Assembly: GCA_025360455.1 (NCBI GenBank)
Contig: JANYCF010000337.1
Location: 1 to 36,014, forward strand
Reading direction: 5' to 3'
Length of the DNA stretch: 36,014 bases
From: Opitutaceae bacterium
Lineage (GTDB): Bacteria; Verrucomicrobiota; Verrucomicrobiia; Opitutales; Opitutaceae
In this document: positions 1-36,014 of the stretch, in pieces
Position numbering within the stretch: position 1 is the first letter of the stretch
Layout of the letters: the number at the start of each line of letters is the position of its first letter
Made by a program: the position numbers and the translations under genes
The notes under the pieces: model-generated
Databases searched by the model: none
The model's input: the letters and a program-made list of their open reading frames with translations, nothing else
What the model was told of the DNA's origin: nothing

Positions 1-1
1 T

Positions 2-2671
2 GCCGCCGACATCAACAATGACGGACGCTTTGATCTCTTCGTGGCCGAGATGGCGGGCACGACCCACTACAAATCAAAAGTCGCGATGGGCGACATGGGC
101 GGGCTCGTGAACTACATGGATACGTTGGTCACGCCCCAATACATGAAGAATGCCGTTTTCCTGAACTCCGGCGCGGACCGGTTTCTCGAAGTGGCCAAGA
201 TGACCGGCCTCGGCAGCACGGACTGGACCTGGTCGCCACGCTTCGAGGATCTCGACAATGATGGTTGGGTCGACCTGCACGTCACCAATGGCATGGTGCG
301 GCCCTTTATTGATTCGGACATGCTGAACAAGATGAAGAAGCTGCAATCCCAGTCGGAAATCATCGCACTAATCAAGAGCAAGCCACCGCAGAAAGAGACG
401 CACCTTGCGTTTCATAACGACCACAATCTCCGCTTCACCAAAGTTCAAAAAGACTGGGGCCTCGATCATACCGGCGTCAGTTTCGGTTCGGCTTTGGCGG
501 ATCTGGACAACGACGGCGACCTCGATCTCGTCTATGTTAATTTCGACGATACGGTCAGTCTTTATCGCAATGATTGTCCGACCGGCAACAGCATTATCAT
601 TCAGCTGCAGGGCAAGGGGAGTAATAAATTCGGCGTCGGTGCGCAGGCCTTTGCCCAGACGAGCCAGGGTTTGCAAACTCGCCGGGTTTCGGTGGCGCGC
701 GGCGCGCTTTCCTCCTCGGCGCCGATCATGCATTTTGGCCTCGGTACGGACACAAGCGTCGCTGAACTTGAGATTCGTTGGCCCAGTGGTCAGGTGCAGA
801 AGATAAAAAATCTCGCGGCTAATGCGCGCTACGTCATCACCGAGCCCGCCGGTCCGGCTAAGTTGCCCGCTGCGGTTCGCAGTCAGCCGATCGATCTAGG
901 ATATTTTCAGGATCAAGCGCCGGCCCTCGGGTTGGACTTCGTCAATCAGGAGCGGGTTTTCAATGATATGGCGCGGCCCGGACAGTCGCTGCTGCCGAAT
1001 CGCATGAACACACTCGGTGGCGGGATCGCCTGGGGCGATGCCAACGGCGACGGCTATCCCGATTTATTTTTCGCCGGCGGCGCGGGGCACGGCAGCGCGC
1101 TTTATCTCAATGACGGCCACGGCCACTACGCCCGCTCCCGGCAGCAACAGCCGTGGGACGACACCATCGAACGCGAGGCCATGTCCGCTCTCTTCATCGA
1201 TGTGAATCGTGATGGAGCCATGGATCTCTTAGTGACTGCAGGGGGCGTCGAGGTTGATAAAACCAGCGAGCTGCTGCGCAGCCATCTGTATCTCAACAAC
1301 GGCAGCGGAAAATTCACGGAGGCGCCGGCCAGCCAGTTCAAATTGCCGCCATTTTCCGCGTCAGTCGTATGTGCTGCCGACTTTGACCACACCGGGGCGC
1401 TCGGCGTTTTCATTGGTGGCCGCGTCGTGCCGGGCGAATATCCCACTACGCCTGATTCGACGCTGCTCGCCAACCGCGATGGTAATCTGGTCGACGTGAC
1501 CGATGTCGCCTGCCCGGCTTTGCGCAAGTGCGGCATGATCACTGCGGCGCTCTGGACCGACACCGACGGGGATGGGTGGGCTGATCTCCTGGTCACTGGC
1601 GAATGGATGTCGCTCCGTCTTTTCCACAACAAGGGCAATGGTACGTTTACCGAGACGACGGCGGAGGCGGGCTTCGCCGACCAAACCGGCTGGTGGAATT
1701 CGCTGACCGCAGCCGACGTCAATCACGATGGCGCCATCGATTACATCGCCGGCAATGTCGGCCTGAATACTAAGTACCATGCCAACAAAGAGCATCCGGC
1801 CGGCATCTTCTACGTAGACGTCGAGAAGAACGGAAAATGCGAAATCATCGAGAGTGAATACGAGGGAGATAAACTCTTCCCGGTGCGTGGACGCAGCTGC
1901 TCCTCGCGCGCGATGCCGAGCTTGAAGGAAAAATTTCCAACGTTCCATGATTGGGGCGCCGCATTGCTGCCTGAAATCTATACGGATGAAAAGCTGGCCG
2001 GCGCGCTGCATCTCACGGCGAACCAACTCGCCTCGGGTGTATTTATCAACGATGGCCACGGCCATTTCACGTTCCGCGAATTTCCACGGCTGGCGCAGAC
2101 TTCGCCGATCTTTGGTACGGCGGCATTCGATGTGAATGGCGACGGTAACGTTGATATTTTCGCCACCCAGAATTTTCACGGTCCGCAGGTGGAGACCGGA
2201 CGTTTTGATGGTGGCATCAGTCTGCTGCTGCTCGGAGATGGGAAGGGTGGATTTACAGCGGCCACTCCGGCGCAGAGCGGAATCGCGATTCCTGGTGAAG
2301 GACGTGGGGTGGCTGTGGGTGATCTGAATCAGGACGGCCGCCCCGATCTTGTTCTGACGCGCACCAATGATTCAACCGTAGCGTATCTTAATCGGAGCAA
2401 GGCAGGTCAGGCCTTCGCGATTAAATTGAAAGGTGCGGCGGGAAATCTCGATGCAATCGGCGCGAAGATCACGGTGCACTTTAAGAACGGGACCGCGCAA
2501 GCGACCGAGTTGGATGCCGGATCCGGCTATCTTTCGCAGTCGGAGCCGTTGGCTTTCTTTGGCTACGCCACTGGTAACGAGCCGGTGGGCATCGATGTCA
2601 TCTGGCCCGATGGCAAGAAGACGAACCATGCGTTCAAGGCCGGTGTGTCGAAGATCGAATTACAGCCCTAA
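2..2671 (+). CDS. FG-GAP/VCBS repeat protein with two ASPIC/UnbV domains (CRTAC1 family), 5' end outside window
   Basis: The frame is already open at base 2, and the first visible codons read DINNDGRFDLF, a calcium-binding FG-GAP/VCBS loop, so the real start lies upstream of the window. More loops of this type (DLDNDGWVDL, DLDNDGDLDL, DANGDGYPDL, DVNRDGAMDL, DTDGDGWADL, DVNHDGAIDY, DVNGDGNVDI, DLNQDGRPDL) run through the 889 visible residues. An ASPIC/UnbV domain sits near residues 193-283 and a second, more divergent one closes the protein near 803-888 (it includes IGAKITVHFKNG and IDVIWPDG). So the protein is two propeller-plus-UnbV units in tandem. Family members are extracytoplasmic and of unknown function, probably in surface binding or adhesion. 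It stops 65 bases before a cytochrome operon, but a terminator lies between them. Confidence 0.9.
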   Translation, partial: AADINNDGRFDLFVAEMAGTTHYKSKVAMGDMGGLVNYMDTLVTPQYMKNAVFLNSGADRFLEVAKMTGLGSTDWTWSPRFEDLDNDGWVDLHVTNGMVRPFIDSDMLNKMKKLQSQSEIIALIKSKPPQKETHLAFHNDHNLRFTKVQKDWGLDHTGVSFGSALADLDNDGDLDLVYVNFDDTVSLYRNDCPTGNSIIIQLQGKGSNKFGVGAQAFAQTSQGLQTRRVSVARGALSSSAPIMHFGLGTDTSVAELEIRWPSGQVQKIKNLAANARYVITEPAGPAKLPAAVRSQPIDLGYFQDQAPALGLDFVNQERVFNDMARPGQSLLPNRMNTLGGGIAWGDANGDGYPDLFFAGGAGHGSALYLNDGHGHYARSRQQQPWDDTIEREAMSALFIDVNRDGAMDLLVTAGGVEVDKTSELLRSHLYLNNGSGKFTEAPASQFKLPPFSASVVCAADFDHTGALGVFIGGRVVPGEYPTTPDSTLLANRDGNLVDVTDVACPALRKCGMITAALWTDTDGDGWADLLVTGEWMSLRLFHNKGNGTFTETTAEAGFADQTGWWNSLTAADVNHDGAIDYIAGNVGLNTKYHANKEHPAGIFYVDVEKNGKCEIIESEYEGDKLFPVRGRSCSSRAMPSLKEKFPTFHDWGAALLPEIYTDEKLAGALHLTANQLASGVFINDGHGHFTFREFPRLAQTSPIFGTAAFDVNGDGNVDIFATQNFHGPQVETGRFDGGISLLLLGDGKGGFTAATPAQSGIAIPGEGRGVAVGDLNQDGRPDLVLTRTNDSTVAYLNRSKAGQAFAIKLKGAAGNLDAIGAKITVHFKNGTAQATELDAGSGYLSQSEPLAFFGYATGNEPVGIDVIWPDGKKTNHAFKAGVSKIELQP

Positions 2672-2698
2672 CCGACGCGATTTTTTGTCTACCCCGCG

Positions 2699-2728
2699 CC
2701 GCCGGTCGCACGTAGGACCGGCGGTTTT
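2699..2728 (+). terminator. intrinsic terminator after the CRTAC1-type gene
   Basis: A perfect 9-bp stem (CCGCCGGTC at 2699-2707, GACCGGCGG at 2716-2724) with an 8-base loop is followed at once by TTTT. It begins 27 bases after the stop codon of the FG-GAP/UnbV gene, on the same strand. It probably separates that gene from the cytochrome operon starting at 2737, although the run of T is short and read-through is possible. Confidence 0.7.
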
Positions 2729-2736
2729 ATCCCAAT

Positions 2737-5319
2737 ATGATGCCGAGTGAAACATCCGCCTCATCAAACCTTGCGCCTCGTACGCGTGGCGGCCGCGCGT
2801 GGTATCTCGTTGGCGGGTTGGTGCTGATGCTCGGAGTGGGGGTGGGTCTTTTCGCGCACTATTTCAGAAAAGCCGAAACGACTCCTGCACTGCGCGGCCA
2901 GATAGTTGCTCATAATCTGGGATGTTTCGCTTGTCATGGGGTAGATGGTCGTGGCGGGGTGGCCGATCCGGGTTCGCGCAGTGGAGTGGTGCCGGGCTGG
3001 GACGGACCGACCGTTGCGACCTATGCGCAGAACGACGCGGAAGTAATCGAGTGGATTGTCGATGGGAAACCGGTGCGGTTAAAGGACGCGGATATCAACG
3101 CCGGTCGCAAACCGCTTCTGCCCATGCCTGCGTATCGCGGCAAAATCTCACAGCAAGAGCTCGCCGATTTGATGGTGTATTTCCGTACGGTGTCGGCTTT
3201 CGATACAAATATCACGGTCCTTGCCTACGAAGGTATGCACGAGGCAAATAAACTCGGCTGCTTTGCGTGTCATGGCCAGGGCGGGGTGGGTGGTGCGATA
3301 AATCCCGGGAGTTTCAAAGGCCACATCCCCGCGTGGGATGGCGAAGAATACGCGGAGATCGTGCGCGACGAAGGTGAACTGCGCGAGTGGATCATGGGCG
3401 GTTATCCCATGAGGTTGTGGGAAAATCCGGCGGCGCGGCATTTCCTTGACGGTCAGATCGTACAAATGCCCGCGTACCGTCGCGTGATCAGTGATGATCA
3501 ATTGGCGAAGATTATGGGTTATATCCAGTGGCGCCGAACCGCGCGCAAGCCGGCCGAGTTGCACGATCCCGCAGTGCCAACCTTTCCTGCGGAGACGGGC
3601 CGGCCAGCTTCTCCGAGTTACCGTTCACCCCAGTATATCTGTCTTTCGCCGGACGGGTTGAAAACCTACGTCGTGAATTATACGGCGGCGTTGGTTTCGG
3701 TTCTCGATGTCAAAGAACACAAAGTGGTCGGCGAAATTCCCGTCAGTGCCCGTCCGACGCAGGCAAAGTTTTCGCCGGATGGCCGGTTTCTTTATGTCAG
3801 CTGCACATGGGCGGAGAAAATCGATGTCATTGATATCGCTCAGGGGAAAGTCATCCGCTCGCTGACGGCGGGATTTGAACCTTGTGGACTGAGTGTTTCC
3901 GTCGATGGCAAGCGGTTGTTCGTGACGAATGTCGTTTCCAGTACGGTATCGATTCTTGATGTAGAAACGGGCCGCACGCTATCGGAGACGCCGGTTGGCC
4001 GTCAGCCGCGGTTCGCGACGCTCACGCCCGACGGCTCACGGCTGGCGGTCTCGAATGGGCTCTCGCCTTGGATTTCGCTGCTCGATCCGAATGATGGCCG
4101 GGAGATCGGGCGCTATGACATGGGCCGCGCCTCGATGCTGCGCGAGATCGTTTGCAGCAAGGATGGGCATTGGGTGTTTGTCACGAATCTCGTTTCCCAC
4201 AATGAAGTGCCGACGGTTCAGATGGAGCGCGGTTGGATCAACTCGAATGGGTTCTCTGTGCTGGATCTGACGCAGTCGAATCGCCGCGTCACGTTGCTCC
4301 TCGACCAGCTGCTGTCCGGTGCGACGAATCCCTGTGGCATCGCGCTGTCGTCGGACGCAAAGCGACTCTACGTGAGCCTCGCGGGCATTCACGAAATTGC
4401 GATCATCGATCTGCCGGCCGCGCTCGCGCTCGCTGAACAGGCCAAGACGCCGTTGGAAATTCAACGACTCGAGGAAAACGTCGAGATTCTGCAACAGAAG
4501 AAAATCGCCCGACGTTTACCCGCAGGCGGTTTCGGGCCGCGCTCGTTGGCGTTGAGCGAGGCCACAGGCGAGTTGTGGGTGGCGAATTATTTCAGTGATA
4601 ACGTCACCGTGCTCGATGCCGAGACTGGAGCGGTTCGTGCCACGATTCCACTCGGACCCGTGCAGGAAATGTCCGAGTGGCGCAAAGGCGAACTGATGGC
4701 GAACGACGGCCGGATCACTTATCAGAATTGGATCAGTTGCACGAGTTGCCACCAGGAGGACACGACGAGTGACGGCTTAAATTGGGATCTCGCGAATGAT
4801 GGGCTCGGCAATGCGAAGAACAATAAATCGTTGCAGGATGCGCACAATACGCCGCCGTTGATGTGGGCCGGTGTCCGCATGGATCTGCCCGATGGGATGC
4901 GGGCGGGGCAACGGTTTCAAGGCTTCGTGCCGGTGGAGTCTGTTCAGGGGCCGATGGTGGAGTACCTCTCGCATCCCGATCGCGCGCCGAATCCGTACCG
5001 CACGATCAACCCCGAGACCCTTGAGCGCGGTAAGAAACTTTATACCCTTGCCGGCTGCGTCTTGTGCCATCCTGCGCCGTTGTTCACCGATTTGAAATTT
5101 CACGACGTCGGTTTCGGTGCACCGAACGATTTTAGAAACCGTTTCGATACCCCGACGCTGCATAGCGTGTATCGTACCGCGCCTTATCTCCACGACGGCA
5201 GCGCGCCGGATTTGCTCACGCTGTTTACCGAGCACAACCCGAACGACGTGCATGGTCGGACCAAGGGTTTCACCACGCAGGAACTGGACGATTTGCTAAC
5301 CTACGTGAGGAGTCTGTGA
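2737..5319 (+). CDS. membrane-anchored multihaem cytochrome c / YVTN beta-propeller / MauG-like fusion
   Basis: This 860-aa protein starts with a single hydrophobic anchor (about residues 22-42). Two cytochrome c domains follow, each with a CFACH haem motif (C63 and C175) and a downstream MPAYR segment that fits the usual axial-methionine region. A YVTN-type propeller occupies about residues 295-640, with repeated SPDG...VxD blades. The C-terminal part has CTSCH (C668) and CVLCH (C775) and ends like di-haem peroxidases of the MauG/CcpA type (TPTLHSVYRTAPYLHDGS). Four CxxCH motifs in all. It probably faces the periplasm and handles electrons or oxidises a partner; the substrate is unknown. It is the first gene of a coupled operon. 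Two start codons are adjacent (2737, 2740) and I see no good ribosome site in front of them. Confidence 0.88.
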   Translation: MMPSETSASSNLAPRTRGGRAWYLVGGLVLMLGVGVGLFAHYFRKAETTPALRGQIVAHNLGCFACHGVDGRGGVADPGSRSGVVPGWDGPTVATYAQNDAEVIEWIVDGKPVRLKDADINAGRKPLLPMPAYRGKISQQELADLMVYFRTVSAFDTNITVLAYEGMHEANKLGCFACHGQGGVGGAINPGSFKGHIPAWDGEEYAEIVRDEGELREWIMGGYPMRLWENPAARHFLDGQIVQMPAYRRVISDDQLAKIMGYIQWRRTARKPAELHDPAVPTFPAETGRPASPSYRSPQYICLSPDGLKTYVVNYTAALVSVLDVKEHKVVGEIPVSARPTQAKFSPDGRFLYVSCTWAEKIDVIDIAQGKVIRSLTAGFEPCGLSVSVDGKRLFVTNVVSSTVSILDVETGRTLSETPVGRQPRFATLTPDGSRLAVSNGLSPWISLLDPNDGREIGRYDMGRASMLREIVCSKDGHWVFVTNLVSHNEVPTVQMERGWINSNGFSVLDLTQSNRRVTLLLDQLLSGATNPCGIALSSDAKRLYVSLAGIHEIAIIDLPAALALAEQAKTPLEIQRLEENVEILQQKKIARRLPAGGFGPRSLALSEATGELWVANYFSDNVTVLDAETGAVRATIPLGPVQEMSEWRKGELMANDGRITYQNWISCTSCHQEDTTSDGLNWDLANDGLGNAKNNKSLQDAHNTPPLMWAGVRMDLPDGMRAGQRFQGFVPVESVQGPMVEYLSHPDRAPNPYRTINPETLERGKKLYTLAGCVLCHPAPLFTDLKFHDVGFGAPNDFRNRFDTPTLHSVYRTAPYLHDGSAPDLLTLFTEHNPNDVHGRTKGFTTQELDDLLTYVRSL
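5307..5312 (+). promoter_or_regulatory. Shine-Dalgarno site fixing the start of the second cytochrome gene
   Basis: GAGGAG lies inside the last codons of the upstream cytochrome gene, six bases before ATG 5319. That ATG shares its A with the upstream TGA stop (5317-5319). This supports translational coupling and fixes the start, which matters because the codons just downstream lie in a palindromic repeat. Confidence 0.65.
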
Positions 5320-8300
5320 TGAATTTTGAGCACCTCATTGAAAATCTGGAGCAACCGTTATTAGCGTCTTGGGTAGGGCGTGACCACTGGGCGCACCGTA
5401 AGGACCTTCGCGGACGGCCCAGCGGTCCGTCCCTACCGGCGCTTCCGCGCCCGATACTAACTGCATTTGGCCTCGCGCTCTGGTTTTTCTGCGCATTACC
5501 GCTACTCGTGCATGCCGCTCCTGAGGCTTTCGATCCGAATGCCGCTTATCAACCCGGCGGCCTGGCTTATCCGTATGGCGTGCTCTCGCCGGAACTCGTG
5601 CGGGAAGTGCTGCGAGTTGATGCCGGTAATCCGCCTTCGCGCTTCGGCAAACTCATGAGCAAGCAATGGGCCTACGGCGCAACATGGTCCCGGGAGAATT
5701 TGCGGCCGGTTCCGAATCCGCATCCTGCACCTGAACCTCAACCGCAGCGTGATCATCCGTTCGACGTCGCCGTCTGCGGCGATGGAACCAAAGCATACAT
5801 CAGCCTGCTTGGTTCCGAAATGAGGCCAGGTTCTGAGGTTGCCGTTTACGACGTGACTTCAGGCAAGATGACCAAGCGGATTCTGCTTAAACTCGCGGGT
5901 GAGTCCGGCCCGGCGGGTTCCGCGCCGATGCGGCTGCATCTGCATCCGAACGGCCGGCATTTGTTCGTCGGCAATCGGTTTTCAAATTTCATCAGTGTCA
6001 TCGACACGAAGCGCGATGCGGTCGTGTTTGAGATTCCAATAGATTTCTACGCGCAGGGAATGACTTTTTCGCCTGACGGAAAAATGGCCTGGGTCGCTAA
6101 CCGCTATCTCGATGAGGTGTTCGTGATCGATATCGATGCGAACGGCGATCAGTTTTCTGCGAAGATGCGCGTGATCGGCGGGCTCAACGATCACGCCTAC
6201 TTTGCGCCGGACGGCATCGGTAAGATCATGCAGCAAAATTGTGGTACGACGGGATGCCATGAGATGAAGCGTGGTGGATTTGTGGCCGGTGCCGATCTTC
6301 GCGAGAGTTTCACTTCAGCACTTGATCACATTGTTCCCGGTTCTTCCATGCAGAGTCGTTTGTTGCGCGCGGTCACTAGGACGCGTGATGGAGGGTACGC
6401 CGACACGATGCCGCTCTTCCAGAGCCATGCGAACAAGACCGTCGTCTTCGGCGATCCGGCGCATGACGCCAACTATCAGGCGATCGCGAAGTGGATCGAT
6501 TCCACCCTGATCGGACCCGGCATCGATGTGGGCAATCCCCGCAGCAAGCCGAGTATCGTCACGCTCAGTTCGGATGGTCGCCATCTCTTCGTCGGCAACA
6601 CCGGTACGCAGGATATCTCGATTGTCGATACGCGCAGTAACAAGGAGGTGGGGGCGATCTACCTTCAGAATGTTACCAACGAGCTGAAAATTCTGCGCTC
6701 CCCGAAAACCGGCGACGATTGGTTATTCGTCACGACGATGGGCGTCGGTTTCGGCACGGCCAAGGAACGCGATCCATGGGCCGGCGAGACGTGGGACCGC
6801 GCCAACGCCGCGTCGCAGTACACCGTCTGGCGCGATCCCAACACCGCGGCGGTCTTCGCCAAGGACAAGCAGGAAGTCCTCGGGCCGTTCGAGGCAACCG
6901 ATGGCACCGCGAACTTCAAGTTCCGCGATATCCAAAACGATTACGTGCTCATCAACGTCAGCAAGTTGTCGATCCCCGAGGAGTCGCCGAAGTCAGGGCT
7001 GAACTATCTGTTGAAAGCGAATCGCTATGAGGCGCACCGAAATTGGGTGCGCTACACGTCGGATACCGCGGAGTCGATGTACCCGGACACGAAGGGCGAT
7101 ATTCCGCCGGAGCTCATGCGCGTCGTGGGCGCGCTGCCGGACAAGGCGGTGGTCGTGGGCGACCGGATCTTTGTGGCGATGCAAGGTTCCGGCGAAGTGC
7201 AGGAACTGCAGGTCAACGTCGATGCTGCTGATCCCAGCGAGATCCTCATGCCGATCCGCAATTACGTTACTGGGGCGCAGCCTTTTGGCATTGCGGCGGG
7301 AGTGCCGGGCACGCCATCGGCCGGAAAACTTTTCGTCGCCAATTTCTACGGCAGCTCGCTCTCAGTGATCGATCGCCAGACGGGTGCGATGCATGAGTTT
7401 CCGACTGATCCGGCTCTCTATAAATTGCCCTTGGGCATCACCAGTGCGGAACGCGGCGAGTTTCTCGTGCACACTTCGGCCTTCACGAGTGATAACGATC
7501 AGTCGTGCGTCAGTTGCCACTACCGCGAACTCAACGACGGGCGTGGCTGGGGTGTCAGCCAGATTCAGGGTCAGGAATATCTCACCGGGCAGGACAAGGT
7601 CGGCAATCTCGTCGAGGGCACGACGATGCTGCCGCCGCAGCAAAAGAGTTTGTGGGGCATCCAGCCGTTCTTTCTCGAAGGCTCGCTCTCGATCTACGAT
7701 CCGCGCTCGATGCTGATGGAGCATTGCCCCGCAGACGATTTCAAGGACATCACCGGGCAGGGAGACTTCCGCGACATCGAGGCACATGCACCGGTCCTCG
7801 CCGTGCAGGACATTCAATCGAAGACGACATCGGCAGCCGGCAACGAATCGAATCTCGAGGAACGGCGCGCGGAATTCTTCCGGCGCACGTCGCTCAAATA
7901 CTTTGGAAAATCTTTTGTGCTGCGGGATTTTCAACGCTTCGTCGGTGAGTGGCAGGCGCACGAACCACGGTTGATGCCGAATCCGTTTGATCAGAATTCG
8001 GCTTCCGTGAGTCGCGGCAAAGCGTTGTTTAACCACCCGCAGCTCGGCTGTGCGTCGTGTCATCCGGCACCGCATTTTGCGAAAAAAGATTTCCCCAACA
8101 ATCCCCGGCAGGTCGTGCCGCCGCAGGTGCCCTTAAGCGTGCGCGATAGCGGCTTCACGCTGATCAGTATGTACCGGCTCGATTACATGGCCGGGATTCG
8201 CCACGACCTCGAGCCGTGGGACATCGGCCGCGCCGAAACTCCGGGTCAGAACCAGCACATCACGCCGCTCCAGCTGCGCGGCGCGTGGGATCGCCCTCCG

Positions 8301-8591
8301 CTTTTCTTGCACAATGCCATGGCCCGTTCGTTACGCGAAGTCATCGCGGCTCCCGGTGTACCCGGACTGGGTTGGTTCAAATATGAGCCGCTATTCGGTG
8401 GTGAGCCGGAGCGGCCCGGTCGGCGTGAAATCGGTTTCAATGAAACGTATATGATTCCGAAGGGAACGCCCGCGGCGAAAGTTCACCTTCAAACCGGTGG
8501 ACGCATCGCGAGCGATGCCCACGGCGGCACTTCGCAGCTCACCCCGCAGCAGATCGACGATCTGGTGAATTACCTGGAGACCATCGAATGA
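5319..8591 (+). CDS. exported beta-propeller/cytochrome c protein, MauG-like C-terminus
   Basis: The ATG at 5319 overlaps the upstream stop by one base and has a good ribosome site. The 1090-aa product has an unusually long n-region of about 45 residues, part of it encoded by a palindromic repeat (residues 19-39), before a signal core (ILTAFGLALWFFCALPLLVHA). I find no ATG, GTG or TTG in frame between the repeat and that core. Propeller sequence follows, interrupted near residues 300-400 by a cytochrome-like insert with a C-x4-C-H motif (C308, C313, H314) and a region resembling planctomycete-type cytochromes (IVPGSSMQSRLLRAV). More blades lead to CVSCH (C730) and CASCH (C911) in a MauG-like C-terminus (TPLQLRGAWDRPPLFLHNA). 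It is probably a periplasmic redox partner of the preceding cytochrome. Substrate unknown. Confidence 0.85.
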   Translation: MNFEHLIENLEQPLLASWVGRDHWAHRKDLRGRPSGPSLPALPRPILTAFGLALWFFCALPLLVHAAPEAFDPNAAYQPGGLAYPYGVLSPELVREVLRVDAGNPPSRFGKLMSKQWAYGATWSRENLRPVPNPHPAPEPQPQRDHPFDVAVCGDGTKAYISLLGSEMRPGSEVAVYDVTSGKMTKRILLKLAGESGPAGSAPMRLHLHPNGRHLFVGNRFSNFISVIDTKRDAVVFEIPIDFYAQGMTFSPDGKMAWVANRYLDEVFVIDIDANGDQFSAKMRVIGGLNDHAYFAPDGIGKIMQQNCGTTGCHEMKRGGFVAGADLRESFTSALDHIVPGSSMQSRLLRAVTRTRDGGYADTMPLFQSHANKTVVFGDPAHDANYQAIAKWIDSTLIGPGIDVGNPRSKPSIVTLSSDGRHLFVGNTGTQDISIVDTRSNKEVGAIYLQNVTNELKILRSPKTGDDWLFVTTMGVGFGTAKERDPWAGETWDRANAASQYTVWRDPNTAAVFAKDKQEVLGPFEATDGTANFKFRDIQNDYVLINVSKLSIPEESPKSGLNYLLKANRYEAHRNWVRYTSDTAESMYPDTKGDIPPELMRVVGALPDKAVVVGDRIFVAMQGSGEVQELQVNVDAADPSEILMPIRNYVTGAQPFGIAAGVPGTPSAGKLFVANFYGSSLSVIDRQTGAMHEFPTDPALYKLPLGITSAERGEFLVHTSAFTSDNDQSCVSCHYRELNDGRGWGVSQIQGQEYLTGQDKVGNLVEGTTMLPPQQKSLWGIQPFFLEGSLSIYDPRSMLMEHCPADDFKDITGQGDFRDIEAHAPVLAVQDIQSKTTSAAGNESNLEERRAEFFRRTSLKYFGKSFVLRDFQRFVGEWQAHEPRLMPNPFDQNSASVSRGKALFNHPQLGCASCHPAPHFAKKDFPNNPRQVVPPQVPLSVRDSGFTLISMYRLDYMAGIRHDLEPWDIGRAETPGQNQHITPLQLRGAWDRPPLFLHNAMARSLREVIAAPGVPGLGWFKYEPLFGGEPERPGRREIGFNETYMIPKGTPAAKVHLQTGGRIASDAHGGTSQLTPQQIDDLVNYLETIE
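5374..5437 (+). repeat. palindromic repeat, family I, inside the second cytochrome gene
   Basis: An imperfect inverted repeat running from TAGGGCGTGACCACTGGGC to GGCCCAGCGGTCCGTCCCTA. The same core appears at about 18544-18623, and its right arm also at 31047-31061, so this is a dispersed family. Here it lies wholly within an open reading frame (codons 19-39 of the gene at 5319), with no stop introduced. The product of that stretch is rich in Arg, Pro and Gly. Confidence 0.75.
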
Positions 8592-9655
8592 GAGCTCATC
8601 TGATAATTATCTTCGTGATCGTGGCGGCTGCGGTTTGTGCCGAAGTACTGCTCAATCATCGTCCGGCCAAGGCGGTCGCGGTCGAGGTTTTCAACGCGGA
8701 GGTCAGCCCTTCTGTTCCCGTGCTCCATGCCGTGGCACTTCGTCATTCGGCGGATGATTCTGTGATGATGGTTATCCCTGCGCTGGAGTTCACGATGGGC
8801 ACGGTTGAAACTTATGCGGATCTGCCGGCCAATCGACTGGTACCAGGGAAAATCAAACCCACGGAGATCAAATTGGCCCGTGGCTGGGAGGGATGGGCCC
8901 AGGAAGATGAACGGCCGGCCCACCCGGTGCGGTTGAAATCTTTCGCGATCGATCGCTACGAAGTCACCAACGTGCAGTACCGGAAATTTCTCTCGGCCGT
9001 GAAGCAGCGCGGGGACATTGCCTGGGCCCATCCCGATCAGCCCACGGGCAAAGATCACACGCCACGCTACTGGAAGGATTTCAACCCGCTGCTCAAAGAT
9101 CCAAACTACGCGAAACTCGCGCAGTATAATGCGGCAACTTTCACAGGCGACACCACTCCGGTGGTGGGTGTGGATTGGTTCGACGCTTATGCCTACGCGA
9201 AGTGGGCGGGCAAACGTCTGCCGACCGAGGCGGAGTGGGAGCTCGCGGCGCGTGGGACCGACAGTCGCCGCTGGCCTTGGGGTAGCGACTGGCAGTGGGG
9301 ACTCTGCAATATCGTGGGAGAAAAACTCGGAGCTGATGTTCGCGCACAGGGCAAGGAAAAGGATGGTTATATTTATCCGGCACCGGTTGGCACCTACCCG
9401 GCGGGTCGCAGTCCGTTCGGTTGCGATGATATGGCGGGCAACGCCGCCGAGTGGGTGGGCGACTGGTATGCCCCGGATGCGTATGCGACGGGGTCCGCCG
9501 ACAATCCGCACGGGCCGAAAAACGGGACGGAGCACGTGGTCCGTGGCGGCAGTTCACAGAATTTACCGAGCAATGTGCGGTGTGCGATCCGAGTCCACCG
9601 TGAGCCGGAGTTCAAAACCTTCACGCTCGGTTTCCGCTGTGCCAAGGATCTCTGA
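8588..9655 (+). CDS. membrane-anchored SUMF1/FGE-like domain protein, catalytic cysteines absent
   Basis: The start overlaps the upstream stop (ATGA at 8588-8591), with a GGAG ribosome site at 8576-8579. The 355-aa protein has an N-terminal signal anchor (LIIIFVIVAAAVCAEVLL) and then a formylglycine-generating-enzyme-sulfatase (SUMF1) fold: IPALEFTMGT, DERPAHPVRLKSFAIDRYEV, WAGKRLPTEAEWELAARG, DMAGNAAEWVGDW, VVRGGSS, and LGFRCAKD at the end. True FGEs have two copper-binding cysteines a few residues after GGS; this protein reads GGSSQNLPSNVRC and lacks both. A formylglycine-making role is therefore unlikely. Other SUMF1-fold proteins (EgtB-, PvdO-like) do different chemistry or only bind partners. 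Lying between two cytochromes and a second SUMF1 protein, it may help assemble or modify them; that is inference. Confidence 0.85.
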   Translation: MRAHLIIIFVIVAAAVCAEVLLNHRPAKAVAVEVFNAEVSPSVPVLHAVALRHSADDSVMMVIPALEFTMGTVETYADLPANRLVPGKIKPTEIKLARGWEGWAQEDERPAHPVRLKSFAIDRYEVTNVQYRKFLSAVKQRGDIAWAHPDQPTGKDHTPRYWKDFNPLLKDPNYAKLAQYNAATFTGDTTPVVGVDWFDAYAYAKWAGKRLPTEAEWELAARGTDSRRWPWGSDWQWGLCNIVGEKLGADVRAQGKEKDGYIYPAPVGTYPAGRSPFGCDDMAGNAAEWVGDWYAPDAYATGSADNPHGPKNGTEHVVRGGSSQNLPSNVRCAIRVHREPEFKTFTLGFRCAKDL

Positions 9656-9665
9656 CGCCCTCGCC

Positions 9666-10856
9666 ATGCATCCGACTATTCAAATAACTTCCCTCTCCAG
9701 TGCCTTCAAAGTGGAACCCGACCTCTGGGCGGGTTTTGGAATGAGCGTTGCCGGAAAGCGCGCCCGGAGGTTGCGCTCCACCTTTGTGGTTATGCTCGTC
9801 ATGCTTGCATCGGTCGCCACTCATGCGACTGAAACCATGACTCCACCTGAAGGCATGGTGCTCGTGCCCGCGGGTGCGTTCACGATGGGGTCTGACGAGG
9901 GAAATTTCGATGAGCGGCCGGCACACCAGGTCGAGCTCTTCGCCTATTTCATCGACCGGCACGAGGTCACGATTGAAGCGTTCAATCATTACGTGCGCGT
10001 GACGGATCTCTTTGATGTGATCGAAGGTCCGTGGTTCCGGGTGTCCACGGAAGCCTGCGTCGAACTTCTCGCGCGCTACGAGAAGCGTTACGGAGCGACC
10101 TACGCCAAATTTCAAGCCCCGCAACTAAATGAAAAAGTGGCGGCGGAGCGGCTCACCCTCGATTCGCTCCACTGGAAAGCGGCAGTGGCGGCCTTACGTG
10201 TGTTACTCGGCAAGGACCGATCTCTGGCCGATGAATGCGCGGCCGATATCGCTGCTGCACCCGTCGTGCAGGCTTTGCTTCAAGCGGAAGCGCGCCTGCC
10301 GATCACTTTTGTCACCTGGCGCGATGCCGTCGCTTACGCGCATTGGGCGGGTAAGCGTTTGCCGACTGAAGCCGAATGGGAAAAGGCGGCGCGCGGGACT
10401 GATGGCCGGGTGTATCCGTGGGGCAACGAGTGGGATCAGGCCAAGGCTCGCGCGGGACTGGATGTCGACGCCGGTCCGACGAGCGTCGGAAGTTTTCCGC
10501 AAGGCGCGAGCCCGTATGGTTGCCTCGATATGGCGGGTAACGTTTGGGAATGGTGCGAAGATTGGTTTGGCGAGTATTATTATAAGGAGTGCGCTGATGG
10601 CATCATCGATCCGAAAGGTCCGGCAGGGCTGCCCAATGGAGAATTACCGAAGCAAGATCCGAACGTTAACTATCTGCAGAATGCCGCGAAGCAGGGACGT
10701 GAAACTGACACGCGCAAAATTGTGCGCGGTGGCTGTTGGGCCGCCGGCATGATCGGCCAGACGGAATTCAACAACCGCGCCGCGCGACGTCTGTGGTCCA
10801 ACCCCGATTACTGGTCGGAAGACACCGGATTTCGCTGCGCGAAAAATGCTCCATGA
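9666..10856 (+). CDS. exported SUMF1/FGE-like domain protein with central insertion
   Basis: The ATG at 9666 lies ten bases after the upstream stop. The 396-aa product begins with about 14 unremarkable residues. Some 26 residues encoded by a palindromic repeat follow (they supply GKRARRLRST), then a short hydrophobic signal core (FVVMLVMLASVATHA). The SUMF1 domain starts at PPEGMVLVPAGAFTMGSDEG and carries DERPAHQVELFAYFIDRHEV, WAGKRLPTEAEWEKAARGTD, DMAGNVWEWCEDWFGEYYYK, IVRGGCW and TGFRCAKN. About 100 residues between IDRHEV and VTWRDAVAYAHWAGKRLP form an unusual mostly helical-looking insertion. The two FGE copper cysteines are missing here too (GGCWAAGMIGQTEF). An ATG at 9792 would leave a signal peptide with no basic n-region, so the start at 9666 is preferred. 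Confidence 0.82.
   Translation: MHPTIQITSLSSAFKVEPDLWAGFGMSVAGKRARRLRSTFVVMLVMLASVATHATETMTPPEGMVLVPAGAFTMGSDEGNFDERPAHQVELFAYFIDRHEVTIEAFNHYVRVTDLFDVIEGPWFRVSTEACVELLARYEKRYGATYAKFQAPQLNEKVAAERLTLDSLHWKAAVAALRVLLGKDRSLADECAADIAAAPVVQALLQAEARLPITFVTWRDAVAYAHWAGKRLPTEAEWEKAARGTDGRVYPWGNEWDQAKARAGLDVDAGPTSVGSFPQGASPYGCLDMAGNVWEWCEDWFGEYYYKECADGIIDPKGPAGLPNGELPKQDPNVNYLQNAAKQGRETDTRKIVRGGCWAAGMIGQTEFNNRAARRLWSNPDYWSEDTGFRCAKNAP
9708..9785 (+). repeat. palindromic repeat, family II, inside the second SUMF1 gene
   Basis: The arms at 9708-9731 and 9761-9785 are imperfect reverse complements (left arm begins AAAGTGGAACCCGACCTC, right arm ends GGAGGTTGCGCTCCACCTTT). The arm consensus GTGGAACSCGRCCTCTGG recurs at 10901-10973. 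The element lies in codons 15-40 of the gene starting at 9666 and keeps its frame open, giving a strongly basic stretch just before the signal core. Confidence 0.7.
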
Positions 10857-10900
10857 AAACGCTGATATCCAGTCTATGTGGGCTTGTTGTAGGTGACGCG

Positions 10901-10973
10901 GGTGGAACGCGGCCTCTGGACGCGTTTTCATTTTCGGGAGTCGCGCCAACCCGTCCAGAGGCCGGGTTCCACC
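10901..10973 (+). repeat. palindromic repeat, family II, second copy
   Basis: 22-base arms at 10901-10922 and 10952-10973 are reverse complements with one mismatch (left arm begins GGTGGAACGCGGCCTCTGG). It belongs to the family of the element at 9708-9785. It lies 45 bases downstream of the stop of the second SUMF1 gene, within the frame that opens at ATG 10853 and runs into the lipoprotein gene. Confidence 0.75.
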
Positions 10974-11032
10974 TTTCAGAATCCGCCTTTCATGAGAGTA
11001 GTGAATATCCAACTCCCAGGAAACAGCATTTT

Positions 11033-11096
11033 GTAGGGCCGGCCCTTGTGGCCGTGCCGTGTTTGAAGAAGGCGCGTCCACGAGGGCCGGCTCTAC
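11033..11096 (+). repeat. palindromic repeat, family III
   Basis: 19-base arms at 11033-11051 (GTAGGGCCGGCCCTTGTGG) and 11078-11096 (CCACGAGGGCCGGCTCTAC) pair with two mismatches around a 26-base loop. It follows a family II element at 60 bases and sits immediately in front of the probable lipoprotein start at 11111. I see only this one copy of the family in the window. Confidence 0.65.
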
Positions 11097-11110
11097 ATCA
11101 CTGCGCGACA

Positions 11111-11455
11111 ATGCTCCGGCTTATTTTCGTCATGGGCAAAACACGTTTTGCGGCCCAGGCTGCATCGATCCAGTTGGGGATGGCCGGGATCGTTTTGTTG
11201 CTTGCGGTCGCACTGCTGCAGGTCGGGTGTGGTGATTCCGCTCAGCAGCTGGCCTACGAACACGCAACGAAGACGGAACAGCAACTCGCTGCGGAAAACG
11301 CTTCCGCGATCATTGCTGAATATAAACAAGTGATCGCCCTGCAGCCTAGTTCCGCGTGGGCGATGAAAGCCCAGACACGGATTGAGGCGGTAGAAGCAAA
11401 AGCCAAAGCGGAAGAGTTGCACAAATCCGTCTTCCAGGAGCATGGCGTCGACTGA
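11111..11455 (+). CDS. small putative lipoprotein, last gene of the cytochrome/SUMF1 operon
   Basis: From ATG 11111 the product is 114 aa, with a signal sequence (GIVLLLAVALLQVGC) whose cysteine would be the lipidation site; the lipobox is atypical (Gln at -3). The mature part is helical and looks like one tetratricopeptide-type unit (IIAEYKQVIALQPSSAWAMK). I do not recognise the family. The same frame is open from ATG 10853, which overlaps the stop of the SUMF1 gene (ATGA) and begins MKTLISSLCGLVV. A coupled start there would give 200 aa, with the products of two palindromic repeats ahead of the signal sequence. ATG 11132 is a third possible start and gives a well-formed basic n-region (MGKTRF). 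The gene is likely real; its start is uncertain. Confidence 0.65.
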   Translation: MLRLIFVMGKTRFAAQAASIQLGMAGIVLLLAVALLQVGCGDSAQQLAYEHATKTEQQLAAENASAIIAEYKQVIALQPSSAWAMKAQTRIEAVEAKAKAEELHKSVFQEHGVD

Positions 11456-11495
11456 GTCCAAACTCTCCCAATTTCCTTAAGCTCTACTATTATTT

Positions 11496-12752
11496 ATGAA
11501 GACCACACTAATACCAAATCGCACTGTGTTGCTGGGCGAAACGCGCACGCTCACGGTGGAAAATGCTGAGTTGAAATACAAATCCTCCGCGACCCGGGAG
11601 GGCTGTCGTTTGGAAGTGAGAGGCTCGGAGCGCGAAACTTTCACCGAATATCATGTGACGGCAACTGTGGTGGGCCGCGGCGTTGTCGAAGGGGGTGGCT
11701 GTGCAGCTGATGATTTGATCGGGCAAGTAGCCGCCGAAATGGCCAAGCGTAAGATTCAACCGATCCAGGAAAAATTCTATGGACGCCGGGAAGTGCGTGC
11801 GGATGTGCTCCGGCACCGGACCGATGCCTATCGACGGTATGGACTGGATGCGGAGGTGCCGGTGACATGGATTGAAGGAATGCCGTTGGGTGGCAGCGAT
11901 TTTGTTGGCCTCCAAATTTGGGGCATCGCTGCCCATGATGGAGAGAAATGCGTAAAGACGGTGGAAAATCCTGCGACGGGACGTGGACGGGTGTGGACTG
12001 GTTGCGGTTTTGAGATGCTGCATCTCCCCGGGGTGCGCGGCACGTTGCCCGGTGGAGAATTGCCCGTGGGTCACGCCGCGCAGGCCCAACAGATGTTCAT
12101 GAATGTGGAACGAGGGCTGAAGGCTCACGGCATGGTTTACACAGATGTTGCGCGGACTTGGATTTATATGTCCCGGCTCTTGGAATGGTACGGCGAGCTG
12201 AACCGGGTGAGAAATGCGATTTACGCGCCAGCAGGTTTGGGGGCGAGAGACGGAGTGGCCTTTCCGGCAAGCACGGGGATTCAGGGCCGGATGGGCGATG
12301 AGGAATGTTTGGTTGATGTGTTGGCGTTGAAACGCCACGCGTCGGCCAGTGTGGTGGCGGAGCCGGTCCGCTGCAGTCCGCGACAGGATCAGTCGTTCAA
12401 TTACGGTTCGGCTTTCTCGCGCGGGATGACGTTTGAGATCGAAGGCAAGAAGACGGTACACCTCTCTGGCACGGCCAGCATCAATACTGCGGGGGCGAGC
12501 ACGCATATCGGCGATGCCGAGTGTCAAAGCTTGGAAACGTTGATGAGCACGGCCGCGATTTTGGAAGCACAAGGCGGCAGTCTGCGCAGCATCACCTCCG
12601 CGACCCTGTTCTGCAAAGACCAAGCGTCCTACGAAGCGTGGAACCGGGTGACGCGGCTACTGCAATTGCCGGATTTTCCAAAAGTGTGCGTGCTGGCCGA
12701 TGTCTGCCGTCAAGATTTGTTGGTCGAGATGGAATCGGTGGCGGTGATATAG
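11496..12752 (+). CDS. YjgF/RidA-fold protein, possibly FkbO/Hyg5-type chorismatase
   Basis: This 418-aa protein looks like YjgF-type modules joined together. The C-terminal third (ECQSLETLMSTAAILEAQGG, then DLLVEMESVAVI) is typical of RidA proteins, and a middle part (MNVERGLKAHGMVYTDVART, FPASTGIQGR) repeats the pattern. Chorismatases of the FkbO/Hyg5/XanB2 group are two-domain proteins with this fold and split chorismate into pyruvate and a cyclohexadiene or hydroxybenzoate. The length and layout fit that group better than the 130-aa single-domain RidA deaminases, but I cannot confirm the active site by eye. There is no signal peptide, so it should be cytoplasmic. It starts 40 bases after the lipoprotein gene; no functional link to the cytochrome operon is evident. 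Confidence 0.65.
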   Translation: MKTTLIPNRTVLLGETRTLTVENAELKYKSSATREGCRLEVRGSERETFTEYHVTATVVGRGVVEGGGCAADDLIGQVAAEMAKRKIQPIQEKFYGRREVRADVLRHRTDAYRRYGLDAEVPVTWIEGMPLGGSDFVGLQIWGIAAHDGEKCVKTVENPATGRGRVWTGCGFEMLHLPGVRGTLPGGELPVGHAAQAQQMFMNVERGLKAHGMVYTDVARTWIYMSRLLEWYGELNRVRNAIYAPAGLGARDGVAFPASTGIQGRMGDEECLVDVLALKRHASASVVAEPVRCSPRQDQSFNYGSAFSRGMTFEIEGKKTVHLSGTASINTAGASTHIGDAECQSLETLMSTAAILEAQGGSLRSITSATLFCKDQASYEAWNRVTRLLQLPDFPKVCVLADVCRQDLLVEMESVAVI

Positions 12753-12787
12753 CTGGGAGGGTAATTCTTTGAGGGGAGTCGTTGACA

Positions 12788-13015
12788 TCAACACGGCTGA
12801 TGGCCCCAGTCCTGTTCTTTGAGTTCTTTTTCGAAGCGGGCCATTTGCTCGGCGGGAGTCAATTGGTCAACAGGAGTCGGCTTTCCGAGTTCAGTGGTAG
12901 TATCATTGAACGGGACAGTGAGAGGCAAATCAGGCTTAGCGGGTGGGCGTGGGGTTTCCCGGGCTGGGTTAGCCGCAGTGGCCGGCTGCCGCTTTGCCGG
13001 TGGGGGTTGATCCAT
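12788..13015 (-). CDS. small proline-rich hypothetical protein
   Basis: This 75-aa frame begins at ATG 13015 (GTG 13018 directly before it is possible). It is Pro/Ala-rich at the start (MDQPPPAKRQPATAANP) and ends in a charged helix (LTPAEQMARFEKELKEQDWG). It follows the hypothetical gene at 13075-13899 on the same strand after about 60 bases, and could be co-transcribed with it. I do not recognise it. The amphipathic, protein-like C-terminus favours a real gene, but no clear ribosome site is visible. Confidence 0.4.
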   Translation of the reverse strand: MDQPPPAKRQPATAANPARETPRPPAKPDLPLTVPFNDTTTELGKPTPVDQLTPAEQMARFEKELKEQDWGHQPC

Positions 13016-13074
13016 CACGAGTCAGACGCTTGAATGGGGCAGTTCAGATTGACGGTGTCCGAAAAACATCAAAA

Positions 13075-13899
13075 TCAAAACCGACTGGAATCGGTTGGCG
13101 AGCGAGCTATGCCCAGCCACGTATCGTTATTCTCCCAGGGAGAGTTGGGCCGAGTCTGATCCGCGGCGGTGATTTTTGGTGAGGGGTTATTCCTAAAGCC
13201 AGCGGTACGGTCGCAGTCAGCCGGTTGATTGTGTGCTCGGTCTCGATTGGTACTGAAGGAGTGATAGCGCGGAGAATCACGGTAAAACGAATTGTCACCG
13301 TAGGAATTGTCGCCGTAGAGAGTGCGATAAGGGGAATAATAGCTGCGCGAATTTTGTGCGTAGGCGGCGCGGGCTTCGGCCTCTCTGGCCCGGGCTGCAA
13401 GCTCGGCTATACGTTGGGCCTGTTCTTCCTGGACCCGTGATGTCTCCGCTTGCTCGTTGAGTTTTGCCCGGACGATAGTCAGTTCCAACGTGCAGGGCAC
13501 GGCAGCATAGCGGGTGGAAAAATTCTGCCAAAAGTTGATTTGGTAACTGAGCGGTGAAGTTTGAAAGGAGTGATCGGCCAGCATGCGAGCCTTGAGAGCC
13601 TCGCCTTCCGCGATCTGCTGGGTCCGACTTTGGGATTGTACCTCGCGAGCGTGAGCAGCTGCAGCCTCGTAGGCGACTTGCTCGCTTTCCGAACGCAACG
13701 CCACTCGGGTCACCAGCCCGGAGGTGAGTTCGACGGTGCCGCGATCAAAAATGAAAACTTCGCGTTCTCCAGCCTGCATCTGACCCTTCGGTGTCCCCAA
13801 GGCTGAGCGAACGCTTTCAATGCGATCACCGCGCTTCACTGCACCGGCGAGGAGTGCCACGGGCAGAATAAACAAAAACGTTAAGCGTAGAGTTTTCAT
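13075..13899 (-). CDS. exported hypothetical protein with short beta module and coiled coil
   Basis: 274 aa. A clean signal peptide (MKTLRLTFLFILPVALLAGA) is followed by a short module at about residues 21-70 (KRGDRIESVRSALGTPKGQM, then VFIFDRGTVELTSGLVTRV). This is the same pattern as in the N-terminus of the exported thioredoxin-like protein at 23682-24341, and it vaguely resembles SmpA/OmlA-type modules. A long Ala/Glu/Arg/Gln-rich helical part (about 75-195) looks like a coiled coil. The tail is rich in Ser, Tyr, Asn and Arg (YGDNSYGDNSFYRDSPRYHS), low in complexity and probably disordered. Location is periplasm or cell surface; function unknown. Confidence 0.7.
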   Translation of the reverse strand: MKTLRLTFLFILPVALLAGAVKRGDRIESVRSALGTPKGQMQAGEREVFIFDRGTVELTSGLVTRVALRSESEQVAYEAAAAHAREVQSQSRTQQIAEGEALKARMLADHSFQTSPLSYQINFWQNFSTRYAAVPCTLELTIVRAKLNEQAETSRVQEEQAQRIAELAARAREAEARAAYAQNSRSYYSPYRTLYGDNSYGDNSFYRDSPRYHSFSTNRDRAHNQPADCDRTAGFRNNPSPKITAADQTRPNSPWENNDTWLGIARSPTDSSRF

Positions 13900-14011
13900 G
13901 AGCTTCCTTGGGTTACCCAGAACCTAGTCAGCATCGGTGAGGGAGCAACTCGCAAAAACATCTGATTCTCCTTCCTCAGACCGTCGTATTTACCGCTTTC
14001 TGGCCAAGGTT

Positions 14012-16222
14012 TTATTCCGACTTAATTCGGAGGTGGGTGCGGAAAAAATCCAATTGGCGCTGCTGCTCGCGCAGTCGGATGACGGGCGTTTCGGCTGACG
14101 CCATGTGCGTGCCGAGCATCGGCATGAATTCGTACGGTTTGCCCGCTAGAAAAAGGGCGTTGGCCAGCTGCGCCGTGTGCTGAAAGTAAACGTTGTCGTC
14201 GCTGAATCCGTGGATCAGCAGGAGCGGGCGGGCCAGCTGGTTCGCGTAGGTGGTTACATTGCTTATGCGGTAAGCCTCGGGCGCCTCTTGCGGGAGGCCG
14301 AGGTAGCGCTCCGTATAATGGGTGTCGTAGTTTTCCCACGTGATCACAGGCGCGCCTACCACGCCGCAACGGAAAATATCGGGTCGTCGGATCGTGGCCA
14401 TGGCGCTGAAATAGCCGCCGAAAGACCAGCCGCTCACGCCTACGCGGGTGAGATCGAGTTCGGGATAAACGGCGCCGAGCGCCTGCAAGCCTTCGACTTG
14501 ATCGTGCAAGGCCACATCGATAAAGTTGCCGCGAATCGTCCGTTCCCAGTCGCGCCCCCGACCGGGCGTGCCCCGGCCGTCGAGGGCGACGACGATGAAA
14601 CCGGCATCAGCCAGCAATTGCTCGTCGACGAAGGAGCGCAGGTTGGATGTCACGCTATTGTAATGTGGGCCGGCGTAGACGGAGAGGATGACGGGATACT
14701 TTTGCCCGGTTTGAAAATCGTGGGGCCGGACGATCGCGGCGTAATACGCGCGTTCGTTTGTGGTGCGCGTGAACTCGACGCGCGGGAGTGTCGCCGGTTG
14801 TTCGGCGAGGGAGGTTAACTGGGCGAGGCGGTGGCCATCGTGCGCGAGTACTTCTGCGCCCCATGAGCCGTCGCGCAGGTCGTAGGTGTGGACCAAGGTG
14901 TGGCCGTCGTCTGCGAGACGTGCCTGGTGACGTCCGGGTGCGGAGGTAAGAGCGCTGCCGGAACCACCGGCGAGGGGGAATTTCCAGACCTGCGTATCGC
15001 GTGGGTCCGCGCTGCCGAGCACGTAAGCCAATCCGCTGTTCTCATCGACTTTGATCAAGCTGCGGTAGCCGAAATCTACCGGCGTAAGTTCCCGCACGAG
15101 GGCGCCTGCGACATCACGTAATTCGAGTTGCCACGCCCCACGGCGCTCGGTCGACCAAAGAAAATGGTGGCCGTCTTTCAGCCAAGTGGGGATGGGGGAG
15201 TTGTCGAGATTGAGCCACGCGGGGTCGGTCTCGCGGAGCAGTTCGCGCGTGGTGCCGGTGGCGAGATCAATGGCCAATAGCCGCTCGTCCTGTTGGGCGC
15301 GATTTTGCACGAGGAGCGTGAGCGGTGCGGCGGTTTCCTTCCATACCACGCGGGCGAGGTAGGGAAATTGGACGGCGTCCCACGTGATCCAGCGCGTCGT
15401 GCCGCCAGTGCGGGCGATGACGCCGAGGCGAACCTGCGCGTTGGGTGAACCGGCATGGGGATAGGCGTTTTTCGCTGGCGCGGTTTCGGGGTGGAGCGGA
15501 TCGGCGATGTAGCGGATCTCGACGCCTGACTCATCGGTTTCCTGATAAGCGAGCGATTGCGAATCGGGCGACCACCAGTAGCCTTCGAAGCGGTCCATTT
15601 CTTCTTGCGCCACAAATTCTGCCGTGCCGTGCGTGAGGGTGTCGCTCGCGCCACTCGTGAGTGTGTGATCGACCAGCATGGCGAGTTCGATCACGTGCAG
15701 TTCGCCCGCGGTGACGGCGGCGACGGCGGTGCCGTCAGGAGCGAAGCGCGGATCGATCCAGTTTTTTCCGGGCAAGGCGGTGACTTTCAAGGTAGCGCGA
15801 TCAACCAGGTAGAGTTGGCCCGAGAGGGTCACGAGCAGGCGCGCACCATCTTTTGAGAGATCAAATTTGGTGAAGCCCTTGTCGAGGGTACGCGTGCGTT
15901 CCCGGCGGGATTTTTCCTCGGCAGTGAGCGTTTCCTCGCTGCTCCCGAGCAATTGGGCGGGCGTGATCAACTCGCGTTCGCGACCCGTGGCAACGTCGAG
16001 TTCGTAGAGTCGGAGCACGGGGTCACGCGGGCCACCGCGGAGGAAGAGCACCGCGGCGCCGTCGGGAGTGGGGCGGGGTGAGACCGGCCGGCCGAGAGTG
16101 TAGTTACGGGTCTCAGCCACATCGCGGAAGTGCTGGAGAGTGATCTCGTCCTCATTCGCGTGAAGCACGGGAGTGAAGACGATGGTGGCGAACGTGAACA
16201 GGAGCAGGGTTCGTGAAGCCAT
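14012..16222 (-). CDS. exported dipeptidyl peptidase IV-type S9 peptidase
   Basis: 736 aa, the usual size of bacterial DPP IV. A signal peptide (MASRTLLLFTFATIVFTPVLHA) precedes a DPP IV-type propeller (about 30-480) and an alpha/beta-hydrolase domain. The catalytic triad is readable: Ser600 in GWSFGGYF, Asp675 in HGFSDDNVYF and His706 in GTHMA, with spacing that matches the family. The double-glutamate motif that binds the substrate N-terminus is present (QEEMDRFEGYWWSPD). Known members release X-Pro or X-Ala dipeptides from peptide N-termini, so this is likely a periplasmic enzyme of peptide use. It stands alone, with about 100 bases between it and the gene downstream. Confidence 0.92.
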   Translation of the reverse strand: MASRTLLLFTFATIVFTPVLHANEDEITLQHFRDVAETRNYTLGRPVSPRPTPDGAAVLFLRGGPRDPVLRLYELDVATGRERELITPAQLLGSSEETLTAEEKSRRERTRTLDKGFTKFDLSKDGARLLVTLSGQLYLVDRATLKVTALPGKNWIDPRFAPDGTAVAAVTAGELHVIELAMLVDHTLTSGASDTLTHGTAEFVAQEEMDRFEGYWWSPDSQSLAYQETDESGVEIRYIADPLHPETAPAKNAYPHAGSPNAQVRLGVIARTGGTTRWITWDAVQFPYLARVVWKETAAPLTLLVQNRAQQDERLLAIDLATGTTRELLRETDPAWLNLDNSPIPTWLKDGHHFLWSTERRGAWQLELRDVAGALVRELTPVDFGYRSLIKVDENSGLAYVLGSADPRDTQVWKFPLAGGSGSALTSAPGRHQARLADDGHTLVHTYDLRDGSWGAEVLAHDGHRLAQLTSLAEQPATLPRVEFTRTTNERAYYAAIVRPHDFQTGQKYPVILSVYAGPHYNSVTSNLRSFVDEQLLADAGFIVVALDGRGTPGRGRDWERTIRGNFIDVALHDQVEGLQALGAVYPELDLTRVGVSGWSFGGYFSAMATIRRPDIFRCGVVGAPVITWENYDTHYTERYLGLPQEAPEAYRISNVTTYANQLARPLLLIHGFSDDNVYFQHTAQLANALFLAGKPYEFMPMLGTHMASAETPVIRLREQQRQLDFFRTHLRIKSE

Positions 16223-16285
16223 GCGCTGAGTCAGTCAGCTGCCGTGGAGCAAGCGAGCGCCAAACTGCCGGTTTGCCTCCAAGAA

Positions 16286-16320
16286 CATCGCGCAAAGTCA
16301 ACTTCGCTCCGCTCGCGATG
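16286..16320. repeat. short hairpin repeat
   Basis: CATCGCG at 16286-16292 and CGCGATG at 16314-16320 form a 7-bp stem around a loop containing GTCAACTTCGCTCCGCTC. The wording resembles common bacterial intergenic repeats of the GTCATCGCGAGCGGAGCGAAG type. It lies 64 bases upstream of the S9 peptidase start. I see only this copy in the window. Confidence 0.35.
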
Positions 16321-16344
16321 ACCTCGGCTTGGGATGAACCAAGT

Positions 16345-16596
16345 TCAATGCCCGAGTTGGCGGTTGTTGGGATTAAAACTCCACGGGCAGCTGGAACCGT
16401 TGAGCTGATCCCACGGACTGCCGGTATCGAGGGTGGTTGAGGGGGAGTGGATGGACTCGTGTTCGGCCGTTTTGCGATGGTAGCCGGTGGCGTCTTCGTA
16501 GCCTTCCTCGGCATGAATAATGGCGTGGACCAGAGCGAAAATTGCAAGAGCAGCGATGCTCATGATTCCAACGAGGAGTGGAGAAAATATACTCAC
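16345..16596 (-). CDS. small membrane-anchored hypothetical protein
   Basis: The frame (83 codons from GTG 16596, or 72 from ATG 16563) encodes one clear hydrophobic helix (GIMSIAALAIFALVHAIIHA) followed by a polar, acidic tail (EEGYEDATGYHRKTAEHESI). The sharp switch from membrane helix to hydrophilic tail looks protein-like rather than random. It lies upstream of the S9 peptidase on the same strand. I do not recognise a family and see no good ribosome site for either start. Confidence 0.45.
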   Translation of the reverse strand: MSIFSPLLVGIMSIAALAIFALVHAIIHAEEGYEDATGYHRKTAEHESIHSPSTTLDTGSPWDQLNGSSCPWSFNPNNRQLGH

Positions 16597-17059
16597 TGCG
16601 CGCGTGAGAGAGTTCGAAGATATTCCCTCGCTCCGGGAAAATCAGCTCTTGGGCTGTTAGCCGACGATCCTTCGCGCACGTGGCAGAGGTTGGCCGTGCC
16701 GTACCGAGCTGGGGTCGTTGTAGGGGAAAGATCCAGACTAGTGGCTCCGGGATGAGCCTAATGCGGGGGGAAACTGACGAATGGGAAACAAAGGGGTAAT
16801 ATTTCTATCGATGCTGCTCTTGCGCGAAATTCAAAAAGCCTTCGCCGCGATTTGGCAATTCTATAGATGAGTGAAATCGTTTTTTCTGTTGAGCGCAGCT
16901 TTATTGAAGGCGATTTTCATCTGACTGGAGTTGAGCGCTGTTTAGGTTGGGGCGCATAATGATTGTGTTAAGTCTTTTGAAGTTCCTCGCCGTTTGCGAT
17001 GGGTAAGGGAAGTCCGCCAGTCATGTTTCTCTCCGGTAGAATCTCCGTGGGCTTGGTTC

Positions 17060-17141
17060 GGAGTAGCGGCAGGCGTCCCTGCCAGCTGAGCGTGTTGGGT
17101 TCATTCCCCAGACCACAGGCCGGTAGGCCTGTGGCTACTCC
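17060..17141. repeat. palindromic repeat, family IV
   Basis: The outer arms GGAGTAGCGGCAGGCGTCCC (from 17060) and a right arm ending GGCCTGTGGCTACTCC at 17141 pair imperfectly. Inside the right half lies a perfect 9-bp hairpin, CCACAGGCC (17113-17121) and GGCCTGTGG (17126-17134) with loop GGTA. It has the layout of REP-type elements, in a region without genes. Confidence 0.65.
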
Positions 17142-17253
17142 AAGCAAGAGCGCCCACCCTTTTTGATTTTGTGGTGGTGCCTGATGGCGATGAAAAATTT
17201 GCGCCGTCGCGGACTGGTTTGCTCCCACATGGAATAGGATCCGAGCGGAGCCT

Positions 17254-17268
17254 AGCGCAATTTGCTCT
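17254..17268. promoter_or_regulatory. dyad with core GCAATTTGC upstream of the monooxygenase gene
   Basis: AGCGCAA-T-TTGCTCT is a near-palindrome (6 of 7 pairs) ending about 80 bases before the FAD monooxygenase start. The same core occurs in palindromes at 20111-20125 and 26194-26206, all outside genes. A regulator site is possible but unproven. Confidence 0.25.
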
Positions 17269-17347
17269 GGTCAAGCTTTGGGCAATGGCGTCCGCTGGCG
17301 TTGCTTGAACTATTCATAACTTCCTCGCACCACCCTGAACAACCGTC

Positions 17348-18511
17348 ATGTCGGTCCCTGCCCCTTTTCCCTTTAAATATCCCGTGGTGATTGCCGGCGG
17401 TGGGATCGGAGGGCTCGCCCTCGCGGTCGGCCTCAGTCGGGCCGGCATCCCGTGCCGAGTGTATGAACGCGCGGCCGAATTCCGTGCCGCTGGGGCCGGT
17501 CTTTCGCTCTGGGCGAATGCCACCGCGGCTTTAAAACAACTTGGCCTCCTGTCTGCCGCCCAAGCTTACGGCAGCGAGCTGCGCGCCCTTCAACTCCCCG
17601 ACGAACAGGGGCGCATTCTCAGTCATCTCCCGCTTGCCACCCATGGTACTCCCGCTCTCGGTCTGGAGCGTACCCATTTGCAGCACGTGCTCGCGGCCAC
17701 ACTCCCGGCCGGATTTGTTCAAACAGGTTGCGAGGTCACCGGTTTTGAATCCCAGGAAGATCGGGTGCTCGTTCACTTATCCGACGGCACGAAGGTGGAA
17801 GCGTCGCTCCTGATCGGTGCCGATGGGTTGCGCTCATCGGTGCGTGAAAATCTGCATGGGGTTTCATCGCCCCGTTATGGCGGCTGTCTTTGTTGGCGGG
17901 GTCTGGTGACGATTGCTTTGCATCGTCCGTTGGGTTTGTTCACTGAGTCATGGGGCCGAGGGCGACGCTTCGGTCTGATGCCGTGCGGCCCGGATAAATA
18001 TTATTGGTATGCTACGCTGAATCACCCTCCGGGGGTGGCGGCCACCCTCGGAGGTGATCGTGATCGCGTGCAGCGAGAATTCTCCGGATGGCACGATCCC
18101 ATTGGCGTAGTCATTGCGGCGACACCGCCCGACGCCATGATGTGTCACGATTTGGAGGATCGCCCGCCGCAAGCGCCTTGGGGGGCGGGGCGCGTCACTT
18201 TGCTGGGCGACGCGGCCCATGCGATGTTGCCCAATCTCGGACAAGGCGGCGGCACCGCCCTCGAAGATGCCGTGACTCTCGCCCAGTTGTTGAGTCGCGG
18301 GTGCTTCAGTCTCGCCGCGTTGCGGGCGTGGGAAAGCTCCCGGCATCAGCGAACCTGCGCGATTCAAAATCAGGCACGCCGCATCGGGCAAATCGGCCAG
18401 CTGGCCCACCCGTGGGCGGTGGCGTTACGCAACACCGCCCTTCGCCTCACGCCCACGCGCGTGAATGCGGCCAGCACGCTCCGGCTCCACGGTTGGACTC
18501 CACCACGTTAG
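17348..18511 (+). CDS. FAD-dependent aromatic-ring-type monooxygenase
   Basis: 387 aa, typical of single-component FAD hydroxylases (UbiH, salicylate and zeaxanthin-epoxidase relatives). It has the N-terminal Rossmann motif VVIAGGGIGGLALAVGL (about residues 13-29), the mid-protein GADGLRSSVRE motif that contacts FAD and NADPH, and LLGDAAHAMLPNLGQGGG around residues 285-302 (GD at 287-288), which binds the FAD ribityl chain. It should use NAD(P)H and O2 to hydroxylate a small, probably aromatic, substrate in the cytoplasm. No pathway neighbours help with the substrate. A family I palindromic element lies just after the stop. Confidence 0.88.
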   Translation: MSVPAPFPFKYPVVIAGGGIGGLALAVGLSRAGIPCRVYERAAEFRAAGAGLSLWANATAALKQLGLLSAAQAYGSELRALQLPDEQGRILSHLPLATHGTPALGLERTHLQHVLAATLPAGFVQTGCEVTGFESQEDRVLVHLSDGTKVEASLLIGADGLRSSVRENLHGVSSPRYGGCLCWRGLVTIALHRPLGLFTESWGRGRRFGLMPCGPDKYYWYATLNHPPGVAATLGGDRDRVQREFSGWHDPIGVVIAATPPDAMMCHDLEDRPPQAPWGAGRVTLLGDAAHAMLPNLGQGGGTALEDAVTLAQLLSRGCFSLAALRAWESSRHQRTCAIQNQARRIGQIGQLAHPWAVALRNTALRLTPTRVNAASTLRLHGWTPPR

Positions 18512-18525
18512 GGCCGAATATTTTA

Positions 18526-18648
18526 AGAGGGCGGCTAAAAAGATAGGTCGGCACCGCTGGGCGCGCCGTTTTGTGGGTGCACTCACTGGCAAATCGCGGC
18601 GGGCCCAGCGGTCCCGCCCTACCAATGGACCCTTTTTAGACGCCCTCT
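18526..18648. repeat. full-length palindromic element, family I, with terminal inverted repeats (MITE-like)
   Basis: The 17-base ends at 18526-18542 (AGAGGGCGGCTAAAAAG) and 18632-18648 (CTTTTTAGACGCCCTCT) are inverted repeats with one mismatch. Inside, the arms around GCACCGCTGGGCGCGCCG and CGGGCCCAGCGGTCCCGCCC pair again. The right-hand 32 bases (18617-18648) are identical to 31056-31087, and the inner core matches the element at 5374-5437. It is about 123 bases long and carries no gene, as expected of a miniature element mobilised in trans. I see no clear target duplication. Confidence 0.75.
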
Positions 18649-18732
18649 ATGGCTCGGGTGTGAAATGGCGGGGTTAACTCGGGTGCTTGTTCGTCGCGTC
18701 CACTTCCGGGTTGCCCGATCTGGCCGGCTTGA

Positions 18733-19548
18733 TTGCTTGTCCGTGTGCTGCGCATTTTATCCGACCTTCATGTCTTCGACGCTCAGACGCAAATTCGCGA
18801 TCTCCGGCAACTCGAACCACTCCTCGCGGGCGTGCGGACTTTGATTATCAATGGCGACAGTTGCGAAATGCGGCGCGGTATCGCTCGACCCGATGTTGAC
18901 CGGTTGCAGGAATTTCTGCGGGCGCGGGTGCCGGAAGTGATTTTTGTGACGGGCAATCACGATCCGGACATTAGCGAGACGCATGAACTGTTGCTGGCGG
19001 CCGGCCGGGTGTGGGTGATGCATGGTGATATTTGCTTCGACGACCTCACGCCCTGGAGTCGCCAGCGATTGGAACTGCGTCGGGTGTTGCAGGCATTGCG
19101 CGCGAATGTTCCTGCCGCCGACTGTGCTGAGTTGAGCACGCGATTCCGTCTGGCGCGGGAGGCCGCGCGAAAGGTGGAGCCGAAAATCGATCCGGCGGAC
19201 GCAAGTTTCCGCGCTCAGCTGCTTCGCTTTTGGGATACCTTTTATCCGCCCCGGCAAGTCCTCGCGATGTTTCAGGCGTGGCGCGAATTACCCGTCGCTG
19301 CGGCGAGACTCGCCGTGGCGCAGCGCCCAACCGCACAGGTGGTCGTGACGGGGCATGTGCATTTTCCGGGCGTCTGGGTGCAGCCTCCGGGGCCCACCGT
19401 GATCAATACCGGTTCTTTCTTCAGTCCGCTGGGCGGCCACCTCGTGGACATAACAGACGATCACGTTTATGTGCGGCGCATCCGACGGCAGCGCGGTCAG
19501 TTTGAGGTCGGCCACCAGATTGCCGCGATCCGATTGCAGGCGGTGTAA
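18733..19548 (+). CDS. calcineurin-like metallophosphoesterase
   Basis: 271 aa with the ordered metal-binding motifs of the calcineurin-like family: SDLHVF (D-x-H), NGDSCEM (GDxxE in place of the commoner GDxxD), VTGNHDPD (GNHD), VMHGDI and VTGHVHFPG (GHxH). The overall arrangement resembles UDP-2,3-diacylglucosamine pyrophosphatase (LpxH-type) and related small phosphoesterases, but the substrate cannot be told. The start is TTG 18733, directly after an in-frame stop, or GTG 18745; the short distance to SDLH is normal for the family. Probably cytoplasmic or peripheral to the inner membrane. Confidence 0.8.
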   Translation: MLVRVLRILSDLHVFDAQTQIRDLRQLEPLLAGVRTLIINGDSCEMRRGIARPDVDRLQEFLRARVPEVIFVTGNHDPDISETHELLLAAGRVWVMHGDICFDDLTPWSRQRLELRRVLQALRANVPAADCAELSTRFRLAREAARKVEPKIDPADASFRAQLLRFWDTFYPPRQVLAMFQAWRELPVAAARLAVAQRPTAQVVVTGHVHFPGVWVQPPGPTVINTGSFFSPLGGHLVDITDDHVYVRRIRRQRGQFEVGHQIAAIRLQAV

Positions 19549-19648
19549 GCGAGCGCAATGGATGCGTGGCCGGTGTGGATGTCGTGGCGGCGGAGTGATT
19601 TTTTGACCGGGCCCTAATAAAACGGCGGCTCGTCCGTTATTAGTTATT

Positions 19649-20071
19649 ATGGAAGCTCACAGAATAACTCTTCGGTCTACGGCCAGGGCCGCGCGGGTGG
19701 AGATCATTCCTTTGATTGACGTGATCTTTTTCCTGCTCGCGACCTTCGTGCTCTTCACTCTTTCCCTGAATCGAACACAAACACTCGAGCTGAATCTGCC
19801 TTATCCGGGTGGGGAACCATCCATCTCGCCTCCCGTGAATATCCAAGTGTCGAACGATGGTGCACTTTATTGGGATCAGGAGGCAACTACCCTGAGCGAG
19901 TTACCCGTACGGCTTAGCTCGTATAAAGCACAGGAGCGCAATCCGAGGATCATGGTGAGTGGCGATGAGCAAGCCCGTTTCGGCTCGACGGTGCTGGTTC
20001 TCGATGAGCTGCGCAAAGCCGGCATTCAAAAATTTTCCGTGGAAACCAAAATCCGAGCGACGGGGAAGTAG
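19649..20071 (+). CDS. ExbD/TolR-family proton-channel protein, orphan
   Basis: 140 aa. A short cytoplasmic N-terminus precedes one transmembrane helix (about residues 18-40) containing PLIDVIFFLLATF. Asp24 matches the conserved proton-carrying aspartate of ExbD/TolR. The C-terminal 95 residues form the usual small periplasmic domain (VQVSNDG, ending in ELRKAGIQKFSVETK). Such proteins work with an ExbB/TolQ channel to energise TonB or Tol systems. No exbB, tolQ or tonB lies in this window, so its partner must be elsewhere. Confidence 0.85.
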   Translation: MEAHRITLRSTARAARVEIIPLIDVIFFLLATFVLFTLSLNRTQTLELNLPYPGGEPSISPPVNIQVSNDGALYWDQEATTLSELPVRLSSYKAQERNPRIMVSGDEQARFGSTVLVLDELRKAGIQKFSVETKIRATGK

Positions 20072-20110
20072 GCCCGAGGGAGTGCGATGCAACCCGGCGA
20101 ATGACCGACG

Positions 20111-20125
20111 GGTGCAATTTGCACC
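20111..20125. promoter_or_regulatory. palindrome GGTGCAA-T-TTGCACC
   Basis: A perfect 7+7 dyad with one central base, 40 bases after the ExbD stop and about 150 bases before the Cys-rich gene. It shares the core TGCAATTTGCA (on one strand) with the dyad at 26194-26206 and resembles the one at 17254-17268. The form fits a dimeric repressor or activator site, but no regulator gene is nearby. Confidence 0.35.
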
Positions 20126-20148
20126 ACGCCCGATCTGAAATAGAATTC

Positions 20149-20194
20149 TGCGTGGAGCACAACGTGCCAAAGCGGGTTTCGCTCGCTCCACGCA
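20149..20194 (+). promoter_or_regulatory. long hairpin in the leader of the small Cys-rich gene
   Basis: TGCGTGGAGC (20149-20158) and GCTCCACGCA (20185-20194) are perfect 10-bp arms; the 26-base loop contains a second small stem (AGCG...CGCT). It ends 84 bases upstream of ATG 20279. It could be a leader structure controlling the Cys-rich gene, or simply another dispersed repeat. Confidence 0.4.
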
Positions 20195-20278
20195 AAGGCA
20201 ATATTTGCTTTGCCTCTGATATTGATTTCATTCGGTTTTTGTTCGCATTCATTCAACCCCGTTTAACCCCTCATCATT

Positions 20279-20497
20279 ATGAAATCTATTCGTGTTCTGT
20301 TGGTCCTCACCTTTGTCAGTTTCTTCACCACCGCTTTCGTCCGGGCGGAAGAAGCTAAAAAAGAAAGCGGCAAGGCGGCCTGCTGCCAGAAAGCGGAAAA
20401 AGCAGGAGAGAAGTGTAGCCACGAATGCTGCGAAGCTGCAGCGAAGGGCGGCAAGAACTGCGAGAAGTGCGGCGGCAAAAATGAGGCCAAGAAGTAA
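20279..20497 (+). CDS. small secreted Cys/Lys-rich protein
   Basis: 72 aa. A clear signal peptide (MKSIRVLLVLTFVSFFTTAF, cleaved after FVRA) leaves a mature chain of about 49 residues with seven cysteines, one histidine, many lysines and glutamates, and a Gly-rich end (AACCQK, EKCSHECCEA, KNCEKCGGKN). The CC pairs and CxxC end look suited to metal binding or disulfides after export. I do not recognise the family. A leader hairpin lies upstream and a strong terminator follows 36 bases after the stop, so it is a self-contained transcript, perhaps well expressed. Confidence 0.75.
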   Translation: MKSIRVLLVLTFVSFFTTAFVRAEEAKKESGKAACCQKAEKAGEKCSHECCEAAAKGGKNCEKCGGKNEAKK

Positions 20498-20532
20498 CGG
20501 GCTTTCCCTTTATCCACCGAGAATCATTTTCT

Positions 20533-20558
20533 AGCCGCGCTTCAAGCGCGGCTTTTTT
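20533..20558 (+). terminator. intrinsic terminator of the Cys-rich gene
   Basis: An 8-bp GC-rich stem (AGCCGCGC at 20533-20540, GCGCGGCT at 20546-20553) with loop TTCAA runs into six T (20553-20558). It lies between the plus-strand Cys-rich gene and the convergent minus-strand membrane protein gene, whose stop it touches. Confidence 0.85.
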
Positions 20559-21252
20559 ATGAATCGACGGAATTCCAGAGAACGCTGGGTACCGTGCGGT
20601 TTTGCTGGGCCGGTTGTCGTCGAATAATCCATTCGGCCACGGCGAGATTGATAATCCAACCCGCAATCATCAACAGGTCTCGTGTCAATCCGCTGGGCAT
20701 GCCAAAAAACAGTGCCCAGGGCAGCACAGTCAGCACCTGCGTGCCTGCGCCTTGGCCGAGGGCGTAACCCCGAATCATCCACGCCCCATGGTTGGCATAG
20801 TCTCGACGCAGTATTTTAATCAGGCCCCAGGAAATACAAAACATCATGGCCGTACCGATCAAAATTCGAAAACCCCACAGCAGATTGCCTTGGAGGGCGG
20901 GTGGTAGCGGGTAAAATACCGTCATCCACATGCCCGTCAGCGCGGAGGCCAAGCCGCAAGGCACCAGGAGCCGTCCTGCGACGCGATGCCATTTTGGTTT
21001 TCGTCGGCGAAATCCCGGGGAGAATTGGAAAGCGCCTAAAATACAGTACACGGTAACGGCGATGATATGGATCACCACCGGCCAGGGTGAGGCGATGAAC
21101 CGCGCATTTTCCGGGGTGAGGTCCGCTCCCCGGGCCAGCCCGATCAAACGGACGACACCCGCAGCGAAGGGCACGGCGGTTAGTGCAATCAGTGCCGTGG
21201 GGATCAACCAATCGGCCTGGCGCGAACGCGGCGAAATCTTGGCTTCAGCCAT
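20557..21252 (-). CDS. DUF2306-like multi-pass membrane protein
   Basis: 231 aa with about six hydrophobic helices (WLIPTALIALTAVPFAAGVV, VVIHIIAVTVYCILGAFQF, and later ones such as LLWGFRILIGTAMMFCISW). The motif HIIAVTVYCILGAFQF, followed by WHRVAGRLLV and later RRDYANHGAWMIRGYAL, matches the histidine pattern of DUF2306 inner-membrane proteins. Function is unknown; the conserved histidines suggest haem or metal binding. The gene is monocistronic and convergent with the Cys-rich gene. Confidence 0.7.
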   Translation of the reverse strand: MAEAKISPRSRQADWLIPTALIALTAVPFAAGVVRLIGLARGADLTPENARFIASPWPVVIHIIAVTVYCILGAFQFSPGFRRRKPKWHRVAGRLLVPCGLASALTGMWMTVFYPLPPALQGNLLWGFRILIGTAMMFCISWGLIKILRRDYANHGAWMIRGYALGQGAGTQVLTVLPWALFFGMPSGLTRDLLMIAGWIINLAVAEWIIRRQPAQQNRTVPSVLWNSVDS

Positions 21253-21481
21253 GAATGCCTCTGAGTGGAGGGAACGCGTCTCTGCAGTGGGTGGATATCA
21301 CGTGCCGAAACGTGGGACAAGTATTGCGCGAGCCGAGATGGATTTGATGAGCGGCGATAAAGCAGGTTGAGTGGGTGCGGCCTCGTTGTGGTCCATGGAA
21401 TAATGAACCGCGACAATCTTTGTACCGCCGAGAGCGTTTCTCTTTTGATTTCAGCGGGAAGTTTCGTAGCCTCTCGTTTCT

Positions 21482-23527
21482 ATGCGTAATCTATTTGTTT
21501 TTTGCGTAGTGCTCGGTAGCGGTTGGGGCTTTTCGTTGGCTCGCGCCAGTGACACCGGCGCCGATTCTGACTTCGTGTACAAGGCGGATCGCTTCGCCGA
21601 TATCCAAGTATTGCGGTATCAAGTGCCGGGCTTCGAACAGTTGTCTCTGCCGCAAAAAAAACTTGCTTACTATCTTTACCAAGCCGGACTTTCCGGTCGC
21701 GATATTTTTTGGGACCAGAAATACCGACACAATCTCGCCGTGCGCAAAACGCTTGAAGCGGTTTTGCTGGGCTATCACGGCGAGCGCGCCGGTCCCAACT
21801 GGGACGCCTTTGTCGTCTACGCCAAACAGGTGTTCTTCGCCAATGGCATCCACCATCATTATGCCAGTGAGAAAATGCTGCCGACGTTCCCGGCAAGCTA
21901 TCTCGGCACTTTGCTCGCGAATGCCGATGCCGCCCGCCTCCCGCTCGAGGGAAAATCGGTGGCTGATTTCACTCGGTTTCTCACGCCCATCCTCTTCGAT
22001 CCGACACTCGACGCGAAGACGGTGAACCTCGATGCCGGCATCGATAATGTCACGGGCTCGGCGAATAATTACTATCGTGGTGTCACGGCCGCGGAAGTGG
22101 AGTCGTTCTACGCGGGCAAAGCCAAGACGGCGGCGAACCCGCGTTTCTCGTTTGGTTTGAATTCCCAGCTCACCAAAGTGGACGGCAAGCTCGTGGAGCG
22201 CACCTGGATGATCGGAGGCATGTACGGTCCGGCCATCGAAAAAATTGTGGGCTGGCTGGAGAAAGCGGTGACTGTGGCGGAGAACGACCAACAGAAGAAA
22301 AGTATTGAGCACCTGATTAGATTTTATCGCAGCGGCGACATCGCCGATTTTGACCAGCACTGCATCGCCTGGGTGGCGGACACGAAATCGACGATCGACG
22401 TGGTGAACGGCTTCATTGAAGTCTACGCCGACGCCGCGCAAAAACGCGGGGGATTTGAATCGGTGGTTTCAATGCGCGATGTTGAAGCCACCAAACGGAT
22501 CGCGGCCATCTCGAAGGAAGCGCAATGGTTCGAAGATCACTCGCCCATCATTGCTAGTCATAAGAAACGCAACGTCACCGGCATTTCGGCCAAGGTCATC
22601 ACGGTGATTGGCGAAGTAGGCGATGCGGCCCCCGTCACTCCGGTGGGGATCAACCTGCCCAATGCGGAATGGATTCGCGAACAGCACGGATCCAAATCGG
22701 TTTCGCTGGGCAATATTTCTGCGGCCTACAACGATGTGGCGGCGAAGAGTCCCGCCAATGACGAGTTTTGCTATGATCAGGAAGTGAAGCAGCGCCAGAT
22801 GCAATGGGGCGCCTTGGCTGCTGATCTGCACGTCGACATGCACGAGGTCATCGGTCACGCCTCCGGACAAATCAATCCCGGGGTGGGGTCACCTGATCAG
22901 ACCCTGAAAGGTTACGCGGGCACGCTCGAAGAAGCCCGGGCCGATCTGGTCGCTCTCTATTATATTCTTGATCCTAAGCTCGTGGAAATCGGCGTGATGC
23001 CGACGCTGGAGGTGGGTAAAGCAGAATATGACGGCTACATCATGCGCGGCCTGATGATGCAACTCTACCGGATCAAACCCGGTCAGCAAATCGAAGAAGC
23101 GCACATGCGGAATCGTCAATTGATCGCCGCTTGGGTCATGGACAAAGGTCAGTCTGACAAAGTACTCGAGCGTCTCACGCGTGACGCCAAGACGTATTAT
23201 CGCATCAACGACTACGCCAAGCTGCGCATTCTGTTTGGGCAATTGCTCCGTGAAATCCAACGCATCAAATCGGAAGGCGATTTCGCGGCCGCCAAAAATC
23301 TCGTGGAAAATTACGGAGTGAAGGTGGACCAAGCGTTGCTGGCTGAAACGCATCGACGTTATGCCCCGCTGAACATCGCGCCGTTCATGGGCTTTATTCA
23401 GCCCCGGTTGGTGCCGGTCGAGAAGGACGGGGAGATCATCGACGTGAAGGTCGAATATCCCACGGATTTTATCGGCCAGATGCTCGACTACGCCCGCGAC
23501 TACGGTTTTCTGCCGATCCACAACTGA
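21482..23527 (+). CDS. dipeptidyl peptidase III (M49 zinc peptidase), exported
   Basis: 681 aa, the size of bacterial DPP III. A signal peptide (MRNLFVFCVVLGSGWGFSLA) leads into the M49 fold. The zinc site is readable as HEVIGH (His454, Glu455, His459) with EEARAD (Glu483-Asp488) 29 residues on, as in the shorter bacterial members. Here the first motif is HExxGH rather than the HExxxGH seen in eukaryotic forms. The enzyme removes dipeptides from the N-terminus of short peptides. With the S9 peptidase at 14012-16222 it gives the cell two different secreted dipeptidyl peptidases. It has no operon partner. Confidence 0.9.
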   Translation: MRNLFVFCVVLGSGWGFSLARASDTGADSDFVYKADRFADIQVLRYQVPGFEQLSLPQKKLAYYLYQAGLSGRDIFWDQKYRHNLAVRKTLEAVLLGYHGERAGPNWDAFVVYAKQVFFANGIHHHYASEKMLPTFPASYLGTLLANADAARLPLEGKSVADFTRFLTPILFDPTLDAKTVNLDAGIDNVTGSANNYYRGVTAAEVESFYAGKAKTAANPRFSFGLNSQLTKVDGKLVERTWMIGGMYGPAIEKIVGWLEKAVTVAENDQQKKSIEHLIRFYRSGDIADFDQHCIAWVADTKSTIDVVNGFIEVYADAAQKRGGFESVVSMRDVEATKRIAAISKEAQWFEDHSPIIASHKKRNVTGISAKVITVIGEVGDAAPVTPVGINLPNAEWIREQHGSKSVSLGNISAAYNDVAAKSPANDEFCYDQEVKQRQMQWGALAADLHVDMHEVIGHASGQINPGVGSPDQTLKGYAGTLEEARADLVALYYILDPKLVEIGVMPTLEVGKAEYDGYIMRGLMMQLYRIKPGQQIEEAHMRNRQLIAAWVMDKGQSDKVLERLTRDAKTYYRINDYAKLRILFGQLLREIQRIKSEGDFAAAKNLVENYGVKVDQALLAETHRRYAPLNIAPFMGFIQPRLVPVEKDGEIIDVKVEYPTDFIGQMLDYARDYGFLPIHN

Positions 23528-23681
23528 GGGTGAGGGCAGGGGCGAGAGAGGTCGGTGGCAGAGAACATCCGGTGCACGACGTTTCGGCAGCGCTCGGATG
23601 AGTGTGTCGAGCAACCGCTTCTTCCGCTTTGGATTTGGCTCTGGACTGCCGTGGTTCGCCTCAGCTCCAATCCAGCCAAGA

Positions 23682-24341
23682 TCAGAGCGACTGCAGCTTG
23701 CTGATGAAACCGGCGGGTCCGCCTTGCATGTAGCCGAGCGCGCCCAGGCGTTTCCCTGAGCTGTCGAGGATCACGATGGTCGGATAACCTTGAATGCGGT
23801 GCTGCATCGCGAGCTGCTTATTTTGTGTCTTCAACGCTTCGGATTGCAAAATGTTCTTCGGGAAATCGAGCTTCACCAGGATCAACTTTCCCGCCGCATA
23901 ATCCTTGAACTCGGGAGTGGAAAGAATTTCACCGTCGAGTCGTTGGCACCAGCCGCACCAGTCTGATCCGGTAAAGAAGAGACAGACTTGTTTTCCTTCG
24001 TTCCGTGCCTGAGCCAATGCGGCTTCATAGTCGGTGCTCCAGATGTCGCCTGATGCGGGGGTGGCTGGGGGGGAGTTCCGCGCGGGGTGGGGTGCAGAGG
24101 GCGGTGCTCCTTTAACGTTGGCGTCCGTCAATTCTTTGGTGCTCTTGCAGGCCACGACTTTGCCCTCCCGCAGTTTGACCGAGCCGTCGCTATAGGTGAG
24201 AATCGTATTTGCACCGGCTTGGAGCTTGTTGCTCGGCTGGCCTTTTTCAGCGATGACCATTTCCAGGGAATCGCCCAGATGCACGGCAACGAGGCGAAGC
24301 GAACTGGTGAGAAGGACGGTGGCGATAAGGAGAGTTTTCAT
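23682..24341 (-). CDS. exported thioredoxin-like protein with an N-terminal beta module
   Basis: 219 aa from ATG 24341, chosen because a signal peptide (MKTLLIATVLLTSSLRLVAV) starts there; the frame is open 43 codons further but without protein-like sequence. Residues 20-70 form a small module (HLGDSLEMVIAEKGQPSNKL, then ILTYSDGSVKLREGKVV) shared with the hypothetical protein at 13075-13899. A Pro/Ala linker leads to a thioredoxin fold (about 100-219) with WCGWC (Cys129, Cys132), the cis-proline GYPTIVIL and a DsbD-gamma/thioredoxin_7-like layout. Likely a periplasmic disulfide reductase or oxidase. Confidence 0.85.
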   Translation of the reverse strand: MKTLLIATVLLTSSLRLVAVHLGDSLEMVIAEKGQPSNKLQAGANTILTYSDGSVKLREGKVVACKSTKELTDANVKGAPPSAPHPARNSPPATPASGDIWSTDYEAALAQARNEGKQVCLFFTGSDWCGWCQRLDGEILSTPEFKDYAAGKLILVKLDFPKNILQSEALKTQNKQLAMQHRIQGYPTIVILDSSGKRLGALGYMQGGPAGFISKLQSL

Positions 24342-24656
24342 GTCAGAGGATTGGCAGAGTGCTGATAATGGACGAGAGCGCGGCTGGCCTCTCGGGTTGG
24401 AATGATGGGGGCGTTGCCTTAGATTGACTGCAAAATACACGGCACGCTTCCCCCGACGAGAGCAAAGCAAATGGGCGAAATTTATGCGTAATTAATTCAC
24501 AAATTTCACGACCGATCAATCGGGCTTACGTTGAACAAATCGCAACCCTTTGTTTTTGCGATCCTTGTGTTTTTCGTGACCAACCGATTGCCTGATTTCA
24601 CGCAGGCACGGGAAATAAAACTACCGAATCCACTCATTCTCGTCCATCCTCACACC

Positions 24657-25028
24657 ATGATCCCGCTTCCTTCCCGTAATGTTCTCGGTGGACCGTTGAA
24701 ACCCTGCTCCCTGAAACCGCTCACAGGCTTCTTCCGGAACGGGCACTGCGACACCTGCGCCGAGGATCATGGTTGTCACACGGTGTGCGTAGAAGTCACG
24801 GACGCCTTCCTCGCGTCCAATTTTGCGGCGGGCAACGACCTGATCACGCCTCGTCCCGAATTTAATTTTCCCGGACTCCAGCCAGGCGACCGTTGGTGCC
24901 TCTGCGCGAGTCGCTGGCTTGAAGCGGTTGAGGCCGGCGAGCCCTCACCCGTTATCCTCGCCTCGACGCACGAGCGCACCCTCGAACTCGTCCCGTTGGC
25001 CGTACTCCAGCAACATGCGACGAGTTGA
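24657..25028 (+). CDS. DUF2237 family protein
   Basis: 123 aa from ATG 24657. The sequence matches the DUF2237 pattern over its full length: NVLGGPLKPCSLKPLTGFFR, then HGCHTVCVEVTDAFL, GNDLITPRPEFNFPGLQPGD, RWCLCASRWLEAVEAG and ILASTHERTLELVPL. The frame stays open upstream to TTG 24531, but that extension lies outside the family domain, so 24657 is preferred. Members are small cytoplasmic proteins with conserved cysteines and acidic residues; function unknown. Single gene. Confidence 0.88.
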   Translation: MIPLPSRNVLGGPLKPCSLKPLTGFFRNGHCDTCAEDHGCHTVCVEVTDAFLASNFAAGNDLITPRPEFNFPGLQPGDRWCLCASRWLEAVEAGEPSPVILASTHERTLELVPLAVLQQHATS

Positions 25029-25518
25029 GGAATCTTTCGGCTCTGGTAGTTGAACGAGCGCGCAACCGGCCCCATGCGAATTTTATCGAAGGGGAATCAG
25101 GTTGTCTGGTCGAGAGCGTTCACGATTTTGCCGCGCGTGGGTGTCTGTGCGGCAACCTTCAGCAGGAGCCAGTAACCGTAGGCTTGAATATCCCAAACTC
25201 GAATTCGAAGACAGCGAATACCCCGGCGAGCGGCGTGCCCGCCATGGCCAGCAGGTAATACTTCTGCAGGTGAAAACCCACGCTAGATGGAATCATAGAG
25301 CCCCAATATCTGCTAAGGTTTCAGAGACGCAGGACCGACCACACCTCTACGATACGGCCCACCAAATTCACGCCCGGTTCATGGAGCGGCTCAAAAGCGC
25401 AGCAGGGTTGTGGGGGCGGTGCACTATGAATATTTGAAAAGTGCCCAGCGAATTGCGATGCGCCCCGGTTGATGAACCTGCCAGTTCAGGCGACCGCGAT
25501 GAGGGCGGGATACTGAGC
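25029..25518. other. degenerate region without an intact gene
   Basis: About 490 bases between the DUF2237 gene and the DinB-like gene. The only coding-like traces are the minus-strand fragments at 25097-25296, given separately. I see no promoter, terminator or RNA gene. Confidence 0.4.
25097..25296 (-). pseudogene. possible frameshifted remnant of a small membrane protein
   Basis: On the minus strand ATG 25296 opens a 45-codon frame with a membrane-like stretch (KYYLLAMAGTPLAGVFAVFE) that stops at 25159. A neighbouring frame goes on with IQAYGYWLLLKVAAQTPTRG and ends with a stop at 25097-25099. The two pieces could be one gene broken by a frameshift. The family is not recognised and chance cannot be excluded. 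Confidence 0.25.
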
Positions 25519-26124
25519 TTACTTCTTGGGGAAATTCGGGTCGGCTTTCACCTCGTTGATCTGCTTGGTATGGCGCTCGCTATGCGCCGCGATGAAGAGC
25601 ACCCACTCATAGGCATCGAGTTTTTTCTCGAGCGGACTATCGACCGCATGGGCGCGCAGATCTTTCGTCTCTTTCAGGAATTGGATCGTTTTCGCGCGGC
25701 TTGCCTTGAAGTGCTTCAAGCTGCCTTTGGGATTGTTGAACCGGTTTGTCGGAGCCAACGGTTCCGGTGCCTGTACCTTGTGACTGCGATCAGGGATGGC
25801 TTGCAGCACAAATTCATCGATGGCTTTGACGTCCGTGACCTCCGTGCGGGCTGGCGCTTTCATCACTTTATCTTGAATCATCGTCATGAGGAAATCCTCC
25901 GCCGCAGCGATATGCTCGGTCACTTCGGCGACCGACCAGCGATTCGGGGCCGGCTTGAAATTAAACTGCGCCTCCGACAAGCCCTTGGTGGAGGCCAGTA
26001 CCCCGGCTTGCGTCTTCTTCAAATAGTCGACCGCGCGGGTGATTTCTTCGGGACTGACTGTCTGCGCGCGTAACAACGGCTGGGCAAATACGAGAAGACA
26101 CAAGAGAACGACAAGGCGTTTCAT
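25519..26124 (-). CDS. exported DinB-like protein
   Basis: 201 aa. The signal peptide (MKRLVVLLCLLVFAQPLLRA) is followed by a DinB/YfiT-like four-helix bundle: FKPAPNRWSVAEVTEHIAAA carries the first metal-site histidine, and AYEWVLFIAAHSERHTKQI near the C-terminus has the pair of histidines expected in the third position. DinB-fold proteins bind a divalent metal and include thiol-dependent transferases and hydrolases. An exported form is found in several phyla, with unknown role. It is flanked by degraded sequence on both sides. Confidence 0.82.
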   Translation of the reverse strand: MKRLVVLLCLLVFAQPLLRAQTVSPEEITRAVDYLKKTQAGVLASTKGLSEAQFNFKPAPNRWSVAEVTEHIAAAEDFLMTMIQDKVMKAPARTEVTDVKAIDEFVLQAIPDRSHKVQAPEPLAPTNRFNNPKGSLKHFKASRAKTIQFLKETKDLRAHAVDSPLEKKLDAYEWVLFIAAHSERHTKQINEVKADPNFPKK

Positions 26125-26193
26125 AAGCGTGGAGGGATTGAGGTTTGGAGTAATCGAGCGGAAAGCAGGAATGGATAGTCAGGATGGTCCAAG

Positions 26194-26206
26194 ATGCAAA
26201 TTGCAT
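26194..26206. promoter_or_regulatory. palindrome ATGCAA-A-TTGCAT upstream of the DinB-like gene
   Basis: A perfect 6+6 dyad with one central base, 70 bases upstream of the start at 26124. On the other strand it reads ATGCAATTTGCAT and shares the 11-base core TGCAATTTGCA with the dyad at 20111-20125. Confidence 0.35.
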
Positions 26207-26306
26207 TGCTGATCGCCCTTATACGCCAACGTCTTTTTTCACCCTCTCCTGAAAATTTTAATTAAACCGGCTGGATTGTCCGTCGCCGCCCCGGTCGACA
26301 GCATCA

Positions 26307-26888
26307 TCACCCGATGCGTCGCAGCACGCGCACTCTCTCCCGACCCACGCGTGCAGCAAAGGCCACCTCGGGCACGTAATCGTCCACGATTTCGTAACCG
26401 TCCGCAAAGAGCGCAGTGAGATCGGGTACACTGAAAGGGAAGGGCGGACCTTCATCACCGGGATCGAGGTCGGGATTGATGAACCACACGCCGATCAACA
26501 AACCGCCGCGCCGCAGTGTCAGATCAATGCCACGCCGGTAATCGGCGCGCAGGGTCGGGGGTAGCCCGCTCATGCACGTGTGCTCGAGCACCACGTCAAA
26601 GGCTTCGCGCATTACTTCCGGGGGATTAAACAAATCACCGACGACGAAACGCTCGGCCAGCTGCGGATACAGTGCGCGGGCCTCGGCCACGCCCGTGGGT
26701 GCAATATCCAAGCCCGTCGCATCTAACCCGAACTCCATCGCCAGCGCTACTTCATGCCCGTGACCGCTGCCCGGCACCAGCGTGCGCCCCCGCACCGGAT
26801 GGTGTTCCAGATAGTGTTTCATCGGTGGTGATGGCGCGCCCTTGTTCCAAAACACCTCGCCCTTCCGATATTTTTCTTCCCAGTCCAT
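26307..26888 (-). CDS. TPMT-like SAM-dependent methyltransferase
   Basis: 193 aa from ATG 26888 (MDWEEKYRKGEVFWNKGAPS), the family's usual N-terminus; the open frame runs another 206 codons upstream without matching sequence. SAM-binding motif I is TLVPGSGHGHEVALAMEFG, motif II region TGLDIAPTGVAEARALYP, then VVGDLFNPP and FDVVLEHTCMSGLPPTLR. This is the layout of thiopurine S-methyltransferase-type proteins, which methylate thiols, halides or related small nucleophiles in the cytoplasm. The natural substrate here is unknown. No partner genes. Confidence 0.83.
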   Translation of the reverse strand: MDWEEKYRKGEVFWNKGAPSPPMKHYLEHHPVRGRTLVPGSGHGHEVALAMEFGLDATGLDIAPTGVAEARALYPQLAERFVVGDLFNPPEVMREAFDVVLEHTCMSGLPPTLRADYRRGIDLTLRRGGLLIGVWFINPDLDPGDEGPPFPFSVPDLTALFADGYEIVDDYVPEVAFAARVGRERVRVLRRIG

Positions 26889-27263
26889 CGCTGGGATAAA
26901 GTTTATCGATAGTCCGATGTCAAATTGGGTGTGATGGAAACTTTCTGCGCCAACTTCATAAGCGAAATAGCCGACCCACGGTAATGCCCAACCCGAAAGC
27001 GCGTACAACGCCACGGTTCGGTCGATAACTGATCGAGTCACTTCTGACCGGTCTGATCGGGCTTCCGGTAGGCCGCACGGTGGGGAATGACGACGAAGTT
27101 CATCGAGGTGGGGAGCAAAGCCCGACGCGCACTCACCGACCTGCGAGTGCAAAGAAACTTTGTCGGAGCGAAACTGAAAGTGATCCACTTCGGCAGGCTC
27201 AGGCAGGTGAAAAATGCTGCGGGTGAGTGAGCAGGCGGTGGGAAAGCGCCAGTAGTCCCACTC
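26889..27263. other. non-coding or decayed stretch upstream of the methyltransferase
   Basis: 375 bases between the methyltransferase start and the small plus-strand gene at 27264. The minus-strand frame remains open, but only a short piece (VALYALSGWALPWVGYFAYE) looks protein-like. It may be an old membrane protein remnant; otherwise nothing is seen. Confidence 0.3.
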
Positions 27264-27458
27264 ATGAATCACTCCGATCAAGCCCTTGAAGTCGCGCGCC
27301 GCGCGGGCATCGACCTTGATCGGTTGGATTCGAACTTGGCGCTTAGCTATGAGGAACGGGTGCTGCGGCACGAGTTGGCGCAGGAACTGATGTGGGCTCT
27401 GACCAAAGCCGGAGCTGCTTATGGAAAGTCTGCACCATCTTCTGCAACGATTCGCTAA
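27264..27458 (+). CDS. small protein paired with a broken nucleotidyltransferase
   Basis: 64 aa from ATG 27264. The first 45 residues look like a soluble helical protein (ALEVARRAGIDLDRLDSNLA, LSYEERVLRHELAQELMWAL). The end overlaps the start of the nucleotidyltransferase remnant at 27421, the close packing typical of a two-gene module. It could be the small partner of a nucleotidyltransferase-type toxin-antitoxin or housekeeping pair. Its frame appears intact, but it may be a leftover now that its neighbour is broken. Confidence 0.45.
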   Translation: MNHSDQALEVARRAGIDLDRLDSNLALSYEERVLRHELAQELMWALTKAGAAYGKSAPSSATIR

Positions 27459-27919
27459 CGCCGGCTGGGAGTTTGTCGTGGTGGACGGTTTTGCGGGGTG
27501 CTGCATGGCTCCTCCTCCATCACTGAGGCTCTCGAAATCAGTGCGGTGATGTCACCGGAGAACATGGCCAAACTCCGGTCGGCCTTGGCTGATTTAAAAT
27601 CGGTGTAGCGGAGGACGCACCAGAAGCTGTCTTTCCTGGAGCACCCCCGGCCGGCCAAACATTGGCCAATGTTTATTTGGAAACTGAGACGGGAATGGTG
27701 GACGTATTGGTCAGCGTGCTGGGCATCGGTAAATAGGATGGGTGGATGCGGCATGCCATCGAGATTTTCTGGTGTGGGCGGCGGTGCCGGGTGATTTCCA
27801 TGGGAGATCGCATCCAGGCCAAGGCAGCGATGGGACGGGAGAAAGATTTGCTGACGGCCAAGGAGCTGCGGGCGATCGCCGCCAAGCGCCGGGAGATAGG
27901 GCGTAACTCAGTGTCGTGA
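27421..27919 (+). pseudogene. frameshifted nucleotidyltransferase-like gene
   Basis: Coding-like segments lie in successive frames. ATG 27421 gives ESLHHLLQRFANAGWEFVVV, then DGFAG. A shift near 27500 continues with LHGSSSITEALEISAVMSPE and LRSALADLKSV, to a stop at 27606. Another frame reads ANVYLETETGMVDVLVSVLG, to a stop at 27734. The last piece, REKDLLTAKELRAIAAKRRE, ends at 27917-27919. The order VVxGGxA...LHGS...VDxL matches MNT-type nucleotidyltransferases (AbiEii/DUF6036-like). At least two frameshifts and a premature stop make it non-functional, unless sequencing errors are involved. Confidence 0.65.
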
Positions 27920-28131
27920 GACCTTCGGGGGTTCGATGAGCGTACTGTAAGCCGGTTCTGGCAGAGGGGGAGAATGCGCAGGTACGCAATCGGATGCTTT
28001 ATGCAGGGGAGCTCAGCCGGAGCGAAGTGAAACAATCGTGGTGGTTGCCCGGCAGACCGGTCGTACTGGTGGGGAGGAAAATTTCTGGGTTGGCACATTG
28101 CTCTCGTTGATTTTTCTTTGTCTATCCTCTC

Positions 28132-29136
28132 ATGCATCCGATCAAACTTCCCTCAGTGCTCGCTGCCTTCGCGGCTTTGTTACTCTTCTCCAGCAGCGCG
28201 ATTGCAGCTCCCCCCACCTCCGGCATCGTCAGCGCTCACGGTAGACTTCGCGCCGATCACTCCCATATCGTCGGCGAGGATGGTAAGCCGGTCAGTCTCG
28301 CCGGTGTCAGCTTCGGCTGGAGCCAGTGGGAGGCCGCCCGCTTCTACAATGCCGGTGTTGTCAACTGGCTGAAGCAGGATTGGCACGCCAGCATCGTCCG
28401 CGCCGCGCTCGGGATCGATCCCGCTGGTTATCTTGGTCAACCTGCGGAAAACAAAGCCCGCGTCACTGCGGTCATCGATGCCGCCATCGCGGCCGACCTC
28501 TATGTCCTCATCGACTGGCACGACCACCATGCGCACCAGCACCCCGAACTTGCGGTCGCATTTTTTCAGGAGATGGCGCGGCGCTACGGCCACAAGCCCA
28601 ATATAATTTACGAAATATACAACGAGCCGATGGGCGATATCACTTGGGCGCAGGACATCAAACCCTACGCCGAGCGCGTGATCGCGGCCATACGCGCCAG
28701 CGACCCCGACAACCTCATCGTCGTCGGCACCCCGACCTACTCGCAGGATGTCGACCTCGCCACAGCTGATCCAATCAAAGATCCTAACCTCGCTTACTCG
28801 CTCCATTTCTACGCCGGCACGCACAAACAGAGTCTGCGTGACAAGGCTCTCGTGGCCCTGAATCGCGGCTTCGCTCTCTTCGTCACCGAGTGGGGCACCT
28901 GCCTGGCCGACGGCGCCGGTGGAGTCGATGCGCCCTCCGTGCAGGAGTGGATGACCTTCCTGCGTGAGCACCAGCTGAGCCATTGCAACTGGGCTGTCTA
29001 CGACAAGCACGAGACCGCCAGCATCCTCGCGCCCACTGCCGCATCAATTGGTAACTGGACTGATGCCGACCTTTCTCCCTCCGGCCGCTTCGCCCGCGAA
29101 CTCATCCGCAATTGGTCGGCCGATCCTGCAAAATAA
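28132..29136 (+). CDS. exported glycoside hydrolase family 5 endoglucanase-like enzyme
   Basis: 334 aa. A signal peptide (MHPIKLPSVLAAFAALLLFS, cleaved after SAIAA) precedes a single TIM-barrel domain of GH5 type. The acid/base is Glu165 in IIYEIYNEPMG and the nucleophile Glu253 in ALFVTEWGTC, separated by the usual HFYAGTHK. The region VLIDWHDHHAHQHPELAVAF is typical of bacterial GH5_2-type cellulases. It should cut beta-1,4-glucans or related glycans outside the cytoplasm by a retaining mechanism. No carbohydrate-binding module is attached. It stands alone. Confidence 0.9.
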   Translation: MHPIKLPSVLAAFAALLLFSSSAIAAPPTSGIVSAHGRLRADHSHIVGEDGKPVSLAGVSFGWSQWEAARFYNAGVVNWLKQDWHASIVRAALGIDPAGYLGQPAENKARVTAVIDAAIAADLYVLIDWHDHHAHQHPELAVAFFQEMARRYGHKPNIIYEIYNEPMGDITWAQDIKPYAERVIAAIRASDPDNLIVVGTPTYSQDVDLATADPIKDPNLAYSLHFYAGTHKQSLRDKALVALNRGFALFVTEWGTCLADGAGGVDAPSVQEWMTFLREHQLSHCNWAVYDKHETASILAPTAASIGNWTDADLSPSGRFARELIRNWSADPAK

Positions 29137-29355
29137 CCCCGGCCGCTTTTGCCCATTCGTGTCGGGGGAGAGGCAGGGCAGGGATGCGCGTTCGATGCGA
29201 CAAGCTAAAGAGAACAACGCGGGACTATAGTACTCTCGCACGGAGATTTTTCCGAAACGGCTTCAACTTTCTTCCCTTAATAAAACTGCGTCACGCTCAG
29301 TCTGCTGGCTGAGGTGCCAGTCAGCAAGCGCGGCGCGAGGTCCTTCAGCCGGTCT

Positions 29356-29730
29356 TCAGGGTTGGGCGGAAACAACGCTCATATGACCGGCAACAATACG
29401 CCAACCATCGGGGCGCTGAGTCCACACTCGGGTGTAGCGCAACCTTCCGCTTGTGCATATTCCATCGAGGACTGCTTCCGCCTCCATCTGTACGCTCACG
29501 ACCGCAACCGTACCGAGAGTGAGAACCCGGGATTCGCTCGGCTCCATTTTGGTGATGCGCAGTCGCCCTGAACGATGAAGTTCCAAATCATCCTTTTTGC
29601 CGACCACGGAACCAGCGACCGTAGTAAATACCAAGTCATCGTCCAACAGCTGCTCCAAAACTGCAACGTCGCCCGTCAGCTGCGCCTGTCGCAGTCGATC
29701 TTCATATTCTTCTACCTGCGGTTTTTCCAT
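29356..29730 (-). CDS. SnoaL/DUF4440-like protein
   Basis: 124 aa. The sequence has the NTF2-like cone fold pattern of DUF4440: an N-terminal helix (VEEYEDRLRQAQLTGDVAVL), EQLLDDDLVFTTVAGSVVGK, and alternating strands ending in YTRVWTQRPDGWRIVAGHMS, which closely matches the family's end motif. Such proteins are cytoplasmic dimers with unknown or enzyme-like roles (isomerase or nuclease-like relatives exist). It has no signal peptide and no operon partner; the GH5 gene is convergent to it. Confidence 0.8.
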   Translation of the reverse strand: MEKPQVEEYEDRLRQAQLTGDVAVLEQLLDDDLVFTTVAGSVVGKKDDLELHRSGRLRITKMEPSESRVLTLGTVAVVSVQMEAEAVLDGICTSGRLRYTRVWTQRPDGWRIVAGHMSVVSAQP

Positions 29731-29981
29731 TGCGGCACGTTACCGCTCAGTCGCTGACGGGCGAGCGCAAACAAAACGCTGCCGGACTGAAACTGATTCG
29801 TGAGCCCTTTCGATAAACTCAGGTCCGTGCGGCGGGTTCGACGAACTCACCGCAACCAGGCTCTGGGCAGGGGGAGAACGCTCCGGTTGAATCGGGTGGC
29901 TCGTTCATGACTCCGTGCGACTCTGGGCATAGAAACACGCTGATTAATTTGCGAAAATTCCACATCACGGAAAGGTGTTCT

Positions 29982-31019
29982 ATGATTTCTTCCGATCCGC
30001 GCCTGAAAGTGCGCACGGCCTTGGTGACCGGCGCGACCGGCCTGTTGGGCAATAACGTGGTTCGCTTGCTTCTGGCGCAGGGTGTCCGCGTCCGCGCTCT
30101 GGTGCGCTCCGCCGAGAAAGCCCGCCGACAATTCGGCGATCTGCCGGTGGAGATCGTGATCGGCGATATGGAGAACGTGGGCGGCTTCGCGTCGGCACTC
30201 GCGGACGTTGAGGTGATTTTCCACACCGCCGCTTTTTTTCGGGACAACTATTCCGGCGGTACGCATTGGGCCGAACTTCACCGCATCAATGTCGTGGGCA
30301 CGGCAGATCTGCTGAAAGCGGCGTACGCCGCCGGGGTTCGCCGCTTTGTGCACACCAGTTCGATTGCGGTCCTCCAGGGACCGGAAGGCGGTTCGATCAA
30401 CGAGACCATGTTGCGGCCGGAGCAGAACGCCGATGATTACTACCGCAGCAAGATTCTTTCCGATCGCGAAGTCGTGCAATTCCTCGCGGCCCATCCGGAT
30501 TTCTGGGCGGTATTTGTTTTGCCCGGATGGATGCATGGTCCGGGCGATATCGGACCAACCTCAGCCGGGCAGATGATGCTCGATTTCGTGCGCGGAAAAA
30601 TCCCCGGCCTCATTCCCGGCTCGGTTTCGTTGGTGGATGCCCGCGACGTCGCGCAAACCTCCTGGACTGTGCTGGAGCGGGGTCAGCGCGGAGAGCGTTA
30701 TCTTTCGGCTGTGCGACGGCTGACGTTTGCCGATCTCGCTCCGCTCCTCGAGCGGGTCACGGGCGTCAAAGCCCCGAGGCTAACGCTTCCCCTGGCGCTT
30801 TTGTATGTGATCAGCGGGGTGGGGGAACTCTGGTCGCGCCTCACCAAAAAGCCGGTGCTGTTGAGTCTGGCCACGGTGCGGCTGATGGCACGAGAAGCCG
30901 AACAGACGAAATTCGACCACACCAAACGCGAACGCGAGCTGGGTCTGACCTTCCGCCCCGTCGAGGAAACGTTGCGCGACGAGTTTAATTGGTATCGCTC
31001 CAACGGTTGGCTCAAGTAG
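29982..31019 (+). CDS. NAD(P)-dependent epimerase/reductase, extended SDR
   Basis: 345 aa from ATG 29982, chosen over earlier in-frame codons because of the ribosome site GGAAAGG at 29969-29975 and the normal SDR N-terminus. The cofactor motif is TALVTGATGLLGNNVVRLLL; the active site reads TSSIAVLQG with YYRSK as the YxxxK pair. The arrangement resembles dihydroflavonol-reductase/HpnA-like members of the extended short-chain dehydrogenases, acting on nucleotide sugars, sterols or similar ketones. Substrate not known. A family I repeat begins directly at the stop codon. Confidence 0.86.
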   Translation: MISSDPRLKVRTALVTGATGLLGNNVVRLLLAQGVRVRALVRSAEKARRQFGDLPVEIVIGDMENVGGFASALADVEVIFHTAAFFRDNYSGGTHWAELHRINVVGTADLLKAAYAAGVRRFVHTSSIAVLQGPEGGSINETMLRPEQNADDYYRSKILSDREVVQFLAAHPDFWAVFVLPGWMHGPGDIGPTSAGQMMLDFVRGKIPGLIPGSVSLVDARDVAQTSWTVLERGQRGERYLSAVRRLTFADLAPLLERVTGVKAPRLTLPLALLYVISGVGELWSRLTKKPVLLSLATVRLMAREAEQTKFDHTKRERELGLTFRPVEETLRDEFNWYRSNGWLK

Positions 31020-31087
31020 GTCTGCTTGGGGCGGCCCCGACTAATCGCGGTCCCACCCTACCAATGGACCCTTTTTAGACGCCCTCT
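31020..31087. repeat. palindromic repeat, family I, partial copy
   Basis: The right half (31056-31087) is identical over 32 bases to 18617-18648, and bases 31047-31055 differ from the other copy by one base. The left part is shortened and starts right at the stop codon of the epimerase gene (AAGTAGGTCTGC), where the full element has ATAGGTCGGC. The outer left inverted end is missing. Confidence 0.65.
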
Positions 31088-31178
31088 TACAGAACAGGGC
31101 CATTTGACTTTCTCATGGTTGGCAATGAATGAAAACGGATTCGGTCGACCGCCGGATCAAGTGCCATTTTTCACCCGG

Positions 31179-33650
31179 CTACTTTTGCTTCCCCATGATA
31201 TTCTCTGTTTTTGTGAGGGAGACGGGCGGTAGACCCGGTGCGGAGAGGGTGAGTCGGATTTCACCGGTCGCTGCGGTGCGTTGTACGGTGGCGAGGAGCC
31301 GGCCTTGGTAGGCGTCGCGGGCGGCGACTTTGAACAGTCCGCCATGATCGAGATTGCCTGTGTCCAAACCAATGAGGCGGCCCGAGCCTTCGACTTGCAC
31401 CGTGACCGTGGACTTTGCCTCGGGGACCGTGAGGCCGGTGGCGTCGACAATGGTGATTTCATAGAGCGTGAGATCACTGGTGACGGGGACCGCGAGCGGC
31501 GTAATAACGAGACGAGCGGCGGCACCGGCCGTGCGGAGTTCGTTGGTGGCGACTTTTTTTCCGGCGCGATAGGCGACTGCGGAAAGCACGCCGGGGGTGT
31601 AGGGCACGGTCCACTCGCTCGCGTAGCTATCGTGCGAAACGGGGTGGCGCCCGAGAGAGTTGTGGTTGAGGAAGAGTTCGACTTCGTCGCCGTTGGTGAC
31701 GGCGCGGACGGTGAGCTGCGCGTCGGCCGGCCAGTTCCATTTGAGCGCGGCGGGCGTGGCCCGCCACTCGCGATCGGGTTTTTCGCCGGTGAGCACGGAG
31801 AGTTGCAGCACCGGGTCGTCGCGCCAGTAGGAGGCACGGCGAAAGAACTCGGGTTTCTTGCCGCCGGCGATGTCGATGAATCCGGAGGTGGCTCCGCGGC
31901 GGGGGAATTCATGCGATTCTCCGAGATAGTCGATGCCGGTCCAGATGAACTCGCCAATCACGTAGTCGTGGTCGCGTACGCCAAGCCAGTTGTGAACCTG
32001 ATTGCTGGTTTCAGTGCCAAACATGAGTCGGTGGGGAAAACGTTCGTGCTCGGGCGCGTAGGTGAGCTCCTTGTAGATGCGGTCGATGTAATTGTAGCCC
32101 ATGAGATCAAGCTGGTCCATGAAACCATTGCGGGAAGAGACGAAGGATTGGTCGCACGCCGAGGTGGCGAGGCGGGTGGGATCTTCTTCGTGGCAAATTG
32201 CGACAAGCTCCTTGGCCAGTTTCCAACCGTCGTCGTTGAACTGGTCCGGGATTTCGTTGCCGATGCTGTAGAAGACAACGCTGGGATGGTTGCGGTCGCG
32301 GCGGAGCATGGCGCGCAGATCGGTCTCATGCCACTGGTTGAAATAGAGGTGGTAGCCGTATTTCGCTTTGCCGCGGGTGTTCTCGGTGTAGTTGAGCGTC
32401 CAGTCACGCGTCCACTCGTCAAAGGCTTCGTCGAAAACGTAGAAGCCAAGTTGGTCGCAGAGGTCGTAGAATTCCGGCGCGAACGGGTGATGGCTCGGGC
32501 GAATTGCGTTGCAGCCCATTTCCTTCAACAGGGAAAGACGCCAGGCCCAGACGGCAAGCGGGACCGCGTTGCCGAAGGAACCGGCGTCTTGGTGGAGGCA
32601 AACGCCTTTGAGTTTGGTGGGCTGGCCGTTGACCAGCAGGCCGCGGTCAGAATCAAACGTGAGCTGGCGGATGCCGAACGGGGTGGTGGTCTCGTCGAGG
32701 GTGCGGCCGTCGAGCGAGAGCGTGCAGCGCAGTTGGTAGAGCTCGGGTGTGCGGTCGGACCAGAGACGGGGCTTCGGCACCGTGAGCCATTGGGTGGCGC
32801 GCTGGCCGGGTCGCATGCTTTCCAAAGTAATTTTTGATTGAGTGCTCGCGATTTCCTGGCCGTCGAGGGCGAGGACGCTGCTGCGCAGCACGAGTTCGCG
32901 TTTCACCGGTTTCACTTTCCACGCATCCGCGAGCCAAGCCTGACGCTCTTCCTCCGTGAAGAAATTCGCGTCAATGATCGCGTGGGTTTCGATGATCGCC
33001 TGTTCGGTCGAGACCTGCGGGGTGGCGACGCGAATGCCGCCATCGAGTTGGAAGTGAGTGTAGCCGGTGGCGATCAGCCGAACGTGCCGGTAGATGCCGG
33101 AGCCGGCGTACCAGCGGAGCGCAGGCTCGGCGGAATCATCGACGCGGACGGCCAGAACATTCGGCGTGCCGTCGGTTTTGAGGAACTCCGTGAGATCGTA
33201 GCGGAAGCCGATGAAACCGTAGGGCCGGCGACCGAGAAACTGGCCGTTGATCCAGACATCGCTGTTCATGTAGACGCCGTCGAACTCGACGACGATTTTC
33301 TTGGCGGCGGCGGAGACTGGGAGCGTGAACGTTTTCCGATACCAGCCGATGCCGTGCAGAAAGTAGCCCGTATCTTTATCGCCGTCGGGCGGCGCATTGA
33401 ATGCGCTTTCGATGCTCCAGTCGTGCGGCAGATCAAGAGTGCGCCAGCTGGAGTCGTGGAACGCGGAGGCTTTCGCGGCGGCGTCATCGCCGAGCTGGAA
33501 ACGCCAGCCGGAGTCGAACGGAATGATCTCGCGCGGTGCGGGAGCGGCCCGCGTCGGCTCGGCGGCGGGCAAGATGGCGGACGCGAGGCCAAGCAACGCG
33601 GCGATGGCGAGCGCGCGTAATGTAGTGGTGAATGGGGGCGGGTTGATCAT
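31179..33650 (-). CDS. exported GH2 beta-galactosidase
   Basis: 823 aa with a signal peptide (LRALAIAALLGLASAILPAA). The order is: jelly-roll sugar-binding domain (about 42-190, with DLPHDWSIESAF and GIGWYRKTF), an Ig-like domain, the TIM barrel, and C-terminal Ig-like modules of DUF4982 type (VTNGDEVELFLNHNSLGRHP). The acid/base is Glu466 in VFYSIGNEIPD and the nucleophile Glu567 in VIGEFIWTGIDYLGES. It should release terminal beta-galactose in the periplasm or outside the cell. It lies 90 bases downstream of a GH35 gene on the same strand, so the two are probably one transcript. Confidence 0.92.
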   Translation of the reverse strand: MINPPPFTTTLRALAIAALLGLASAILPAAEPTRAAPAPREIIPFDSGWRFQLGDDAAAKASAFHDSSWRTLDLPHDWSIESAFNAPPDGDKDTGYFLHGIGWYRKTFTLPVSAAAKKIVVEFDGVYMNSDVWINGQFLGRRPYGFIGFRYDLTEFLKTDGTPNVLAVRVDDSAEPALRWYAGSGIYRHVRLIATGYTHFQLDGGIRVATPQVSTEQAIIETHAIIDANFFTEEERQAWLADAWKVKPVKRELVLRSSVLALDGQEIASTQSKITLESMRPGQRATQWLTVPKPRLWSDRTPELYQLRCTLSLDGRTLDETTTPFGIRQLTFDSDRGLLVNGQPTKLKGVCLHQDAGSFGNAVPLAVWAWRLSLLKEMGCNAIRPSHHPFAPEFYDLCDQLGFYVFDEAFDEWTRDWTLNYTENTRGKAKYGYHLYFNQWHETDLRAMLRRDRNHPSVVFYSIGNEIPDQFNDDGWKLAKELVAICHEEDPTRLATSACDQSFVSSRNGFMDQLDLMGYNYIDRIYKELTYAPEHERFPHRLMFGTETSNQVHNWLGVRDHDYVIGEFIWTGIDYLGESHEFPRRGATSGFIDIAGGKKPEFFRRASYWRDDPVLQLSVLTGEKPDREWRATPAALKWNWPADAQLTVRAVTNGDEVELFLNHNSLGRHPVSHDSYASEWTVPYTPGVLSAVAYRAGKKVATNELRTAGAAARLVITPLAVPVTSDLTLYEITIVDATGLTVPEAKSTVTVQVEGSGRLIGLDTGNLDHGGLFKVAARDAYQGRLLATVQRTAATGEIRLTLSAPGLPPVSLTKTENIMGKQK

Positions 33651-33740
33651 GACAATGGCTTTTGAAAAAGAAAGGTACTGGTCGAATGGATCACGCCTCC
33701 GGGCGCGAGAGGTGAAACGGAAGCGACCTGAGAAAAGGTT

Positions 33741-36014
33741 TTATTTCGACGGAGCGACGAGCTGTTCGCCGAAATACACCCGGAAGTTTTTGATGCGGCC
33801 GCCGGCATCGGCTGCGCCTTGACGCGGCGTGTAGCGGAATCCGGACACGTGCACGTTCGCGCCCAGATCGATGATCAGGCGGTGGGGATGGGCGGGCTTT
33901 ACTGCGCTCCATTCGGTGTGCCAGAAGTCGGCCGCCTGACCGTTGATCGCGTTGTCCGCCGAACATTCGCCATCGGCCATTTCCTCGCTGTCGGCATAAG
34001 CGATGGTCCAGGTCGACTGGTTCATGGTTTTCCCGTCGGCATCGAACAGGGACACTTCGGCGACCGCAGCGTACTCCTTCCCGTCAAAGGCATCGATCGA
34101 TTCCAGACAGAATTGGCGTGTGGTTTCAGATTTCGCGAAACGAATTTCCTGAGGAGCCGTCCCTGGCGCAAACGTCCCCTCATACGCGGGGGTGAGGCCG
34201 GAGAGCTGCAGCTTTCCGCGGTTGTGCCGGGGCAGTGGCTCGGGATTCATCTCTGGTCGGAGATGGTCGAGCACGGGGATTTTCACGCCCGCGATGCTGG
34301 GTTGCTCGGGTCCGTACAGATCGAGCACAACGATCTCGTTGGCTCCGCGTTTCAGCCAGGGTGCGGGCAAATACATCGTTTGCGCAGGTCCGATATTCCA
34401 GAAGCGCCCGAGGCAATGGCCGTTTACCCAGACAATTCCCGTGCCCCATTTTGCCACATCAAGAAAAGTATCGCCGGGCGCTGCCACTTCGAATGTGCCG
34501 CGCCAGAAGGCCGGCCCCGTCGCCGGGCCGTCGTGCCACGCGAGCTTCGGCAACGCCGCGTCGGCGCCAAAGTCGATCGCCCGGATCTGCCAGTTCTCCA
34601 GAGCGAACGGGGTTCCTCCTTCCGGCCGGAAGCGCACCGGCCCGAGGAGACCTTTGCGATCATGGACTTCGACGCCAAAGTTCACGCGCGCGATGGTGTA
34701 GACCAGCACTTCGAGTGTCGCCGGTTTGGCGCGGGCCGGGAGAGTCACGGTGGTGCCCCGTACGCGTATGTCCATCGCGCCCACCGGTTGACCGTCGAGA
34801 AAAGCCCACGCGAGATCGCGCACACGGTTGACTTGGAGTGTGCCCGCCGGACCGGCGGGCACAGTGGTGCGGTAGGCGATGAGGCCGCGGCTGATGCCAT
34901 AGGTCTCAATCGGGTGCGGTGACACGTCTTCGATTGTTGTAGCGGGCAGGTTGGCGAGGACGGGAGCGGATTGGGTCAGCGTGAACGCGGGAATGGCAAT
35001 CACGGGCATCGGAGCAGGTGGCTCGGGGAGCGTTTCTCCGGGCCGCAGGTAGGGTTTGATGACCGCGCGAAATTGCGCGAATTTTTCGCCCACCCAACCA
35101 GCCTCGCTGATGGGTGCATCGTAATCGTAGCTGCTCGTATCCGGACGGAACGGGCGGTCGCATCCGCCCCACAGGCCAAACGTGGTGCCGCCATGTGCCA
35201 TGTAGAGGCTGAACGAGCCGTTGACCTTGAGCATGTAGTCCAGATCGCGCAGAACGGCCGGTGTGTCGCCGCGCCGATGCGGCGTGCCCCAGGTGTCGAA
35301 CCAGCCGGGATAAAATTCGCCGCACATGAACGGTCCGTGCTGCACCTCGGCCAGGGCTTTGAAACCGGCCTCCGGGTTCGAGCCAAAGTTTGCCACGGAA
35401 AACATTTCCGGCAGATGCGAGCGGACGATCTCACTGGTAGGATTGCAGGCGAAGAGCGGCACGGTGAAGCCCGCGTCGAGCACTGCCTGGCGCATCGTGC
35501 GCATGTAGTCGGCGTCCCGGCCAAAGTAACCGTATTCGTTTTCCACCTGCACCATGATGATCGGGCCGCCGCGCGTGATTTGCAACGGGCCTAGAACTCG
35601 GCCGACTTCGTCGAGCCAGCGGCGGGCCGGTTCCATGAAGCGTGGATCACGGGTGCGGAGGAATTCATCGCCGGGCTGTTTGAGCAGCCACCAAGGCAAC
35701 CCGCCCATTTCCCACTCGGCACAGGCGTAAGGGCCGGGACGCAGTATCACCCACAGCCCTTCCTGCTGGGCCAGCCGGCAAAATTCGGCGGCATCGCGCT
35801 GGTCCTTCCAGTCGAATTTGCCCTGTTCCCATTCATGATAGTTCCAGAACAGATAGGCGCAAACGGTGTTAAGCCCCATCGCCTTGATCGCCCGGAGCCG
35901 GTGCGCCCAATATTCGCGCGGCACCCTCGCGAAATGCATCTCGCCGCAACGGATCTGCAGTCGCTGGCCGTCGAGTGCAAAATCCGTTGGGCCGATCTCG
36001 AAGTGATGGGCGGG
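33741..36014 (-). CDS. GH35 beta-galactosidase, N-terminus outside window
   Basis: The frame is open to the end of the window; the last visible codons read HHFEIGPTDFALDGQRLQIR, the normal start of the GH35 barrel, so about the first 25 residues plus any signal peptide are cut off (757 residues visible). The acid/base is the second Glu of IMVQVENEYGYFG (codon at 35535-35537) and the nucleophile Glu in FMCGEFYPGWFDTWG (35316-35318). Jelly-roll domains follow, and the C-terminus looks like an F5/8-type discoidin module (HRLIIDLGANVHVSGFRYTP). GH35 enzymes remove terminal beta-galactose from galactans and xyloglucan. First gene of a GH35-GH2 pair. Confidence 0.92.
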   Translation of the reverse strand, partial: PAHHFEIGPTDFALDGQRLQIRCGEMHFARVPREYWAHRLRAIKAMGLNTVCAYLFWNYHEWEQGKFDWKDQRDAAEFCRLAQQEGLWVILRPGPYACAEWEMGGLPWWLLKQPGDEFLRTRDPRFMEPARRWLDEVGRVLGPLQITRGGPIIMVQVENEYGYFGRDADYMRTMRQAVLDAGFTVPLFACNPTSEIVRSHLPEMFSVANFGSNPEAGFKALAEVQHGPFMCGEFYPGWFDTWGTPHRRGDTPAVLRDLDYMLKVNGSFSLYMAHGGTTFGLWGGCDRPFRPDTSSYDYDAPISEAGWVGEKFAQFRAVIKPYLRPGETLPEPPAPMPVIAIPAFTLTQSAPVLANLPATTIEDVSPHPIETYGISRGLIAYRTTVPAGPAGTLQVNRVRDLAWAFLDGQPVGAMDIRVRGTTVTLPARAKPATLEVLVYTIARVNFGVEVHDRKGLLGPVRFRPEGGTPFALENWQIRAIDFGADAALPKLAWHDGPATGPAFWRGTFEVAAPGDTFLDVAKWGTGIVWVNGHCLGRFWNIGPAQTMYLPAPWLKRGANEIVVLDLYGPEQPSIAGVKIPVLDHLRPEMNPEPLPRHNRGKLQLSGLTPAYEGTFAPGTAPQEIRFAKSETTRQFCLESIDAFDGKEYAAVAEVSLFDADGKTMNQSTWTIAYADSEEMADGECSADNAINGQAADFWHTEWSAVKPAHPHRLIIDLGANVHVSGFRYTPRQGAADAGGRIKNFRVYFGEQLVAPSK

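Follow-up and report, generated by a model that had tools for sequence, protein, structure and literature searches.

Di Nocera et al. (2013, PMC3733652) described GTAG REPs inside open reading frames, and the main text of that survey names Opitutus terrae as the genome richest in intragenic GTAG repeats and treats many N-terminal REPs, in several species, as suspected misannotations of genes with downstream starts. The term "signal peptide" does not occur in that main text. In Yersinia, the element YPAL/RU-2 is reported in the gene YPO1552, and the related sequences of other genera are described as having signal peptides that are unrelated to the repeat (Delihas 2007, PMC2759123; PMC2229807). 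For the palindromic elements of Rickettsia (Ogata et al. 2000, as cited in PMC3733652 and PMC2229807), proteins with RPE-1 at the N-terminus were reported to be expressed, whereas the REPINs of Pseudomonas fluorescens SBW25 are presented as extragenic (Bertels and Rainey 2011, PMC3116915).

The window analyzed here, the whole stretch of 36,014 nucleotides from the Opitutaceae bacterium assembly GCA_025360455.1 (contig JANYCF010000337.1), contains a GTAG-type REP doublet, a REPIN-like palindrome of 66 bp (5372–5437, forward strand, as are the parts of the cytochrome and FGE-sulfatase genes described below), located near the start of a gene for a beta-propeller/c-type cytochrome of 1090 amino acids (5319–8591). 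The palindrome has GTAG-type ends (GGTAGGG...CCCTACC) in an inverted pair that forms one hairpin, and it would be translated as (W)VGRDHWAHRKDLRGRPSGPSLP. An earlier note on this DNA had placed the repeat at 5374–5437 and in codons 19–39; its existence, far beyond chance and with many copies in the genome, and its position within the coding frame were borne out, while its limits had to be redrawn to 5372–5437, beginning at the third base of codon 18 and ending in codon 40 as counted from the ATG at 5319.

With 40 of 102 candidates scored, BLAST against the genome of the window gave at least 55 matches at E ≤ 1, and many of these spanned nearly the whole repeat with 79–92% identity. A covariance model trained on 18 copies gave at least 108 matches at E ≤ 0.01 in the same genome (150 of 4054 first-look candidates scored), the two strands of the palindrome being counted apart. 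The copies are thus dispersed in the manner of GTAG REPs and REPINs, and under strict filters 52 of 100 genomes of the family, that of the window included, had a match at E ≤ 1e-4. When 30 copies were aligned side by side, most presented sharp ends. The RNA hairpin of the copy at 5372–5437 was calculated at −41.5 kcal/mol, ranking 19th of 24 copies, which is compatible with drift or with mild selection against structure; the DNA fold with flanks gave a z-score of only −1.85, a value that counts against the pairing of this copy into one hairpin. A known structured RNA was considered and rejected, no Rfam match at E ≤ 1 being found over 5000–6000. A 14-bp palindrome (GGCGCTTCCGCGCC, 5438–5451), which would also be translated within the n-region, follows directly 3′ of the repeat. 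The same form, GGCGC....GCGCC, directly trails three of the 30 aligned copies, the one at 5372–5437 among them, and is found degenerate or displaced in two more (L028 and L030), so that the repeat-derived stretch probably extends to 5451. Elsewhere in the window, a 41-base stretch consisting of a REP-like palindrome end and AATGGACCCTTTTTAGACGCCCTCT occurs at 18608 and at 31047 with 98% identity (regions 18542–18648 and 31047–31087), which suggests that it is part of a composite element.

The start of the cytochrome gene is well defined. A GAGGAG ribosome-binding site and the ATG at 5319 (5307–5321) lie at the end of another cytochrome c/beta-propeller gene (2737–5319), the TGA stop of which (5317–5319) shares one base with the ATG (TGATG), and GAGGAG ends 6 nt before that ATG. 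The n-region reads WVGRDHWAHRKDLRGRPSGPSLPALPRP and is followed by the hydrophobic core and c-region ILTAFGLALWFFCALPLLVHA (5454–5516), with cleavage predicted before APEAF. Upstream of the core, standard in-frame starts (ATG, GTG or TTG) are limited to GTG5316 and ATG5319, which both lie 5′ of the repeat; the next one after ATG5319 is GTG5508, within the core. Among the near-cognate codons checked (CTG, ATA, ATT and ATC), ATT5337 and CTG5346 precede the repeat, and ATA5454 is the only one between the repeat and the core. Of the three forward frames of this copy, two are interrupted by stops, and the third, the one in use, is open and in phase through the repeat. Since c-type cytochromes require export for heme attachment, the CXXCH motifs at residues 730 and 911 and the CX4CH motif at 308 indicate that this protein needs to be exported. 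As far as hydropathy and charge can tell, a Sec signal is present, with a basic n-region, a hydrophobic core and small residues before the cleavage site; the core hydropathy was 2.32, compared with 1.53–2.57 in five orthologues, and the net charge was +3 over the 20 residues before the core, with two of the three arginines coming from the repeat. The net charge of the whole n-region was only +1, with three glutamates in the first 18 residues, which is unusual for an n-region. The earlier note had argued that the coupled ATG fixes the start, that no standard start lies in frame between the repeat and the core, and that export therefore requires translation of the repeat, and each of these steps agrees with the codon inventory and with the orthologues discussed below. 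With standard starts only 5′ of the repeat, the repeat inside this signal peptide almost certainly has to be translated if the cytochrome is exported, as judged from sequence.

A comparison with orthologues free of the repeat, proposed in the earlier note as a check, was carried out with nine distinct loci, namely six full-length loci among 200 genomes of the family together with L094, L097 and L098. These three came from seven loci of a named collection, in which L095, L096 and L099 were counted once with the loci of G130, G110 and G158, and L100, a weak partial match, was left out, as were the other matches among the 200 genomes, which were short propeller or repeat matches. The ATG overlaps the upstream stop in eight of the nine orthologues, G020 being the exception, and the repeat model found no match at the gene start in any of the nine. 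The site is thus empty in all of them, as expected of a mobile element, with inexact insertion edges. The tail of the upstream gene could be made out by eye ahead of the cytochrome gene in every one of the nine, an arrangement that speaks against a misjoined contig. Two of the more distant orthologues begin with MSF, where the gene of the window begins with MNF. The number of residues before the next conserved motif was found to be 76 here, versus 37, 37 and 35 in L094, L095 and L033, respectively, so that the three closest orthologues are shorter by 39–41 residues.

The net gain over the two nearest orthologues, 39 residues or 117 nt, is made up of the 66 nt of the repeat, the 14 nt of the small palindrome and approximately 37 nt 5′ of the repeat, for which a search of the genome found no source. 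The extra n-region sequence on that side (5328–5371) is shorter in the orthologues and has no second copy in the genome, the best other match being 15 bases; the idea that the left 53 nt belong to the repeat family was rejected on this ground. The left segment was also considered as an old signal peptide, given the residues that MNLRNSILWLIAPLSAVA and MNFEHLIENLEQPLLASW visibly have in common, but this was set aside because the core lies 3′ of the repeat and pairs with the LW...PL...A of the orthologue. Over the 1015 codons from codon 76 on, comparison with L094, an orthologue of 87% identity, gave dN and dS values of 0.063 and 1.15, respectively (dN/dS about 0.055), and the cytochrome is under strong purifying selection. 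Together with the heme motifs, this ratio fits a working exported cytochrome and agrees with the claim that a palindrome was taken up without breaking the gene, to which are to be added that the case is not singular in its genome and that the gain exceeds the repeat itself.

Other signal peptides of the same genome were examined in a hand census of 68 first-family copies (64 plus four) and 41 second-family copies, judged from the open frame, from codon-usage scores and by reading the sequence, the first-family places C348, C153, C173, C181, C404 and C4 and the unscored candidates being left aside. About six signal-peptide n-regions appear to carry REPs of two families: those at 5372 and 9710 of the window and those of L119, L260, L230 and L236. 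In the GH115 protein L119 (...LCLRILFA[RVGQARWARRMDVRSGPKGPALP]LFIFALLMVSIAPVRA) an ATG lies inside the repeat, the relatives L184 and L187 have short signal peptides, and BLAST gave no match in any of six relatives. The DUF3999 protein L260 reads MKNLLHPNRNMRDLVSL[repeat]SLLTLLLTLCAATSGFSALAPTEW, versus MKNPMHPDPKLRALLLPLLAAATLQAALTPTEW in L267, and has no standard start in the repeat or from the repeat to the core; short signal peptides were seen in six of its seven relatives, the remaining one (L265) being matched only from residue 160, and BLAST found a repeat at the start of none of the seven, with a first-family copy elsewhere in L271. The CusB-like protein L230 reads MNSS...[repeat, with an ATG]...LRSWILLAVLATSWFLVPRSLAAEQLYTCG, versus MNSSLRFLALAFVALIFALGLAAAEQLYTCG in L273; a clear short signal peptide was present in two of five relatives and a BLAST match in none. 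The n-region repeat of L236 contains a TTG and is known from the census of its own genome. Absence of the second family in relatives refers throughout to BLAST comparison, as the first-family model misses L260, L236, L230 and L255 and is not valid as a negative control for that family. The GH28-like protein L255 has a REP (4268–4340) directly after its signal peptide, so that the repeat residues would form the mature N-terminus.

A further n-region repeat lies in the same gene cluster, where a second-family palindrome (GGTGGAAC-type, 9710–9782) occupies the n-region of a second FGE-sulfatase-like gene (FGE2, 9666–10856), whose signal peptide reads MHPTIQITSLSSAF[KVEPDLWAGFGMSVAGKRARRLRST]FVVMLVMLASVATHA-TET. 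Palindromes of this type (GGTGGAAC...GTTCCACC) had been marked by the model at 10901–10973 and 9710–9782; the former lies just 3′ of FGE2 and, used as a genome query with 40 of 115 candidates scored, gave at least 71 matches at E ≤ 0.1. Translation of FGE2 could start at 9666 or at an ATG within the repeat, and only the part of the repeat 3′ of that ATG is certainly translated. In G130, a genome of another genus, the corresponding place carries a repeat that belongs to this family, has equal length and lies in an identical frame (L095, 9972–10044), the protein beginning MSIMQPAPRL[EVERDLRARFPLARTLERVRRPRST]IALLLLGLLVTARA. The best match between the two repeats is on opposite strands (31 bases, 97%, versus 26 bases, 85%, on the same strand), and they differ at many amino acid positions. 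Judged on these alignments, a single repeat inherited in both genera is no more likely than an exchange of arms or than independent insertion of two repeats at this place. Short FGE2 signal peptides were found in G113 (L033), L096, L098 and L099, none of which gave a BLAST match to either second-family repeat of the window, and the L094 contig stops before the gene.

About a dozen further REPs apparently lie within other genes. The firmest are those in TatD (L127), QueA (L239), IspG (L117) and an SNF2 helicase (L113), since in these a Pfam domain extends across the repeat or lies next to it. Weaker cases, judged by codon scores or reading, are L007 (no Pfam match), L248, L261 (Mfd-like) and L258 (MurF-like), together with L077 and L078, presumably thioredoxin-domain-like and HrpB-like, and the ComEC-like L247, in which an ATG just after the repeat may leave the repeat outside the gene. 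In L238 (769–2730), a single open frame covers BioD-like and BioF-like domains with a REP between them; this arrangement could also represent two genes. Some gene-internal positions are common to two species of the genus: the IspG site (L117/L149) to G000 and G096, the TatD site (L127/L178) to G000 and G074, and the sites in a MeaB-like GTPase (L150/L159) and an AcrB-family pump (L153/L167, the second member judged by sequence) to G096 and G074, which indicates that such insertions can persist through speciation. Six of 17 gene-internal copies lie in n-regions, which against an assumed background of 1% corresponds to a probability of about 1e-8; two later copies bring the share to 6 of 19. The C-terminal copies L104, L109 and L132 were excluded from the count, the list was hand-picked by codon-usage scores and reading, and some of its mid-gene members are weak, so that the enrichment is a suggestive indication and no formal test.

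As regards mobility, the genome has 14 matches to the Y1 transposase domain (Y1_Tnp), 12 of them over the Pfam cut-off; one of the two below it, a RAYT-like gene with a PDHLHAL motif, scored 21.2 bits, under the cut-off of 23. In this gene (L093, 1330–1824), two identical palindromes of a sister family (1243–1307 and 1820–1884) form the flanks, and the second supplies its TAG stop, as described for GTAG REPs in the main text of Di Nocera et al. (PMC3733652). None of the Y1 loci of this genome has a strong adjacent match to the family of the 5372–5437 repeat, and a RAYT-like ORF of a different genome (G009) is followed by a first-family copy at a distance of about 0.8 kb. The possibility that the repeat belongs to a bigger mobile unit with a signal peptide of its own was also considered, prompted by tblastn matches over repeat and core in contig C294 of this genome and in other genomes. 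It was ruled out, as the C294 copy sits between two genes, which we take to be UreG and UreD, and as no convincing core follows the repeat in 18 loci of other genomes, except for G074 L138, which is ambiguous owing to a TTG between repeat and core.

These observations make it highly probable that a REP/REPIN element was inserted between the start codon and the core, is read through from ATG5319 and has since been tolerated. A short non-autonomous element, whose mobilization was probably due to a RAYT-type Y1 transposase, would have entered in the lineage of the window, and, its one open forward frame falling in phase, the ribosome would start at the ancestral overlapping ATG and read the repeat as part of an n-region lengthened by about 40 residues. 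The Sec signal would act as before, the n-region being removed with the signal peptide. N-regions are removed after export and need little beyond some positive charge, which allows an insert to stay if its frame is open and its net length suitable; persistence would thus reflect their tolerance of changes in length and sequence, with little effect on fitness. As gene-internal copies use different frames and peptides, tolerance accounts for them better than one selected peptide. The same pattern in the GH115, FGE2, DUF3999 and CusB proteins and the RAYT-like gene flanked by sister palindromes speak for this explanation, whereas the draft state of the genome (405 contigs), the approximately 37 nt lacking a source, the low net charge and the glutamates of the n-region, and the sub-threshold score and sister-family palindromes of the RAYT-like gene count against it.

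It is very unlikely that the repeat is extragenic in effect, with translation starting downstream at a non-standard codon. ATA5454 is available for such a start, and the main text of Di Nocera et al. (PMC3733652) advises caution with N-terminal REPs, but initiation at ATA would leave no charged n-region, ATG, GTG and TTG are absent in frame from the interval between repeat and core, and the strong Shine–Dalgarno sequence and overlapping ATG lie upstream in an arrangement kept in eight of nine orthologues. An assembly artefact, in which the contig is misjoined at the repeat or wrongly carries it, appears very unlikely. Repeats are typical points of misassembly, the assembly is fragmented, and no second genome was found with an insertion at this position; nevertheless, the upstream tail and the cytochrome gene adjoin in all nine orthologues, the frame is intact on both sides, and the FGE2 repeat has its same-family counterpart in the separately assembled G130.

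Retention of the repeat for a function, its arginine-containing frame serving as an n-region or its mRNA hairpin slowing the ribosome and aiding targeting, is regarded as decidedly unlikely. The net positive charge just before the core, the stability of the hairpin, the recurrence in n-regions and the same-family repeat at the FGE2 place in another genus would agree with such a role. Against it, frames and peptides differ between genes, some being nearly uncharged, most of the ranked copies fold more strongly than this one, the FGE2 repeats diverge in amino acids and match best on opposite strands, and other copies lie mid-gene without a link to export. A broader proposal, that n-regions are a recurrent site of REPIN landing and retention in this bacterial group and that some copies were co-opted, a charged frame or hairpin adjusting targeting, is considered unlikely; if true, REP movement would keep remodelling export signals. 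The significance of the case lies in that N-terminal REPs were formerly set aside as probable annotation errors, whereas here the start codon is set by an overlap between genes that relatives have conserved, which makes a clear argument that a mobile palindrome is translated. That such repeats recur over several signal peptides suggests a testable rule for where small mobile repeats survive within genes, and it calls for care when start sites are annotated and signal peptides predicted in REP-rich genomes.

No closer report of such repeats in signal peptides was found in the open-access literature, subscription journals and supplementary files aside. Compared with the SBW25 REPINs as presented by Bertels and Rainey (PMC3116915), the elements are alike in being inverted REP doublets that form hairpins and are dispersed, probably also in being RAYT-associated, and unlike in that a number of those found here are intragenic. 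The Rickettsia elements, as summarized in PMC3733652 and PMC2229807, are likewise in-frame palindromic inserts tolerated by functional proteins, although of other families and from another phylum. YPAL/RU-2 belongs to another element class, described as a 168-bp MITE with target-site duplication in a putative protein of 144 amino acids (PMC2759123, PMC2229807), and in YPO1552 the repeat supplies residues 1–30 (PMC2759123), whereas here the older start and core were kept, with the repeat between them. The resemblance extends furthest to the repeats in the main text of Di Nocera et al. (PMC3733652), which are also GTAG-tagged palindromes inside ORFs, are RAYT-associated, as those found here probably are, and lie in many cases in DNA repair genes, as here in the Mfd-like protein and helicases; in contrast to the suspicion of misannotation raised there, the orthologues and the codon inventory argue in this case for obligatory translation. 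A single translated REP is, accordingly, of a kind already known, and it is the recurrence of REPs in the signal-peptide n-regions of one genome that may be new.
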